Assembly (NCBI RefSeq): GCF_004751985.1
Contig: NZ_CP038492.1
Location: 372,001-436,000 of the forward strand
Direction: 5' to 3'
Source of the DNA: Rhodophyticola sp. CCM32
Lineage (GTDB): Bacteria > Pseudomonadota > Alphaproteobacteria > Rhodobacterales > Rhodobacteraceae
DNA length: 64,000 nt
Positions within the stretch are counted from its first letter, which is position 1. Each line of letters starts with the position of its first letter. Positions 1 to 64,000 of this stretch are shown here, one piece after another. The position numbers and the translations under genes are program-made. The notes under the pieces are model-generated. The model saw only the letters and a list, made by a program, of their open reading frames with translations. It did not search any database and was not told where the DNA came from.

Positions 1-19
1 GGAATAAAACGATTACGTT

Positions 20-1621
20 TTAACCGCGCCGCAGGGCGCTGCGCAGGTCCGACAGATGGAAGGCGTTCAGCGCCCGGCCGATCAGCACATAGCTGAGCAT
101 GCCCAGCCCGACCATCACCGCCAGCGCGCCGTAGCGCCAGCCCGCCGTGCCCAGAAGCGGCCCAAGCATCAGGCCCAGCCCCCACAAAACCACCCCCATC
201 AGGATCGCGGCAAAGACGATCCGCCAGACCCGGCGGCGATAGCGGGCATCGAAACAGGCGACCTCGCCCATCGACCGGGTGCCCCGCAACAACAGCCAGA
301 CCATGACCCAGGCGGCGATTGTGGTGCCGATGGCCGCCCCCAGAAATCCGATCACCATGGCCAGCCCAACGGCCACCACCGCATTCACCCCCATCGCCAC
401 CACCGCATAGCGAAACGGAGATCGCGTATCCTCGCGGGCGAAATAAAGCGGTTGCAGGACTTTTTGCAGCACGAAAGCGGGCAGGCCCGCGCCATAGGCC
501 GTGAGCGCCAGGGCGGCGGCGGCCACATCATCGGGGCCGAAGGCGCCGCGCCCGAACAGAACCGAGACCAGCGGGATCGGGATCACCATCAGCGCCACGG
601 CGGCCGGGATCGTCAGGGCCATGGATATCTCTGCCGCACGGCTCAACGCGTCTTGCCCGCCTGCATCATCCCCGGCCCGCAACCGGCGCGAGAGATCGGG
701 CAACAGCACGATGCCGATCGCAATGCCGACCACACCCAGAGGCAGTTGATACAGCCGGTCCGCAACGCTTAGCCACACGATGGCGCCGTCAAAAAAGCTG
801 GCCACCTGACGGCCCACCAGCAGATTGATCTGGACCACGCCACCGGCCAGCATTGCGGGGGCCGCGATAATCGCCAGCCGCTTCAGATCAGGCGACAGGC
901 GCGGCATCTGGACCCGCATCCGAAACCCGGCCCGGGCCGCCGCCGTCCAGACCAGAGCCATCTGCGCGACCCCGGCAAGCAGCACACCCCAGACCAGCAT
1001 GCGGCCGGTGTAAAGATGGCTGACCCCGTCAATCCGGACGGTATCGGCCCCGATCACATTTTCCAGCAAACCGGATTGCGCCAGAACCAGCACTCCGATC
1101 AGGATGATGTTCAGCAATACCGGGGCGGCGGCAGCGGCGGCAAACCGGCCCGTGGCGTTCAGCACCCCGGACAGAAGTGCTGCCAGCGAGATGAACAGGA
1201 TATAGCCAAACGCGACCCGCCCGTAAGAGACCGCCAGATCAAACCGCAGATCACCGGCAAACCCCGAGGCCATGGCCAGAACCATCCAGGGCATGATCAG
1301 CTGCGCCAGCAATGTGAAGAGGATCAGAACCGTGGCCAGCCCCGCAAAGGCCTCCCGCGCGAAGCCAAGCGCATCTTCCTCCGCTTCCAGCTTCTTGGAA
1401 AACAGCGGCACGAAAGCGGTGTTGAACGCGCCCTCGGCAAAGAAGCGGCGGAACATGTTGGGCAGGGAAAAGGCGATCAGAAACGCTTCGGCCACCGGGC
1501 CTGCGCCCAATATGCCGGTGATCAGAATATCGCGGGCAAAGCCGAAGACGCGGCTGAGAAGGGTCCATATCCCGACGGTCAGAAACCCGCTGATCAGCCG
1601 GATCGGGCGCGCCGCCGCCAC
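20..1621 (-). CDS. murJ: Lipid II flippase MurJ (MviN)
   Basis: A 533-residue, strongly hydrophobic polytopic protein. The N-terminus has the MurJ signature around residues 20-75, including LLSRVFGFARD and AFNTAFVPLF, and the length fits the usual 14-helix family. Known role: moving lipid II from the cytoplasmic to the periplasmic face of the inner membrane for peptidoglycan synthesis. The start is GTG at 1621, five bases after the glnD stop, so the two genes are probably cotranscribed. The gene is complete, with a TAA stop at 20-22. Confidence 0.95.
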   Translation of the reverse strand: MAAARPIRLISGFLTVGIWTLLSRVFGFARDILITGILGAGPVAEAFLIAFSLPNMFRRFFAEGAFNTAFVPLFSKKLEAEEDALGFAREAFAGLATVLILFTLLAQLIMPWMVLAMASGFAGDLRFDLAVSYGRVAFGYILFISLAALLSGVLNATGRFAAAAAAPVLLNIILIGVLVLAQSGLLENVIGADTVRIDGVSHLYTGRMLVWGVLLAGVAQMALVWTAAARAGFRMRVQMPRLSPDLKRLAIIAAPAMLAGGVVQINLLVGRQVASFFDGAIVWLSVADRLYQLPLGVVGIAIGIVLLPDLSRRLRAGDDAGGQDALSRAAEISMALTIPAAVALMVIPIPLVSVLFGRGAFGPDDVAAAALALTAYGAGLPAFVLQKVLQPLYFAREDTRSPFRYAVVAMGVNAVVAVGLAMVIGFLGAAIGTTIAAWVMVWLLLRGTRSMGEVACFDARYRRRVWRIVFAAILMGVVLWGLGLMLGPLLGTAGWRYGALAVMVGLGMLSYVLIGRALNAFHLSDLRSALRRG

Positions 1622-1626
1622 CCGGC

Positions 1627-4455
1627 TCAGGCCCCGGCCCGTTCGGCAACCCGCGCAATCGCATCGCGCAGCTTGCGGTCCAGGCCATCCTGTTTCGATT
1701 TCGTGTGCAGTTTCAGCCCGAACATGTCTTTCACATAGAATGTATCGACCACCTGCGCGCCATAGGTCGCGATGACCGCGCTGGCGATATAGATATTGGC
1801 CGCGGCCAGGGTTTTGGTCAGATCGTAAAGCAGGCCCGGACGGTCCCGGGTGTCGACCTCGATGATCGTGTAGATTTCCGAGCCGTCATTGTCGAAGGTG
1901 ATATTGGTCGGCACATCAAAGGGCCGCTCGCGCTTCTTGATCTTGTCGCGGTTTTCCAGCGCTTCGCTGGCCACGACCTCCCCTTTCAGGATCTTGCCGA
2001 TCATGCCCTTCAGACGCGGCAGGCGTGCCTCTTCATAGGGGTTGCCATCCGCATCCTGCACCCAGAACACCGCCGTCGCGAAGCCGTCTTTCGATGTATA
2101 GGTCCGCGCATCCACCACATTCGCGCCCACCAGGCTCAACGCGCCGGACAGGCGGCTGAAAATGCCCGGGTGATCGGTCAGGGCGAAACAGACCCGCGTG
2201 GCATCCCGGTCGATATCGCGTCTGGTGTCGATCTTGATCCTGTCATTGTCCAGATCGCGCAACATCTTGGCGAATGTGATCTGGCTGGCCAGATCAAGAC
2301 CCTGCCAATAGGGGCCGTAATGGCGGTTGATCTCGGCTTTCAGCGCCGGTTTCTCCCACCCGCTCAGCGCCTCGCGCAGGGCGCGTTTGGCCTCGCTTTC
2401 CAGTTTGTCGCGGTTCAGATCCTCAAGCCCGGTTTCCAGCGCCATCGCCGTGGCCCGGTACAAGCCTCTCAGCAGCGTTGCCTTCCAGTTGTTCCAGATC
2501 TCGGGTCCGACACCCCTGATATCGCAGACCGTCAGCACGGTCAGCAGATCCAGCCGGTCCTTGGTTTTCACCGCCTTGGCAAAATCCCTGACCGTGCGCG
2601 GGTCTGAAATGTCGCGTTTCTGCGCCATGTCCGACATCAGCAGATGATAGCGCACCAGCCATTCGACGGTTTCGCATTCCGCCGGTTTCAGCCCCAGACG
2701 GGGGCACAGGCTGCGTGCGATCCGGGCGCCAAGGATTGCGTGATCCTCCTTCCGGCCCTTGCCGATATCATGCAGCAGGCAGGCCACATACAGCACCTTG
2801 CGGTTCACGCCCCGGTCCAGAATACCTGAGGCGACGGGCAGTTCCTCGATCAACTCCCCCCGTTCGATCTGTGCCAGGGTCGAGATGACCTGGATCGTAT
2901 GTTCATCCACCGTGTAGCTGTGATACATATTGAACTGCATCATCGCCACGATCTCGGCGAATTCGGGGATGAACGCGCCCAGCACGCCCACTTCGTTCAT
3001 CCGTCGCAGGCTGCGTTCCGGGTTGCCGTGTTTCAGCATCAGATCAAGGAATATCCGGTTCGCCTCTGAGGTGCGGCGCAGGTCGTCGTCGATCAGGTCC
3101 CGATGGGCCGCGGCCATGCGCATCACGTCGGGATGCAGCAGATACCCGGTGCGCAACCCTTCCTCGAACAGGCGCAGCATATTCAGCCGGTCACCCAGAA
3201 ACGCCGTCTCATCCGCGACACTCAACCGGTTCTGTTTCACCACATAGCCCGGTTTCAGCGCCTTGCGCCGTGCGCGCCCCCGAAACCGTCTCCACAATCC
3301 CGGCTCCTGTTTGACATGGCTGGCCTCCAGCGCGGTCAGGAAGATCCGGGTCAGCTCCCCCACGCGGGTGGCATGGCGGAAATAATCCTGCATGAAATGT
3401 TCCACCGCCCGGCGCCCGCCATGGTCGGTATAGCCCATGCGCGCGGCCACCTGCACCTGCATGTCAAAGGTCAGCTGGTCCTGCGCCCGGCCGGCGATCA
3501 GATGCAGATGGCAGCGCACCGACCACTGGAACCGCTCGGCCGCGTCGAAGGCGTTGAATTCCTCGGCCGAGAAAACGCCCAGCCCCACCAGTTCCGGGGC
3601 CAGTTGCACCCCGTGCAGATATTTTGCGATCCAGTAGAGTGTTTGCAGGTCGCGCAACCCGCCTTTGCCCTCTTTCACATTGGGTTCCAGCATATAGCGC
3701 TGACCGCCCTGCTTGCGGTGGCGGGTGGCGCGTTCGGCCAGTTTGGCCTCGATGAATTCCGGCGCCGTGCCGTTGAAAAGCTGGCTTTGCAATGTGTCCT
3801 GCAACTCGGCCGCCAGGGCCGCATCCCCATCCAGATGGCGCATTTCCAGAAAGGTGGTGCGGATCGTGAAATCCTCTTTGCCCAGGCGCAGGCAATCCCT
3901 GATGGTGCGGCTGGCATGGCCGACCTTCAGCCGCAGATCCCAAAGCATATACAGGGTCGATTCGATGATGCTTTCGATTTTCCCGGTCATTTTCCACGGG
4001 GTCACGAACAGCAGGTCAACATCGGAATAGGGTGCCATCTCCCCCCGGCCATAGCCGCCCACCGCCATCACCGCGACCCGTTCCGCATCGGTCGGGTTGG
4101 GGTTGGGATGCAGGCGGGTGACGGCCACATGCAACACTTCATGCAGCAGGGCATCGGTCAGATAGGCATAGGCGCGCAGCACCCGGCGTGCGCTGGTGGG
4201 ATCGGCGGCAAAGGCCTCGGCAATCCGGGCGCGTCCGGCTTCCTGTGCGGCAGACAGATGGGTGACCACAGCGGCGCGGATCTGGCGCGCCCCGGTTAGA
4301 TCGCGCGTGGCTTCCTTGATCTGCCGGCGCAGTGCTGCGGTGTCGCAAATCTCAACCGCCGGGCAGATCAGATCCGCCGCCCCCGACACTTCACACGGGA
4401 TCGGCGGCGCGGGGTCAGAACCCGGCAGGTCCAAGGCGTCTTGGGGCAGGGTCAA
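1627..4455 (-). CDS. glnD: [Protein-PII] uridylyltransferase/uridylyl-removing enzyme GlnD
   Basis: 942 residues, the expected GlnD length. It has a nucleotidyltransferase motif at about residues 133-150 (GGYGRGE then SDVDLLF), a central HD domain (LLHDIGKGRKEDH), and two C-terminal ACT domains, one containing the FSRLSGAL and RPGLLYDLT turns. The family uridylylates and deuridylylates PII proteins in response to glutamine. The longest reading starts at TTG 4455 and overlaps the end of the upstream lipoprotein gene by 41 nt; a later start is possible because the first 30 residues are low complexity. It is followed closely by murJ. Confidence 0.95.
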   Translation of the reverse strand: MTLPQDALDLPGSDPAPPIPCEVSGAADLICPAVEICDTAALRRQIKEATRDLTGARQIRAAVVTHLSAAQEAGRARIAEAFAADPTSARRVLRAYAYLTDALLHEVLHVAVTRLHPNPNPTDAERVAVMAVGGYGRGEMAPYSDVDLLFVTPWKMTGKIESIIESTLYMLWDLRLKVGHASRTIRDCLRLGKEDFTIRTTFLEMRHLDGDAALAAELQDTLQSQLFNGTAPEFIEAKLAERATRHRKQGGQRYMLEPNVKEGKGGLRDLQTLYWIAKYLHGVQLAPELVGLGVFSAEEFNAFDAAERFQWSVRCHLHLIAGRAQDQLTFDMQVQVAARMGYTDHGGRRAVEHFMQDYFRHATRVGELTRIFLTALEASHVKQEPGLWRRFRGRARRKALKPGYVVKQNRLSVADETAFLGDRLNMLRLFEEGLRTGYLLHPDVMRMAAAHRDLIDDDLRRTSEANRIFLDLMLKHGNPERSLRRMNEVGVLGAFIPEFAEIVAMMQFNMYHSYTVDEHTIQVISTLAQIERGELIEELPVASGILDRGVNRKVLYVACLLHDIGKGRKEDHAILGARIARSLCPRLGLKPAECETVEWLVRYHLLMSDMAQKRDISDPRTVRDFAKAVKTKDRLDLLTVLTVCDIRGVGPEIWNNWKATLLRGLYRATAMALETGLEDLNRDKLESEAKRALREALSGWEKPALKAEINRHYGPYWQGLDLASQITFAKMLRDLDNDRIKIDTRRDIDRDATRVCFALTDHPGIFSRLSGALSLVGANVVDARTYTSKDGFATAVFWVQDADGNPYEEARLPRLKGMIGKILKGEVVASEALENRDKIKKRERPFDVPTNITFDNDGSEIYTIIEVDTRDRPGLLYDLTKTLAAANIYIASAVIATYGAQVVDTFYVKDMFGLKLHTKSKQDGLDRKLRDAIARVAERAGA

Positions 4456-5587
4456 TCACGGTCACCTGGTTGTTTTGCACTTGCGCAATGGCCATGGCCC
4501 GCTGGTTGGTGCCATCGCTTCTGAGGCGGAATACCCCGTTCGCCCCGTTAAAGCCAGAGGATGCAGTCAGATCCGCCGCACCCAGACGCCCCTGACTGGC
4601 GGCGGTCTCGGCCACCGCCCGCATCGCGTCATAGCCGATCGCGGCCAGAACATGGGGCGGGTCCCCGTTCGCGGCGGCATAGCGCGCCTCGAAACCGGCG
4701 GCGGCTGCAGGGTCGGGCAGGGCAAACCAGCCGCCCTGCAGGCCCGACAGTTCCAGGGTCTGCGGCGGTGCATCCCACCGTGCCAGCCCGATCACCCGGG
4801 TCTCTTCCGTATCCAGCCCGTTTTCGGGCAGAAGCTGCGAGAAAAGCGGCAGGGCGCCGGATGCATCGGCGGTCAGGATCAGCGCATTGGTGTCGGTGGA
4901 GCGGATCGCGCTCATCACCTCCGGCAGGGCATCAACCACGCCGTTCTGGGAAAACTCATACCCCACACGTCCGGTGATGGTGACACCGGTACTGAAAACA
5001 GCACGTTCAACGGCTTCGCGCGCGACTTCGCCTGCCAGATTGCGCGCATGCAGGATCAACACCCGGTTGCGCCCCTGAGAGGCCGCATAGCCGACGACCC
5101 TTGCAGCGGTATTGTCATAGGTATGCCCCAGAACAAAGACATTGCCGCCCGCGATCTCGGTGTTGTTGGAAAAGCTGAGCACGTTGATATTGGCGCGGGC
5201 CACGGCCACGCCGACCGCGGCAGCAGCGTCTGAACGCAGCGGCCCGAGGATCACATCGGCCCCCGCGTTCACCGCCTGCTGCGCGACCGAGGCCGCCTGC
5301 GAGGCGCTGGCGGCGGTGTTATAGACGGTCAGGTTGATGTCGACACCCTGCACCTCTGTGAGCGCCATGCGCGCGGCATTTTCCAGGCTGCGCGCCACCA
5401 GATCGTCACCGGCATTGGCCGAGCCATAAGGCAACAGCATCGCCACCTCGATGGTCTGGCCCGAGACCCTGGGGCCGCTTGGCCCGCCTGAGGGGACACC
5501 CATCTGGCAACCCGCCAGAAATCCTGTCAGGGTGAAAACGGAAAGCAGCCGGAACGGCTTGCGGAAGCGACGCAAAGCAGAGATCAT
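4415..5587 (-). CDS. LppC-like penicillin-binding protein activator lipoprotein
   Basis: 390 residues from ATG 5587. The N-terminus is a lipoprotein signal with lipobox LAGC near residue 24. The rest resembles a periplasmic type I binding fold (VAMLLPYGSAN, VILGPLRSDAAAAVG, VLILHARN), as in LpoA/LppC proteins that activate or organise penicillin-binding proteins. The gene is divergent from rsmI with a 93-bp shared promoter region, and its 3' end overlaps glnD. In many Rhodobacteraceae a similar gene is found beside rsmI (from memory, not checked). The exact PBP partner is unknown. Confidence 0.82.
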   Translation of the reverse strand: MISALRRFRKPFRLLSVFTLTGFLAGCQMGVPSGGPSGPRVSGQTIEVAMLLPYGSANAGDDLVARSLENAARMALTEVQGVDINLTVYNTAASASQAASVAQQAVNAGADVILGPLRSDAAAAVGVAVARANINVLSFSNNTEIAGGNVFVLGHTYDNTAARVVGYAASQGRNRVLILHARNLAGEVAREAVERAVFSTGVTITGRVGYEFSQNGVVDALPEVMSAIRSTDTNALILTADASGALPLFSQLLPENGLDTEETRVIGLARWDAPPQTLELSGLQGGWFALPDPAAAAGFEARYAAANGDPPHVLAAIGYDAMRAVAETAASQGRLGAADLTASSGFNGANGVFRLRSDGTNQRAMAIAQVQNNQVTVIDPAPRRLGPAGF

Positions 5588-5680
5588 GAGGGTCCTTGTC
5601 TCCCTTGGGGCGGCAGTCATCAACGCGGGCAAGCCTAGTGCGTTCAGCACGGCAAGTAAACGCCGCCGGAGCCTTTGACG

Positions 5681-6592
5681 ATGCCCGATTTCCCCGCCGG
5701 TCCCGGCCCCGCCGTCTATAACACCGCCGCCAGCCCCGCGCGCCATGTCCGGCTGTCGCCGGGGTTGTATTTTGTGGCGACCCCGATCGGGGCCGCGCGC
5801 GATATCACCCTGCGGGGACTGGATATTCTGCTCAGCGCCGATGTGATCGCGGCCGAAGATACGCGCACGGCCCGCAAGCTGATGGACTTGCATGGGGTGC
5901 CCCTTGGCGACAGGCCGCTTATCGCCTATCACGACCATAACGGACCGGCGCAGCGCCCGCGCCTGCTGGCGGCGCTGGGCGACGGGAAATCGGTGGCCTA
6001 TGTTTCCGAGGCCGGAACGCCGCTGGTCGCCGATCCGGGCTATCAGCTGGGCCGTGCGGCGATTGAAGACGGGGTTTCGGTCATGGCCGCACCGGGACCA
6101 TCGGCAGCACTTGCAGCGCTGACCGTGTCGGGGCTGCCAAGCGACCGGTTTCTTTTTGCAGGGTTCCCGCCCGGCCCGGGCGCGGCGCAAAAACGGTTTC
6201 TGGAAGGCCTGAAAGAGATCGACGCGACGCTTGTGCTTTATGAAAGCCCCAAACGTGTTCACCGATTGTTAGATGTTTTGGATCATGTTCTGGGGGCAGA
6301 TCGGCAGATTGCCCTGTGCCGCGAACTGACCAAACGCTTTGAAGAGGTGATCCGCGGCACCATCACATCCGTGCAGGAGGCGATCGCAGATCGGGTATTG
6401 AAAGGTGAAATCGTGCTGGTGATCGGGCGGGGACAGCCCGTGCAAGCCAGCGCAGAGGAGATTGAGACCGCCTTGCGGGCGGCGCTGAAGACTCTGCGGG
6501 TCAGGGATGCCGCAACCGAAGTTGCGGAGGCGCTGGGTCTGCCGCGGCGCGTGGTCTATCAGGCGGCCCTCAAACTTGGAGATGACGGATGA
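5681..6592 (+). CDS. rsmI: 16S rRNA (cytidine-1402-2'-O)-methyltransferase RsmI
   Basis: 303 residues from ATG 5681; an in-frame TTG six bases upstream is an alternative. It is a tetrapyrrole-methylase-fold protein with the RsmI signatures YFVATPIG, DVIAAEDTR, SEAGTPLVADPGY and PGPSA in the first 130 residues. The family 2'-O-methylates C1402 of 16S rRNA at the P-site. The stop overlaps the yraN start (ATGA), indicating translational coupling. The first 20 residues are Pro/Ala-rich and probably unstructured. Confidence 0.95.
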   Translation: MPDFPAGPGPAVYNTAASPARHVRLSPGLYFVATPIGAARDITLRGLDILLSADVIAAEDTRTARKLMDLHGVPLGDRPLIAYHDHNGPAQRPRLLAALGDGKSVAYVSEAGTPLVADPGYQLGRAAIEDGVSVMAAPGPSAALAALTVSGLPSDRFLFAGFPPGPGAAQKRFLEGLKEIDATLVLYESPKRVHRLLDVLDHVLGADRQIALCRELTKRFEEVIRGTITSVQEAIADRVLKGEIVLVIGRGQPVQASAEEIETALRAALKTLRVRDAATEVAEALGLPRRVVYQAALKLGDDG

Positions 6593-6942
6593 ATGGACGG
6601 ATCAATAATCTTGCGGGCAAAGCCGCCGAGGAACAGGTGGCGGCGCAATATGTGCGGTCCGGCCATGTGATTCTGTCGCGCCGCTGGCGCGGACGGGCCG
6701 GTGAAATTGATCTGGTGACCACGAAAGATGGCGAAACGATTTTCGTGGAGGTCAAGAAAAGCCGCAGTTTTGCCCGTGCTGCAGAGCGGCTGTCGCGGCG
6801 GCAGATGCGCCGGATCTATAGCAGCGCATCAGACTATCTTGGTCATCTGCCCCGGGGGCAGAACAGTGATGCCCGGTTTGATGTGGCATTGGTGAATGAT
6901 CTGGGCGCAATAGAGATTATCGAAAACGCCCTTTGCGCCTGA
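6589..6942 (+). CDS. yraN: YraN/UPF0102 family endonuclease-like protein
   Basis: 117 residues. The UPF0102 pattern is clear: GKAAEEQVAAQY near the start, then GEIDLVTTKDGETIFVEVK with the E...D...ExK arrangement of the PD-(D/E)xK nuclease fold. Its cellular role is not established. It overlaps rsmI by 4 nt, the usual rsmI-yraN pairing, and precedes gshB. Confidence 0.9.
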   Translation: MNGRINNLAGKAAEEQVAAQYVRSGHVILSRRWRGRAGEIDLVTTKDGETIFVEVKKSRSFARAAERLSRRQMRRIYSSASDYLGHLPRGQNSDARFDVALVNDLGAIEIIENALCA

Positions 6943-7047
6943 TCCGCGATTTCGCCCTCCGTGATTTCGCCCATTGCAAGCCCGCCTCTGCCGCGCCATG
7001 TAAGCGGAACCCTTGGGGTTTTGGCATATACGGGACGGAGTGCGGCA

Positions 7048-7995
7048 ATGGCCCTGAAAATCGCCTTTCAGATGGATCCGATTGACCGGGTCGATATCAA
7101 TGCCGACAGCAGTTTTCGCCTTGCGGAAGAGGCACAGGCGCGCGGGCATGCGTTGTTTTTCTACACGCCGGACCGGCTTGCCTATCAGGAAGGCCGGGTT
7201 ACCGCGCGTGGATGGCCATTGTGGGTGCAGCGCGTTCAGGGGGATCATTTTTCTCTTGGCGAAGAGGTTGAGATTGATCTGGCCGATTGGGATGTGATCT
7301 GGCTGCGTCAGGATCCGCCTTTCGACATGGGCTATATCACCACCACACATCTGCTGGACCGGGTTCATCCGGGCACATTGGTGGTGAATGACCCGTTCTG
7401 GGTGCGGAATTATCCTGAAAAGCTGCTGGTGCTGGATTTCCCCGATCTGACGCCGCCCACAACCATCGCCCGGGATCTGGAGACGCTGAAAGCCTTCAAG
7501 GCGCGCCATGGCGACATCATCCTGAAACCGCTTTACGGCAATGGTGGCGCCGGGGTGTTTCGCCTGACACCGGAAGACCGGAACCTCAATTCCCTGCATG
7601 AGCTGTTTTCCGGCATCAACCGGGAGCCATTGATCGCCCAGAAATTCCTGCCCGATGTCAGCGCCGGGGATAAACGGATCATTCTGGTGGATGGTGAACC
7701 TGTGGGTGGCATCAACCGGGTGCCTGCCGCAGGGGAGACACGTTCGAACATGCATGTGGGCGGGCGACCCGAGAAAACCGGACTGACCGAGCGGGAGCTG
7801 GAAATCTGTGCCCGGATCGGGCCGCTCCTGCGCGAGAAGGGGCAGGTTTTTGTGGGCATCGACGTGATCGGCGGCTGGCTGACCGAGATCAATGTGACCT
7901 CCCCCACCGGCATTCAGGAGCTGGAGCGATTCGACGGGATGAATATCGCCGAGAAGATCTGGCAGGCGATCGAGGCCAGATGCGCCGCGGAGTAG
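7048..7995 (+). CDS. gshB: Glutathione synthetase
   Basis: 315 residues from ATG 7048, with a CGGAG ribosome-binding site about ten bases upstream. The protein opens with KIAFQMDPI, typical of GshB. It carries the ATP-grasp elements [25 protein letters not shown]-like loops and [12 protein letters not shown] at the metal and substrate site. It ligates gamma-glutamylcysteine to glycine in the cytoplasm. An upstream in-frame extension exists but lacks family similarity. The gene follows yraN on the same strand after about 105 bp. Confidence 0.95.
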
Positions 7996-8105
7996 GGTGG
8001 CGAGGTGCTGTGCCAGCCTCTGCAAACGGGTCTCCTGCGTCGGAATAGGTTACAAACAAGCCCGATATCGCGAATTTTTGTAACCTTTCCTGTGATGTCT
8101 GCACA

Positions 8106-9644
8106 TCACTCCCCGGTTCCGATCAGCCGGAAACCGATGGCCTCGGCGATATGTGGTGCGCCCACATCCTTATCGCCGTCCAGATCGGCAATGGTGCGGG
8201 CCACCCGGCGGATGCGGTGATATCCGCGCGCCGAAAGATGAAAGTGCTCTGCCGCTTTGGCAAGCAGGTCTTTCCCCTCAACATCCGGTGTCGCGATCGC
8301 GTCCAGCAGATCCCCCTCGGCATCCGCATTGCAGCGGGCCGCAACGCCAAGGGCGGCAAAGCGGGTTTCCTGCCGGGTCCGCGCCGTGGCGATGCGCTTG
8401 GCGATTGTGGCGCTGTCTTCGCCGGAGGGTGGCAGATCCAGATCGGCATAACCCACGGGCGGAACTTCCAGCCGCAGATCGAACCGGTCCATCAGCGGGC
8501 CGGAGATTTTGCCAAGATAATCGTCACCACAAAGTGGTGCCCGTCCGCAGGCCTGATTGGCATCGTAAAGATGCCCGCAGCGGCAGGGATTGGCGGCGGC
8601 GATCAGCAGGAACCGGCAGGGATAGGTGACATGGGCATTGGCGCGGGCAACGACCACATCGCCGGTTTCAATCGGCTGGCGCAGGGTTTCCAGCACCGTG
8701 CGGGGATATTCCGGGAACTCGTCAAGAAACAGAACGCCGTTATGAGCCAGGCTGATCTCGCCGGGTTTCGCACCGCGCCCGCCGCCGACAATGGCGGCCA
8801 TCGAGGCGGTGTGATGCGGCGCGCGATAGGGGCGGCTGCGGGAGATGCCACCCTCGTCCAGTAGACCCGCCAGCGACTGGATCATTGAGGTTTCCAGCGC
8901 CTCGGCGGCAGAAAGAGGCGGCAAAAGCCCCGGCAGGCGCGCGGCCAGCATGGATTTGCCCGACCCGGGCGGGCCAACCATCAACAGGTGGTGACGCCCT
9001 GCGGCCGCAATTTCAAGCGCACGTTTGGCGCGTTCCTGGCCCCGGACTTCGCGCAGGTCTTTTGGTGAGCTCTCCTGCCTGATCTCTCCCGGCGTGGCGG
9101 GGGAAAGCGGGCTGCGGTCGGTCAGATGGGCAATCATCCGGGCAAGCGATGCGGCGGCGAAAACCGGTGTGGCCCCGACCCAGGCGGCCTCTGCCCCGCA
9201 GGCGGCGGGGCAGAGCAGTGCCCTGTTATCTTCCCCTGCGGCAAGGGCCGCTGGCAGCGCGCCGATCACGCCCACAAGCGTGCCGTCCAGCGACAATTCA
9301 CCAAGGGCCACGGCCTCTTCCACGGTTTCGCGGGGCACGATACCCAGGGCGGCGAGCACGGCCAGGGCAATCGGCAGGTCGAAATGAGACCCCTCTTTCG
9401 GCAGGTCCGCAGGCGACAGGTTGATGGTGATCCGTTTCGACGGCAGGGCGATGGCCATGGCGGAAAGCGCTGTGCGCACCCGTTCACGGGCTTCCGAGAC
9501 CGCCTTGTCCGGCAGGCCGACAATGGCGAATGCGGGCAGGCCGGGGGTGACGGCGCACTGAACCTCGACACGCTTTGCCTCAAGCCCTTCAAAAGCAACG
9601 GTATGGGTTTTGGCAAGCGTGTCGGGGCGGGCGGTGTCCAGCAT
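8106..9644 (-). CDS. comM: ComM/YifB family Mg-chelatase-like AAA+ ATPase
   Basis: 512 residues from ATG 9644. It has an N-terminal Lon-protease-like domain (VQCAVTPGLPAFAIVGLPDKAVSEARERV), a central AAA+ module with Walker A GPPGSGKS and Walker B VLFLDEFPE, and a C-terminal Mg-chelatase-like segment (FHLSARGYHRI). ComM helicases promote branch migration during natural transformation, although the protein also occurs in non-competent bacteria. Monocistronic here, convergent with gshB. Confidence 0.93.
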   Translation of the reverse strand: MLDTARPDTLAKTHTVAFEGLEAKRVEVQCAVTPGLPAFAIVGLPDKAVSEARERVRTALSAMAIALPSKRITINLSPADLPKEGSHFDLPIALAVLAALGIVPRETVEEAVALGELSLDGTLVGVIGALPAALAAGEDNRALLCPAACGAEAAWVGATPVFAAASLARMIAHLTDRSPLSPATPGEIRQESSPKDLREVRGQERAKRALEIAAAGRHHLLMVGPPGSGKSMLAARLPGLLPPLSAAEALETSMIQSLAGLLDEGGISRSRPYRAPHHTASMAAIVGGGRGAKPGEISLAHNGVLFLDEFPEYPRTVLETLRQPIETGDVVVARANAHVTYPCRFLLIAAANPCRCGHLYDANQACGRAPLCGDDYLGKISGPLMDRFDLRLEVPPVGYADLDLPPSGEDSATIAKRIATARTRQETRFAALGVAARCNADAEGDLLDAIATPDVEGKDLLAKAAEHFHLSARGYHRIRRVARTIADLDGDKDVGAPHIAEAIGFRLIGTGE

Positions 9645-9770
9645 GATCAACCGCTAAGGGCACAGGGTTAGCAAAGCGTTAATGCGAACAGGCTTCAAGG
9701 ACACACCCCACAGCCGCCCCGGTCTGTTCTTAACCCGGCATGCGGTGTTTCAGGCCAACCGCAAACCTGT

Positions 9771-10451
9771 TCAGGCGGGCATCGGGAACGGGCAGCGGGG
9801 CAGGTTCATCTCGTAATGGGATTGTTCCGGCCCATCGGTGAACCCGGCCTCATACCAGCTGCGGAAGGCCGGGTGGCTGAGATGATGGACGACATAGGCC
9901 CGTGCCTGGTCTGACACGGGCAGATCATAGGTCACAATCCGCGTGGCCACCGGGGCAAAGACCACATCGGCCAGAGAATAGGCGCCGCAGAGCCATGGGC
10001 CACTATGGGCGACGAGGGCTTCGGACCAGATCGTTTCCAGTCGTTTCAGATCGGTGCGCACTGCGTCAGATGGCTCAAACCCGACCCATCCGGTGCGCAG
10101 GTTCATCGGGCAGGCCCCGCGCAGCGCGGTGAAGCCCGCATGCATTTCCGATATCAGGCTCAAGGCCCGGGCGCGGGCGGCAGGGGCATCGGGCAGAAGG
10201 CCCCGGTCGGGAAAGGCTTCGGCCAGATACCAGGCGATGGCCATGCTGTCGGTCAAAAGCCCGCCTTCGGGGGTACGCACCACAGGCACGGTGCGCCCGG
10301 GTGCAAATTCGGCCACATCCCGGGCAAACCGGTCATCATAAAGCCGGGTGACCGAAACCTCGACCGGGATGTCAAAGGCGGCGAAAGGAAGCCAGCCACG
10401 CAGGGACCAGCTTGAATAGGAACGATCAGCGATCAGAAGGGAATATGTCAT
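9771..10451 (-). CDS. Glutathione S-transferase family protein
   Basis: 226 residues from ATG 10451. The N-terminal thioredoxin-like domain has the DRSYSSWSLRGWL pattern, with a Ser at the GSH-activating position, and a VPVVRTPEGG turn. The helical C-terminal domain has LCGAYSLADVVFAPV. This is a cytosolic GST close to a common proteobacterial clade; substrate unknown. An intergenic stretch of about 125 bp separates it from comM. Confidence 0.88.
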   Translation of the reverse strand: MTYSLLIADRSYSSWSLRGWLPFAAFDIPVEVSVTRLYDDRFARDVAEFAPGRTVPVVRTPEGGLLTDSMAIAWYLAEAFPDRGLLPDAPAARARALSLISEMHAGFTALRGACPMNLRTGWVGFEPSDAVRTDLKRLETIWSEALVAHSGPWLCGAYSLADVVFAPVATRIVTYDLPVSDQARAYVVHHLSHPAFRSWYEAGFTDGPEQSHYEMNLPRCPFPMPA

Positions 10452-10509
10452 ATACTCATTGGGACCGGCTTGCCCCGGTTGGTCAATCGGCAATTTCTGA
10501 TCCGGGTCA

Positions 10510-11091
10510 TCACGGGGTGTGATTGATCTGCCCCAGCTGCCAGCCATCCGGCCCGTGCCGCAGGGTGGTGACGGAAAGATTGTCGATCTTGTGGCTCAGA
10601 ACCTCTGCCGGGGTTGCGCCCGAGGCCATGGCGATCTGGGTCATGATCACCCCGATATGGGCGACCGCGACAATGTCATGGCCCGCATGTTCTGCGGTGA
10701 ATGCGCTGACCACCGGGGCGACGCGGGCCGCAAGCTGATGCCAGCTTTCCCCCTCTGGCGGGGCGATATCGCCCGGGGCTTCCCAGAATATGCGGCTAAG
10801 CTCCGGGTCGCTTGCGGTGACATCATTGAAGGGCATCCCGTCCCAGAGACCGAAATTGAATTCTCTCAAACCCGGATGCGCGGGCAGACGGGTACGCCCA
10901 GCTGCCAGAACATCCGCCGTTGCGCTGGCCCGGACAAGATCGGAGGAGATCAGCAGCGCCTTCTGCGGCAGAAAGGCGTTCAGCCGTGCGATCCGCGCGT
11001 GGTCGGACAGATCGGCGGGCAGATCGCGCCAGCCGGTAAATCCGGTTGCATGGGTCGGCCCGTGGCGCACCCACCACCAGCGGGTCACCAT
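10510..11091 (-). CDS. Histidine phosphatase family protein, possible alpha-ribazole phosphatase
   Basis: 193 residues from ATG 11091. The RHG motif (WWWVRHGPTHATG) at residues 6-12 and the second catalytic His (VAVAHIGVIM) mark the phosphoglycerate-mutase-like phosphatases. It overlaps cobU by 7 nt on the same strand. That coupling suggests a CobC-type role removing phosphate from alpha-ribazole phosphate in cobalamin nucleotide-loop assembly. The cobU linkage is seen; the substrate is inferred. Confidence 0.8.
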   Translation of the reverse strand: MVTRWWWVRHGPTHATGFTGWRDLPADLSDHARIARLNAFLPQKALLISSDLVRASATADVLAAGRTRLPAHPGLREFNFGLWDGMPFNDVTASDPELSRIFWEAPGDIAPPEGESWHQLAARVAPVVSAFTAEHAGHDIVAVAHIGVIMTQIAMASGATPAEVLSHKIDNLSVTTLRHGPDGWQLGQINHTP

Positions 11092-11630
11092 GGGGTATCC
11101 AGGCCCGGCAGCGCGCCTTTCAGGACATGGGGCAATCCGACGGTGACCTGCACCACCAGCCCGGCCTTTGCGGCCATGTGCTGGTTCATGCGCCCTTGCG
11201 CATCGCGAAAGTCGCGGCCAAGGCGGGTGTCGGGCACAATGCCCTGACCGACCTCGTTGCTGACCACAACCACCGGCGCCTCGGTTTGCAGCATCACCTC
11301 GATCAGCTGATCGGCCTGATCCGCCCAGTCCAGCCCTGCCAGCATCACATTGCTGAGCCAGAGCGTGGCGCAATCGACCAGTGCGATCTCTTCGGTTTCC
11401 AGTGTGGCCAGGGCCGGGGCGACCTCAAGCGGGGCCTCGACCGTGCGCCAGCCCTGACCGGCGCGCGCCTTGCGATGTGCCTCGATCCTGGCCTGCATAT
11501 CTGCGTCAAACGCCTGTGCGGTGGCCAGATAGACCTTGGCCAGATCACTGTGCCGGACCAGACGTTCGGCAAAGGCGGATTTGCCCGAAGACGCGCCCCC
11601 GATGACAAGGCTGAGAGAAGGCAGAGGCAA
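11085..11630 (-). CDS. cobU: Adenosylcobinamide kinase/adenosylcobinamide-phosphate guanylyltransferase
   Basis: 181 residues, the family length. The P-loop GGASSGKS is at residues 11-18, followed by YLATAQAFDADM, LVDCATLWLSN and VSNEVGQGIVP, all CobU/CobP landmarks. It phosphorylates and guanylylates adenosylcobinamide in B12 assembly. The start is TTG 11630. Cobalamin is the cofactor for the ethylmalonyl-CoA mutase encoded further along, so a B12 need in this genome is consistent. Confidence 0.93.
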   Translation of the reverse strand: MPLPSLSLVIGGASSGKSAFAERLVRHSDLAKVYLATAQAFDADMQARIEAHRKARAGQGWRTVEAPLEVAPALATLETEEIALVDCATLWLSNVMLAGLDWADQADQLIEVMLQTEAPVVVVSNEVGQGIVPDTRLGRDFRDAQGRMNQHMAAKAGLVVQVTVGLPHVLKGALPGLDTPW

Positions 11631-11647
11631 TTATATGTCCCTTCCGG

Positions 11648-11676
11648 TGAACCAGTTGGCGGTTTGCATCGTAACA
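11648..11676 (+). promoter_or_regulatory. Weak candidate promoter for rpoH
   Basis: TGAACC (11648-11653) and GTAACA (11671-11676) are separated by 17 bp. They loosely resemble ECF sigma (RpoE/ChrR-type) promoters known to drive rpoHII in Rhodobacter. The match is imperfect and is offered only as a lead; it lies between divergent cobU and rpoH. Confidence 0.25.
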
Positions 11677-11733
11677 CTCATAGAGCCGCAAAAACATGCG
11701 GTCCAATATCAAAGATGCAGCGGAGGGAAAGTC

Positions 11734-12615
11734 ATGGCTTTGGATATGGTTGGAAATCCGTCATTCATGCGCCGCGCGATGCGGGCGGAACTGCTGGATG
11801 CGGATACGGAATTGCGTCTGGCCTATGCCTGGCGGGACCACCGGGATGAAGCGGCACTGCACCGGCTGATCACAGCCTATATGCGGCTGGCAATCTCGAT
11901 GGCGGCGAAATTCAAACGCTACGGCGCCCCGATGAATGATCTGGTGCAGGAGGCCGGTCTGGGCCTGATGAAGGCGGCGGAACGGTTTGACCCCGATCGC
12001 GGTGTGCGGTTTTCGACCTATGCGGTCTGGTGGATCAAAGCTTCGGTCCAGGATTATGTGATGCGCAACTGGTCGATGGTCAGGACCGGATCGACCAGCA
12101 GCCAGAAATCCCTGTTTTTCAACATGCGCCGGGTGCAGGCCCGGCTGGAACGCGAGGCCATGGCTGCCGGTCAGCCATTGGACAAACATCAGTTGCGGCA
12201 GATGATCTCGACCGAGGTGGGGGTGCCGCTCAACGATGTGGAGATGATGGAGGGCCGCCTGTCGGGGTCTGATTATTCCCTGAATGCGACGCAATCCGCC
12301 GAGGATGAGGGGCGGGAATGGATCGACGCGCTGGAGGATGACAGTGCGCAGGCCGCAGAACTGGTGGAACATGCCCATGATACCAAACAGCTGCGCGACT
12401 GGCTGATCACCGCGATGAATGCCCTGAACGAGCGGGAGCGCTATATCGTGCGGGAACGGAAATTGCGCGACAAGCCGCGGACTTTGGAAAGCCTGGGTGA
12501 TGAGATGGGCCTGTCGAAGGAACGTGTGCGCCAGCTGGAGACGGCGGCCTTTGGCAAGATGCGCAAAACCCTGGAAGCACAGTCGACAGAGGTTCTGTCT
12601 TTCTTCGCCGCGTGA
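11734..12615 (+). CDS. rpoH: RNA polymerase sigma factor RpoH, RpoHII type
   Basis: 293 residues from ATG 11734, with a GGAGG ribosome-binding site. Region 2 has YMRLAISMAAKF, GLGLMKAAERFDP and STYAVWWIKASVQDYVMRNWS. The RpoH box appears as QKSLFFNMRR. Region 4 ends LGLSKERVRQLE-like. The RYGAPMNDL and MVRTGSTSSQK wording resembles the second RpoH paralogue (RpoHII) of Rhodobacteraceae, linked to singlet-oxygen and oxidative responses. It sits between cobU (divergent) and coaBC. Confidence 0.93.
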   Translation: MALDMVGNPSFMRRAMRAELLDADTELRLAYAWRDHRDEAALHRLITAYMRLAISMAAKFKRYGAPMNDLVQEAGLGLMKAAERFDPDRGVRFSTYAVWWIKASVQDYVMRNWSMVRTGSTSSQKSLFFNMRRVQARLEREAMAAGQPLDKHQLRQMISTEVGVPLNDVEMMEGRLSGSDYSLNATQSAEDEGREWIDALEDDSAQAAELVEHAHDTKQLRDWLITAMNALNERERYIVRERKLRDKPRTLESLGDEMGLSKERVRQLETAAFGKMRKTLEAQSTEVLSFFAA

Positions 12616-12706
12616 GGGTTTATATGTCCGGGTGCTGAAGGTGTGCCGCGTTGACCTTGACCGTCTGGCCTGCCTAACCTGCGCCAGCGCATAAGGAAAA
12701 CCGGAT

Positions 12707-13906
12707 ATGCTGACGGGCAAACGTATTTTATTGATCATCGGGGGTGGCATCGCGGCCTATAAGTCGCTGGATCTGATCCGGCGATTGCGGGATCAGGGGG
12801 CCGATGTGGTGCCGGTTCTGACCAAGGCGGCAGAACAGTTCGTGACGCCTTTGAGCGTGTCGGCGCTGGCGGCGCAGAAAGTGTATCGGGACCTGTTCGA
12901 TCTGACCGATGAGGCGGAGATGGGACATATTGAGCTGTCCCGCGCCGCCGATCTGGTGGTTGTGGCCCCTGCCACCGCTGATCTGATGGCGAAAATGGCG
13001 GGGGGGCATGCGAATGATCTGGCCTCGACCCTGCTGATGGCCACGGATAAGTGCGTGCTGATCGCGCCAGCGATGAATGTGCGGATGTGGGAGCATCCGG
13101 CGACAAGGCGCAATCTGGCGGTGTTGCGGGGCGATGACGTGCTGGTTGTGGGGCCTGATGAGGGCCATATGGCCTGTGGCGAGTTCGGGCCGGGGCGGAT
13201 GTCGGAGGTGCCTGATATCGTGGCCGCCATCGGTGCCGCCCTGGGGGAGGGGCCTCTGAAAGGCCGCCATGTGATCGTGACCTCGGGCCCGACCCATGAA
13301 CCGATTGACCCGGTGCGCTATATCGCCAACCGGTCCTCCGGTGCGCAGGGCGCGGCGCTGGCGGTGGCATTGCGCGATCTGGGCGCGCAGGTAAGTTTTG
13401 TCACCGGACCGGCAGCGGTTGCGCCGCCTGACGGCGTCGCGGTGGCGCAGGTGGAGACGGCGCGCGAGATGGACCAGGCGGTGCGCGCGGCCCTGCCAGC
13501 GGATGCAGCGGTTTTTGCCGCTGCGGTGGCGGATTGGCGGGTGGAAAACGCGGCGGATCAGAAGATGAAGAAAGGGGCCGGCGGGATGCCGGTGCTGGAA
13601 TTTGCCGAGAACCCGGACATTCTGGCCGGGGTGGCGCAGATGTCAAAGGGGCGACCTGCGCTGGTTGTGGGCTTTGCGGCGGAGACCGAGGATGTGGTGG
13701 CTTTCGCACAGGCGAAGCTGGCGCGGAAAGGTTGTGACTGGATCGTGGCCAATGATGTCTCACCCGGGACCGGGATCATGGGCGGGGCGGAAAATGCGGT
13801 GCATCTGATCACCGCAGATGGTGTCGAGGAGTGGCCGCGTATGGCCAAGGGGGCGGTTGCGGCGCGGCTGGCGGCGCGGATTGCCGAGGCGTTGGGGGCG
13901 GGGTGA
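12707..13906 (+). CDS. coaBC: Bifunctional phosphopantothenoylcysteine decarboxylase/phosphopantothenate-cysteine ligase
   Basis: 399 residues. The CoaC half (about 1-180) has the FMN-binding GGGIAAYKS, catalytic His74 (EMGHIELS), PAMNVRMW and the flexible flap Cys157 ([13 protein letters not shown]). The CoaB half (about 185-399) begins [16 protein letters not shown] and contains SSGAQG and AAVADWR. It catalyses two consecutive steps of coenzyme A synthesis. dut follows on the same strand after 53 bp. Confidence 0.96.
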
Positions 13907-13959
13907 GACCGTCGGAGCCTCCGGCGGAAGTATTTGACAAGATAGAGAAGCAGGGGCGG

Positions 13960-14427
13960 ATGGGCGTTGATGTTCAGGTGATGCGGGAAGACTGGGCCGA
14001 TGCCGGGGTGGCCTTGCCCGATTATGCGACGGCGGGGGCGGCGGGCGCGGATTTGCGGGCCAATTTTGCCGAGGCGGAGCGGGCGCAGGGGATGATCCTG
14101 CAGCCGATGGAGCGGCGGATCGTGCCCACCGGATTGCGGGTGGCCCTGCCTGCGGGGTTCGAGATGCAGATCCGGCCCCGGTCGGGGCTGGCGCTGAAAC
14201 ACGGGATCAGCCTGCCCAACACCCCGGGGACGATTGACAGCGATTATCGCGGACCCCTTGGGGTGTTGCTGGTGAATTTCGGCGACCGGGCGTTTGCGAT
14301 TGCCCATGGGGACCGGATTGCCCAGGCGATCATCGCGCCGGTGGTGCAGGCGCGGTTTCAGCTTGTGATTGGTCTGGAGGAGACGGCACGCGGGGGTGGC
14401 GGGTTTGGCTCCACCGGCATCGGCTGA
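13960..14427 (+). CDS. dut: Deoxyuridine 5'-triphosphate nucleotidohydrolase
   Basis: 155 residues from ATG 13960. All trimeric dUTPase motifs are present: [16 protein letters not shown] (residues 72-80), [12 protein letters not shown] with catalytic Asp93, GDRIAQ, and the C-terminal [10 protein letters not shown] arm. It hydrolyses dUTP to dUMP. The stop TGA shares one base with the ATG of the next gene (TGATG). Confidence 0.96.
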
Positions 14428-15488
14428 TGGCGCTGGTGCTGATCCTGGCCGCTGTGATCCTTGTGATCGGTCATCTGATGGGCGCGCCCTGGCTGGCGCG
14501 CCTCTATATGCTGGGGCTGCTTTATGTGGCGGTTCTGGCCTTGCAGATTATGTTGCCGGATGGGCATCCGCTGCGCATGGCCACGGGCGAGAGCCCCGCG
14601 CTTTGGCTGATCCTCGGCGGTGCTGTTCTGATGATCCTGGGGTATCGCGCGGTGCTGGGCCGGTTGCGGGCCCGGGCAGAGCTGGTGCAGGCGGGGATGG
14701 TACAGGCCGGGCGGGCCGCCCCGGTTTCGGCCCCGTTGTTTTCCGGTGATGAACTGGAACGGTATGCCCGCCACATCACCCTGCCCGATATCGGCGGGCG
14801 CGGGCAGCGGGCGCTGAAAGAGGCAAGTGTGCTGGTTGTGGGGGCCGGGGGGCTGGGCTCGCCCGTGCTGTTATATCTGGCGGCGGCGGGGGTGGGGACC
14901 ATCGGGGTGATTGATGGCGACCGGGTCGATCTGTCAAATCTGCAACGGCAGGTGATCCATACCGATCAGCGTCAGGAGATGCCGAAAGTGTTTTCGGCGG
15001 AGGTCGCGATCAGGGCGCTGAACCCGTTTGTGGAGGTCAAACCCTATCACCGGGAGCTGACGGCGCAGATCGCCGCAGGATTATTTGCGGAATATGACCT
15101 TATCCTTGACGGGACCGACAGCTATGCCAGCCGCGATATGATCAACCGCGCGGCGCGAGCAAGCGGCAGGCCGGTGCTGGCCGGGGCCATTTCTGCCTGG
15201 GAGGGGCAGGTGACACTCTATGACCCGGCGGGCGATGCGCCGTGTTTCGCCTGTGTCTTTCCCAACCCCCCCGCCCCGGAACTGGCGGCGACCTGTGCCG
15301 AGACCGGGGTGATCGGGGCATTGCCGGGGGTTGTGGGCAGTATGATGGCGCTGGAGGCGGTGAAGGAGATCACTGGCGCGGGGCAGGGTTTGCGTGGTCG
15401 GATGCTGATTTATGATGCGCTGCATGGCGAGACCCGGGTGATTTCGCTGAAACGGCGGGCGGATTGCGCAGTTTGCGGGGCGGGGTAG
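14427..15488 (+). CDS. Membrane-anchored HesA/MoeB/ThiF family adenylyltransferase
   Basis: 353 residues. The first 90 residues hold three hydrophobic segments, apparently membrane helices. A ThiF/MoeB domain follows from about residue 108: ERYARHITLPDIGG, nucleotide loop VVGAGGLGSPVLLYLA, DGDRVDLSNLQRQV, and zinc pairs CFAC and CAVC. These enzymes adenylate the C-terminal Gly-Gly of small sulfur carriers (MoaD/ThiS). No MoaD, ThiS or Moe gene is nearby, so the partner is unknown. Coupled to dut. Confidence 0.88.
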   Translation: MALVLILAAVILVIGHLMGAPWLARLYMLGLLYVAVLALQIMLPDGHPLRMATGESPALWLILGGAVLMILGYRAVLGRLRARAELVQAGMVQAGRAAPVSAPLFSGDELERYARHITLPDIGGRGQRALKEASVLVVGAGGLGSPVLLYLAAAGVGTIGVIDGDRVDLSNLQRQVIHTDQRQEMPKVFSAEVAIRALNPFVEVKPYHRELTAQIAAGLFAEYDLILDGTDSYASRDMINRAARASGRPVLAGAISAWEGQVTLYDPAGDAPCFACVFPNPPAPELAATCAETGVIGALPGVVGSMMALEAVKEITGAGQGLRGRMLIYDALHGETRVISLKRRADCAVCGAG

Positions 15489-15561
15489 GCCTGTCTCCCC
15501 TTGCCCTTATGTGTCGGCACGCCATACTCGGGCGCCATAACCAAAGGGAGTACCTGACCCG

Positions 15562-16350
15562 ATGAAACATCTGCTTGCCGCCACGGCACTTCTTGCCGCC
15601 ACTGCCATCTGCGCAACCGCCCAGGACCTGCCCGATCTTGAGGGGCGCGAGGTGGTGATTGTCACCGAAAACGCCTATCCGCCCCTGCAATTTGTCGATC
15701 CCGCGACCGGGGATGCCATCGGCTGGGAATATGACGCGATGGCAGAGATTGCCGAGCGTCTGAACATGGCTGTGACCTATCAGAATATCAGTTGGGATGC
15801 GATGATCCCGGCGGTGTCCGAAGGGCAGTATGATATGGGCATGACCGGAATCACCATTCGCGAGGATCGCGCAGAACTGGTCGATTTCTCTGACCCCTAT
15901 ATGGTCAGCCAGATGCGCATGCTGGTGCGGGCCGATGAGACCCGGTTCGACGATGCCGAAGGATTTGCGGCGGATGAAGAGTTGCTGCTGGGCACCCAGG
16001 CCGGGATCACGCCGTTTTATGTGGGCGTCTATGAGGTGCTGGACGGGGATGAGGCCAACCCGCGGATCGTGCTGTTGGAGACCATTCCGGCGGCGGTTCA
16101 GGCATTGCTGAGTGATGACGTGGATATGGTGTTGAGCGACAGCGCCGGGGGCGAGGCCTATGTCAATGCCAACCCCGATCGGCTGAAACTGGTGGGGGCG
16201 CCGCTGGGCACCGAGGAATTCGGTTTCATTTTTCCCAAGGGCTCCGATCTGGTGGCGCCGGTCAATGCGGCCATCGCGGCAATGCGGGCCGATGGCACGC
16301 TGGATATGCTCGATCAGCGCTGGTTCGTCGATTACAGCCTCGGCCAGTAA
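15562..16350 (+). CDS. Amino-acid ABC transporter substrate-binding protein
   Basis: 262 residues with a Sec signal peptide ([20 protein letters not shown], cut near residue 20). It has the SBP family 3 fold markers [23 protein letters not shown] and [16 protein letters not shown]. It is a periplasmic polar amino-acid or related solute receptor. The preceding AAAGGGAG is a good ribosome-binding site. The permease lies just downstream; no ATPase gene is present in this window. Confidence 0.92.
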
Positions 16351-16463
16351 GGCGGGGCGGGTGGCCCATATCCCTGCCTTGGCTTTGCAGCACCGGGGCA
16401 GGGGGCTGTTATGATCCCGCCCCGGGCCCGTCGGATCGGGATTTTCCCTGGTGGCTTCTGGCT

Positions 16464-17210
16464 GTGCTGGGCCTTGGGGCTTATGCGCTTTGGCAGGTGC
16501 TGACCGATGCGGTCTATCTGCAAGTGCTCGACACGCTGCGCCGGGGTGTTCTGATCACCATTTTCGTGACGCTGGTGGGGTTTGCGCTGGCCGCATCCCT
16601 GGGGTTGCTTCTGGCGCTGGCCAGCCTGTCGCGCCATCTGATCCTGCGCCAGATGGCCCGGTTCTATATCGAGATCATCCGCGGCATTCCGATTATCGTT
16701 CTGCTGCTATACGTGGCCTTTGTCTTCGCACCTGCGCTGGTGGCGGGCTATAACGGGTTGGCCGAAATGGCGGGGGTCGAGGCGATACGCACCCGCGATT
16801 TCCCCCTGCTCTGGCGGGCGATCATCGCGCTGGCCATCGGCTATTCGGCCTTCATCGCCGAGGTGTTTCGCGCCGGTCTGCAATCCATCGACCGGGGCCA
16901 GATTGAAGCGGCAGAGGCGCTGGGTCTGAACCGCTGGAACCGGTTTCGCCATATCATCTTTCCACAGGCGATACGGACGATCCTGCCGCCATTGGGCAAT
17001 GATTTTGTCGCCATGGTGAAGGATTCGAGCCTGGTTTCGGTTCTGGGAGTGCTGGATATCACCCAATTGGGAAAGGTCACGGCGGCCAGCAATTTCCGGT
17101 ATTTCGAGACCTATAATGTGGTGGCGCTGATTTATCTGACGATGACCATCACCTTGTCGATATTGCTGCGCCGGCTGGAGCAGCGGATGCGCCAGTCACA
17201 GGACCGGTAG
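16464..17210 (+). CDS. Amino-acid ABC transporter permease (start uncertain)
   Basis: 248 residues from GTG 16464. Features of a His/Glu/Gln/Arg-type permease: FYIEIIRGIPIIVLL, FIAEVFRAGLQSI and the EAA loop EAAEALGLNRWNRFRHIIFPQA. It has several membrane helices. The same frame is open upstream and reads YDPAPGPSDRDFPWW, which from memory resembles the usual N-terminus of this family, but no ATG, GTG or TTG precedes it back to the previous gene. The GTG used here trims that segment. It may pair with the upstream receptor. Confidence 0.85.
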   Translation: MLGLGAYALWQVLTDAVYLQVLDTLRRGVLITIFVTLVGFALAASLGLLLALASLSRHLILRQMARFYIEIIRGIPIIVLLLYVAFVFAPALVAGYNGLAEMAGVEAIRTRDFPLLWRAIIALAIGYSAFIAEVFRAGLQSIDRGQIEAAEALGLNRWNRFRHIIFPQAIRTILPPLGNDFVAMVKDSSLVSVLGVLDITQLGKVTAASNFRYFETYNVVALIYLTMTITLSILLRRLEQRMRQSQDR

Positions 17211-17293
17211 ACCTGCTGATCTTATGACTTTGACCTGCTGAATCCGGGTTTGGATGATCCGATTCCAAAGCCGTTATGCCGCGATGCAGCGAA

Positions 17294-17323
17294 TTGACAT
17301 CGACATAATATTTCCCATATATA
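17294..17323 (+). promoter_or_regulatory. Candidate sigma-70 promoter of ecm
   Basis: TTGACA at 17294-17299 and TATATA at 17318-17323, 18 bp apart, in the 154-bp gap before the ecm start. An imperfect inverted pair ACGG/CCGT (17331-17348) follows and could be an operator. Position and sequence fit; not tested. Confidence 0.5.
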
Positions 17324-17364
17324 TCGCGTAACGGAATAAAATTGCCGTATCGGAATCGGGAGAC

Positions 17365-19335
17365 ATGGCCGTGACCGCTCACAAAGACCGCCCCTGGCTT
17401 ATTCGCACCTATGCGGGCCATTCGACCGCCGCTGCGTCGAACGCGCTGTACCGGGGCAATCTGGCAAAGGGGCAGACCGGCCTTTCCGTGGCTTTCGATC
17501 TGCCGACGCAGACCGGATATGACAGCGATCATGACCTGGCCCGGGGGGAGGTTGGCAAGGTCGGGGTGCCGGTGGCGCATCTGGGCGATATGCGGGCCCT
17601 GTTCGATCAGATCCCGCTGGATCAGATGAATACCTCGATGACAATCAATGCAACGGCGCCCTGGCTATTGGCGCTTTATATTGCCGTGGCGGAAGAACAG
17701 GGGGCGGATATCACGGCCCTGCAGGGGACGGTTCAGAATGACCTGATCAAGGAATATCTCAGCCGTGGCACATATATCTGCCCGCCTGCGCCAAGCCTGA
17801 AGATGATCGCGGATGTGGCGGAATATTGTTATGCCAATATCCCGAAATGGAACCCGATGAATGTGTGTTCCTATCATCTGCAAGAGGCCGGCGCGACACC
17901 GGAACAGGAATTGGCTTTTGCATTGGCAACGGCGACGGCGGTTCTGGATGCGTTGCGCCCCCGGGTCGCGGCAGAGGATTTTCCGGCATTGGTCGGCCGG
18001 ATTTCATTCTTTGTGAATGCGGGTATCCGGTTTGTCACCGAGATGTGCAAAATGCGCGCCTTTGTCGATTTGTGGGATGAGATATGTGCTACACGATACG
18101 GTGTCGAGGACCCGAAATACCGTCGTTTCCGATACGGGGTGCAGGTTAACTCGCTTGGGCTGACCGAACAGCAGCCCGAGAATAACGTCTATCGTATTCT
18201 GATCGAAATGCTGGCGGTGACCCTGTCGAAAAACGCGCGCGCCCGGGCGGTGCAATTGCCCGCCTGGAACGAGGCGCTTGGCCTGCCGCGGCCCTGGGAT
18301 CAGCAATGGTCAATGCGGATGCAGCAAATCCTGGCGTTTGAAACCGACCTTCTGGAATATGGCGATCTGTTTGATGGCAATCCGGTGGTTTCGGCCAGGG
18401 TGGAGGCGTTGAAAGAGGGCGCGCGGGCTGAATTGTCTAATCTGGACTCGATGGGCGGGGCCATTGCCGCGATTGACTATATGAAGGGCCGGCTGGTCGA
18501 ATCCAATGCAGACCGGCTGAATGGGATCGAAAGCGGCGAGACTATGGTGGTTGGCGTTAATAAATTCACCACAACAGAGCCCTCGCCCCTGATGGGATCG
18601 GATGGGGGGATCATGGTGGTGGACCCGGCGACGGAGGCCGACCAGATCGCGCGTCTGAACGGCTGGCGGGCCGAGCGGGACGCAGAGGCGGTTGACGCAG
18701 CGCTTGCCGGGCTGAAAAAGGCCGCGCAAAACGGTGAAAATATCATGCCACCGTCAATTGTGGCGGCGAAAGCAGGCGTGACCACAGGCGAATGGGCCGG
18801 TGTGATGCGCGCGGTCTTTGGCGAATATCGAGGACCGACAGGGGTCTCGCGCAGCCGGTCCAACAAAACCGATGGGCTGGAAGATATCCGCGAAGCGGTG
18901 GATGCCGTCAGTGATAAACTGGGACGGCGATTGACGTTTCTGGTGGGCAAACCGGGGCTGGATGGCCATTCAAATGGGGCCGAACAAATTGCGTTTCGCG
19001 CGCGTGATTGCGGAATGGATATCGCCTATGAGGGGATTCGCCTGACACCGCAGGAAATTGTCGCGGCGGCCCGGAAAGACGGGGCCCATGTGATTGGTTT
19101 ATCGATTCTGTCAGGTAGTCATGTGCCACTTATTGAGGACGTGATGGACAGATTGCGGGCCGAAGATCTGTCTCACATTCCGGTGATTGTCGGCGGTATT
19201 ATCCCCGATGATGATGTGGCAAAATTGCAGAGTTTCGGAGTTGCAAAAGTCTATACACCAAAGGATTTCGAACTGAATCGTATCATGATGGACATTGTTT
19301 ATCTGGTAAATACGCTCTCTTTGGCAGCCGAGTGA
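17365..19335 (+). CDS. ecm: Ethylmalonyl-CoA mutase
   Basis: 656 residues. An acyl-CoA mutase TIM barrel (GLSVAFDLPTQTGYDSDH, MNTSMTINATAPWLLALY) is followed by a B12-binding domain with GKPGLDGHSNGAEQIA, the DxHxxG-type cobalamin motif, near residue 535. The single-chain MeaA-like form and the presence of mch and mcl2 in the same window favour ethylmalonyl-CoA mutase over methylmalonyl-CoA mutase. It converts (2R)-ethylmalonyl-CoA to methylsuccinyl-CoA in the glyoxylate-bypass-independent C2 assimilation pathway. Other adenosylcobalamin mutases are the alternative. Confidence 0.9.
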   Translation: MAVTAHKDRPWLIRTYAGHSTAAASNALYRGNLAKGQTGLSVAFDLPTQTGYDSDHDLARGEVGKVGVPVAHLGDMRALFDQIPLDQMNTSMTINATAPWLLALYIAVAEEQGADITALQGTVQNDLIKEYLSRGTYICPPAPSLKMIADVAEYCYANIPKWNPMNVCSYHLQEAGATPEQELAFALATATAVLDALRPRVAAEDFPALVGRISFFVNAGIRFVTEMCKMRAFVDLWDEICATRYGVEDPKYRRFRYGVQVNSLGLTEQQPENNVYRILIEMLAVTLSKNARARAVQLPAWNEALGLPRPWDQQWSMRMQQILAFETDLLEYGDLFDGNPVVSARVEALKEGARAELSNLDSMGGAIAAIDYMKGRLVESNADRLNGIESGETMVVGVNKFTTTEPSPLMGSDGGIMVVDPATEADQIARLNGWRAERDAEAVDAALAGLKKAAQNGENIMPPSIVAAKAGVTTGEWAGVMRAVFGEYRGPTGVSRSRSNKTDGLEDIREAVDAVSDKLGRRLTFLVGKPGLDGHSNGAEQIAFRARDCGMDIAYEGIRLTPQEIVAAARKDGAHVIGLSILSGSHVPLIEDVMDRLRAEDLSHIPVIVGGIIPDDDVAKLQSFGVAKVYTPKDFELNRIMMDIVYLVNTLSLAAE

Positions 19336-19462
19336 CCCTCGCGTAAACATATTTCAGCGTCGGTGTAAACCTGCCTAAAAGTACATGTCCTTTAACAAGT
19401 GCCTATTGCATGCTGCAGAATACCGGCATAGCAGAGAGACACCATCAGAAGGGACACATGGA

Positions 19463-19774
19463 ATGGCTAAAAAACTGAGCGCAATGTCGCGCAATGAATT
19501 ACTTGAATTGCAGAAAGAAGTGACTGCTGCGTTGAAGGACTTCGATAAGCGTAAGAAAAAAGAGGCTTTGGTTGCCGCACAGAAAGCGGCGAAAGAGCAC
19601 GGGTTCTCTTTGGATGAGATCCTGGGCGGAAAATCCGGGTCTGGCCCGAAATCGCCGCCGAAATACGCCAACCCCGCCGATCCCAGTCAGACCTGGACCG
19701 GACGTGGTCGCCAGCCTGGCTGGATTAAAGAGGCGCTTACAAGTGGAAAATCGCTTGACACAATGGCGATCTGA
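19463..19774 (+). CDS. H-NS family nucleoid-associated protein (HvrA/Spb-like)
   Basis: 103 residues from ATG 19463. The N-terminal half is a charged oligomerising helix (LLELQKEVTAALKDFDKRKKKEA). The C-terminal DNA-binding motif reads TWTGRGRQPGWIKEAL, typical of H-NS-like proteins of Rhodobacteraceae, where HvrA and Spb modulate light and nitrogen genes. deoD starts nine bases after its stop, so the two may be coupled. Confidence 0.88.
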   Translation: MAKKLSAMSRNELLELQKEVTAALKDFDKRKKKEALVAAQKAAKEHGFSLDEILGGKSGSGPKSPPKYANPADPSQTWTGRGRQPGWIKEALTSGKSLDTMAI

Positions 19775-19783
19775 CCAACCGAG

Positions 19784-20488
19784 ATGACCGTACATATTGG
19801 TGCAAAGCCCGGTGATATTGCCGAAACTGTCCTTATGCCAGGCGACCCGCTGCGCGCGAAATGGGCGGCAGAACGGTTTTTGGACGATCCAGTTTGTATA
19901 AATGAAGTGCGAGGTATGCTGGGCTTTACCGGGACCTGGAAAGGGAACCGGGTTACGATTCATGGCTCAGGTATGGGGATGCCCAGCCTGTCGATATATG
20001 CCAATGAGCTGATCCGGGATTACGGCGCGAAGACGCTGATCCGGATCGGCTCTGCCGGTGCGATGCAAACATATGTGAAACTGCGCGACGTGGTGCTGGC
20101 GATGACCTCAACCACGCTGTCAACGCCGTCGCGGGGTATCTTCAAAGAGCTGAACTATGCCCCCTGCGCCGATTACGGCCTGCTGCAGGCGGCCCATAAG
20201 GCGGCGGGTTCCAAAGGCTGTGATACGCATGTGGGCGGGATTTATTCGTCTGATGTGTTTTATGATGAACGCCCGGACCTGACCGAGCAGATGACCCGTC
20301 ACGGTGTTCTTGCCGTCGAGATGGAGGCCGCCGAGCTGTATATACTGGCGGCCCGCCATGGCATTCGGGCGCTGGCGGTTCTGACGATATCGGATCATCT
20401 GATCACGGGGGAGGCTTTGCCGTCGGAAGACCGGCAATCGAGTTTCTCCGACATGGTGGAAATCGCTTTGGAAGCGGCTTTCACATAG
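19784..20488 (+). CDS. deoD: Purine-nucleoside phosphorylase
   Basis: 234 residues, the DeoD length. It opens [25 protein letters not shown] and carries the phosphate-site Arg segment [20 protein letters not shown], and the ribose/phosphate EMEAAELY stretch. It phosphorolyses purine ribo- and deoxyribonucleosides. A GC hairpin follows the stop. Confidence 0.95.
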
Positions 20489-20493
20489 GCGCT

Positions 20494-20516
20494 GCCCCCC
20501 GTCCGTTCAGGGGGGC
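20494..20516 (+). terminator. Hairpin downstream of deoD
   Basis: Seven-bp stem GCCCCCC/GGGGGGC with a nine-base loop, directly after the deoD stop and followed by a short T stretch (GGATTT). A plausible weak intrinsic terminator. Confidence 0.5.
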
Positions 20517-20548
20517 GGATTTACACTACGATTACACTCCAATAAAGC

Positions 20549-20639
20549 GCCCGCGCCCCTTGGGGGCGGCTCAGACGCTGCCCGGCGGGGCCGCCGGGCG
20601 GGAGGGTGATGCGGGGTGATTCAGGATTTCAGGCCGAAG
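20549..20639. repeat. GC-rich intergenic repeat (copy 1)
   Basis: A segment of about 90 bp built around the palindrome CCCGGCGG-N2-CCGCCGGG. The reverse complement of 41806-41900 matches it closely over its length, including the flanking CAGACGCT/CAGGCGCT and the CGAAG end. A shorter relative is at 34973-35005. It fills part of the 500-bp gene-free stretch between deoD and sdhB. Confidence 0.75.
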
Positions 20640-20891
20640 CTATAGAGCAGAAATCGTTTAATATGAATCAAAATTCTCTGCCTCCGGGTCAGCAAACTGT
20701 TGATCCAATGCGTTTCAACAGTAAGCCGAAACGCTATAGAACGCGAATTTTGATGAGCGGTGGTGCAGATTAAAGCACCCTGCCTTAAACTTGAATCACA
20801 AATACCCTGCCACGCTTCGCGTTCTCGGGACATTTGTGATGCGCGATGTCTCAGGTTTAAGGCAGCATGCTGTAAAACGATTTCGCTATAG
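20640..20891. repeat. CTATAG-ended palindromic repeat with a second repeat nested in it
   Basis: Outer element from CTATAG at 20640 to CTATAG at 20886-20891, with complementary ends (AAATCGTTT on both sides) and an inner pair ATCAAAATTC/GAATTTTGAT. Its central part matches 31230-31424. Inside it, 20770-20874 is a second palindrome with arms TGCCTTAAAC...GTTTAAGGCA. That inner unit is nearly identical, inverted, to 60413-60518. Comparison with the 31.4-kb copy shows the inner unit interrupts the outer one. No gene is visible here. Confidence 0.8.
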
Positions 20892-20988
20892 CGTTCCGGG
20901 GCACATTGGTGAGATGTCATCGCTCAGGTTGAAGGCGGGGCGCTGTAGCAGAAACACACTGTCGATATCGCAAGGCGTGCCGGGCGCC

Positions 20989-21768
20989 TCAATACGCCCG
21001 TTCGACCATCATCTTCTTGATCTCTGCGATGGCTTTGGCGGGGTTCAGACCTTTGGGGCAGGTCTTCGTGCAGTTCATGATCGTGTGGCAGCGGTAAAGC
21101 TTGAACGGGTCTTCCAGATCGTCCAGACGTTCCCCCGTTGCCTCATCCCGGCTGTCGATGATCCAGCGATAGGCATGCAACAGCGCGGCGGGCCCGAGAT
21201 AGCGGTCGCCATTCCACCAATAGCTGGGGCAGGACGTGGAGCAGGAGGCGCACATGACACATTCATAAAGCCCGTCGAGTTTTTTGCGGTCGTCGATCGA
21301 CTGGCGCCATTCATGTTCGGGGCGCTGGGTTTTGGTTTCCAGCCAGGGCATGACGGCGGCGTGCTGGGCATAGAAATGCGTCAGATCCGGGATCAGGTCC
21401 TTGACCACGGGCATATGTGGCAGCGGGTAGATTTTCACATCCCCCTTGATCTCGTCCATGCCGTAGATGCAGGCCAGCGTATTGATCCCGTCGATATTCA
21501 TCGCGCAGGACCCACAGATGCCTTCGCGGCAGGACCGGCGGAAGGTCAGGCTTGGGTCGATCTCGGTCTTGATCTTGATCAGTGCATCCAGAACCATGGG
21601 CCCGCAGGTGTCCATATCGACAAAATACGTGTCGACCCTTGGGTTCTCGCCATCATCGGGGCTCCAGCGATAGATGCTGAATTTCCGCACATTGCCGGCC
21701 CCGGCCGGTTTGGGCCAGGTTTTGCCGACGCGAACGCGCGAGTTTTTGGGGAGCCTCAGTTCAACCAT
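20989..21768 (-). CDS. sdhB: Succinate dehydrogenase iron-sulfur subunit
   Basis: 259 residues. The [2Fe-2S] ligands are in [16 protein letters not shown], and the [4Fe-4S]/[3Fe-4S] ligands in [16 protein letters not shown] and [15 protein letters not shown]. It passes electrons from SdhA to the membrane quinone site of complex II. It is the last gene of the sdhCDA...B run on the minus strand. Confidence 0.97.
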
Positions 21769-21786
21769 GTCTGTCTCCGGTCTTTC

Positions 21787-22599
21787 CTAGGATGTCGTGG
21801 CGACCAGGTCGACGCTTTCAGGGCATCGGCTGATCCAGTTCATATCGGTTTCATACCCCAGGTCTATCAAGGCCTGGCCGTGATGTTTGGCATAGATCTC
21901 AGCCACAGAGCGGGGGAGTTTCGTGGTCCATTGTGCGGCTTCACCCGACTGGATGTGCAGCGAGACCCGGCGCGGGCGGTCAGATTTTTCTTTCATTCCA
22001 CCAAAAAGGCTGTTGGCCCAGTAAATGTCGAGCATTGTGTCTTTATCCGTGCCTGTGAAGCCGAGGAAATCGAGAATATTCGCGAACATCGCGCAGTCCT
22101 GATCCTGCATCAGGTCTTCATAGCGGACCTCGTGGATATTGGGGCGGTCATAGCGCCATGCTGTCATCTGGTTGAGCGTTCTGAGATGCATATTCTGCAT
22201 CTCGAACAGCATCTTCTCATGCAGGGTTTCCAGGCTTTTGAGGTGCTGCTGGTAGCTTTGGCCGTTCAGTTCCTTGCGGGGAACATGCAGGGCTTTCTCT
22301 CCAGCTTCCGGGGCAATCTGGTGATATCGCATCCCCGATATCAGCACATCGCGTGGATCGCGGATCATGTGCAGCCCACGCAGATCATCGCGCGCCAGAA
22401 GGGCATCGGAAAAGGCGCTGTCCCAGTTCACAACAACCGCCCGTCCCGTGGCCGGTATCTGGTCTTCCCTGCGCGGGCCATTCACCCGGATACGAGGTAT
22501 GTTCAGTGTATCTGAGCCGATATTGAACACCCTGCGCAACCAGACCGTGCCGGTTTTGTGATGGGTGCCAACGGCAATAAGGCGAGGCGTGTCAGTCAT
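21787..22599 (-). CDS. Sulfotransferase-like protein within the sdh run
   Basis: 270 residues from ATG 22599. The 5'-phosphosulfate loop appears as GTHHKTGTVWL (residues 11-20) and the 3'-phosphate site as MIRDPRDVLISGMRYH, the two PAPS-binding signatures of sulfotransferases. The acceptor is unknown. It is 18 bp upstream of sdhB and codirectional, so sdhB may depend on the same transcript. The 240 bp before it hold no gene that can be supported. A second sulfotransferase-like gene sits inside the sucCD operon. Confidence 0.8.
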   Translation of the reverse strand: MTDTPRLIAVGTHHKTGTVWLRRVFNIGSDTLNIPRIRVNGPRREDQIPATGRAVVVNWDSAFSDALLARDDLRGLHMIRDPRDVLISGMRYHQIAPEAGEKALHVPRKELNGQSYQQHLKSLETLHEKMLFEMQNMHLRTLNQMTAWRYDRPNIHEVRYEDLMQDQDCAMFANILDFLGFTGTDKDTMLDIYWANSLFGGMKEKSDRPRRVSLHIQSGEAAQWTTKLPRSVAEIYAKHHGQALIDLGYETDMNWISRCPESVDLVATTS

Positions 22600-22839
22600 T
22601 GCGAGTTTCCTGCAGCCGGTTGGTAGGATGGGGCTTACAGCCAAAGCGCATCGCCCTGGCATAACTCGCAAATCATGTACAATGTGCTGGTATCGGGTTG
22701 TGCCAGCATCTGTCTGGGTCGTTTCAGGGACCGGTAAAAAAAGAGGCATTCGCCCCGGGTCAGTCAGTGTGCCGGTATTGTGATGGATATCAGCACAGGT
22801 GAGGCCGTTATGGGAGGTCAGCTCAATCATCGGCTGCCC

Positions 22840-23124
22840 TCACAGGATCAGGGGCCGGGTTGGTCCGGCACCGGTCAGTTGACGGAAGCAGCGATCATAA
22901 ACCAGTTGCGGGTCGCGCCCGGCCAGATAATCGGTGCTGATCCCGATCTCGATATTGGTGCTTGCCCCGCCTGATCCCACCCCCACCCCGATGCTGCCCG
23001 TGGGGCCAGTGGCGGCGCGGGCCCGGTCGGTGCAGGTTTCATAGGCGCGGGCGGCTGACATGGGGCCGCAGGCGGCAAGCACGAGGAGGGCTGAAAGCGA
23101 GAGCAGGGCTGCGCAGGGTCTCAA
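22840..23124 (-). CDS. Small lipoprotein of unknown function
   Basis: 94 residues from TTG 23124, overlapping the stop of the upstream lipoprotein gene (TTGA). The signal ends in the lipobox LLVLAAC. The mature part is short and Gly-rich in the middle (GSIGVGVGSG) with a C-terminal YDRCFRQLTG. Not recognised as a named family. Codirectional with sdh genes. Confidence 0.65.
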   Translation of the reverse strand: MRPCAALLSLSALLVLAACGPMSAARAYETCTDRARAATGPTGSIGVGVGSGGASTNIEIGISTDYLAGRDPQLVYDRCFRQLTGAGPTRPLIL

Positions 23125-23450
23125 GCGAAATCCTCCAGCGATGTCAGCGCGTTTTCGGCAATGCAACGCACGGTATCGGGGCGTTGCAGAATGCCGGTGA
23201 CCGTGGTGACGGTCTGATCGGTGACGCCGACAAGTGCTGCACGCGCAACGGTCAGGATTTCCTGGGCCGAGGCATTGTCGACCACGCAATCGGTGACCGG
23301 GGCGGCATTGATCCCGGGGAAGCGCTCGGCCACGATGCCATTGATCACCCCGCGCGCCTGATCGCGGGCGATGGTGTTGGCGGTGTCCTGCGCCAGATTG
23401 CAGGCTGTCAGGGTGAGAACCAGCAGGGATATGAATATGGTTCGGGTCAT
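23121..23450 (-). CDS. Small lipoprotein/secreted protein of unknown function
   Basis: 109 residues from ATG 23450. Signal peptide TIFISLLVLTLTAC with a Cys at the lipobox position. The mature protein has two further Cys residues (TDCVVDN and VRCIAENA) that could pair in the periplasm. It lies between sdhA and sdhB; from memory, uncharacterised genes are common at this place in Rhodobacteraceae. Function unknown. Confidence 0.7.
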   Translation of the reverse strand: MTRTIFISLLVLTLTACNLAQDTANTIARDQARGVINGIVAERFPGINAAPVTDCVVDNASAQEILTVARAALVGVTDQTVTTVTGILQRPDTVRCIAENALTSLEDFA

Positions 23451-23616
23451 GGCGCGCGCATTCAGTAACCTGTCAGGGGCGTCGTGCAAAGGATGGCGGG
23501 GGCCGTAGCGTGCGGCAGGCCGGCCATTCCTCTGCTTTTGCCGGTTCCGGGATGAAACAGGTTTGATCCTTTGGGCCGCAGCCCTAGAAAGACCAGCCTG
23601 TCCGTTCCGCACATCA

Positions 23617-25425
23617 TCAATATACCCGTTTCTTCGGGGCGATCTTTTTCAGGTCGATGCCGCCGTCTTTGGCCTTGGTCAACGGGTCCAGATGCACCGG
23701 GCGATAGCTGAGCGTGGTTTTGGTGCCTTCAACCAGGGCCAGGCTGTGCTTGCGCCATTCCTTGTCGTTGCGATCCGGGTAATCCTCATGGGCATGGGCG
23801 CCCCGGCTTTCCTTGCGCGCCTCGGCCCCGACAATGGTGGCCAGCGCGTTGGGCATCAGGTTGGTCAGTTCCAGCGTTTCCATCAGATCGGAATTCCAGA
23901 TCAGGCTGCGATCGGTGACATGCAGATCGTCCAGCTTGGCGGCAACCGCCTCCATCTTCTTGACCCCTTCGGCAAGTGTCTTGTCGGCGCGGAAAACGGC
24001 GGCATCCGCCTGCATGGTCTTCTGCATTTCAAGCCGCAACTCTGCTGTGGGCGTGCCGCCATCCGCATGGCGCAACCCGTCAAACCGGTTCATGGCCTTG
24101 TCCAGTGAGGCCTGGTTAAGCGTTGGGCCCGGGGCCTCCGGGTCCACCACCTGGCCTGCCTTGATCGCGGCGGCGCGCCCAAAGACCACAAGGTCGATCA
24201 GACTGTTGGAGCCGAGACGGTTCGCGCCGTGAACGCTTGCGCATCCGGCCTCTCCCACGGCCATAAGGCCCGGCACAATTGCATCAGGGTCTTTGGCGGT
24301 CGGGTTCAGAACCTCGCCCCAGTAATTGGTGGGGACGCCCCCCATATTGTAATGGACCGTGGGCAGAACCGGGATCGGTTCCTTGGTCAGGTCCACGCCT
24401 GCGAAAATCCGGGCGCTTTCGGTGATGCCCGGCAGGCGCAGGTTCAGGGTTTCCGGCGGCAGGTGATTCAGATGCAGGTGGATATGGTCCTTCTCTGCCC
24501 CGACCCCGCGCCCTTCGCGGATTTCCAGGGTCATGCAGCGGCTGACCACATCGCGTGAGGCGAGATCCTTATAGGTGGGCGCGTAGCGTTCCATGAACCG
24601 CTCCCCCTCGGAATTGGTCAGATAACCGCCTTCGCCGCGCGCGCCTTCGGTGATCAGCGTGCCCGCGCCATAGATGCCCGTGGGGTGGAACTGCACAAAC
24701 TCCATATCCTGAAGCGCCAGACCCTGACGGGTCACCATACCGCCGCCATCGCCGGTGCAGGTATGCGCCGAGGTGGCCGAGAAATAGGCGCGGCCATAGC
24801 CGCCGGTGGCCAGAACGGTGGTTTTGGCGTTGAAGACGTGAATCGTGCCATCATCCAGCTTCCAGGTGACAACGCCCTGGCACTGGCCGTCTTCGGACAT
24901 CAGAAGATCAATGGCGAAATATTCGATGTAGAATTCCGCGTTGTGTTTGAGAGACTGGCCATAGAGCGTGTGCAGAATGGCATGCCCGGTGCGGTCGGCG
25001 GCGGCGCAGGTGCGCTGCACGGGCGGGCCTTCGCCGAATTCGGTGGTGTGGCCGCCAAACGGGCGCTGATAGATTTTGCCCTCTTCGGTGCGGGAAAACG
25101 GCACGCCGTAATGTTCCAGCTCATACACGGCCTTGGGGGCTTCACGGGCGAGGTATTCCATCGCATCCGTATCGCCCAGCCAGTCAGAGCCTTTGACCGT
25201 GTCATACATATGCCACTGCCAGTGGTCCGGGCCCATATTGGTCAGTGATGCGGCAATGCCGCCTTGCGCCGCCACCGTATGGGAGCGGGTCGGGAACACC
25301 TTGGAGATACAGGCGGTTTTCAGCCCCTGTTCCGCCATGCCAAGTGTCGCGCGCAGACCCGCGCCACCGGCGCCGACAACCACAACATCATAATTGTGGT
25401 AAGTGATATCGTAGGAAGCGGTCAT
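23617..25425 (-). CDS. sdhA: Succinate dehydrogenase flavoprotein subunit
   Basis: 602 residues from ATG 25425. FAD-binding [15 protein letters not shown], the flavin-attachment segment [12 protein letters not shown], the active-site HPTGIYGAG and GVPTNYWG, and C-terminal ETLELTNLM. It oxidises succinate to fumarate at the cytoplasmic face of complex II. It is 22 bp downstream of sdhD. Confidence 0.97.
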
Positions 25426-25447
25426 ATCTTGTAAGGCTCCTGTCTGT

Positions 25448-25819
25448 TCAGAGCGCGATTTTCGCGATGGCGAAAAGGCCGATGGCAGCAAGGCCATAGC
25501 TGATGAGTGTCATGGCGATGATGCTGAGTTTGCCGGCCAGACCATGCACATAATCCTCGATCAGCGTGGTGACGCCGAGGCGGAAATGATGGAAGCCGAC
25601 GATCAGCATCAGGGCGGTGATGATGGCGGTGAAGGGCCGGGACAGGCCGGCGATTACCTCTTCATAAGGCGCGCCGATCAGCGCGCCGATGGTGAACACG
25701 AAGATCGGTGTCAGTATCAGCAGCGCGATGGAGGTCACGGTCATGGAATAGAAATGATGGGTGCCGCCCTTGGCAGAACCCAGGCCATCGACACGTTTGC
25801 GGTCCGTCAGAAATGTCAT
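25448..25819 (-). CDS. sdhD: Succinate dehydrogenase membrane anchor subunit
   Basis: 123 residues from ATG 25819, three membrane helices. The haem/quinone region reads [19 protein letters not shown], the conserved SdhD pattern with the axial His. Together with SdhC it anchors SdhAB and reduces ubiquinone. It is 14 bp after sdhC. Confidence 0.93.
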
Positions 25820-25833
25820 GTCGTTCTCCCTCT

Positions 25834-26217
25834 TCAGATCGCAATGACGGTGAGGAAGGTGAACACGACCGAGCCGATAATCATGCCCCAGCCCATCTTG
25901 TCGGCGGTGTCCGTATCCAGGCCATAGCCCTGATCCCAGATCAGATGCCGTATCCCGCCAAGCGTGTGATACCACAGCGCCCAGAGTGACCCGAGCATCA
26001 CCAGATCGCCGAACCACGAGGTGATCAGCCCGTCCACGACGGCGAAATAGTCTGCGCCGGTTGCGGCGGCCAGCAACCACCAGACGATCACAATCGCCCC
26101 GACAAGCAAAGCATTGCCGCTGATCCGTACAAGGATCGAGGTCATGGAGTTCAGTTGTGGTCGATAGATATTCAGGTGCGGGGACAGGGGCCGATTGCCC
26201 CGGTTCACATCTGCCAT
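25834..26217 (-). CDS. sdhC: Succinate dehydrogenase cytochrome b556 subunit
   Basis: 127 residues from ATG 26217. It has the SdhC signatures RPLSPHLNIYRPQ, SILVRISGNAL and WYHTLGGIRHLIWDQG, including the haem-ligand His, and three membrane helices. First gene of the sdh operon; two TGTGATCACA-type sites lie about 135 bp upstream. Confidence 0.95.
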   Translation of the reverse strand: MADVNRGNRPLSPHLNIYRPQLNSMTSILVRISGNALLVGAIVIVWWLLAAATGADYFAVVDGLITSWFGDLVMLGSLWALWYHTLGGIRHLIWDQGYGLDTDTADKMGWGMIIGSVVFTFLTVIAI

Positions 26218-26351
26218 GGCGAACACCCTTTCAGGTTGAGCTTGGTGTGAGTTGTATTTCCCTCATGAATAACGGGTTTTTCGGCGCTGTCACGCTCTGT
26301 GGCGTTGAAAATACGCTCAATTCTGGGTTCTAATGCCGCAGTATGGCTTGT

Positions 26352-26382
26352 TGTGATCACAGTTTCGTGGGGCGTGATCACA
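26352..26382. promoter_or_regulatory. Paired palindromic operator upstream of sdhC
   Basis: TGTGATCACA (26352-26361) and CGTGATCACA (26373-26382), centres 21 bp apart (two helical turns), in the 283-bp divergent gap between sdhC and the next gene. The same pair with the same spacing occurs upstream of sucC, and a single copy sits by the GntR gene at 42.6 kb. Confidence 0.75.
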
Positions 26383-26500
26383 AATAACTTATGGCGAAGC
26401 CGCCCCGTCTTCTTCCCGTCTTCTCCCTGATTGCGCCTTAGTGCCGCCGTATTGGCTGCCTAACCCATCCTTAATGATATGTGAGTAGTGTTAGGAACAG

Positions 26501-27073
26501 ATGGTGGAAGACAAACCGACTTTTGCGTTCAGTCGCGGTCATGCAGAATTGATGGAGTGGATGGTGGAATGCCCCGACCCGGATCTCTGGCATGAGATCG
26601 TGGTCGGGTCAGATCTGACCGGTGAGCTTGGTTTGGAGCCTGTGCTTTGGATCGTTCAGCAGCCAACCTGTGACATGGCCACTGCCGCCGCCGCGCTGGT
26701 TCGTCTGGAAGCCTGGGAATATGTGATTGTTCCGGTTGAAAAGAAGGCCTATGCCGATCCGCTGATCTTTGAGATTGCCAAGGTGATCTGCACCCGTTCC
26801 GAAGGGGATGGATATCAACGCAACAAGATCGGATGGGATCTTGGCCGGTTGCGCTTTTCCCCGAAAGTGATGCTGAACCATATCTACGCCTTCTGCGAAC
26901 AGAAGCGGTTGGCGCGGGATGAAACCTATCTGCCGATTCCGGTCACCTTGCTGTCAGGCAATTACGCGAAGACCGTGCCGCAGCGTGAATATATGATTGA
27001 TGCAGAGGGTGTGACCCACATCTCGACCCTTGATGCCGAAACGCGCAAGGCAATTGGCCACACCCTGCATTAA
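26501..27073 (+). CDS. Conserved hypothetical protein, possibly DUF4274-like
   Basis: 190 residues, no signal peptide or membrane helix. The segment LWIVQQPTCDMATAAAALVRLEAWEY recalls DUF4274-type proteins (a loss-of-unit/contact with 'LLWIVxQPxCDxATA'); this is a memory-based match, not a search. Divergent from sdhC, so it may share the operator region. The stop codon is immediately followed by a palindromic repeat. Function unknown. Confidence 0.6.
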   Translation: MVEDKPTFAFSRGHAELMEWMVECPDPDLWHEIVVGSDLTGELGLEPVLWIVQQPTCDMATAAAALVRLEAWEYVIVPVEKKAYADPLIFEIAKVICTRSEGDGYQRNKIGWDLGRLRFSPKVMLNHIYAFCEQKRLARDETYLPIPVTLLSGNYAKTVPQREYMIDAEGVTHISTLDAETRKAIGHTLH

Positions 27074-27190
27074 AGCCTTTCGAGTTTTCATTGAGACATG
27101 ATCATCGCTTTTCGCGTTCGAGCCGAAGGGAGTTCGAGCCGAAGGGAGAGGCCGCGAACAAGCGATGCAATGTTAACTCGAAAGGCTATA
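27074..27190. repeat. CTATAG-ended palindromic repeat
   Basis: Inverted arms CCTTTCGAGTT/AACTCGAAAGG (11 bp, perfect), the right arm followed by CTATAG. Inside is a 16-bp tandem duplication (GTTCGAGCCGAAGGGA twice, about 27117-27148). The 5' arm follows directly on the stop of the preceding gene. Same family as the repeats at 20.6, 31.2 and 45.7 kb. Confidence 0.75.
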
Positions 27191-27200
27191 GGGCCGTAGC

Positions 27201-28235
27201 TCAGACCGGCATCAGCACCCAATAATCCAGATCAAGCAGAACCTCTGGCAGATAGCGGCCATCCGCATCTTTCAGGGCACCTGCGGCGGGGCTGCCCTTG
27301 GTGGCGACCAGCCGCAGGCGCAGCGCGCCGACCCCGGGCGCGCTTGTGTCGGCCTTGTCCAGCACTTCGCTCCAGGCTTTGACGGTATCGCCTGCAAAGG
27401 CCGGGTTGGCATGGGCGCCGCCATTGATACCGGCGATCATCTGCGCATTGGCCAGCCCGTTGAAGGACAGGGTGCGGGCAAGGCTGATGATATGGCCGCC
27501 ATAGATCAGGCGTTGGCCATCATCCCGGAAGGTTGCATCGAAATGGACCTTGGCGGTGTTCTGCCACAGGCGCGTGGCCATCATATGTTCGGCCTCGCTC
27601 AGCGTAACACCGTCGATATGGTCGATGATTTCACCGATCTGATATGCCGGGCAGCGATGCGGTTCTCCGGTCAGGGCGGTGTCGTAATGGGAAAAATCGA
27701 GGCCCTCTGGGATCAGCAGTGCCTCGGGCGCGACATGGGTGGCCAGATCGGGGATCACCGTGTCAGGTGCCGGTGCCTCCATATCCCGTTTGCGGACCAT
27801 CACCCAGCGCACATAATCCAGCACAAGGCTGCCATGCTGGTTCAGCCCCTCGGTTCTGACATAGACCACGCCGGATTTGCCGTTTGAGTTCTGTTTCAGC
27901 CCGATCACCTTTGATCGTGCGTGCAGGGTGTCGCCGGGCCAGACGGGGAGGTGAAACCGCCCCTCCGCATAGCCCAGATTGGCGATGGCATTCAGCGAGA
28001 TATCGGGAACGGTTTTGCCAAAGACCGTATGGAACGCGATCAGATCATCCAGCGGGCTGGCATGAAGGCCGCAGGCGCGGGCAAATTCATCAGAGGAATA
28101 AAGCGCGTGCCGGGACGGGTAAAGCGCATGATACATCGCCCGTTCCCCACCGGACAGGGTGCGCGGGATGGCATGGTCAATGACCTGGCCAAGCGTGTAA
28201 TCCTCGAAAAAGAAGCCCGGATTGGTCTTGCTCAT
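27201..28235 (-). CDS. mch: Mesaconyl-CoA hydratase (MaoC family)
   Basis: 344 residues with two hotdog/MaoC halves: FFEDYTLGQVIDHAIPRTLS near the start, and IGEIIDHIDGVTLSEAEHMM with FGG-like YGGHIISLARTLSFNG in the second half. Length and wording fit the mesaconyl-C1-CoA hydratase of the ethylmalonyl-CoA pathway, which forms beta-methylmalyl-CoA. It is codirectional with mcl2 (two genes upstream), whose pathway is the same. Confidence 0.88.
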   Translation of the reverse strand: MSKTNPGFFFEDYTLGQVIDHAIPRTLSGGERAMYHALYPSRHALYSSDEFARACGLHASPLDDLIAFHTVFGKTVPDISLNAIANLGYAEGRFHLPVWPGDTLHARSKVIGLKQNSNGKSGVVYVRTEGLNQHGSLVLDYVRWVMVRKRDMEAPAPDTVIPDLATHVAPEALLIPEGLDFSHYDTALTGEPHRCPAYQIGEIIDHIDGVTLSEAEHMMATRLWQNTAKVHFDATFRDDGQRLIYGGHIISLARTLSFNGLANAQMIAGINGGAHANPAFAGDTVKAWSEVLDKADTSAPGVGALRLRLVATKGSPAAGALKDADGRYLPEVLLDLDYWVLMPV

Positions 28236-28321
28236 TCACCTGTCTCCAAGCGTGAAAGAGAGGCGGGATGCCCCGTTGGTGACTGCATCAAAGCCACAGG
28301 ACAGGGCGCGAGACATCCGCA

Positions 28322-28879
28322 TCACGACTGGAACGGGTAATAGCCCAGCCAGGCGTGGATCATCGCAACCCCCACCATCACAACCCCCCCGATCACAAGC
28401 GCTTTGCCATCGGCGGCAAGGGTCGGCTGGCCTGGCCTGTCCCATGTCGGTTCGGCCCGGTTGATCAGAATGACAGTGCCCACCGCCCAGCCCAGCATGC
28501 TGGCGAACAGGATGATCGAGGCCAGATCACCATTGACCAGCAGATGGGCCACCGCCCAGAGCTTTGCCGCCGTCAGTTGCTTGTGCCGCACCCGGGCCGA
28601 GATCGTGCCGGGCAGGGCGCTGAGCGCGAAGAACCAGAAGGCCAGCAGCATCAGCAGATTGTTGATATGGGTCAGGAAATCGGGCGGGAACCAGATATTC
28701 ACATAGGCCGCGCTGCGATAGCCGATGACCATCAGCACGATACCGGCCAGAATGGCCAGGGCGACCGGGCCTTTGCCCGCCTCCCCCATGGCGGCGCGGC
28801 GGTCGGGCATCAGCCGTTTGAACCAATGCGCCGCGATGAACAGGGCAATGCCTGCGATCAGAAGGAGGTAACCCATCAT
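28322..28879 (-). CDS. NnrU family membrane protein
   Basis: 185 residues, about five membrane helices. The pattern AHWFKRLMP near the start, and VAHLLVNGDLASIILFASMLGWAV, match the NnrU/NnuR family, whose best-known members are linked to denitrification and haem or isoprenoid metabolism. Starts ATG 28879 overlapping the mcl2 stop (ATGATG), so translation is coupled. Precise role unknown. Confidence 0.78.
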   Translation of the reverse strand: MMGYLLLIAGIALFIAAHWFKRLMPDRRAAMGEAGKGPVALAILAGIVLMVIGYRSAAYVNIWFPPDFLTHINNLLMLLAFWFFALSALPGTISARVRHKQLTAAKLWAVAHLLVNGDLASIILFASMLGWAVGTVILINRAEPTWDRPGQPTLAADGKALVIGGVVMVGVAMIHAWLGYYPFQS

Positions 28880-29751
28880 GCCTGCTCCAGCCTGGCGATG
28901 ACCGCCGCTTTTGCCAGAGTGGCGCGGGCGGTCTCCACATGCAAGTTTTCGACGATGCTGCCATCAACAACGGCAATCGCCTGACCCGAGGCGGTGGCGG
29001 TCTCGAACCCGGCGATCTGGCGCCTGGCCAGGTCAATTTCAGCCTCGGACGGGGCGAAAACCTGATTGGCGGCGGCCACCTGTGCCGGATGGATCAGGGT
29101 TTTGCCGTCAAAACCCATATCACGGCCCTGTTCAGATTCGCGCTGCAACCCGTCTTCATCCCTGAAACTGTTATAAACACCGTCCAGACAGACCAGCCCA
29201 TGGGCGCGGGCCGCCAGCAGGCAGAGTTGGAGGGAGGTCAGCAACGGGGTACGATCCGGGTGGGTGCGGCTGTCCAGATCCTTGGCCAGATCATTGGTGC
29301 CGATGACAAACCCGGCCATGCGCGGGGCCCCGGCGATCTGATCGGCATTGAGGATGCCACGGGGGGTTTCCATCATCGCCCAGATTGTGGTGTCCGCGGT
29401 TTCCGTATGGGCATCCAGCCGGGCGGCCAGCGCTTCGATATCGGCGGCGCTGTTGACCTTGGGCAGCAGAATGGCCTCTGGGCTGGCGGCGATGATCGCC
29501 TCAAGATCGGCAGTGCCCCAGGGCGTATCGAACCCGTTGATCCGCACGATCTGTGCGCGCGGGTCATAGCCGCCCGCGCTGAGGGTCTTGGTCAGAAGCT
29601 GCCGCGCGTTCGCCTTTTCATCTATGGAAACGGCATCTTCCAGATCGAAGATGATGGCATCCACGGGCAGGGTTCTGGCTTTTTCCAAAGCGCGGGCCCT
29701 GGAGCCGGGAATATACAGAACCGAACGGTAGGGGCGCGCGCGATGGTCCAT
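28876..29751 (-). CDS. mcl2: CoA ester lyase family, probable (3S)-malyl-CoA thioesterase
   Basis: 291 residues from ATG 29751. A HpcH/HpaI-type barrel: PYRSVLYIPGSRARALEKA, DAIIFDLEDAVSIDEK, ILLPKVN, MMETPRGILN, and GKTLIHPAQ. The wording and length are closer to Mcl2, which hydrolyses (S)-malyl-CoA to malate, than to the longer Mcl1 lyase. It completes the route from beta-methylmalyl-CoA cleavage product to malate. The 416-bp divergent gap to mdh shows no site I recognise. Confidence 0.82.
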   Translation of the reverse strand: MDHRARPYRSVLYIPGSRARALEKARTLPVDAIIFDLEDAVSIDEKANARQLLTKTLSAGGYDPRAQIVRINGFDTPWGTADLEAIIAASPEAILLPKVNSAADIEALAARLDAHTETADTTIWAMMETPRGILNADQIAGAPRMAGFVIGTNDLAKDLDSRTHPDRTPLLTSLQLCLLAARAHGLVCLDGVYNSFRDEDGLQRESEQGRDMGFDGKTLIHPAQVAAANQVFAPSEAEIDLARRQIAGFETATASGQAIAVVDGSIVENLHVETARATLAKAAVIARLEQA

Positions 29752-29960
29752 GACTGTCCTTTCCAACCGTGTCGCATCGGCAAGGACCATGCCTGCGCAG
29801 CGAACGCAAGTTCTGAAATGCCGCAGTCTGGCGACATTTTGTTGCGTCTCGCTGATGATCTGCCCGGATATGAAGCTTTATGTCAAAGCATCTGATCACT
29901 CTCCTGCATGGCGCCTGGAACCATGAGGAGAATCGCAGATATTTTCCGGCGCAGTTCTGA

Positions 29961-31130
<1,170 letters not shown>

Positions 31131-31167
31131 GGCCCTGTTTCTAAGCCTTTGCGGTGTCGTAAAATAT

Positions 31168-31199
31168 AATGGCCTGCCCCTTCATGTGGGCAGGCCATT
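31168..31199 (+). terminator. Hairpin downstream of mdh
   Basis: Perfect 12-bp stem AATGGCCTGCCC/GGGCAGGCCATT with an eight-base loop, 38 bp after the mdh stop. No T-run follows, so it may be a Rho-assisted terminator or an mRNA-stabilising stem. Confidence 0.65.
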
Positions 31200-31223
31200 A
31201 TCCGTCTGGACCGGGGCCATTTT

Positions 31224-31424
31224 AATCTGAATCAAAATTCTCTGCCTCCGGGTCAGCAAGACGCTGATCCATTGCGTTTCGACTTTACATGGATACAGAG
31301 ACAACGGCTTTCGCGTTTGAGCCGAAGGCGAAAGGCAGCGAAAGGCGTTTCAACAGTAAGTCGAAACGCTATAGAGCGCGAATTTTGATGAGCGGTGGTG
31401 CAGAATAAAACGATTTCGCTATAG
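31224..31424. repeat. CTATAG-ended palindromic repeat
   Basis: Inner arms ATCAAAATTC (31231) and GAATTTTGAT (31380); right end GATTTCGCTATAG at 31412-31424. Its two outer thirds match the repeat at 20666-20769 almost base for base, and the middle carries an extra GAGCCGAAGG-type segment also seen at 27.1 kb. Confidence 0.78.
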
Positions 31425-31627
31425 CCTGTGGGCGCGCCGGCCCACAGATGATGCGCGGCATTGGCGACCACCAATTCCGGTGGTTCATCCATTGTGCCGA
31501 CAATACCCCAGGTTGTTTTGGCCATCAGGCGTGACCGTTTTCGGTCTTGAAATCATTCATGATTTATAAGTTGCCGTGTCATTGGTCGGCGTCAATGCCT
31601 ATTGCGATTCGCCTGTCCTGCCCGTTT

Positions 31628-31658
31628 TGTGATCACACCTTTTTCTCCTGTGATCACA
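31628..31658. promoter_or_regulatory. Paired palindromic operator upstream of sucC
   Basis: Two perfect TGTGATCACA palindromes (31628-31637 and 31649-31658), centres 21 bp apart, 108 bp before the sucC start. Architecture identical to the pair before sdhC. TTGACG boxes lie downstream at about 31697 and 31709, so the sites would lie at or upstream of the promoter. Confidence 0.78.
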
Positions 31659-31765
31659 AATGTCGCTTTTTGCCCGGATTCCCCCGATTGCGGCAGATTG
31701 ACGTTTTCTTGACGGTTCACTGTGTGTTTAGACGAGGGGACCAATATCAAATATGGGACAGTTTC

Positions 31766-32959
31766 ATGAACATTCATGAATACCAGGCGAAAGCATTGCT
31801 GCGTGACTATGGCGCCCCGGTCAGTGATGGCCGTGTGGTTCTGAGAGCCGAGGAAGCCAAGACAGCGGCGGGTGAGCTGGATGGCCCGCTTTGGGTGGTG
31901 AAATCGCAGATCCACGCAGGTGGTCGCGGCAAAGGCCATTTCAAAGAGGCCGATGCGGGTGACAAGGGCGGTGTGCGTCTGACCAAATCGGTGGAAGAGG
32001 CGGCTGACGAGGCCAAGAAGATGCTGGGCCGCACGCTGGTCACCCATCAGACCGGCCCGGTCGGCAAGCAGGTCAACCGGGTCTATATCGAAGATGGCTC
32101 CGGCATCGAGACGGAATTGTATCTGGCTCTGCTGGTGGACCGTCAGACCAGCCGGATTTCCTTTGTCTGCTCCACCGAGGGGGGCATGGATATCGAAGAG
32201 GTTGCCGCAGCGACACCAGAGAAAATCCTGTCGTTCAGCGTTGATCCGGCAGCCGGGTATCAGGGGTTCCATGGCCGCCGGATTGCATTCGCCCTGGGCC
32301 TTGAGGGCCAGCAGGTCAAGCAATGCGTGCGTCTGATGGGTCTGCTCTACCGGGCCTTTGTCGAAAAAGACATGGAGATGCTGGAGATCAACCCGCTGAT
32401 CGTGACCGATCAGGGGGATCTGAAAGTGCTGGACGCCAAGGTCAGCTTTGATGGCAACGCGGTCTACCGCCATCCCGATGTCGCCGCCCTGCGCGACGAG
32501 ACCGAGGAAGACCCCAAAGAGCTTGCCGCCTCGAAATACGACCTGAACTATATTGCGCTTGATGGTGAGATCGGCTGCATGGTCAATGGTGCGGGTCTGG
32601 CCATGGCGACGATGGATATCATCAAGCTTTACGGGTCCGAGCCCGCCAACTTCCTTGATGTGGGCGGTGGCGCCACCAAGGAAAAGGTGACCGAAGCGTT
32701 CAAGATCATCACCTCTGACCCGCAGGTGAAGGGCATTCTGGTCAACATCTTCGGCGGCATCATGCGGTGTGACATCATTGCCGAGGGTGTGATCGCCGCA
32801 GTGAAAGAGATGGGGCTGAAAGTGCCGCTTGTGGTGCGCCTGGAAGGCACGAATGTGGAGAAGGGCAAAGAGATCATCAACAGCTCCGACCTGGCCGTGA
32901 TCGCGGCGGATGATCTGAAAGACGGCGCCGAGAAAATCGTGGCGGCAGTGAAAGGGTAG
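31766..32959 (+). CDS. sucC: Succinyl-CoA ligase (ADP-forming) beta subunit
   Basis: 397 residues from ATG 31766 ([12 protein letters not shown]). ATP-grasp elements [22 protein letters not shown], and the C-terminal [15 protein letters not shown]. With SucD it makes succinyl-CoA or, in reverse, drives substrate-level phosphorylation. The next gene starts four bases after its stop. Confidence 0.97.
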
Positions 32960-32963
32960 ACCC

Positions 32964-33992
32964 GTGGCCAGCCCCCAACTCGCCAGCCAATTGTCTTCGA
33001 TAGATCTGAGCTTTATCGTTTTTGGCGTGCCGCGCAGTGGAACTTCGGCCACCGCGCGGTTCCTGAATGCCGCCCCACAGATCCATTGCTCCCATGAACT
33101 GGTGCAACCCAGTCAGGACCATCGCGGGCTGTCCCTGCCCGGATGGGTTGTGAATGCGCCCGCGATGCAAGTGGCGGACGGGCCGCATCACAAACTGGCG
33201 GTTGAGGAATTGGCGCAGCTTGAGGCAAAGGCTGACACACTTAGGGTCGGTGGCAACAAGATGCCGCAATACTACTTTCGGCTGAAACAGGTTCTGGCAG
33301 AGATCGGAACCGGGCGGGGGATATTGTCCTGGCGGGCGCCCCGGCTGGTGATGCAGTCCTACACGATGCGGGCGCGGTCGCCGGAAGATGCCTGGCATCC
33401 CGGTCAGACCGGTCTTTTCGCCTTTGGGGAGATTCTGCGCCTTGCCCATGCGCTGCTGGAGGCAGCAGAGGGCACCAACATCCTGGTCTCGCCGATTGCG
33501 ACCTTGTCGGCCCGGCCTGAATGGGTCCGTCTGCGTCTGGGGCGGCATGTGGCGCCCGGGGTTGATCTGGACTGGCCCGCCCCGGAGGCCGATTGCTGGA
33601 ACCATGAGACACGCGCCCGCGGCAGGCTGGATCGCCCGGATATCTCTGCGGTTGAGCTTGACGCGCTTGAGATGCTTGAGGCCTCTGGCCTGACGGCGGT
33701 TTTTGACCGCCCCGGTCCCTTCCTGCTGCGCGACGTGATCGACCCGCTGGCCCGGGCTGTTCACCGGCTGCCATCGGACCCGGATGGCTATATCAGTGAT
33801 CTTGCCACGCAACAGGCGGACCCGGACATGGCCGCGTTTCTGCCGGACTGGCTGCATGCGGGCGGGCAAAGGCAGGTCCTGCGGGGTGTGCCCCCTGAAA
33901 AGATGCGGGGTAGGGCCACGGATGAGGGCCGGGTGCGTGACCGGAAAAACCCAGAAATACAAATGGCCGTCAGGCCGACGGAACATATGTAA
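32964..33992 (+). CDS. Sulfotransferase-like protein inserted between sucC and sucD
   Basis: 342 residues from GTG 32964. P-loop [15 protein letters not shown] at residues 21-35, like the 5'-phosphosulfate loop of sulfotransferases. A clear 3'-phosphate motif is not obvious, though [16 protein letters not shown] may be its place. It lies four bases after sucC and 12 bp before sucD, so it is inside the operon. Acceptor unknown. Its placement parallels the sulfotransferase inside the sdh run. Confidence 0.72.
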
Positions 33993-34004
33993 GGAAAGAA
34001 ACAC

Positions 34005-34886
34005 ATGGCTGTTCTTGTTGATAAAAACACAAAAGTGATCTGCCAGGGCTTTACTGGCAGCCAAGGCACATTCCATTCTGAACAGGCCATCGCATATGGC
34101 ACCAAAATGGTCGGAGGCGTGACGCCGGGCAAAGGCGGTATGACCCATCTGGACCTGCCGGTGTTCAATTCGGTGCATGAAGCGAAATCAGTGAGCGGGG
34201 CGAATGCGTCTGTGATCTATGTCCCGCCTCCCTTCGCGGCCGATTCGATCATGGAGGCGATTGATGCGGAGATGGAATTGATCTGCTGCATCACCGAGGG
34301 CATCCCGGTGCTTGACATGATGCGGGTAAAACGCGCGCTGGAAGGATCCAGCAGCATCCTGATCGGGCCGAACTGCCCGGGTGTCATCACGCCGGATGCC
34401 TGCAAGATCGGTATCATGCCTGGCCATATCCACAAGCGTGGCTCCTGCGGGGTGGTCAGCCGGTCGGGGACGCTGACCTATGAGGCGGTGAAACAGACCT
34501 CGGATGTGGGTCTGGGGCAATCCACCTGCGTGGGCATTGGCGGTGACCCGATCAAGGGGACGGAACATATCGACGTGCTGGAATGGTTCCTGGCTGATGA
34601 GGAAACCGAAAGCATCATCATGATCGGCGAGATCGGCGGCAGCGCCGAGGAAGAAGCCGCGCAGTTCCTGGCTGATGAGAAGAAGAAAGGCCGCTGGAAA
34701 CCGACGGCGGGCTTTATCGCAGGCCGCACTGCGCCTCCGGGTCGTCGGATGGGCCATGCGGGCGCGATTGTCGCCGGTGGCAAAGGCGGCGCCGAGGACA
34801 AGATCGAAGCCATGCAAAGCGCAGGCATCGTGGTGGCCGAAAGCCCTGCGGGCCTGGGCGAGGCTGTGCTGAAAGCGATTGGGTAG
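34005..34886 (+). CDS. sucD: Succinyl-CoA ligase (ADP-forming) alpha subunit
   Basis: 293 residues. CoA-binding [28 protein letters not shown], and the phosphohistidine loop [21 protein letters not shown] serves as ribosome-binding site. Completes the SucCD heterodimer. Confidence 0.97.
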
Positions 34887-34919
34887 GGCTGCATTGACGA
34901 AGCGTCGACCATATCTGCT

Positions 34920-35005
34920 AAGGGCCGCGCCTGACCTTGGGGAGGTGCAAAGCGCCTTCCCGGGGGGAAGGTCAGGCGCTGCCCGGCGGTGCCGCCGGGC
35001 TGGAG
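34920..35005. repeat. Hairpin and GC-rich palindrome before sucA
   Basis: GCGCCTGACCTT near 34925 pairs with AAGGTCAGGCGC ending about 34980, and is followed by the palindrome GCCCGGCGG-N4-CCGCCGGGC. The second palindrome is shared with repeats at 20.58 and 41.85 kb. It lies in the 198-bp sucD-sucA gap and could attenuate readthrough. Confidence 0.6.
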
Positions 35006-35084
35006 ACGCATCATATGCCCGCCCTCTCATTCTCTCACAATCCGGCTCTAACCAACACGGTCCCAACCCCGATGAGGTTTCCCA

Positions 35085-38048
35085 ATGACCGACCAATCCC
35101 CCAATGACCAGTTCCATGCCTCCAGCTTCATGCAGGGGCATAATGCGGAATATCTGGAGCAGCTTTACGCGCAATATGCCAATGATCCGACTGCGGTGGA
35201 TGCGGCCTGGGCTGAGTTCTTCCGGGCGCTGGGCGATGCGGAGACGGATGTGAAGGCAGAGGCCTCGGGCCCCTCCTGGGCGCGCGATGACTGGCCGCCG
35301 CAGCCCGCCGATGAGATGACCAGCGCGCTGACCGGGGAATGGCCGATCGCGGCCGAAGAGATGAAGGGTGCGGGCAGGAAGATTGCCGAGAAAGCCGCCG
35401 AGACAGGTGTCGCGGTCACTGATGATCAGGTGCAGCGCGCGGTGCTGGATTCGATCCGGGCGCTGATGCTGATCCGCGCCTATCGGATCCGGGGCCATCT
35501 GGTGGCCGATCTGGACCCGCTGGGCATGCGCGACCAGACCCCGCACCCGGAGCTTGACCCGAAAAGCTATGGCTTTACCGAGGCCGATCTTGACCGGCCG
35601 ATTTTCATCGACAATGTGCTGGGGCTGCAAATGGCCCCGATGCGGCAGATCGTGGAGATCGTGAAGCGGACCTATTGCGGCACATTTGCGCTGCAATACA
35701 TGCATATCTCAAACCCGACCGAGGCTGCCTGGCTGAAAGAGCGGATCGAGGGATTCGGCAAGGAAGTTGTCTTCACCCGGGAAGGGCGCAAGGCGATCCT
35801 GAACAAGATGGTCGAGGCCGAGGGCTTCGAAAAGTTCCTGCATGTCAAATACATGGGCACCAAACGTTTCGGTCTGGATGGCGGCGAAAGCCTGATCCCT
35901 GCGATGGAACAGATCATCAAACGCGGTGGCGCCCTGGGGGTGAAGGATATCATCGTCGGCATGCCTCACCGGGGCCGGTTGAGCGTGCTGGCCAATGTGA
36001 TGGCGAAACCCTACCGGGCGATTTTCAACGAGTTTCAGGGCGGCAGTTTCAAGCCCGAGGATGTGGATGGATCGGGCGATGTGAAATACCATCTGGGCGC
36101 CTCCTCGGACCGGGAGTTTGACGGCAATTCCGTCCATCTCAGCCTGACCGCCAACCCGTCCCATCTTGAGGCGGTGAACCCGGTGGTTCTGGGCAAGGCG
36201 CGCGCCAAGCAGGACCAGAATAACGACCCGGAGCGGACAAGCGTTCTGCCGATCCTGCTGCATGGCGATGCGGCCTTTGCCGGGCAGGGTGTGGTGGCCG
36301 AGGGGTTCGGCCTCAGCGGGTTGCGCGGGCACCGCACGGGCGGCACGATGCATATCGTGGTGAACAACCAGATCGGCTTTACCACGGCGCCGCATTTCAG
36401 CCGGTCCAGCCCCTATCCCACGGATATCGCGCTGATGGTGGAAGCGCCGATTTTCCACGTCAATGGCGATGACCCCGAGGCGGTTGTGCATGCCGCAAAG
36501 GTCGCGACCGAGTTCCGCCAGCTGTTCCACAAGGACGTGGTGCTGGACATTTTCTGCTATCGCCGGTTTGGCCATAACGAGGGCGATGAGCCCATGTTCA
36601 CCAACCCGATCATGTATAAGAAGATCAAGAAGCAGAAAACCACGCTGCAACTCTATACCGAACGTCTGGTCAAGGACGGGCTGATCCCCGAAGGCGAGAT
36701 CGAGGATATGAAAGCCGCGTTTCAGGCGCATCTGAATGAAGAGTTCGAAGCGGGCAAGGATTACAAACCCAACAAGGCGGATTGGCTGGATGGCCGCTGG
36801 TCGCATCTGGACCGCGAAGGGGAGGAATATCAGCGCGGCGAGACCGCGATCAAACCCAAAACCTTCAAAGAGGTGGGCGCGGCCCTGACCCGCGCGCCCG
36901 ACGGGTTCAAGCTGCACAGAACCGTGACCCGCCTGCTGGATGCCAAGAAAGCCATGTTCGACAGTGGCAAAGGGTTCGACTGGGCCACCGCCGAAGCATT
37001 GGCCTTCGGCTCTTTGGCGACAGAAGGCTACCCGGTGCGTCTGGCCGGGCAGGACAGCACGCGCGGCACGTTCAGCCAGCGCCATTCCGGCCTGATCGAA
37101 CAGGAAACGGAAGAGCGGTATTACCCGCTGAACCATATCCGCGAGGGACAGGCGCAATACGAAGTCATCGACTCGATGCTGTCGGAATACGCAGTTCTGG
37201 GCTTCGAATACGGCTATTCCCTGGCCGAGCCCAATGCGCTGGTCCTGTGGGAGGCGCAGTTTGGCGATTTCGCCAATGGCGCGCAGATCATGTTTGACCA
37301 GTTCATCAGCTCGGGCGAACGCAAATGGTTGCGCATGTCGGGTCTGGTGATGTTGCTGCCTCACGGGTTTGAAGGGCAGGGGCCCGAGCATAGCTCGGCC
37401 CGGCTGGAACGGTTCCTGCAAATGTCGGCGGAAGATAACTGGATCGTGGCCAATTGCACGACACCTGCCAATTACTTCCACATTCTGCGCCGCCAGTTGC
37501 ATCGCAGCTTCCGCAAGCCGCTGGTGCTGATGACGCCGAAATCGCTGCTGCGTCATAAGCTGGCGGTCAGCAATACCGAGGATTTTGTGACCGGGTCCAG
37601 CTTTCACCGGGTGCTTTGGGATGACGCCCAGAAGGGCCATTCCGATACCAAGCTGATGGCAGATGCCAAGATCAAGCGCGTGGTGATCTGCTCGGGCAAG
37701 GTCTATTACGATCTTCTGGAAGAACGCGACGCACGCGGGATGACCGACCTCTATATCCTGCGGCTGGAACAGTTCTATCCGTTCCCGGCACTGGCCCTGA
37801 TGAAAGAGCTTGAACGCTTCAAAGGCGCCGAGATCTGCTGGTGTCAGGAAGAGCCGAAAAACCAGGGTGGCTGGAGCTTTGTGGAGCCGAACCTGGAATG
37901 GGTTCTGACCCGTCTGAAAGCCAAACATACCCGCCCTGTCTATACCGGGCGTCATGCCTCGGCATCACCTGCCACGGGGCTGGCCAGTCAACATAAAGAA
38001 CAACAAGCCGCGCTCGTGAATGATGCGCTGACGATCGAAGGGAACTAA
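35085..38048 (+). CDS. sucA: 2-oxoglutarate dehydrogenase E1 component
   Basis: 987 residues, full length. N-terminal FMQGHNAEYLEQLYAQY (lipoyl-E2 interaction region), GMPHRGRLSVLANVM, the thiamine-diphosphate segment GDAAFAGQGVVAEG with NNQIGFTT, GQDSTRGTFSQRH, and C-terminal EEPKNQGGW. It decarboxylates 2-oxoglutarate and passes succinyl to SucB. Four bases separate it from sucB. Confidence 0.97.
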   Translation: MTDQSPNDQFHASSFMQGHNAEYLEQLYAQYANDPTAVDAAWAEFFRALGDAETDVKAEASGPSWARDDWPPQPADEMTSALTGEWPIAAEEMKGAGRKIAEKAAETGVAVTDDQVQRAVLDSIRALMLIRAYRIRGHLVADLDPLGMRDQTPHPELDPKSYGFTEADLDRPIFIDNVLGLQMAPMRQIVEIVKRTYCGTFALQYMHISNPTEAAWLKERIEGFGKEVVFTREGRKAILNKMVEAEGFEKFLHVKYMGTKRFGLDGGESLIPAMEQIIKRGGALGVKDIIVGMPHRGRLSVLANVMAKPYRAIFNEFQGGSFKPEDVDGSGDVKYHLGASSDREFDGNSVHLSLTANPSHLEAVNPVVLGKARAKQDQNNDPERTSVLPILLHGDAAFAGQGVVAEGFGLSGLRGHRTGGTMHIVVNNQIGFTTAPHFSRSSPYPTDIALMVEAPIFHVNGDDPEAVVHAAKVATEFRQLFHKDVVLDIFCYRRFGHNEGDEPMFTNPIMYKKIKKQKTTLQLYTERLVKDGLIPEGEIEDMKAAFQAHLNEEFEAGKDYKPNKADWLDGRWSHLDREGEEYQRGETAIKPKTFKEVGAALTRAPDGFKLHRTVTRLLDAKKAMFDSGKGFDWATAEALAFGSLATEGYPVRLAGQDSTRGTFSQRHSGLIEQETEERYYPLNHIREGQAQYEVIDSMLSEYAVLGFEYGYSLAEPNALVLWEAQFGDFANGAQIMFDQFISSGERKWLRMSGLVMLLPHGFEGQGPEHSSARLERFLQMSAEDNWIVANCTTPANYFHILRRQLHRSFRKPLVLMTPKSLLRHKLAVSNTEDFVTGSSFHRVLWDDAQKGHSDTKLMADAKIKRVVICSGKVYYDLLEERDARGMTDLYILRLEQFYPFPALALMKELERFKGAEICWCQEEPKNQGGWSFVEPNLEWVLTRLKAKHTRPVYTGRHASASPATGLASQHKEQQAALVNDALTIEGN

Positions 38049-38051
38049 GCG

Positions 38052-39569
38052 ATGTCCGTAGAAGTGCGCGTACCCACCCTGGGCGAAAGCGTGACCGAGG
38101 CCACAGTGGCCACCTGGTTCAAGAAACCGGGCGAAGCGGTGGCGGTTGATGAAATGCTCTGCGAGCTGGAAACCGACAAGGTGACGGTGGAAGTGCCCTC
38201 CCCCTCGGCCGGGACCCTGGCCGAGATTGTCGCGGCGGAAGGAGAAACCGTGGGGGTTGATGCCCTGCTTGCCACGCTGAGCGAAGGCGCAGGCGCGGCC
38301 CCGGCGGCGGCCCCGGAAAAACCTGCGGCAGAAGAACCGGCGCGGGCCGAGGCGGCACCGGAGGCAGGCGGCGACAGCGTTGATGTGATGGTGCCTACCT
38401 TGGGCGAAAGCGTGACCGAGGCGACGGTGTCCACCTGGTTCAAGGCCGTGGGCGACAGCGTCGCGCAGGATGAGATGCTGTGCGAGTTGGAGACAGATAA
38501 AGTGTCGGTCGAGGTTCCGGCCCCGGCCGCCGGTGTCCTGACTGAAATCGCCGCACCCGAAGGAACGACCGTTGAAGCCAGCGCGAAACTGGCGGTGATC
38601 GGTGGCGCAGCGGCAGGTGTCTCGGCGGCGCCAGCGGCGGCGGCTGCACCGGCGGCGGCCCCGGCCAGCACGGGCAGGGATGTGGAAGATGCCCCTTCTG
38701 CCAAGAAGCTGATGGCCGAAAAAGGCCTTGGCGCCGATCAGGTTCAGGGGTCGGGCCGCGATGGGCGGGTCATGAAGGAAGATGTGCTGAATGCGGTCAG
38801 TGCGGCGACAGCCCCGGCGCCGTCTGCCGCGCCCGCAGCCCCCCGCGCCCCGGTGCCCGCCGATGATGCGGCGCGCGAGGAACGGGTGAAGATGACCCGC
38901 CTGCGCCAGACCATCGCCAAGCGCCTGAAAGACAGCCAGAACACCGCCGCCATGCTGACCACCTATAATGAGGTGGATATGGGTGAGGTGATGGCGCTTC
39001 GCAGCCAGTACAAGGACCAGTTCGAGAAGAAACACGGGGTGCGCCTGGGCTTCATGTCCTTCTTCACCAAGGCCTGCTGCCATGCGCTGAAAGAAGTGCC
39101 CGAGGTGAATGCGGAGATCGACGGAACCGATATCGTCTATAAGAACTTCGTGCATATGGGCGTGGCCGCAGGCACACCCACCGGGCTGGTCGTGCCGGTG
39201 ATCCGCGATGCGGATGCGATGTCTTTTGCCGAGATCGAGAAAGCGATTGCCGAAAAGGGCCGCCGCGCCCGGGACGGCAAATTGTCCATGGCCGAGATGC
39301 AGGGCGGGACCTTCACGCTGTCGAATGGCGGGGTCTATGGCTCGCTGATGTCCTCACCCATCCTGAACCCGCCGCAATCGGGCATTCTGGGCATGCACAA
39401 AATCCAGGACCGCCCGATGGCGATCAATGGCGAGGTGGTGATCCGCCCGATGATGTATCTGGCATTGAGCTATGATCACCGGATCGTCGATGGCAAAGGC
39501 GCGGTGACCTTCCTGGTGCGGGTGAAAGAAGCGCTGGAGGATCCGCGCCGGTTGCTGATGGATTTGTGA
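38052..39569 (+). CDS. sucB: 2-oxoglutarate dehydrogenase E2, dihydrolipoyl succinyltransferase with two lipoyl domains
   Basis: 505 residues. Two lipoyl domains, with lipoylated Lys at 43 and 150 (both ETDKV), joined by Ala/Pro/Glu-rich linkers. A peripheral-subunit-binding domain ([24 protein letters not shown]) and the catalytic domain ending [13 protein letters not shown] follow. E. coli SucB has one lipoyl domain; the duplicated form occurs in related alphaproteobacteria as far as I recall. Stop overlaps the next ATG by one base. Confidence 0.96.
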
Positions 39570-39958
39570 TGACCCCCGAACTCACCGCCCTCACATGCGC
39601 GGGCCTGCTGCAAGCGGGGCAATTCCTCCTCTATTCGGTTGCCGCCAACGCGCAGGTGGGGCCCGGAACGGCCCTTGGCCCCCGGGATAAGAGAATTGAG
39701 CTGACCGGCATTGCCGGCAGGCTTCAGCGCGCGCTGAGCAATCATTTCGAGGGGCTGACGCTTTTCACCCTTGCCGTGACCGTTGTCACCCTCTCGGACC
39801 AGTCCACGCACTTCACCGCCATCTGCGCCTGGACCTATCTGGCCGCGCGCATATTTTACGTCCCGGCCTATGCGTTCGGCTGGTCGCCCTGGCGCTCGCT
39901 GATCTGGTTCACCGGCTTTGCGGCAACACTCCTCATGCTGATCGCGGCCCTGTTATGA
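39569..39958 (+). CDS. MAPEG family membrane protein
   Basis: 129 residues, four membrane helices. The MAPEG signature appears as GPGTALGPRD, then RLQRALSNHFEGLTLFTLAV and AARIFYVPAYAFGW. Family members include glutathione transferases and peroxidases of eicosanoid metabolism; the bacterial substrate is unknown. Sits between sucB and lpd, overlapping sucB by one base. Confidence 0.88.
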   Translation: MTPELTALTCAGLLQAGQFLLYSVAANAQVGPGTALGPRDKRIELTGIAGRLQRALSNHFEGLTLFTLAVTVVTLSDQSTHFTAICAWTYLAARIFYVPAYAFGWSPWRSLIWFTGFAATLLMLIAALL

Positions 39959-40041
39959 CATTCTCTGCTTCACAAATATCCCGGGGGAGCGCGTAGCGCG
40001 GGGGCAGAGCCCCGACCCGGCCTGATGAAAGGACCAACGAA

Positions 40042-41430
40042 ATGGCAAGTTACGATGTGATCGTCATCGGTTCCGGCCCCGGCGGCTATGTCTGTGCCAT
40101 CCGCTGTGCGCAACTGGGGCTGAAAACCGCCTGTGTCGAGGGGCGCGAGACCCTGGGCGGAACCTGCCTGAATATCGGTTGCATCCCGTCCAAGGCGCTG
40201 CTGCATGCCAGCCATCAACTGCATGAGGCAGAGCATAATTTCGCCAAAATGGGCCTGAAGGGCAAAAGCCCCTCCGTCGACTGGAAACAGATGCAGGCCT
40301 ATAAGGATGATGTGATCGGCCAGAACACCAAAGGCATCGAATTCCTGTTCAAGAAGAACAAGATCGACTGGCTGAAAGGCTGGGGAAGTATCCCTGCGCC
40401 GGGTCAGGTCAAGGTCGGTGACGAAACCCATGAAGCGAAACATATCATCATCGCCACCGGGTCCGAGCCCACCGCCCTGCCGGGGATCACCATTGACGAG
40501 AAGGTCGTGGTCACCTCCGAAGGTGCGCTGAGCCTGCCGAAAGTGCCGAAGAAGATGGTGGTGATCGGCGCGGGCGTGATCGGGCTGGAGCTTGGCTCGG
40601 TCTATGCGCGGCTGGGATCCGAGGTGCAGGTGATCGAGTTTCTGGACCACATCACACCGGGCATGGATGCGGAAGTGTCCAAGCAATTCCGGCGGCTGCT
40701 GTCGAAACAGGGGCTCAGCTTCACCCTTGGCGCGGCGGTGCAGAAGGTGGAGGCGACAAAGACCAAGGCCAAGGTCACCTATCAGCTGCGCAAGGATGAC
40801 AGCGAGGTGGTGGTGGATGCCGATGTGGTGCTCGTCGCCACGGGGCGCAAACCCTATACCGACGGGCTGGGTCTGACGGAACTGGGTGTCGAGATGACCG
40901 ACCGGGGCCAGATCAGGACCGATGCGCGTTGGGCCACGAATGTGAAAGGCATCTATGCCATCGGCGATGCGATCACCGGCCCGATGCTGGCCCATAAGGC
41001 GGAAGATGAAGGCATGGCCGCCGCCGAGGTCGTCGCGGGCAAACATGGCCATGTGAATTATGGGGTGATCCCGGGCGTCATCTATACCCATCCCGAGGTC
41101 TCCAATGTGGGTGAGACAGAGGAAAGCCTGAAAGATGCGGGCCGGGCCTATAAGGTCGGCAAGTTTTCCTTCATGGGCAATGGCCGGGCCAAGGTAAATT
41201 TCGCCGCCGACGGGTTTGTGAAAATCCTCGCGGATAAAGACACAGACCGGATTCTGGGCGCCCATATCATTGGCCCGATGGCGGGTGATCTGATCCATGA
41301 GATCTGTGTGGCGATGGAGTTCGGCGCCTCGGCCCAGGATCTGGCGATGACCTGCCACGCCCACCCCACCTATTCCGAAGCCGTGCGGGAGGCCGCCCTG
41401 GCCTGTGGCGATGGTGCGATCCACGCCTGA
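40042..41430 (+). CDS. lpd: Dihydrolipoyl dehydrogenase
   Basis: 462 residues. FAD motif [15 protein letters not shown], redox-active Cys42 and Cys47 ([16 protein letters not shown]), NAD-binding [13 protein letters not shown], and C-terminal [10 protein letters not shown] with the catalytic His-Glu. As the E3 subunit it reoxidises lipoyl groups of the SucAB complex. Separated from the MAPEG gene by 83 bp. Confidence 0.97.
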
Positions 41431-41767
41431 TCGTCGGGCGTGCGTCACCAGGCCGTGGCGCGCGACCTATACCCCGGCCTTGCGTGTCAGCGCCGGGGAA
41501 GTCGTGACCCCGGGCCGTGTGGATGATGATTATCCCGGATGGCAATGGGTGGTGAGCCAGCAGGGTCTGGGCGGATGGATTCCCGTTGATCTGCTGGATG
41601 GCGACCGCATCACCGGGGATTTTGACACAACCGAACTGACCGTGATGACGGGTGAAAGGGTCACGATCCTGACCACACGGGCAGGCTGGCATTGGTGCCG
41701 GGCAGAAAACGGGCAAGAGGGCTGGGTGCCGGCCGATTGCCTGTCGCGATATAGCGTTTCCCGGTAA
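41411..41767 (+). CDS. Tandem SH3-like domain protein
   Basis: 118 residues from ATG 41411, overlapping the end of lpd by 20 nt. Two SH3-like repeats are visible: [20 protein letters not shown] (about 46-65) and [20 protein letters not shown] (about 90-109). No signal peptide. Such small proteins are usually annotated as SH3 or SH3b proteins of unknown function. Confidence 0.7.
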
Positions 41768-41805
41768 CGTCGTATCAGCATTCGCGGCCTCTCAATCAGC
41801 AAATA

Positions 41806-41900
41806 AAACTTCGGCTTGAAATTCTGAACCACCCCCGCGTCACCCTCCCGCCCGGCGGCACCGCCGGGCAGCGCCTGTACCGCCCCAAGGGGCGGGCGAT
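41806..41900. repeat. GC-rich intergenic repeat (copy 2, inverted)
   Basis: Reverse complement of the repeat at 20549-20639, centred on CCCGGCGG-N4-CCGCCGGG at about 41850. It lies in the 218-bp convergent gap between the SH3 and GntR genes and could act as a bidirectional terminator. Confidence 0.72.
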
Positions 41901-41947
41901 GGCCTCTGCGCAATGTATATGTGGTGCAGAATTTTGGTCCGAAGCTC

Positions 41948-41980
41948 TATAGCTTTTCAGGTTTTACACGAAACGCTTTA
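41948..41980. repeat. Short CTATAG...CTTTAG palindromic element
   Basis: CTATAGC at about 41947-41953 and GCTTTAG ending at 41981 flank a short AT-rich stretch next to the GntR stop. The ends resemble those of the element at 60413-60518 (CTATAG...CTTTAG). Confidence 0.5.
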
Positions 41981-41985
41981 GCGGC

Positions 41986-42639
41986 TCAGCTTATCAGAAG
42001 GCGCAGGCCCTTGGTGACATCCGCGCGGACCGCAAGGCGCAATCCCGGCTCGTCCCCGGCTTGCAGGGCGGCAAGGATCAGGTTGTGATGACTGGGCGCA
42101 TCGGTTTTGCCCATACGCCCGTAAAGCGCCCGCATGGTGGGCCCCAGTTGCAACCAGACGGTTTCCGCCAGGGCCAGCATCGCCGGGGCCTGGGCGCGCA
42201 GATAAAGCGTGCGGTGGAATTCCAGATTGCTGCGGATATAGCCAACCGCATCGCGCCGTATGATCGCATTGGCGATGCTGCCATTGATCACCTCCATCCG
42301 CTCGATCAGGGCCATATGGGCGCGGGGCAGGGCGCGGGTCGACAATTCCGGCTCCAGCAGGGCGCGGATGGCGGCAAGCTCTTCAATCCGCTCATTGGAC
42401 AATTCCGGTGTCGACACCCGGCCCGAGGCAGACAGAAACAGTGCCCCTTCGCTGACCAGCCGTCGCACCGCTTCGCGGGCGGGTGTCATCGAGACGCCGA
42501 ATTCCTTGCCAAGACCGCGCAGGGTTATGGGCTGGCCCGGGCCCACCTCTCCATGCATGATCTGTGTTCTCAAAGCGCGGTAAACCCGATCATGGGCCAC
42601 TGCGGCACCGGTTTCCGTGGGGCGGGGATTGGTCAACAT
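41986..42639 (-). CDS. GntR family regulator, FadR/FCD type
   Basis: 217 residues. N-terminal winged helix (AHDRVYRALRTQIMHGEVGPGQPITLRGLGKEFGVSMTPAREAVRRL, about 15-60) and a C-terminal all-helical FCD domain with ELAAIRALLEPELSTRA and metal-site-like EFHRTLYLRA. Such regulators bind short palindromes and respond to carboxylic acids. A perfect TGTGATCACA site lies nine bases upstream of its start and the same site precedes sdhC and sucC, so I infer autoregulation and TCA control. The effector is unknown. Confidence 0.88.
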   Translation of the reverse strand: MLTNPRPTETGAAVAHDRVYRALRTQIMHGEVGPGQPITLRGLGKEFGVSMTPAREAVRRLVSEGALFLSASGRVSTPELSNERIEELAAIRALLEPELSTRALPRAHMALIERMEVINGSIANAIIRRDAVGYIRSNLEFHRTLYLRAQAPAMLALAETVWLQLGPTMRALYGRMGKTDAPSHHNLILAALQAGDEPGLRLAVRADVTKGLRLLIS

Positions 42640-42647
42640 GGGGGCAA

Positions 42648-42657
42648 TGTGATCACA
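42648..42657. promoter_or_regulatory. Palindromic operator before the GntR gene
   Basis: Perfect TGTGATCACA, overlapping the stop codon of the upstream metallopeptidase-like gene and nine bases from the GntR start. Only one copy here, against two at sdhC and sucC, consistent with an autoregulatory site. Confidence 0.7.
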
Positions 42658-43378
42658 AAACCGGGTCTTGCGGCAAGGGGTCGAACTGCCACGCCAGAAG
42701 TTGCGGGCCTTCGGTCTTCAGCCAGGCGCGCGGGGCATCGTAGCCGGGGCAGAGCCGGGCACAGACGGACCAGAACTTCGCGGAGTGGTTCATTTCCGCC
42801 AGATGTGCGACCTCATGGGCCGCGACATAGTCAAGCACATCAGGCGGTGCCATAATCAGCCGCCAGGAAAACATCAGATCCCCTTTCGAGGAACAACTGC
42901 CCCATCGGCTGCGGGGATCGCGCAGGGTCAGCCGGCCATAGCGCCGCCCAAGATCCGAGGCATAGCGGTCGCAGGCCCGGGTCAGGCGCTCGCGTGCCAG
43001 GGCCTGCAACAGGGCGCGGATGCGGGGGGGGATGCGTGGGCCATCGGGCACCTGCACCCCGCCCTCGATCAGCCGGGCCGTCCGGCCGCCCCCGCGCGTG
43101 ATCTGCCGATCCACCCCGCAGATCGGGATTGTGCCGCCGATCTCGGGCCGGTTGGGGTGTGGTGCCGCAGCAAGCTGTCGTCTCAGCCATGTTTCACGGT
43201 CATGCAGAAAGGCCAGGGCATCGCTTTCTCTGGCCCAATGTGGCAGGCTCAGGCTGACGCGGCCATCGGCCCGCGACACCCGCAGCGAGAACCGCCGCGC
43301 CCGGGCAGAGCGTTTCAGGGCCACATGTACCGGCGGGTCGCCGGGCAGGATATGGGTGTCGTTGGACGGGCGGGGCAT
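42653..43378 (-). CDS. YgjP-like M48-type metallopeptidase domain protein (DUF45)
   Basis: 241 residues from ATG 43378; ATG 43405 is an alternative. The catalytic pattern HEVAHLAEMNHSAKFW (HExxH plus a downstream His) and RWGSCSSKGDLMFSWRL are hallmarks of the DUF45/YgjP family of putative zinc peptidases. No signal peptide; cytosolic. Function in vivo unknown. Divergent from the TIGR02300 gene. Confidence 0.88.
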   Translation of the reverse strand: MPRPSNDTHILPGDPPVHVALKRSARARRFSLRVSRADGRVSLSLPHWARESDALAFLHDRETWLRRQLAAAPHPNRPEIGGTIPICGVDRQITRGGGRTARLIEGGVQVPDGPRIPPRIRALLQALARERLTRACDRYASDLGRRYGRLTLRDPRSRWGSCSSKGDLMFSWRLIMAPPDVLDYVAAHEVAHLAEMNHSAKFWSVCARLCPGYDAPRAWLKTEGPQLLAWQFDPLPQDPVL

Positions 43379-43490
43379 TTTCCACTCGAAGCTTGGGCCG
43401 GGCATCTGCGGTCCTGAAAGGCTTTGACACCCCTCCGACATTGTGTCAGGTGACCGCAATTCTTCGATACCGATGATTAAAGGGGGTGTC

Positions 43491-43856
43491 ATGCCCAAAG
43501 AGGACTGGGGCGTCAAACGCGTCTGCCCGACAACCGGGAAACGGTTTTACGACCTGAACAAGAATCCGATCGTCAGCCCGTATACGGGTGATGTGGTTGT
43601 GCTGGATACCGGCAAGGGGTCACGTACCCTGGTGGCCGATAAGGCCGATAAATCCGCAACCAAGAAAGACGTCACCGATGACGCTGAAGAGGTCGTTCTG
43701 GACGATGATGACGATCTTGATATTGACGCCGATGCGGATGTCGATCTGGATGACGGCGACGATGATGATGACGTTCTGGACGATGATGACGATACGGAAA
43801 CCGTCGCTCTGGACGATCTGAAGGACGTCGCGGCCAATGATGGCGACGACGACTGA
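43491..43856 (+). CDS. TIGR02300 family Asp-rich protein
   Basis: 121 residues from ATG 43491. N-terminal signature EDWGVKRVCPTTGKRFYDL and NPIVSPYTGDVV, which is the conserved domain of TIGR02300; the second half is almost pure Asp/Val/Leu. This family is largely alphaproteobacterial and uncharacterised. The two Cys/Thr turn could bind metal. A GC hairpin follows. Confidence 0.9.
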   Translation: MPKEDWGVKRVCPTTGKRFYDLNKNPIVSPYTGDVVVLDTGKGSRTLVADKADKSATKKDVTDDAEEVVLDDDDDLDIDADADVDLDDGDDDDDVLDDDDDTETVALDDLKDVAANDGDDD

Positions 43857-43874
43857 TCCGTGCTGAACCGAACG

Positions 43875-43912
43875 GCGCGGGGCGGGGATTTTTCGCTTGA
43901 TCTGCCCCGCGC
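43875..43912 (+). terminator. Hairpin after the TIGR02300 gene
   Basis: Nine-bp stem GCGCGGGGC/GCCCCGCGC with a 20-base loop, 18 bp after the stop and before tRNA-Ala. No downstream T-run. Confidence 0.45.
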
Positions 43913-43958
43913 GACACCATAAACCGCACGTCGTTGACGCGATTGGCGGCAATGGTCT

Positions 43959-44034
43959 GGGGCCTTAGCTCAGCTGGGAGAGCGCCTGCATGGCATGCAG
44001 GAGGTCAGCGGTTCGATCCCGCTAGGCTCCACCA
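43959..44034 (+). tRNA. tRNA-Ala (anticodon GGC)
   Basis: 76 nt with encoded CCA. Acceptor arms GGGGCCT/AGGCTCC pair with one G-T; the D stem has GCTC/GAGC, the anticodon stem CCTGC/GCAGG with loop ATGGCAT, and the T loop GGTTCGATC. The anticodon is GGC. It marks the left edge of an island rich in IS elements. Confidence 0.96.
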
Positions 44035-44152
44035 AACTTCCTTTCTGAATGGCCACATAGTTTGACCTTTCGGGGCAGTAACGCTGGCCTTCAGGCGAAC
44101 GCAGTAACAGATAGCAATCGGCGCAAATCGCCTCTTGGGCGACTGATCCTGA

Positions 44153-44617
44153 CTACGATGCGGCGATAGTACGGCCAGGCAGCGCAAGCACGCCAGCAAA
44201 TGGCAAGGCAAGGGCGAGGTATGAGCCAAGCACTGTATCGTGCTTCGGAACGCCGTCGTTCAACGCCTTGGCTCTGGTCCCGTAGTAGACATCATGACCA
44301 ACGGGTGGAACCAGTCCACCGGGCATTGCGATCGCCGGTATGATTGAAAAAACAAAGTAAAAATGCGCGAGAATCGGTTCATGACATGATTTGCAAATGC
44401 CACGAACCAATGGGGATGGTCGCATGGTGTGTATCCAGTCGACCTGGTTGGCATCCTCAAGATGGACCTGCCCGCGACGAAACACGAGCGCGTCAGCAAA
44501 AGGCCCCTTGTAGGTGGATTGACACTTCGAACAATGGCACCGAAACCGAAGTCTCGGCATCGCTGAAACCGCCGCTTTGGTTTGACCACATGTGCAACTG
44601 ATGATCTCTCTTTTCAT
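44153..44617 (-). CDS. GFA-domain (CENP-V/GFA) family protein
   Basis: 154 residues. Zinc ligands arranged as CTCGQ (residues 8-12), CHCSKCQ (about 27-33) and CKSCHEP (about 75-81), the pattern of the glutathione-dependent formaldehyde-activating-like fold. Most such proteins are not true GFA enzymes and have no known substrate. First gene of the island, divergent from the recombinase chimera. The 170 bp upstream hold no clear feature. Confidence 0.82.
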   Translation of the reverse strand: MKREIISCTCGQTKAAVSAMPRLRFRCHCSKCQSTYKGPFADALVFRRGQVHLEDANQVDWIHTMRPSPLVRGICKSCHEPILAHFYFVFSIIPAIAMPGGLVPPVGHDVYYGTRAKALNDGVPKHDTVLGSYLALALPFAGVLALPGRTIAAS

Positions 44618-44789
44618 GGAAACCAGATTATTGATGCCAGATCGGCTTGGTCAAGCTGTAGGGGGAGGACGAAGCCGCTAACGCGGCAATGGCGCTTGTT
44701 ACCGGTGTTCGGCGTTGATCCGGCGATTTTGGGATTTGGCAGACCTGTCTGACGATTGGGGTTTCTCAATTAGATGACAGGAGGCTCCC

Positions 44790-45536
44790 ATGAAGGAGGA
44801 GAAGACCACCCCGCTGCGTGAGCGGATGATCGAAGATATGCGCATTCGCGGAATGTCCCCGAAGACGCAGCAAGGCCATATCAGAGCCGTCAGGTATTTT
44901 GCTGAGTTCATCGGGCGCTCGCCCGATACGGCGACGCCGGACGAGTTGCGCGCGTATCAGCTTCACATGACCGATACCGGGGTCTCGACCGGCGTGTTCA
45001 ACGCTAGGATCGTGTCGCTGCGGTTCTTCTTCGGCATGACCTGTGGGCGCGAGGAGATGAAGCGGTACATGCAGTTCCGGCGCAAAGCGAAGAAGCTACC
45101 GGTTGTCTTGAGCGTCGAGGATGTTGGCGATCTGCTGGCGGCGGTTCCTGGACCGGGGCTGTGCATTGAGGTCGACTTCTCACTGCCAGCGGAGCGCGTT
45201 GTGCGCAGCCTGAACCAGATCATTGAATGGCGCGGCCAGCCGCACGCAATTCGCGTCGATAATGGTCCAGAATATATCAGTGGCACGCTCATGACATGGG
45301 CCGAGAAACGCAACATCCGGCTTGAATACATCCAGCCAGGCAAACCACAGCAGAACGGCTACATAGAACGTTACAACCGCACTGTTCGTGGCGAGTGGCT
45401 CGGACAATACATCTTTGAAACGATTGAGGAGGCACAAGATAAGGCGACTGAATGGCTCTGGACTTACAACAACGAGCGACCCAACATGGGTATAGGCGGC
45501 ATAACACCCGCCATGAAACTGAAAACAGCCGCGTGA
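44790..45536 (+). pseudogene. Chimeric ORF: tyrosine-recombinase N-domain fused to the C-terminal part of an IS3 transposase
   Basis: 248 residues in one frame made of two unrelated parts. Residues 1 to about 123 are a SAM-like core-binding domain of an IS91-associated integrase (LRERMIEDMRIRGMSPKTQ, LPVVLSVEDVGDLLAAVPGPGL), without the catalytic domain. From about residue 124 it is an IS3-type OrfB C-terminus (VDNGPEYISG, YIQPGKPQQNGYIERYNR, NNERPNMGIGGITPAMKL), lacking the first catalytic Asp. The fusion is a decayed product, not a working enzyme; expression is unknown. Confidence 0.85.
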
Positions 45537-45577
45537 ATTCTACGGCTGGACCCCACTAAAAATGGGGGGATTACCCC
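45161..45577 (+). mobile_element. Right-end fragment of an IS3-family element (IS407-like group)
   Basis: The right end with ACTAAAAATGGGGGGATTAC. The last 120 bp reappear inverted at 62741-62860. The left end is missing; the boundary lies after CCGGGGCTG, where recombinase coding ends. The 136 bp that follow, to the next repeat, hold no supportable gene. Confidence 0.75.
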
Positions 45578-45713
45578 GCGGCTTCCTCCTTCCGAGATTT
45601 GTCAACGCGGGCCGCACGCCCCGCCGGAAGGAAATGTTGCACCCCGGCCCGCATCGAAAAACCTTCAGGAGACCGGACATTCAGTGCACCGATGCGAACG
45701 GCAGTTTCGTACC

Positions 45714-45894
45714 GTTAGAGCAGGTTGCATTTTATATGAGGCAGCGGTTTTCGAGTCAGTTCAAACGATTTCTGCTTCAAAGCTTTTTGCGTTTTCATTG
45801 AAACAGTTCGCATCAGAATTCGTGTTCGAAATCAGCTACCTGCTGATTGAGAGGCAGTGAATTCTGATTCAATGTTAACGCAAAACGCTATAGG
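45714..45894. repeat. CTATAG-ended palindromic repeat truncating IS30
   Basis: Left end TAGAGCAG...ATATGA matches the left end of the 20.6-kb element; right end AACGCAAAACGCTATAG at 45878-45894. Inner arms GCGTTTT/AAAACGC. Its CTATAG provides the TAG stop that cuts off the IS30 transposase, whose C-terminus is absent. Confidence 0.72.
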
Positions 45895-46773
45895 CGTTCA
45901 ACGATTGCGTTGATCTGCGTCTTTGTCACGGCCTTCATGGATTTTCCTTTCGGGAAGTATTGCCGTAGCAAGCCATTCATATTTTCGTTCGAACCGCGCT
46001 CCCAGGAATGATAGGGATGCGCAAAGAAGCTCTTTGCACCGAGGTCGCGATTGACCTTTTGGTGGTGCGAAAACTCCGGCCCATTATCATAGGTCAGTGT
46101 GTGGACGTGGTCCCGCAAAGGCCCGAGCGTGCGTGAGATGGCTTGCTGTGCCGATTTTGCCCTGCGATCTTTGACCACTACGGCCCTGCATAGGCGGGAT
46201 TTGCGTTCGGTCATTGTGATCAAGGCTGCATCGTTTTTGGCGCCCTATGATCGTATCGACTTCCCAGTCTCCGATACGGGCTCTGGCATCGACGATCCGG
46301 GGGCGCTCGGAGATCCAGACGCGATCCTTGATTTGCCCGCGTCTGTTGAAGACACCGCGCCGTTTACGACGCCTCTTGTGAACCCGCAGATGGGTGTAGA
46401 GCGTGCCGCCTGCACGTTTATCGGCGTAGATGTGCTGATAAATGCGTTCATGGCTCACAGGGGCAAGGCCTTTGAGCCGCATCACACCGTTGATCTGTTC
46501 GGGGCTCCAGTCCTGACGCAGACCAGCCTCGACAATCCGCCATTGCTGCCGTGAAACCCGGCGCCGTCCAAGACGGATACGCCGCGACATGCTGAAGCGT
46601 TGGGCTTGTCTGGCGTGATATCCACGCAGGCCGGCATTGCGCCGAACTTCCCGGCTGATGGTCGACTTGTGACATCCGATCCGGCGCGCAATGCCTGCCT
46701 GGCTCTCCCCCGCTGTCAATGCTGCGTAAATCTCTATACGGTCATCTTCTGTAAGGCGGCGGTAAGCTCGCAT
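45888..46773 (-). pseudogene. IS30-family transposase, frameshifted and C-terminally truncated
   Basis: From ATG 46773: MRAYRRLTEDDRIEIYAALTAG, an HTH (GIARRIGCHKSTISREVRRN) and GDWEVDTIIGR, all IS30 hallmarks with the first catalytic Asp. Reading then shifts frame at a run of five A (plus-strand T at about 46234-46238) and resumes as TMTERKSRLCRAVVVKD, TYDNGPEFSHH and HSWERGSNENMNGLLRQYFPKG. It ends early at VERL where normal members continue about 30 residues, because the repeat supplies TAG. Inactive. Confidence 0.88.
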
Positions 46774-46969
46774 TCTATGCTCCTTAACTTCAGTCGGTGA
46801 GCAGCATAAGAGCATCGCCGCCTTACACTGTCATAAACGTTAAGTTGCGATGGCGCGTTGAATCCAAGGGGTGCTATAGCACCGTCCCAAGGGTCAAACC
46901 ATGTGGCACGCCACATCCTTGGTTTCCTTATCGTGATCCCGTCCTTGTGATGCCCCGCCCCGGAGCGCG

Positions 46970-48403
46970 TTACAAAGCGTCGATATGTGCCATCAATTGC
47001 GCAATCCCGGTATCCGAGATGGCAACCGGGTGAAGCGTCCCGCCCCGCAGTGGTGGAAGAGCTTCCGGGCCGTCATAATCGTAATCGGCCACCGCCACAG
47101 TGTATGTGCAGCCCGCCGCATGTGCGAAACCCATGAAATCGCTCCACCGCAGCACGCCGGATTGCAGCGTGCCCAGTTCGATCACATGGGCCTGCGGATG
47201 CGCATAAAGCAGATTGGTGAAACCTGCCCCGTGATAGGACACCATCACCTCGGCGCGCGCCATCAGGGCGATCTGTTCAAGCGGTGAGAGCTTCTCGAAA
47301 TAGATCACCTCGAAACCACGTTTTTGCAGCCCTGCAATGATCTTCGGTTCCGCTTCGACGGTGCGGGCGCGTTTGCCTTCCACTGCCCGGCCAACCCAGA
47401 AACGTTTGGGCAGATGCGGGAAGTCCTGTCCTTCGATCGCGCGTAGGGCGCGTTCGCGCAGCAGGCGGAGGGACCGGGAATAGGCGTTCATCGACAGGGT
47501 CTTCATGACATCTGCGTTCGGTAATGTCGGGTCCCATTGCAGGCGTCGCCCGATCAGCGGGTCAAGCGGGGGTATTGCCCCCGGGGGGGCCTGAAACAGG
47601 TAATAATCCGGTGTGAAGGCCCCAAGCACCCGGTCATAATGGGCCGGTTCGCCCTGAAACCGCACCCTGCCGGCCAGTTCGGGGAAAAGCGCATCAAGGT
47701 AGCGGGTGATGAACCCCGAGGGTTCTGCGCCCGGGCAATGAATGTTGATCTGCCCGCTGAACCCGTCGATCTCGGCCAGAAGGCAAAGATTGCAGAAGGT
47801 TTCCTTCATGAAATGATAGTAATTATGCAGGTTCCGGGCATCCAGCGCGAAGTCTAGCCCGGTGATATCTCCGCTCCAGATCGGCACTGGTTCGGCATTG
47901 GCCTGCGCCTGTTCGTAATGTTGGCGAAGATCGGCGTTGAAATCGGCCCCTGGGTATTCAGATTTATAACTGCGACCGTATTTCGTCATAAGGCGCCCGC
48001 CGCCCGCCCCGTTCATGAACCAGCGATTGTTGAGCGCCGTAAAGGTGCGGATGAACCGGGCATCTTCAAAAAGCGCGGGCCGGGTGTTTAACTCAATGAC
48101 ACTGTCGAAATGCCTATGGCGGGCGATACGGCGAAGCTCGGTCTCCCACCTTGCGCGGATTTCAGGGGTCTCGGACAGCGTAAGGCTGGTGATCGTGCCG
48201 CTGCGCGCCTTGTGCCAGGCGGGGCCGGGATCAGATAGCAGATGCAACCCCGGGTGAAGGCCGGGGGTGTAAAGCGCATCGCTGGGTGGGGTGGAGAAAG
48301 TAGGTGTGTCAGGCATCGGCGGTAAAGCAGTTTGCAACTTCAACAGGTTATGGCATGGGATGGGCAGAGGGGGAATGCCTGTCATCACATGGCGGTTGTT
48401 CAT
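46970..48403 (-). CDS. Glycosyltransferase family 61 (DUF563) protein
   Basis: Up to 477 residues; ATG 48316 would give 448 and is also reasonable as no strong ribosome-binding site precedes either. The C-terminal half has FWVGRAVEGKRAR, KLSPLEQIALMARAEVMVSYHGAGFTNLLYAHP and IELG, typical of GT61/DUF563 enzymes, related to O-linked and cell-surface glycan transferases. Middle region HNYYHFMKETFCNL is also shared with this group. Substrate unknown. It is an accessory gene between IS30 and a MITE-like element. Confidence 0.85.
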   Translation of the reverse strand: MNNRHVMTGIPPLPIPCHNLLKLQTALPPMPDTPTFSTPPSDALYTPGLHPGLHLLSDPGPAWHKARSGTITSLTLSETPEIRARWETELRRIARHRHFDSVIELNTRPALFEDARFIRTFTALNNRWFMNGAGGGRLMTKYGRSYKSEYPGADFNADLRQHYEQAQANAEPVPIWSGDITGLDFALDARNLHNYYHFMKETFCNLCLLAEIDGFSGQINIHCPGAEPSGFITRYLDALFPELAGRVRFQGEPAHYDRVLGAFTPDYYLFQAPPGAIPPLDPLIGRRLQWDPTLPNADVMKTLSMNAYSRSLRLLRERALRAIEGQDFPHLPKRFWVGRAVEGKRARTVEAEPKIIAGLQKRGFEVIYFEKLSPLEQIALMARAEVMVSYHGAGFTNLLYAHPQAHVIELGTLQSGVLRWSDFMGFAHAAGCTYTVAVADYDYDGPEALPPLRGGTLHPVAISDTGIAQLMAHIDAL

Positions 48404-48430
48404 CTTTAGATCGTTTAAGATGGTATGTCG

Positions 48431-48699
48431 TTAGGGTCAGGCCCCCTTAAATCCATACCGTCAGCACCGATTTCACGACATATCAGTGGTTTGCGGCGCG
48501 CCGGCCATAGGTGTTCTACGGTCAAGCGGCGCACGCCGCTGAGATGATGTGAAACCGGTGCCCTTCGGGTTTGGCGGATGTCCCGCGTGAGCATCGTTGC
48601 AGGCCTTTGAAATAGAACCACTATTCCGGCAGCCCTGCGCCTTGTCACGCGAAAAATCTGCCAAACTGATGGCATGGATTTAATGGGTCCTGACCCTAA
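48431..48699. mobile_element. MITE-like element with 34-bp inverted ends
   Basis: Ends TTAGGGTCAGG-CCCCCTTAAATCCAT (from 48431) and its complement ending CCTGACCCTAA at 48699; 30 of 34 positions agree. Length 269 bp with no transposase reading frame. TTA/TAA at the tips fits the target preference of IS5-like (IS427 group) transposases, so a non-autonomous IS5 derivative is likely. The rest of this gene-free stretch (48404-48954) shows only a doubtful 36-codon plus-strand ORF at 48832-48942. Confidence 0.75.
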
Positions 48700-48954
48700 C
48701 TGGCGCTGCGCGCTATTTGGAAGACCGCGGTTGACCGTCTGTGGGACGTTGCGCATCTTTGACACGATGCAACGGTTTTTCTGAATCCGAACAACATGTC
48801 GCGTCACGCAATATCGGCCCAAACGTCAAGCATGTTTGACCCAGACCGGACCCGCCTTGCTTTTCGCGCCAAGGTCGGCGGTGCGGACTTTTCCGACATT
48901 CGCTGCGTCTTCGCCAACGGCTGCTTCAAGGAGGAGGTCTAGTTTATGTAAGCA

Positions 48955-49506
48955 CTATGCAGTCTCCCTGACGCTGGACAGAGTTGTTTCAAATGCAGAA
49001 TTTGCCGGTCCACTTGCCAAGGCAGCCCAGTGCTTCGAGCTTTCGAGAAACACCATCACATCCGCTGTGGGCGCTATGTCATGCTTTTCCCAACACCAAT
49101 CGACCTGGTCGATTCGATCAGCCACGGCAATGTCGGCAATGCTTCTGATATCTTCCTGAGACAACGATATGCGGCGGCCATCGTACGCGAACTCGCCTGC
49201 TTCAACTGGATAACCCGCTTCCGACCGCTCTAAGCAATAGTATCCAATAATCAAGGCCTTTGCCCGCTTGGGTACCACAGTTTCGTCCATCGTAGATAGG
49301 TCAAGGATCTCGTTATCATAGCCACTCTTGGGATCAATGACGGAATGCATCAACCCCGCAATCTTCGTTTCTTCGTCGCAACCCCAATTGTCCAGATACT
49401 GGTAGGTCGATGCCAAGTGCCCCACGTGGCTGCGCTCATACAAGAAGGCCTTATCAAATCCGCCCGCCTTCAAAATGGCGACACATGGCTTATACATATT
49501 TGACAC
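48955..49506 (-). CDS. DUF6817/HD-like domain protein of the peptide cassette
   Basis: 183 residues from GTG 49506, which has AGGAGG nine bases upstream; an ATG at 49524 overlapping the MFS stop is the alternative. Residues 25-56 carry an HD-like metal pattern: SHVGHLASTYQYLDNWGC then GLMHSV. The segment fits DUF6817 as I remember it. Later residues (IRSIADIAVADRIDQVDW) are helical. Function unknown. It is the last gene of the minus-strand run behind the HExxH enzyme and MFS protein, with AT-rich composition unlike the core genome. Confidence 0.75.
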   Translation of the reverse strand: MSNMYKPCVAILKAGGFDKAFLYERSHVGHLASTYQYLDNWGCDEETKIAGLMHSVIDPKSGYDNEILDLSTMDETVVPKRAKALIIGYYCLERSEAGYPVEAGEFAYDGRRISLSQEDIRSIADIAVADRIDQVDWCWEKHDIAPTADVMVFLESSKHWAALASGPANSAFETTLSSVRETA

Positions 49507-49520
49507 TTTGTCTAACCTCC

Positions 49521-50729
49521 TCATAAGAGCTTGGTGTAGTAGCCAAGCAAGTCGTCCTTTGGCACCCGGATGAACTCTCGAAATGAAGTGCTCAAGGCCA
49601 AATAGGCAGTACAAAGCAGGATAATGCTGCCAGCTACTAGCAACACACCGTTCAGTGACTGGCCGAATACTAAAATTGATGAAACCAGTAAGCCAACAGG
49701 AACACCTGCTTGAATGATGAAGAAGTGAGAGGTCTGAAAAAAGCCCCTCTCTTTCTCCGGCAATGCCATAGAGCGCCGCGCCTCCACGGTGGTGTTGTTT
49801 GTCACGATAGCCGCGCCCACGAAGAATGATATCACGGCCCAGGCGACAGGCTGGAGTAAAATCGCGTAAGCGAACATAGAAGCTCCCAGTACAGCAAGGC
49901 TCCCCAAGACAATCACGAGTTCACTAACGCGCTCAGAAACAAACCGATGTAAAAATAATGCGCTGAAGACTACACCAGCAGTAACGCTGGCTTCTAGCAG
50001 CCCCAAGTAAACCGGTGAAACATCAAACACTGTCTTTGCCGCGAATGGAATGACGAACGTTGAGAATGATACTGTTATGGCATTAATGGCAAGTGAGATT
50101 AGTGACCACTCGATTTCAAACCTGATCCTCGAAAAACGTTTGAAGCTCTTGAAGGGGCTTTCGAAAGCCGATCGAATTTGGCGAGGTGAAGGATAGGCCA
50201 CACCAGAGGAGTACCAGCAGACGATTGCTGCAATGATCGTGATAATCAGCAGCACGATGGCGCTATTCAGAACTTCATAACCTAAAAAACCTACTGTCAA
50301 TCCGCTTACGCGAGCAACAGATGAAATTAGAAATGAGTAGCGATAAGCGTTAGGTGCTTCGTCAGTATCAACAAGTTCGGGGACAAGTGCATTGACGCTT
50401 GGCGTAAAGTAACTTTCCACACTTCCGAAAGCGCCTGCAGCAACTAAAAGAAGAATTGGCTGCTGCCATTCAAACCCGATGGCGAACAGTGCGAACGCTG
50501 AGCAAGAAACCGTCATAAGTTGGACTATCAACCGTCTCGGTCCGACTTTGTCAGGCAGATTAGAAAAAAAGCAACCGAAGCAAGTCTTGCATAAATAAAA
50601 GACTATCGGCAGTGCGGCAGCTAGCCAGGTTTGCGCTTCAAGTGCAACCCATATGGATAAGGCCAAGGCCAGCTTTCCCAGGGTAAGGAAAAAAACCTCA
50701 AGTCCTTTCAGCCGAAGCAATCTCTTCAT
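49521..50729 (-). CDS. MFS transporter, putative peptide/product exporter
   Basis: 402 residues, about 12 membrane helices. MFS loop features include SNLPDKVGPRRLIVQ between helices 2 and 3 and SFFVGAAIVTNNTTVEARRS in the second half. ATG 50729 overlaps the stop of the HExxH gene (ATGA). By position it is probably the exporter or immunity pump of the peptide product, but this is inferred. The reading frame is AT-rich with codon use unlike sdh and suc genes. Confidence 0.85.
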   Translation of the reverse strand: MKRLLRLKGLEVFFLTLGKLALALSIWVALEAQTWLAAALPIVFYLCKTCFGCFFSNLPDKVGPRRLIVQLMTVSCSAFALFAIGFEWQQPILLLVAAGAFGSVESYFTPSVNALVPELVDTDEAPNAYRYSFLISSVARVSGLTVGFLGYEVLNSAIVLLIITIIAAIVCWYSSGVAYPSPRQIRSAFESPFKSFKRFSRIRFEIEWSLISLAINAITVSFSTFVIPFAAKTVFDVSPVYLGLLEASVTAGVVFSALFLHRFVSERVSELVIVLGSLAVLGASMFAYAILLQPVAWAVISFFVGAAIVTNNTTVEARRSMALPEKERGFFQTSHFFIIQAGVPVGLLVSSILVFGQSLNGVLLVAGSIILLCTAYLALSTSFREFIRVPKDDLLGYYTKLL

Positions 50730-51658
50730 GCAAGTAAGTCGTTTCTTATCACCACTCTTTCGATGTCTTCAAAGATCAACCGCCCTGTTTCAGTGAATTC
50801 TGCGTTCTTCGAAACTGTTTTGTGCGTCGCAATGATCAGTTTCTTTAACTCTACTAGTCGATCAGCGACGTCTTCACCGGCGTTGGTTAGTTCAGACCTT
50901 GCAAGATCGAGTGCAATGTAGCTACGCACCATAACGAAAAGGGCATGAAACAGGCCAAACATCGGTCTCAAATCATCTCGAAGAGGAGCCTTGAACCGTT
51001 CGGTATCCTTATTCAGAACAAGTGAATCCTGTCCATTAAATGTGAATAGTACGAGATGGCTAAGTTCGTGAACAATATGTTCGATAAAGTAAGCCAGTGT
51101 TCCCTCTGGATCCGCATATATTGTCACGAGACCAAATGCGGTGTAACTGCTTCCTGATCTGACGTAATAATCCTGCGTTCTTCCAGTCAAGATAATTTCA
51201 TCTATTAGAAGCGCCATTTCGTTTGAATACTTTGGAGCAGTTTTTCGTATCACGTCAATTGCTTCAAGAACTAGCACTTTAGAGATGTCGAACTGCTGTT
51301 CGGTAACCTTGCCAATCTTAACACCACTCTCGTCGCGACTCAAAATCTCCAACAGTAGCTCATTTTGCAGAGTCTCTTCATCAGGGTCAAACCTAGAAAT
51401 GCGAACACTTCGGAAATTTGTGCTACTGGTAAAGTCATTGATGCGAGCCAGCAGTTGCTTTGCCTCCTCAAATTCATCCGCCTCAACCTTCCCGACCGAT
51501 AAATTATATAGGGCAAAGTGAGGCCAGCAAAATCGATGGACCAGCCCCTCCAATCCCAATGCAACACTCAGATAAGTCAACGATTCGTTGTAAGGTTTCT
51601 TAATCCGCTGAAGCACTTTATTGGGGTCTGAAGAACCTTCAGTTAACTCAATATCCAT
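50726..51658 (-). CDS. HExxH-motif putative peptide-modifying enzyme (TIGR04267-like, putative aKG-dependent peptide beta-hydroxylase)
   Basis: 310 residues from ATG 51658, preceded by GGAGG. HELSH at residues 197-201 is followed by FKAPLRDDLRPMFGLFHALF at 222-241. This spacing and the aPwRxDpRPxxGLxhaxf wording are those of the 'HEXXH motif' family seen in ribosomal-peptide clusters, some of which are described as 2-oxoglutarate/iron peptide beta-hydroxylases. His197, His201 and His238 are likely metal ligands (inferred). No signal peptide, so it is cytosolic. The gene lies 52 bp after the 28-codon peptide gene, with a hairpin between. A zinc peptidase is the alternative. Confidence 0.82.
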   Translation of the reverse strand: MDIELTEGSSDPNKVLQRIKKPYNESLTYLSVALGLEGLVHRFCWPHFALYNLSVGKVEADEFEEAKQLLARINDFTSSTNFRSVRISRFDPDEETLQNELLLEILSRDESGVKIGKVTEQQFDISKVLVLEAIDVIRKTAPKYSNEMALLIDEIILTGRTQDYYVRSGSSYTAFGLVTIYADPEGTLAYFIEHIVHELSHLVLFTFNGQDSLVLNKDTERFKAPLRDDLRPMFGLFHALFVMVRSYIALDLARSELTNAGEDVADRLVELKKLIIATHKTVSKNAEFTETGRLIFEDIERVVIRNDLLA

Positions 51659-51681
51659 TGATGCCTCCAAATACTGTTGGC

Positions 51682-51704
51682 GGGTGCCCGTTCACCGGGC
51701 ACCC
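51682..51704 (-). promoter_or_regulatory. Hairpin between precursor and modifying-enzyme genes
   Basis: Perfect nine-bp stem GGGTGCCCG/CGGGCACCC with a five-base loop, seven bases after the peptide stop and 24 bases before the enzyme start. No U-run follows on the minus strand. Its place suits partial attenuation or mRNA protection so that more precursor than enzyme is made. Confidence 0.7.
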
Positions 51705-51710
51705 TTGTAG

Positions 51711-51797
51711 TCAGTCCTCGTCGCGCTTCGAGTTGACGGTCCATTCAGCGGACGCTTGTGCTTTGCTCTTCAGGAGTTTTGATTTGTCGATAGTCAT
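51711..51797 (-). CDS. Putative RiPP precursor peptide, 28 aa
   Basis: ATG 51797 to TGA 51711, with an excellent AAAGGAG ribosome-binding site seven bases upstream. The peptide starts MTIDKSKLLKSKAQ, a Lys-rich amphipathic leader-like part, and ends AEWTVNSKRDED, a polar tail with Trp19, Asn22 and acidic residues that could be hydroxylation targets. It has no Cys. It is the first gene of the run with the HExxH enzyme, MFS protein and DUF6817 protein. Short length alone would not support it; the ribosome-binding site, hairpin and neighbours do. Confidence 0.72.
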   Translation of the reverse strand: MTIDKSKLLKSKAQASAEWTVNSKRDED

Positions 51798-52066
51798 GGT
51801 CTTCTCCTTTGTTGAATTGTGCTGTTTGCACGCAATTTAGGGTTGTTTGATTCGCACATCAAAGCAACTCTGAGCATATAACGAGAACTGGTTTCGGCGA
51901 AGTAACGCCCAGATCGGTTTCTCGAGCGTGGGTAAACATACTGACACGACCATAATGATCAATTTATTGGCACCAAATAATCGGCTCGTCGACTGACAAT
52001 GCACAAACCTTTGGCAAAACTCCGTTTGGTTTGTCAGGTTTTTTGGCCGTACTTAAAGAAGCTGAT
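51798..52066. other. Upstream region of the peptide cassette
   Basis: About 270 AT-rich bases between the peptide gene and the IS110 end. It should hold the cassette promoter. On the minus strand TTGCTT (about 51892-51897) is a possible -35, but no convincing -10 follows at normal spacing. No gene seen. Confidence 0.4.
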
Positions 52067-52069
52067 GGG

Positions 52070-53410
52070 GTGGATGGCTCCTGCTCCAACCGGCGTCGCA
52101 ATGCGCCATAATGCAGGTGTCTAAATCTGCTTTGAGAGGAGCCACCCCATGCAAGTTACCACAATCGGCGTTGACCTGGCCAAGAACGTTTTCCAAGTCC
52201 ATGGTATCGCAGAGAACGACGATGTGTTGTTCAACAAGCCCCTGAGACGGGCGCAGTTTCTGCCGTTCTTTGCTAAATTAGAACCCTGCCTGATCGGCAT
52301 GGAGTCTTGCAGCAGCGCCCATCATTGGGCCCGCGAGTTGACGGCCTTGGGCCACGAGGTGCGTTTGATCCCGCCGATGTATGTGAAGCCCTACGTCAAG
52401 CGCGGGAAGTCAGACGCGATCGACGCTGAGGCAATCTGTGAAGCAGTGACACGACCCACGATGCGCTTTGTTGCGATCAAAACGGTTGAGCAACAAGCCT
52501 TGCTATCGCTTCATCGGGCTCGCGACCTTTTGGTCCGTCAAAGGACGCAACTGATCAACGGCCTACGTGGCCTTGTTGCCGAGTTTGGCGTTTACATTCC
52601 GAGAGGGCTGGCTCGGGTGATTGGCTTCGCCGAAAACATCACCCTTGGTGAAGTGCTCGACTTGCCGGACATCGCCAACGAGGTGATCCGCAACCTGTCA
52701 GATCAGCTCATGGCTCTGCATAAGCGGGTCCGATGGTATGAAGAGCGCCTCAAGCAAGTGGCCAAAGAAGATGCGCGTGTCCGTTTGCTGCGCACGATAC
52801 CCGGCGTCGGCGTGGTGACGGCCTCTGCGATCATCGCCAGCATCGGCGACGGGCATCAGTTCCGTAATGGCCGGGAGTTCGCCGCCTGGCTGGGCTTGAC
52901 GCCTGCGAATAAATCCAGCGGAGGAAAGGAAAAGCTGGGGCGGATCACCAAGATGGGCGATCAATATTTGCGATCGTTGCTTGTCGTCGGCATGACATCA
53001 CTGGTCCGACAAACACGGTCCCACCCCGAACGCGCCAGCAAGTGGCTGACGTCACTGCTCGAACGCAAACCTGCGCGTGTTGCAACCGTCGCCATGGCCA
53101 ACAAGACCGCCCGGATCGTCTGGGCTGTCCTGACCCGCGATGAACCCTACAGCCCCCGTGCGGCAGCCTGAGAAGAAAGGAACATCGAGTTAGCAAGACC
53201 CGCGAGATGATGGTGCATAAGTCAGCCGCCAAAACCAGGACACCCCGCCGAATGTCCCGGGCGTCATAGCCCGCTAAGCTGTAAGGGACTTGGTTTGCGG
53301 AACCCATCAGGGCCAGCGGTCACAACCGCGCAAACAGGCCGGACACATGACTGCTTCTGACAAATGCACAAATCAGATCAAAAAGGACTTGCTATGCAGG
53401 AGCCATCCAC
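52070..53410 (+). mobile_element. IS110-family (IS1111 group) insertion sequence
   Basis: A 15-bp inverted pair GTGGATGGCTCCTGC (52070-52084) and its complement (53396-53410) brackets the transposase gene. Subterminal inverted repeats are typical of the IS1111 group. About 240 bp follow the gene inside the element without another ORF, where the guide (bridge) RNA region of this group may lie on either side. Confidence 0.82.
52149..53171 (+). CDS. IS110/IS1111 transposase (DEDD)
   Basis: 340 residues, complete. N-terminal RuvC-like DEDD domain with Asp9 (GVDLAKNVFQVH), IGMESCSSAHHWAREL and KSDAIDAEAICEAV; C-terminal transposase_20 domain with LRTIPGVGVVTASAIIASIGD, EFAAWLGLTPANKSSGGK and the conserved Ser region. 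No disruption seen, so it is probably active. Confidence 0.95.
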   Translation: MQVTTIGVDLAKNVFQVHGIAENDDVLFNKPLRRAQFLPFFAKLEPCLIGMESCSSAHHWARELTALGHEVRLIPPMYVKPYVKRGKSDAIDAEAICEAVTRPTMRFVAIKTVEQQALLSLHRARDLLVRQRTQLINGLRGLVAEFGVYIPRGLARVIGFAENITLGEVLDLPDIANEVIRNLSDQLMALHKRVRWYEERLKQVAKEDARVRLLRTIPGVGVVTASAIIASIGDGHQFRNGREFAAWLGLTPANKSSGGKEKLGRITKMGDQYLRSLLVVGMTSLVRQTRSHPERASKWLTSLLERKPARVATVAMANKTARIVWAVLTRDEPYSPRAAA

Positions 53411-53447
53411 ACAGGACATTCGCTGCGTTGCGCTCGAACGTCCGGTT

Positions 53448-54616
53448 CTAGTCACCTGGAACTGTAATTCGTATCATTGTTTGAACTGAGCTTCAGGAGG
53501 TGATGCGATGGTTGGACGGGTTGCGGATGCGGTGGTGCTGAGCGATGAAGAGCGCCGCTTTCTCGAAGGTCAGGTTCGGCAGCACAAGACGCCCCGGTCT
53601 TTGTCGGATCGCTGTCGGATGATCCTGTTGTGCGCCGAGGGGCTGCCCAGCAAGGAAGTGGCTGCACAGCTTGGCGTGCACGAGCACACGGTGGGCAAAT
53701 GGCGCAGGCGTTTTGCACAGGATCGGATCGAAGGCCTCACCGACGAATACCGCCCCGGTCGCCCGCGCACGGTGTCGGATGAACAGGTGGCCGAGGTGAT
53801 CGAGCGCACGCTGAACACCATGCCAAAGGACGCAACCCACTGGTCGATCCGCTCAATGGCTGCCGCGACGGGGCTGTCTCACACAACAATTCGGCGGATT
53901 TGGAACGCATTCGGGCTACAGCCACACCGCAGCGAGACTTTCAAACTCTCAACCGATCCGCTGTTCGTGGACAAGGTGCAGGATATTGTCGGGTTGTACC
54001 TGTCGCCGCCGAACCGGGCTATCGTGTTGTGCGTAGACGAGAAATCCCAGATTCAAGCGCTGGATCGGGAACAGCCGGTCCTGCCCATGGCGCCCGGCGT
54101 GGCTGAGCGGAGAACTCACACTTACATCCGCCACGGTACGACCTCGCTCTTTGCCGCTCTGGATATTGCCACCGGTGCCGTGATCGGAAAGTGCTACAAA
54201 CGGCATCGTGCAACAGAGTTTCCGGACTTTCTCAAAAAGATCGACCGGCACGTGCCCGCAGGCCCCGACGTGCATATCGTCATGGACAATTATGCCACCC
54301 ACAAGACGCCGAGGGTCAAGGCTTGGCTGGCGCGCCGCCCGCATTGGCACGTCCACTTCACGCCTACGTCAGCGTCATGGATCAACCAGGTGGACCGCTG
54401 GTTCGCCGAATTGACCCGCAAGCAGCTACAGCGGGGCGTGCACCGATCAACCGTAGAGTTGGAGGCCGACATTGTGGCATTCATCGAGGCCCACAACGAG
54501 AACCCAACGCCGTACAAGTGGGTCAAATCCGCAGACGAAATCCTCGCATCCGTCAAACGGTTCTGCCAGCAAACTCAGCAAACCTTATGCCGCGAACTTT
54601 AGATACAGGTGACTAG
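53448..54616 (+). mobile_element. IS630-family insertion sequence
   Basis: Perfect 11-bp inverted ends CTAGTCACCTG (53448-53458) and CAGGTGACTAG (54606-54616) around a single transposase gene. The TA in the tips fits IS630 target duplication. Its right tip was later the target of the adjoining IS5 element. Confidence 0.88.
53508..54602 (+). CDS. IS630 transposase
   Basis: 364 residues, intact. N-terminal helix-turn-helix ([24 protein letters not shown]), a linker, then the DDE domain with [26 protein letters not shown] and [19 protein letters not shown]. Complete and potentially active. Confidence 0.95.
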
Positions 54617-55443
54617 GGCGTAGACCTATAAATGGCGATGTGCTTCAAGATGTGAAATCTGGGAGGTTTCATGTCGTCGAATTTCCGGCTCACCGAAGAA
54701 CAGTTCAATAAAATCAGTCCTTTGCTGCCAAACAAGCCCCGAGGCGTGCCACGGGTGGATGATCGTCGTGTCTTGTCCGGGATCATTTTCTGTATCCAGC
54801 GAGGCTATCGCTGGTCCGATGTGCCGCCCGAATATGGCCCGGCAAAGACGCTCTACAACCGCTGGAAACGTTGGTCCGAGGCAGGCGTTTTCGAACGTGT
54901 CTTTGACGCGCTGGCGCGCGAGACGGCCGACCTGTCGACACTCATGATCGATGCGAGCCATGTCAAAACGCATCGGATCGCAGCGAACGGTGTCAAAAAA
55001 ACAGCCCGGGCGGACGGAGCATCGGCAAGACCAAAGGCGGGCTGAATTCGAAGCTGCATCTGGTTTGCGACGGTGGCGGTTGCCCGGTTCACTTGGGGCT
55101 GACTGCGGGAAATCGGGCCGATATTTCCCAAGCACGCCAGTGCCTTGAACCCTATGTCGCCAAAGGCTGCACCGTCATCGCGGACCGTGGCTATGACGCC
55201 AATCACCTGCGTGACTGGCTGACCAAGGCAGAGGCAACAGCCTGCATCCCGCCCCGCAAAAACCGCAAGGTGCAGTTTGAATATGACGCAGATCTCTACA
55301 AAACCCGCAATATCGTAGAGCGCATGTTCAATCGCCTGAAAGACTGGCGACAACTCAGCCTGCGCACATTCCGATGCCCCAACACCTTCCTCGCGGCCGC
55401 CCACATCGCCGCTACAGTGATTTGGTTCTTATGAGTCTACGCC
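54617..55443 (+). mobile_element. IS5-family (IS427 group) insertion sequence inserted in the IS630 tip
   Basis: Inverted ends GGCGTAGAC (54617) and GTCTACGCC (to 55443), flanked on both sides by CTAG (54613-54616 and 55444-55447), a four-base target duplication. Removing the element restores the sequence GACTAGGTGATTGG at the IS630 edge. About 827 bp. Confidence 0.85.
54671..55434 (+). CDS. IS5/IS427 transposase produced by programmed -1 frameshift
   Basis: OrfA (54671-55045) opens LTEEQFNKISPLLPNKPRG and runs to DASHVKTHRIAANG. At A7 (54995-55001) a -1 shift leads into OrfB with KGGLNSKLHLV, VIADRGYDANHLR and RNIVERMFNRLKDWRQL. The joined DDE enzyme is complete. The slippery A7 is the known IS427 arrangement, also present in the second IS5 at 61.6-62.4 kb. 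Confidence 0.88.
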
Positions 55444-55641
55444 CTAGGTGATTGGCTCAGTTTTTGACGCGAAGGCCAAAGTTATCTAACGTCCAACAAC
55501 GTCTCTGCACCCTCTTAGTCCTCGTCGGGAGACTGCTGGCTGTTCGGCGCATTATTCATATGTGCCGGCCTTGCATTTTGCGTTACAGCGTTTCGAACCC
55601 CTGTTGAAATACAGCTGGTCACAGGACCCGAGAGCACGCGC

Positions 55642-57057
55642 ATGTTTCTGAGCATCTTTGACATCTTCAAGATCGGGATCGGCCCGTCCTCGTCTCACAC
55701 CATGGGCCCGATGAGCGCGGCGGCGCGGTTTCTGGACGATCTGCGCGGCGGCCGCGAGAAAGAGCCGGGGGCCGGTGATCCGGCGCGGCTGGCCTGTTCG
55801 CTGCATGGGTCACTGGCCTTTACCGGCAAGGGCCATGCGACGGATCGGGCGGTGATCCTCGGGCTTTGCGGGCTGACCCCCGCCACGCTGGACCCGGATC
55901 AGGCGGAAACACTGGAGGCTGAGCTGCGGGCCAGGGGCCAGGTCACGCCGCCGGGTCTGCCGCAGATGCGGTTCGATCCGGCCACGGATCTGGTCTTCGA
56001 CTATGAGACAATCCTGCCGGGCCATGCCAACGGGATGATCCTGCGGGCTTTTGACACAAACGGAAACCTCCATATGGAGGAAACCTATTATTCCATCGGC
56101 GGCGGGTTTGTGATGACGGCGGCGGAACTGGCGGCGCAGGAACAGGGCCGCGCGGGTCAACTGCATGCGGAGCAGGAGCATGTGGACTATCCCTATCCGT
56201 TCGGGTCCGCGGCTGAGATGCTGGCGATGGGCCGGGCCTCCGGCAAGTCCATTGTCGAGATGAAATGGGCCAATGAGACAGCGGGGCGCGGTCGGACAGA
56301 GGTGGCCGGGCAGCTTGATACCCTGCGGACCGCAATGGAGGCCTGCCTGGATCGCGGGCTGCGTATGGATGGCGAGTTGCCCGGCGGCTTGCGGGTGAAG
56401 CGTCGTGCCAGGGCAATTCATGACCAGTTGCAGGCCGAGGCGGGCAGCAACATCGCGCAGCCGCATGTGGTGAATGACTGGTTGAGCGTCTATGCCATGG
56501 CCGTGAATGAAGAGAATGCCGCAGGCGCGCGTGTGGTCACCGCACCAACCAACGGGGCGGCAGGCGTGATCCCGGCGGTTTTGCGCTATTACCGCAGCCA
56601 TTGTATCGGCGCGACGGAGCACGGCAGCACGGATTTTCTGATGGCGGCAGCAGCGATCGGCGGTTTGATCAAGTACAATGCCTCAATCTCGGGGGCCGAG
56701 GTTGGATGCCAGGGTGAGGTCGGCTCGGCTGCGGCGATGGCGGCGGCAGGTCTCTGCGCGGCTTTGGGGGGCACGAATGAGCAGGTGGAAAATGCGGCAG
56801 AGATCGCTTTGGAGCATCATCTGGGGATGACCTGCGACCCGGTGGGCGGTCTGGTGCAGGTGCCCTGTATCGAACGCAACGGGCTGGGTGCGATCAAGGC
56901 GGTGTCGGCGGCGTCACTGGCCCTGCGCGGCGATGGTACGCATTTCATGCCGCTGGACAATTGTATCGAGACGATGCGCCAGACCGGGCTGGACATGAAC
57001 ACCAGATATAAAGAGACCAGCCAGGGCGGTCTGGCGGTGAACCTGCCGGAATGCTGA
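55642..57057 (+). CDS. sdaA: L-serine ammonia-lyase
   Basis: 471 residues. Starts [23 protein letters not shown], the SdaA N-terminus. The catalytic domain has [35 protein letters not shown], and [17 protein letters not shown] with the [4Fe-4S]-binding Cys residues. It deaminates L-serine to pyruvate. First core gene after the island; 197 bp of IS-flanking sequence precede it. Convergent with the LacI-type regulator, 19 bp apart. Confidence 0.96.
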
Positions 57058-57076
57058 TCCCCGGCCGACGGGTGTT

Positions 57077-58102
57077 TCAGGCCCGTGGGCGAACGGTTTC
57101 ACCTTCAAGGAATGTCGGTTCCAGTGCGATCAGCGCGTCTGACAGGGCATTGGCGGCAATCAGTTCGGCGGCCTTCGCGCCGATCTCGGTCCGGCAACTG
57201 TCCATCGTGGCGATCCGCATCGGCAACCCGTCCAGCACATCGAAAGAATTGAACCCGGCCAGCCCGATATCATCTGGAATACGCATTCCGTTTTCCAGAC
57301 AGTAGAGCAACCCGCCGGCGGCGTTCATATCGGTGTTGTAATAGAGAAAATCGAGATCCGGCAGGCGGGTCAGCATCTCTGCGGTCATTTTACGACCGGT
57401 GCCAAAGCCCGACATGCCTTCATAGAAACAACTGTCGGCAAGCGCGACCCCGGCCTCGTCCAGACCTTTGCGGAACCCTTCAAGGCGCTTGCGGGCGCGA
57501 TGATCCCCGCCCGAGCCAGAGCCGAGATAGCCGATCCGGCGATAGCCCCGGGCGATGATCTCACGGGCCATATCCTGACCCGCCCTGATATGTGAAATCC
57601 CCACCGCCGCGGCAACCGGGTCACCATCGACATCCATCACCTCGACTACGGGAATGCCGGCATTGCGCATCATCGCCCGCGCCGCAGTTGTGTGTTCCAG
57701 CCCCGCGACGATCAGGCCCGAGGGCCGCCAGGAGAGCATCTCATAGATGACTTTTTCTTCGGTATCGGGGTCGTAATGCGAGGTGCCGATGACCGGTTGC
57801 AGCGGTGTGTCATCCAGCATCTTGCCGATGCCGCCCAGGATATCAGGGAATACCATATTGGACAAAGACGGGATCACCACACCCACCAGATTGACCCGGT
57901 TCGAGGCCAGCGCCCCGGCAATCTTGTTAGGCACATAGCCCAGTTCGCGCGCGGCCTCGAACACCCTGACGCGGGTGCGATCAGACACATCACCCCTGTT
58001 GCGCAGCACACGGCTGACGGTCATTTCCGACACACCTGCCGCCTCGGCGACATCGCGGAGGGTCAGTTGAGGTTTGCCGTCAAAAGGGTTGCGTCCGCGC
58101 AA
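57077..58102 (-). CDS. LacI-family transcriptional regulator, GntR (gluconate)-like
   Basis: 341 residues from TTG 58102; no ATG is available in the right place. N-terminal HTH TLRDVAEAAGVSEMTVSRVL, hinge region, then a periplasmic-binding-like core (LVGVVIPSLSNMVFPDILGG, GYRRIGYLGSGSGGDHRARKR, GLAGFNSFDVLD). The wording is nearest to gluconate repressor GntR in the LacI family. Regulated genes are not adjacent: sdaA is convergent. The ligand remains unproven. Confidence 0.88.
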   Translation of the reverse strand: MRGRNPFDGKPQLTLRDVAEAAGVSEMTVSRVLRNRGDVSDRTRVRVFEAARELGYVPNKIAGALASNRVNLVGVVIPSLSNMVFPDILGGIGKMLDDTPLQPVIGTSHYDPDTEEKVIYEMLSWRPSGLIVAGLEHTTAARAMMRNAGIPVVEVMDVDGDPVAAAVGISHIRAGQDMAREIIARGYRRIGYLGSGSGGDHRARKRLEGFRKGLDEAGVALADSCFYEGMSGFGTGRKMTAEMLTRLPDLDFLYYNTDMNAAGGLLYCLENGMRIPDDIGLAGFNSFDVLDGLPMRIATMDSCRTEIGAKAAELIAANALSDALIALEPTFLEGETVRPRA

Positions 58103-58218
58103 AATGCCGTTCCGTTTTTTGTGTCTGCCCTTGTGTTGATACGCGGTCCGGTTTTGCTTGTCCAAGGGAATGGCGATGCTTGCACCGCCTGTCAAAATCG
58201 CCCAGAAACGAAACGCAC

Positions 58219-58295
58219 GGCCCCGTGGCTCAACTGGATAGAGCAGCCCCCTCCTAAGGGGCAGGTTGCAGGTTCGAATCCTGCCGGGGTCGCCA
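58219..58295 (+). tRNA. tRNA-Arg (anticodon CCT)
   Basis: 77 nt with encoded CCA. Acceptor GGCCCCG/CGGGGTC pairs (one G-T), D arm GGCTCAACTGGATAGAGC, anticodon stem GCCCC/GGGGC with loop CTCCTAA, T loop GGTTCGAATC. tRNA-Arg(CCT) is a common integration site; mobilization genes begin just downstream. Confidence 0.95.
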
Positions 58296-58450
58296 AAAAC
58301 ACCTGAAAAATATGACTTATTTTCAGCCTGTTGTGCAGAAGCGTGCAGAAACGCCCGTTTCGTTTTCCGCCAAATTCTCCGAAAACGACCGAAATCTCGT
58401 ACAAAACCTGTACAAAATTCGCACGTCCGTGCGGCTTTTGGGGCGTTCTC

Positions 58451-59305
58451 GTGAGCTGGCGGGTGGCAAATGCGTGCGCCGAGCGGAAATTCGGAAGTGC
58501 CACGCGCAAGCAGATCATCATGTTCCTGGCGGACAAGGCGTCGGATGATGGTTCGGGTATCTGGTGCTCGAAAGGCACGATCCAGCGGCATACGGAGTTG
58601 GGGGAGACGACGGTCAAACGGACGATCCGGGAGTTCCTGAAGGAAGGCATCCTGGTCGAGACCGGCGCGCGGGGGTGCAAGAACGGATTCACGGTCGTAT
58701 ATCGGATCGACCTCGCCCGGATCGATGCGCTGGAACTGACTGCCGAGCCCGATATCGAGACGGGGGCCACAGTGGACCCCGTCCAGACTGGACCCGGAAC
58801 GGGGGCCACAGTGGCCGGGGTACCGTGGCCACCACGGCCCCCAAACCATCCTAAAACCATCCATAAACCACCTACGCGTGAACGCGGGGCGGGGGCGGAT
58901 GAAGAGGCTGAGAAGGTGTTGGCAGCCTATCCGCCCGACCGTCTGCGCGGTAAGGCTGAGTGCTTCAACCGGATCAGGGACACCCTGGATTCAGGGACGG
59001 AGGCGGAGGACCTGTTGCAGGCAGTGACGGCCTACGCCACGGAGAGCGCGGGCTTTACCCGCTCGAAGGTCTGTTTCTCGGACAACTGGTTCAAGTCGGG
59101 GCGATGGCGCGTCTATGTCGAGGACATTGCCAAGAACCGCGAAGCGACGACGGCCAAGAAAGCCGAGATGTTGGCAGGCTTGGCAAACTGGGTCACAGAT
59201 CGCCATCCGCTTTGCCGCCACATCACGCCCGGTCAGATCGATGCACTCTTGGCCGCAGAGCTGGTGACGCAGGCCCAAATCCAAGCCGCAGGTCTCAGAT
59301 CATGA
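58451..59305 (+). CDS. Helix-turn-helix protein of plasmid/mobile-element type
   Basis: 284 residues from GTG 58451 (SWRVANACAERKFGSATRKQIIMFLAD). A winged-helix HTH_36-like domain covers about 15-85 (WCSKGTIQRHTELGETTVKRTIREF), then a Pro/Thr-rich linker (PPRPPNHPKTIHKPP) and a C-terminal helical domain. Such proteins are found beside mob genes on plasmids and integrated elements and may control replication or transfer. Its stop overlaps mobC (ATGA). Confidence 0.78.
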   Translation: MSWRVANACAERKFGSATRKQIIMFLADKASDDGSGIWCSKGTIQRHTELGETTVKRTIREFLKEGILVETGARGCKNGFTVVYRIDLARIDALELTAEPDIETGATVDPVQTGPGTGATVAGVPWPPRPPNHPKTIHKPPTRERGAGADEEAEKVLAAYPPDRLRGKAECFNRIRDTLDSGTEAEDLLQAVTAYATESAGFTRSKVCFSDNWFKSGRWRVYVEDIAKNREATTAKKAEMLAGLANWVTDRHPLCRHITPGQIDALLAAELVTQAQIQAAGLRS

Positions 59306-59958
59306 CCGCAACCGATCCGACCGAAGAGCAATCAGCAAGGCGACCCATGTCATACGCTGACGCTGCTGACACGGGACCTTGCGAGGGGCGGCAAGCCTCC
59401 CCTTCGAACCCCACCGGCGCGGGCACAGCCCGCGCCAAAGAGCCGCTGAGCGAGACCTTCGTCTTCCGCTGCACCGCGGCAGAGAAGGCCCAGTTGCGCG
59501 CCAAGGCCGAGGCCGCTGGCCTGCCTGCCGCGACGCTTCTACGCGAGGCGCTTGGCCTCACCGAGGCCCGTCGCCGCAAGCCGGTCCCGCGTGTCGATCC
59601 GGCGCTGGTGCTCGCCGTCGGGCGTATCGGCGGCAACCTTAATCAGATCGCCCGCTGGCTGAACCATGCCATGAAAGTTGGCCGCGCCGATCTCGACACG
59701 CTGACCGTCGCGCGTCGCCTTGTGGTGATCGAACGCCAGCTCGCCGCGCTCCTCGATGACCCGCGCGCAAGGACGGGACGAGCTGCACTCCTGGATACAG
59801 GACCAGATCGACATTGGCCTGATCACCGACCGCGCGACGATGATCGACGCCCTCACCGACGCGGGCTTCGACCTGCCGCGCATCGGCAAGGCCTACATCA
59901 CTGCCCGCGATCCCGAAACCGGCGAACGCTGGCGGTTGAAAGGAGAGATTTTCCATGA
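59302..59958 (+). CDS. mobC: MobC-like mobilization protein with an out-of-place C-terminal extension
   Basis: 218 residues. Residues 50-155 have the ribbon-helix MobC pattern: SETFVFRCTAAEKAQLRAKAEAAGL, ALVLAVGRIGGNLNQIARWLN. MobC proteins help the relaxase open oriT. After about residue 155 (LAALLDD) the reading becomes Arg/His-rich and looks like an unrelated frame; it overlaps the relaxase fragment. A deletion that joined mobC to the relaxase middle explains this. Confidence 0.75.
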   Translation: MTATDPTEEQSARRPMSYADAADTGPCEGRQASPSNPTGAGTARAKEPLSETFVFRCTAAEKAQLRAKAEAAGLPAATLLREALGLTEARRRKPVPRVDPALVLAVGRIGGNLNQIARWLNHAMKVGRADLDTLTVARRLVVIERQLAALLDDPRARTGRAALLDTGPDRHWPDHRPRDDDRRPHRRGLRPAAHRQGLHHCPRSRNRRTLAVERRDFP

Positions 59959-60418
59959 AGACTGGCAAGCCGACCCGGCTGAGCGAGAAGTTGAACGCGG
60001 AGCTCGACACGATCAGGCAGGAACACGTCGCCTCGATCTCATCCCAACTCAAGAGCTTCAGGATCGATTTGAAGAACATTGCGGGCGCCGCGCAGCATAC
60101 CATCGCGAGCGATACGCGCCGCTTTCAGACCGAGACGGCGAGCATCTTCGAGACGCGGCTGAGATCGATCCGCCTTTGGCTGACGATCTCGCCCTGGCTG
60201 ATCGCGGCGATGGTGCTGACGGGGATCGCCTCGATGGTGGCCGCGAGCTTTTTTTGGACGGTGCACCTGACGCGCTCGGAGCTGACAGAGATGGGTCTGA
60301 CGCGGATCGAGCGTCCCGAGGGGACCTGGCTGATCCTGGACCCATCGAAGACACGCCTACGTACCTGCACGATGGGCGAGAGACACGTCACCTGCATTCG
60401 GATCGAGGAGGACTATAG
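59756..60418 (+). pseudogene. Relaxase (MobA-like) C-terminal fragment
   Basis: 220 codons in a frame different from mobC and mobB. GRDELHSWIQDQIDIGLITDR, DLPRIGKAYITARDPETGERWRLKGEIF and the charged tail resemble the post-catalytic region of MobA relaxases. The catalytic Tyr/His domain is missing. The frame ends at TAG supplied by the repeat at 60413; after the repeat the same frame resumes (60519-60859, LARLRRAVGDGLRSLREGFDRL). So the ancestral gene was longer. Confidence 0.7.
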
Positions 60419-60431
60419 CATGCTGCCTTAA
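59955..60431 (+). CDS. mobB: MobB/MbeB-like protein nested in the relaxase frame
   Basis: 158 residues from ATG 59955. A helical N-terminal half (RLSEKLNAELDTIRQEHVAS), then two adjacent membrane segments (LWLTISPWLIAAMVLTGIA and MVAASFFWTVHL) and a short C-terminal domain with Cys residues. In ColE1-type plasmids mobB and mobD lie inside mobA in another frame; this is the same layout. The last residues (SMLP) and stop come from the inserted repeat. Confidence 0.75.
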   Translation: MKTGKPTRLSEKLNAELDTIRQEHVASISSQLKSFRIDLKNIAGAAQHTIASDTRRFQTETASIFETRLRSIRLWLTISPWLIAAMVLTGIASMVAASFFWTVHLTRSELTEMGLTRIERPEGTWLILDPSKTRLRTCTMGERHVTCIRIEEDYSMLP

Positions 60432-60518
60432 ACCTGAGACATCGCTTATCACAAATGTCCCGGGAACGCGAAGCGTGGCAGGGTGTTTGTGATTCAAGTT
60501 TCAGGCAGGGTGCTTTAG
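60413..60518. repeat. Palindromic repeat interrupting the mob genes
   Basis: 106 bp from CTATAG (60413) to CTTTAG (60518), with ends CTATAGCATGCTGCC and GGCAGGGTGCTTTAG complementary at 12 of 15 positions and inner arms TCACAAAT/TTTGTGA. Nearly identical, inverted, to 20770-20874. It interrupts both overlapping mob frames. Confidence 0.85.
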
Positions 60519-60818
60519 ATGACCCAACTGACAGCCTTGGAACGCGACTTGCTCGCCTGCGTCGAGCGGTTGGTGACGGCCTCAGAAGCCTCCGCGAAGG
60601 ATTTGACCGCCTTGGAGACACGCTCGACCGGCAGGATCGAGAGGGAACTGGCTGGCTTGAAAGACTGCGTGGCCTTGCTCATTCGGTCACAAACCGCATC
60701 CATGAAGGCCTTGAGCGGATTGCTGAACGACGTGGAGAGCTACAAGACGCTGGACGAGAGCTTGCAACAAAGCTTGACCTTAGCGAGGGCCGCCGCCGAG
60801 AGATTGAGGGACAGCTAG
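60519..60818 (+). CDS. mobD: MobD/MbeD-like coiled-coil protein
   Basis: 99 residues, ATG immediately after the repeat. Almost wholly helical with heptads (LTALERDLLACVERLV, LAGLKDCVALLIRS, SLQQSLTLARAAAERL). It matches the small coiled-coil MbeD type encoded inside mobA. It overlaps the resumed relaxase frame, which encodes RLRGLAHSVTNRIHEGLERI there. Same frame as mobB. Confidence 0.65.
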   Translation: MTQLTALERDLLACVERLVTASEASAKDLTALETRSTGRIERELAGLKDCVALLIRSQTASMKALSGLLNDVESYKTLDESLQQSLTLARAAAERLRDS

Positions 60819-60865
60819 ACAGCCAGGAGGCCCATGCAGAGCGGGGGTTGCGGCATTAGTCTCGA

Positions 60866-61510
60866 TCAATTCCAATCGCAGTAATTTGGGCTGACTCCAA
60901 GTATTGGGTCGCCGTCCGACCACATCCGCCAAACATAAATGCCATCTTCAGTCGACTTTTTTCGGATTAGTCGCGCGCTGTTATTTGAGAAGTTGATGCC
61001 TAATGGTCGCCCATCTCGGAACTCGACATCATCAAAATAGTAGAAGTCGTTGGTTCCCAAACCGTCATTGGAACCGTCAGACAGAACCGCTTGTACCACC
61101 ATTAGGTTATCTGACCAGCTAGGATCGCGACCAAACATTTCTCGAAAACTCTCACAGAAATTTATGCCGGCAGAGTTGACGCCATCTCCTCCGCTGGCTT
61201 CTTCAACATCTACAGGAGCCGAGCAACCATATACGCTTTCTGACACTTTGTTCCCATTCACATCCGTGTAGACGAAGTTGCCTTCGGGGAAAATGCCCGT
61301 AACCGACTGCTTATCAAAGCTATACACTTGCCCTGAGCATTCGATGTCGAAGAGCACAGTGGTTGATGAAACATCGACTATCCGACCAAAATACGTGGTA
61401 TTCTGGACGGATATTGCATCACTGAATGCAAGATTCGGTGCGCTGAGCATTGGGACCAGCAAACCCGCCAGACACCATTGCAAAAATGTCCTTGTTCGTA
61501 ATTCCAACAT
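60866..61510 (-). CDS. Orphan secreted protein
   Basis: 214 residues from ATG 61510, with GGAG about nine bases upstream. Signal peptide at residues 1-31 (LQWCLAGLLVPMLS core). The mature part has five Cys residues (IECSG, VYGCSAPV, INFCESF, NYCDW), an FYYFDDVEF segment and WRMWSDGDP. Not recognised as a known family. AT-rich and flanked by mob remnants and an IS5, so probably acquired. Confidence 0.7.
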   Translation of the reverse strand: MLELRTRTFLQWCLAGLLVPMLSAPNLAFSDAISVQNTTYFGRIVDVSSTTVLFDIECSGQVYSFDKQSVTGIFPEGNFVYTDVNGNKVSESVYGCSAPVDVEEASGGDGVNSAGINFCESFREMFGRDPSWSDNLMVVQAVLSDGSNDGLGTNDFYYFDDVEFRDGRPLGINFSNNSARLIRKKSTEDGIYVWRMWSDGDPILGVSPNYCDWN

Positions 61511-61564
61511 TAAAAAGCTCCACTTTTGGCGTGCCAAGAACGACGGGAGGCGCAAAGAATGCAG

Positions 61565-62334
61565 TTAGGCAGCGGACTCATAAAACTGGCACCATAGCCT
61601 GACGGATGCGAGTTTGATCATCGCCAAGAAGTTGGCAGATGTCTTTTCGTATCGGGTGGCTATACGGCGGAAGGAAGCTTTGAGGCGGCCAAAGAACCGC
61701 TCGATCTTGTTGCGCTCGCGATAGATATCGACGTCGAACTCGGCGGGCAGTTTGCGGTTGGATTTGGACGGGATGACGTCGATGGCGCCCTGTTCCCAGA
61801 TCATCTTGCGGATCGAATCCGCGTCATATGCCTTGTCAGCCAGAACGTATTGGCCAGGTTGCAGCCCGTCCAAAAGCTGTTCGCATGGGGGTGCATCGTG
61901 GGCTTGGCCCGGCGTCAGTTCATAGCGGATCGGCAACCCGTCCTGATTGGTAAGTGCATGTATTTTCGTGGTTAACCCACCCCGCGACCGGCCCATGCAA
62001 CGACGCGGGTCGTTTTTTTGAGCGTCGCTGCAGAATGGTGAACCCGAACCGATGTGCCATCCACCATCACGGTGTCGATATTGTGCGCATCGGCGACCGC
62101 CTCCATTACCCGATCCCAAATGCCCGCATAAGTCCATCGGTTGAAACGGTTGTAGATCGTTGTGTAGGGGCCGTATTGATCGGGCAAATCGCGCCACGGG
62201 ATGCCTGTGCGCAAGACATAGAAGATGCCATTGATCACACGCCGATCATCGACACGCTTAACCCCTCGGCTGTTATTTGGGAGCACTGCTTTGATGAACT
62301 CCCACTCCAAATCGCTCAAATCTGACCGCGCCAT
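61565..62334 (-). CDS. IS5/IS427 transposase produced by programmed -1 frameshift
   Basis: OrfA from ATG 62334 (RSDLSDLEWEFIKAVLPNN, GTSVRVHHSAATLKK) and OrfB (GRSRGGLTTKIHALTNQDG, DKAYDADSIRKMI, ERFFGRLKASFRRIATRYEK). They join by a -1 shift at A7 (plus-strand T at 62013-62019). The DDE triad is complete, so the element is probably active. Confidence 0.88.
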
Positions 62335-62413
62335 TCCACTGCTCCGCATATTGTCTTGCGGGAAATGAATCATAACAGGCTGGAAACGTGAAGCTCTTTG
62401 TAAGTACGCTGCC
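61567..62413 (-). mobile_element. IS5-family (IS427 group) insertion sequence, complete
   Basis: Ends GGCAGCG (61567) and CGCTGCC (to 62413) with TA on both sides (61565-61566, 62414-62415). It encloses a frameshifted transposase gene and sits 57 bp upstream of the orphan secreted protein gene. A different type from the IS5 at 54.6 kb by end sequence. Confidence 0.83.
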
Positions 62414-62451
62414 TAGAAGTCCAAATATGTTACATCTTGATGTCATGATTT

Positions 62452-62469
62452 GTGACATCTGAATGTCAC
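62452..62469. promoter_or_regulatory. Perfect palindrome at the end of the HTH gene
   Basis: GTGACAT-CTGA-ATGTCAC, seven-bp arms with a four-base spacer, overlapping the stop of the HTH gene. Further TGTCAT and TTACATC half-like motifs lie at 62430-62446. It might be an iteron-like or operator site of the lost plasmid locus. Confidence 0.4.
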
Positions 62470-62744
62470 CGATGCTTGCCAAGGACGCGCGCTTTCAGAT
62501 TCAACTCGTAGACGTTAGCGCGCCCTTGACCCTTCCTTGTGATCTTGATGAAGCCCTTGTCAGCCAATTCCTGCACATGGCGATTGACAGTACCACGCGC
62601 GATGCCGATGTGATCAGCTAGCGTATCCTGGCCAGGAAAACAGAAGTCATTGTTCCATGCGTACGACAGGAGCAGGGCGTAGACGAGCTTTGCTCTTGGC
62701 GAGATGGCGTTACTTTTCAAAATGGCATTGGGGTAATCCCCCAT
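62466..62744 (-). pseudogene. N-terminally truncated HTH_36 protein fused to an IS end
   Basis: 92 codons. Residues 10-85 form a winged HTH: RAKLVYALLLSYAWNNDFCFPGQDTLADHIGIARGTVNRHVQELADKGFI. This is typical of plasmid replication-associated regulators. The ATG and first five codons (MGDYP) come from the IS3 right end, so the original start has been replaced. Whether it is still translated is unknown. Confidence 0.7.
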
Positions 62745-62860
62745 TTTTAGTGGGGTCCAGCCGTAGAATTCACGCGGCTGTTTTCAATTTCATGGCGGGT
62801 GTTATGCCGCCGATACCCATGTTGGGTCGCTCGTTGTTGTAAGTCCAGAGCCATTCAGTC
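62741..62860 (-). mobile_element. IS3-family right-end remnant (same IS as at 45.2-45.6 kb)
   Basis: Reverse complement of about 45450-45570: ACTAAAAATGGGGGATTAC, the end of the OrfB coding region, and the terminal ATTC block are shared almost base for base. Cut off at 62860 by the left end of the next IS3 element. Confidence 0.85.
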
Positions 62861-63515
62861 TGAGCTACCCCCCGAAATTTGGACACTGACGTAAGCTATG
62901 ATTTGCTGTCTGCTGATCTCCGACGAAGAGGAGATCAGAGATGTCGAAACGGAAGAACCACAGCGCTGAGTTCAAGGCGAAAGTTGCGCTTGAAGCTTTG
63001 AAGGGGGAACGCACTGTTGCTGAGCTGTCGAGCCAGTTTGGCGTCCATCCCACGATGATCCACAGTTGGAAGCGGGCGCTGTTGGAAGGCGCGTCAGGCG
63101 TGTTTGAGCGGGGTGGAAAGAAAGCCCCAGAGATCGACGAAGAACAGGTCAAAGAGCTGCACGCAAAGATTGGGGAGCGGGCGGTGGCCAACGATTTTTT
63201 GTCACGAAAGCTCAAGCCCTGGGGCCTGAAGTGAGGCGCGGCATGGTCGAGAAGGACAATCCCAATTTGTCGATTGGCAAGCAGTGCAATCTGCTGTCGA
63301 TCTCGCGGTCGTCGTTTTACTACCAGCCCAAAGGCGAGACGGCGATGAACCTGATGTTGATGCGCCAGATCGACGAGCAGTTCCTGGAAACGCCGTTCTT
63401 TGGTGTTCGCCAAATGACCTGGCATCTGCGCAACGACGGTCATTTGGTCAATGAAAAGCGGATCGGGCGTCTGATGCGGCTCATGGGCTTGATGCCGATC
63501 TACCAGACCCGCCAA
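62861..63515 (+). mobile_element. Second IS3-family element, right part lost
   Basis: Left end TGAGCTACCCCCCGAAATTT at 62861. It carries orfA and the first part of orfB, and stops at about 63515 where an IS5-type fragment in the opposite direction begins. Confidence 0.8.
62941..63234 (+). CDS. IS3 OrfA
   Basis: 97 residues: KRKNHSAEFKAKVALEALKGERTVAELSSQFGVHPTMI is a standard IS3 OrfA helix-turn-helix, followed by a coiled-coil part with EEQVKELHAKIGERAVANDFLSRKL. Stop overlaps the orfB GTG start (GTGA). Confidence 0.92.
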   Translation: MSKRKNHSAEFKAKVALEALKGERTVAELSSQFGVHPTMIHSWKRALLEGASGVFERGGKKAPEIDEEQVKELHAKIGERAVANDFLSRKLKPWGLK

Positions 63516-63530
63516 GGTAAGGGATGGTGA
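63231..63530 (+). pseudogene. IS3 OrfB, truncated
   Basis: GTG start. NLSIGKQCNLLSISRSSFYYQPKGE and FFGVRQMTWHLRNDGHLVNEKRIGRLMRLMGLMPIYQ are the N-terminal IS3 OrfB region. The catalytic DDE half is missing: the sequence switches to an IS5 fragment at about 63515 and ends TRQGKGW. Inactive. Confidence 0.88.
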
Positions 63531-63900
63531 CGTGCAGTGTCTTCTGACGGCGACACAAAGTGCTGAAGTCCGGCACTTTCCAGTCGAGCCTGGCCAGCCG
63601 CAGCAGGCTTTCGACAAACCCAGTCGTCTGCCGAAGCGGCATGCCAAAAAGGACCTTCATCGTGAGGCAGACCCGGATGGCCGCATCACTGAACTCCGGT
63701 TGACGGCCGCGCTTGCCAGTCGCAGGCGCGCGCCAGCGCATCTCGGGATCAAACCAGATTGCAAGAGAACCGCGCTGCTTCAGCGCTCTGTTGTACGAAG
63801 CCCAGTTCCTGGTCTTGTACTCGTAGGGGACCAACTGCTCATGACTGCCAGCTATCACGCTGGACGCAAACAGTGAAGCTCTCAAACATTCGTACAACAA
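63515..63900 (-). pseudogene. IS5-family transposase N-terminal fragment
   Basis: Reading on the minus strand: LVPYEYKTRNWASYNRALKQRGSLAIWFDPEM, FSDAAIRVCLTMKVLFGMPLRQTTGFVESLLRL and KVPDFSTLCRRQKTLHVTIPY. It then breaks off before the catalytic domain at the junction with the IS3 orfB. Only the 5' third remains. Confidence 0.83.
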
Positions 63901-63949
63901 GGCCCTCCGTTACCTCAATCCAGATGCCGCTTAGGATGGCGGATAGGCC

Positions 63950-64000
63950 TCAATCGAGCATGACGCGGGTCTCGATCCGGTCGATCAGGGTGCCGCCTCG
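63950..64000 (-). CDS. Possible C-terminal end of a gene running off the window
   Basis: The last 51 bases on the minus strand read GGTLIDRIETRVMLD followed by TGA, looking like the end of a real protein rather than an IS. Too short to identify. The 50 bases between it and the IS5 fragment hold nothing clear. Confidence 0.35.
   Translation of the reverse strand, partial: RGGTLIDRIETRVMLD

Follow-up and report, generated by a model that had tools for sequence, protein, structure and literature searches.

Does the 28-codon open reading frame (ORF) that precedes a HExxH enzyme gene in Rhodophyticola sp. CCM32 encode the substrate of that enzyme, and could the two, together with a transporter, make up a RiPP pathway? 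The genes concerned lie at 48955-51797 of the 64,000-nucleotide stretch of DNA analysed here (the window). The original prediction described four codirectional minus-strand genes with tight junctions and an AT-rich composition, and these points were borne out: an ORF check of the window placed all four ORFs on the minus strand, the HExxH and MFS genes share an ATGA overlap (50726-50729), the last gene starts (GTG 49506) 14 nt past the MFS stop, and GC content is 0.476 in the cassette versus 0.596 in the window. Taken as a whole, the locus is best explained, in our judgment with good confidence, as a minimal RiPP-type cassette of a peptide, a single modifying enzyme and an exporter; among aKG-HExxH RiPP pathways it probably represents a new and minimal variant that is carried horizontally.

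The foreign GC, the transposase-like ORFs judged by eye to flank the cassette on either side, and the absence of the enzyme from six other genomes of the genus would also fit a stranded, non-functional remnant of an insertion-sequence-rich island, as would a related Xenorhabdus copy that has lost the start of its peptide. Such decay is nevertheless very unlikely, since all four frames are intact and three are preceded by good ribosome sites, while the ATGA overlap has been kept and the catalytic motifs are undamaged. A promoter and terminator scan of 51650-52150 gave no match, with no sigma-70-type promoter upstream, Rfam recognized no family over 48400-52200, and the cassette DNA had no match among plasmids.

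The peptide gene (51711-51797) encodes MTIDKSKLLKSKAQASAEWTVNSKRDED and carries, as had been claimed, an AAAGGAG Shine-Dalgarno site six bases 5' of its ATG. Its N-terminus (MTIDKSKLLKSK) is leader-like and its C-terminal half (AQASAEWTVNSKRDED) is a putative core, for which the original prediction had proposed the exact limits AEWTVNSKRDED; the peptide has no poly-Gln, no ARMD tail and no Pfam or NCBIfam match. Adjacency to the enzyme gene is by itself weak evidence, because 4 of 47 window ORFs, the HExxH enzyme among them, have a short ATG ORF with a Shine-Dalgarno site just upstream (the 47 being greedily chosen ORFs of at least 150 aa, and the upstream short ORF overlapping no other chosen ORF). 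Nor is the presence of the leader DNA pattern unusual: a degenerate pattern, drawn up after the peptide had been seen, fits two sites of the 3.86 Mb genome (the window peptide and an MDVRKL(F/L) stretch), against three for the reversed control.

The ranking of the leader among short ORFs provides what is, on sequence grounds, stronger evidence than adjacency. A leader profile built from other loci placed the window peptide second of 457 short ORFs, at a score of only 6.1 bits (E 0.3 over the 457 ORFs); the top three were exactly those beside the HExxH genes of genome G884, the window and Xenorhabdus. When a leave-locus-out profile was used, it came 31st of 1981, and 29 of the 30 ORFs ranked higher are precursors from HExxH loci. 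Only 90 of the 1981 ORFs fall 450-1500 nt before a HExxH codon, and 29 of the top 32 are among those that do, two of the other three being additional members of the L039 precursor array. The Photobacterium peptide ranked only 42nd of 1981; that of Pantoea, whose likeness (SKLLKxK...W) was spotted by eye, was 17th of 457 and outside the best 60 of 1981, and L058, L059, L061, L063, L078 and L102 had no near-HExxH ORF among those best 60. The survey left out L079, L081, L035, the sub-cut-off L021-L024 and G955, as well as the upstream ORF of L101, whose contig ends just upstream; at L103 the regex gave no HExxH frame.

The original prediction took the start of the peptide for the leader and staked itself on a conserved short ORF beside orthologous HExxH genes, and both points stood. 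Of the 21 own-family HExxH matches over the cut-off, 16, counting the window, are directly preceded by a short ORF whose leader is KLL-like, and five have none in that position; in a 17th own-family case, L056, such an ORF lies some 2.3 kb downstream. Such ORFs also occur in another class of the same phylum (L077, L097-L100, L076). The portion conserved across loci, beside related HExxH genes in distant bacteria, is the N-terminus, so the order with the leader first is right. No model scored over its cut-off for the 12 peptides compared with NCBIfam or for the window peptide and four others compared with Pfam, and the letter string of the leader gave no relevant match in the literature. A weak match of the Pantoea peptide to a TQQ RaS-RiPP leader (17.1 bits against a cut-off of 50) was not taken. 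Judged from the genes, a ribosomal precursor gene adjoins a modifying enzyme gene and relatives are arranged alike, as in a RiPP locus, and the peptide is most likely the substrate of the HExxH enzyme.

That enzyme (50726-51658, 310 aa) is of the aKG-HExxH peptide-modifying type, in agreement with the earlier assignment of its HELSH protein to the RiPP-associated HExxH family: it scores 74.9 bits against TIGR04267 (cut-off 40), its sequence relatives in the PDB are 22nu/22ob and ChlH (8s5f), and its motif reads HELSH...FKAPLRDDLRPM. The preferred start is ATG 51658, with GGAGG ahead, rather than TTG 51670. HExxH, PLRxDxRPM and H242 are conserved; in an alignment of 33 sequences, which left out two L057 enzymes, H201, E202, H205, N220 and R235 are invariant and R231 and H242 nearly so (numbered from TTG 51670), the position of H242 being His in ChlH and Gln in 22nu. 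A tree from which the two L057 enzymes, L080 and L103 were left out pairs the window enzyme with that of G884 (99/95), apart from the enzymes of its own family, a join that may be false because both branches are long. The best identity to the window enzyme is 28% in the tree alignment and 31% by BLAST, without any close orthologue.

Relatives of the aKG-HExxH type are characterized, in the available portions of two reports, as peptide hydroxylases that depend on iron and 2-oxoglutarate and act on Asp/His, Gln, Phe and Pro (PMC12636437; PMC13060819). The reaction here is most likely an Fe(II)/2-oxoglutarate beta-hydroxylation. The enzyme might instead mainly cleave the peptide or another protein, by an oxidative or a zinc-type hydrolytic route, to give a shortened or amidated product: PflC/PosC of the same family oxidatively remove an ARMD tail and PflC is proteolytic when the leader is absent (PMC12636437), and no protease gene was recognized in the cassette. 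We consider cleavage as the main activity unlikely, since the window peptide lacks the ARMD tail, the five short peptides compared have no common C-terminal motif, and the characterized members, as far as those two reports describe them, commonly hydroxylate (PMC12636437; PMC13060819). Because the cores differ, no modified residue can be named. As the original prediction held, none of the four cassette genes was recognized as encoding a protease, a radical SAM enzyme or a PqqD-like protein, and MNIO is absent from them; the missing protease gene is not disqualifying, as the characterized pfl/pos clusters also lack one (PMC12636437).

Four similar minimal cassettes, each with peptide, stem-loop, HExxH and MFS genes, were found on plasmids of Pantoea, Xenorhabdus and Photobacterium and in G884. 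A scan of genome contigs for close homologues gave 35 stretches fitting the pattern and two resulting loci: L002 (Natrialba) is real, with a HExxH gene, an MFS gene and a second gene whose product looks, on inspection by eye, like a YcaO protein, whereas L003 was rejected as a chance match within an unrelated 1233-aa ORF. Viral contigs gave 70 pattern matches and no relative, phage records no match, the Pantoea cassette DNA no match in E. coli, and the A2 profile recovered only G884 from 198 genomes of its family.

Between the peptide and enzyme genes lies an inverted repeat (51682-51704, minus strand) forming a stem-loop with a perfect 9-bp stem (-21.5 kcal/mol, z -3.96), which has no T-run and was not terminator-like in the scan. 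Pantoea, Xenorhabdus and G884 have a stem-loop at the matching position and Photobacterium a 7-bp one 3' of its peptide gene (none of at least 8 bp), a T-run accompanying it in Pantoea, G884 and Photobacterium. With these T-runs and an order of short ORF, stem-loop and structural gene repeated in five cassettes, the short ORF could be read as a regulatory leader peptide, part of a translational or transcriptional attenuator and not a substrate. This is highly improbable: the leader is conserved as protein across lineages, the peptides of relatives are 32-79 aa long, many with repeated AKxGxK-like cores, and the L039 locus holds five precursor gene copies, none of which resembles an attenuator arrangement. 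As part of a biosynthetic cassette, the stem-loop may set high precursor and low enzyme expression.

The MFS protein (49521-50729; Pfam MFS_1, 56.1 bits) is the presumed exporter of the product; it shares 26% identity over 178 aa with its Xenorhabdus counterpart and 21% over 357 aa with that of Photobacterium. The last gene (48955-49506, 183 aa), whose best start, GTG 49506, has GAGGAGG ahead, had been called a DUF6817 protein; its ORF is intact where predicted, but its score against DUF6817 (PF20680), 24.5 bits, is under the gathering cut-off of 25.2, and HD_4 is likewise sub-threshold. Apart from itself, this DUF6817/HD-like protein has a single weak match (E 8e-4) across 198 own-family genomes, and it has no relative in plasmids. 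Elsewhere the fourth slot holds a CMD protein (Xenorhabdus) or an EamA transporter (G884); the Photobacterium cassette has no adjacent further partner, and in Pantoea a VOC gene follows about 450 nt on. The protein is probably accessory and looks like an optional passenger.

We propose that the peptide would be made in excess from its strong ribosome site, with the stem-loop possibly damping read-through, and that its ID-x-SKLL leader would be bound by the single aKG-HExxH enzyme, which would oxidize one or more residues of the C-terminal half, perhaps with oxidative backbone cleavage alongside. A housekeeping protease or the enzyme itself might then trim the product, the MFS transporter would export it, and the HD-like protein would play an accessory part. 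The original prediction is partly supported: what it said of the enzyme family, the matching short ORFs, the leader position and the lack of a recognized protease has stood, whereas beta-hydroxylation and export by the MFS protein enter here as parts of this proposal and its exact core limits as putative. If right, a pathway made up of a 28-aa peptide and one enzyme would count among the simplest for peptide modification that we are aware of, and the leader would be a handle for finding many more precursors. Since relatives in distant bacteria have matching peptides next to this enzyme, the locus points to a family of peptide products of bacteria about which little is known.

Microcin C likewise combines a tiny gene-encoded peptide (the 7-aa MccA) with an MFS exporter (MccC), but its modifying enzyme is unrelated. 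The pfl/pos clusters of Pseudomonas, as far as the available text describes them, resemble the window in having a stand-alone aKG-HExxH enzyme (PflC/PosC) near a precursor, transporters and no protease gene; they differ in a nitrile-hydratase-like leader and a poly-Gln/ARMD tail, against 28 aa and an ID-x-SKLL leader here, and in adding an MNIO-nitroreductase and a GNAT protein to the one enzyme of the window (PMC12636437). The cassette lacks the NHLP-type leader, tail and MNIO-nitroreductase of that type. ChlBH (radical SAM/aKG-HExxH; PDB 8s5f ChlH, 22nu) shares the HExxH family by sequence and works on a preinstalled cyclophane (PMC12636437), whereas no radical SAM gene was recognized in the window cassette. 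PesO, the Pro hydroxylase of the nitrilobacillin pes cluster, is also an aKG-HExxH enzyme with a ribosomal peptide as its substrate, in a cluster that, in the portion available, further contains MNIO, a partner protein, a nitrile synthetase and M16 peptidases (PMC13060819). For the KLL-leader/HExxH pairs of relatives (such as L039, L042-L050, L052-L055, L077 and L097-L100) we found no established name. They too have a short upstream peptide with an (I/L)D-x-(S/T)KLL-like leader, but their peptides are mostly longer, many with AKxGxK-like repeats, an FTDxDR protein is often nearby, and no MFS gene was noticed beside them by eye (Pfam was run on few neighbours). If this is right, a class would be defined by the leader that the window peptide has in common with longer precursors of the repeat-core kind, spread over many genomes of the phylum. 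The odds are about even that the cassette represents a reduced, mobile offshoot of such a broad RiPP class, in which aKG-HExxH enzymes would read an (I/L)D-x-(S/T)KLL(G-F)-like leader, the longer members having repeated AKxGxK-like cores and often an FTDxDR protein, and the minimal members (a 23-32 aa peptide, enzyme and MFS pump), on plasmids or islands, being its smallest self-contained form.

The four codirectional minus-strand genes at 48955–51797 do form the AT-rich set of the original prediction, with a GC content of 0.476 versus 0.596 for the window. The best starts are ATG 51797 for the 28-aa peptide, ATG 51658 for the HExxH enzyme and GTG 49506 for the small DUF6817/HD-like protein, each with a clear Shine–Dalgarno site, and ATG 50729 for the MFS transporter, which lies within an ATGA overlap and has no clear Shine–Dalgarno site. 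The 3.86 Mb genome contains a single match to TIGR04267, and no relative of the enzyme was found in the six other genomes of the genus that were searched. Transposase-like ORFs, recognized by eye only and some of them apparently broken, flank the cassette on both sides (44790–46815 and 52149–55434). In a 39-enzyme tree, the window enzyme grouped with that of G884, a genome carrying a similar minimal cassette (support 99/95), and apart from the enzymes of its own bacterial family; this pair joined the Pantoea enzyme weakly (88/18), and the tree program flagged both the window and G884 as long branches. The placement with G884, together with the foreign GC content, suggests that the cassette arrived horizontally.

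The original prediction took the peptide to be the substrate of the enzyme, a reading that depended on a conserved short ORF beside orthologous HExxH genes. A search of 394 genomes of the same family gave 21 HExxH matches over the cut-off in 18 genomes, and such an ORF is indeed present just upstream in 16 of the 21 (window included in all counts). In these 16, the N-terminus is (I/L)D-x-(S/T)KLL-G-F/Y-R-like, with KML, RLM, KFL and KLF variants, and many of the peptides continue with K-x-G-K type repeats. No KLL-type ORF was found just upstream in L041, L051, L056 and both L057 matches; in L056 one lies ~2.3 kb downstream instead. KLL-type short ORFs are also present in L080, a further genome of the family from a later search, and, outside the family, in L060, L076, L077 and L097–L100. 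Short peptides of other kinds occur in L058, L061, L062 (97 aa with PAGxLDTTxAxPQTGK repeats, preceding the HExxH gene) and L102; L101 is truncated by a contig edge just upstream. Among individual loci, L039 has an array of five short KLL-leader peptide genes ahead of one HExxH gene, and L057 has two tandem HExxH genes with a 68-aa peptide of a different type nearby upstream.

Leader conservation was then scored with a profile built from 14 loci (20 leaders), to which neither the window nor the Pantoea, Xenorhabdus, G884 and Photobacterium loci contributed. Because these leaders were initially chosen by a KLL-like or K-x-G rule, the shape of the profile is itself due to selection, and held-out ranking serves as the test. 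Across the window, L036, L037, L038 and L076, a total of 457 short ORFs follow a Shine–Dalgarno site; the three that scored best adjoin HExxH genes (G884, 10.4 bits; window, 6.1; Xenorhabdus, 5.2), and the Pantoea peptide ranked 17th. When 1981 ORFs from 43 loci were ranked, each training locus being omitted in turn, ranks 1–29 were exclusively KLL-type ORFs of HExxH loci, 27 of them within 450–1500 nt ahead of the HExxH codon and two being additional L039 array peptides. An ORF of unrelated appearance came 30th, ahead of the window (31), Xenorhabdus (32) and Photobacterium (42) peptides; the best 60 included neither the Pantoea peptide nor any ORF near the HExxH genes of L058, L059, L061, L063, L078 and L102. 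A DNA pattern of the leader motif, designed after the peptide was seen, has two matches genome-wide, one of them in the cassette, and its reversed control has three, so that this count adds little.

Minimal cassettes comparable to that of the window were found on plasmids of Pantoea agglomerans (NZ_CP068441; peptide MKKVESSKLLKIKSPLSGWSFSK, then HExxH, MFS), Xenorhabdus (AP028979; MLKKFDTQKIIGLKNQSTCLTIMTIGTK, then HExxH, CMD protein, MFS) and Photobacterium (NZ_CP073579; MKKLDEKKVFSLRKKSTPCLKNVSN, then MFS, HExxH), and in G884 (MKLDMSKLIVSQSALSLTAMVALSSVNKSIGE, then HExxH, EamA, MFS). In NZ_CP147735, a sister of the Xenorhabdus plasmid, the peptide start codon is lost. A stem-loop follows the peptide gene in all five cassettes, window included, that of Photobacterium having only 7 pairs, below the detection of the repeat search and matched by 1 of 200 shuffles. 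The MFS proteins of the window, Xenorhabdus and Photobacterium are related; those of Pantoea and G884 did not match the window MFS at E 0.01.

Other genes accompany HExxH genes elsewhere. Near those of many relatives (L043, L045, L048 [5016–5987, minus strand], L060, L097, L098, L100, L101 and L102), inspection by eye showed a protein of ~290–330 aa that contains a motif resembling F-(T/S/C)-D-(F/L)-(D/E)-R; it is possibly a second peptide-modifying enzyme, and the L048 protein had no Pfam or NCBIfam match at E 0.01. AMP-binding ligase-like genes follow the HExxH genes of L053–L056 (Pfam for L054 and L055, by eye for L053 and L056), with additional carrier and thioesterase domains in L055 (Pfam), whose precursor contains RLFSKRG repeats; one L054 precursor starts MKIDLKKLLSLKVPSAGAAKVG. 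The HExxH gene of a Streptomyces hirsutus plasmid (L083, NZ_CP109265) lies among annotated ThiF-family, MFS, TldD-related and lantibiotic dehydratase proteins, and that of the archaeon Natrialba aegyptia (L002) overlaps a YcaO-like gene (by eye); an acidic peptide of ~41 aa is encoded upstream, and an MFS-like gene lies close by.

The established parts of the mechanism are only gene order, enzyme family, leader conservation and the stem-loop. Most likely, the 28-aa peptide would be translated strongly while read-through past the stem-loop is damped; the enzyme would dock onto the SKLL leader and carry out an iron/2-oxoglutarate oxidation within the C-terminal half, after which host proteases would trim the peptide and the MFS protein would export the product. 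Since the putative cores are unlike one another across the cassettes, we do not name the modified residue; the single Trp of the window peptide, shared only with the Pantoea peptide, would be a guess.

Neither KLL-leader precursors nor the HExxH-plus-MFS minimal cassette were described in the titles and abstract starts of the literature searched, which mostly excluded subscription papers; in one listed paper, on biphenomycin-like peptides (PMC12257519), the terms HEXXH, major facilitator and precursor peptide all occur. The precursors tried against Pfam and NCBIfam reached no model's cut-off. The window enzyme scores 74.9 bits against TIGR04267, "aKG-HExxH-type peptide beta-hydroxylase" (cut-off 40). 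Characterized members of this family hydroxylate Asp/His, Phe, Gln and Pro of ribosomal peptides, Gln hydroxylation coming with oxidative backbone cleavage (PMC12636437; PMC13060819), and for this reason an ordinary zinc peptidase is, judging from family membership, not the default reading of the window enzyme. In an alignment of 33 relatives (numbering from TTG 51670), no substitution occurs in HExxH, G180, N220 or R235, and P229, R231, P236, G239 and H242 are, among others, nearly invariant. By sequence, the closest solved proteins are a radical SAM-HExxH protein (22nu, 22ob; E 3e-6) and ChlH (8s5f; E 0.0014); the His at the position of H242 is kept in ChlH, whereas 22nu has a Gln there.
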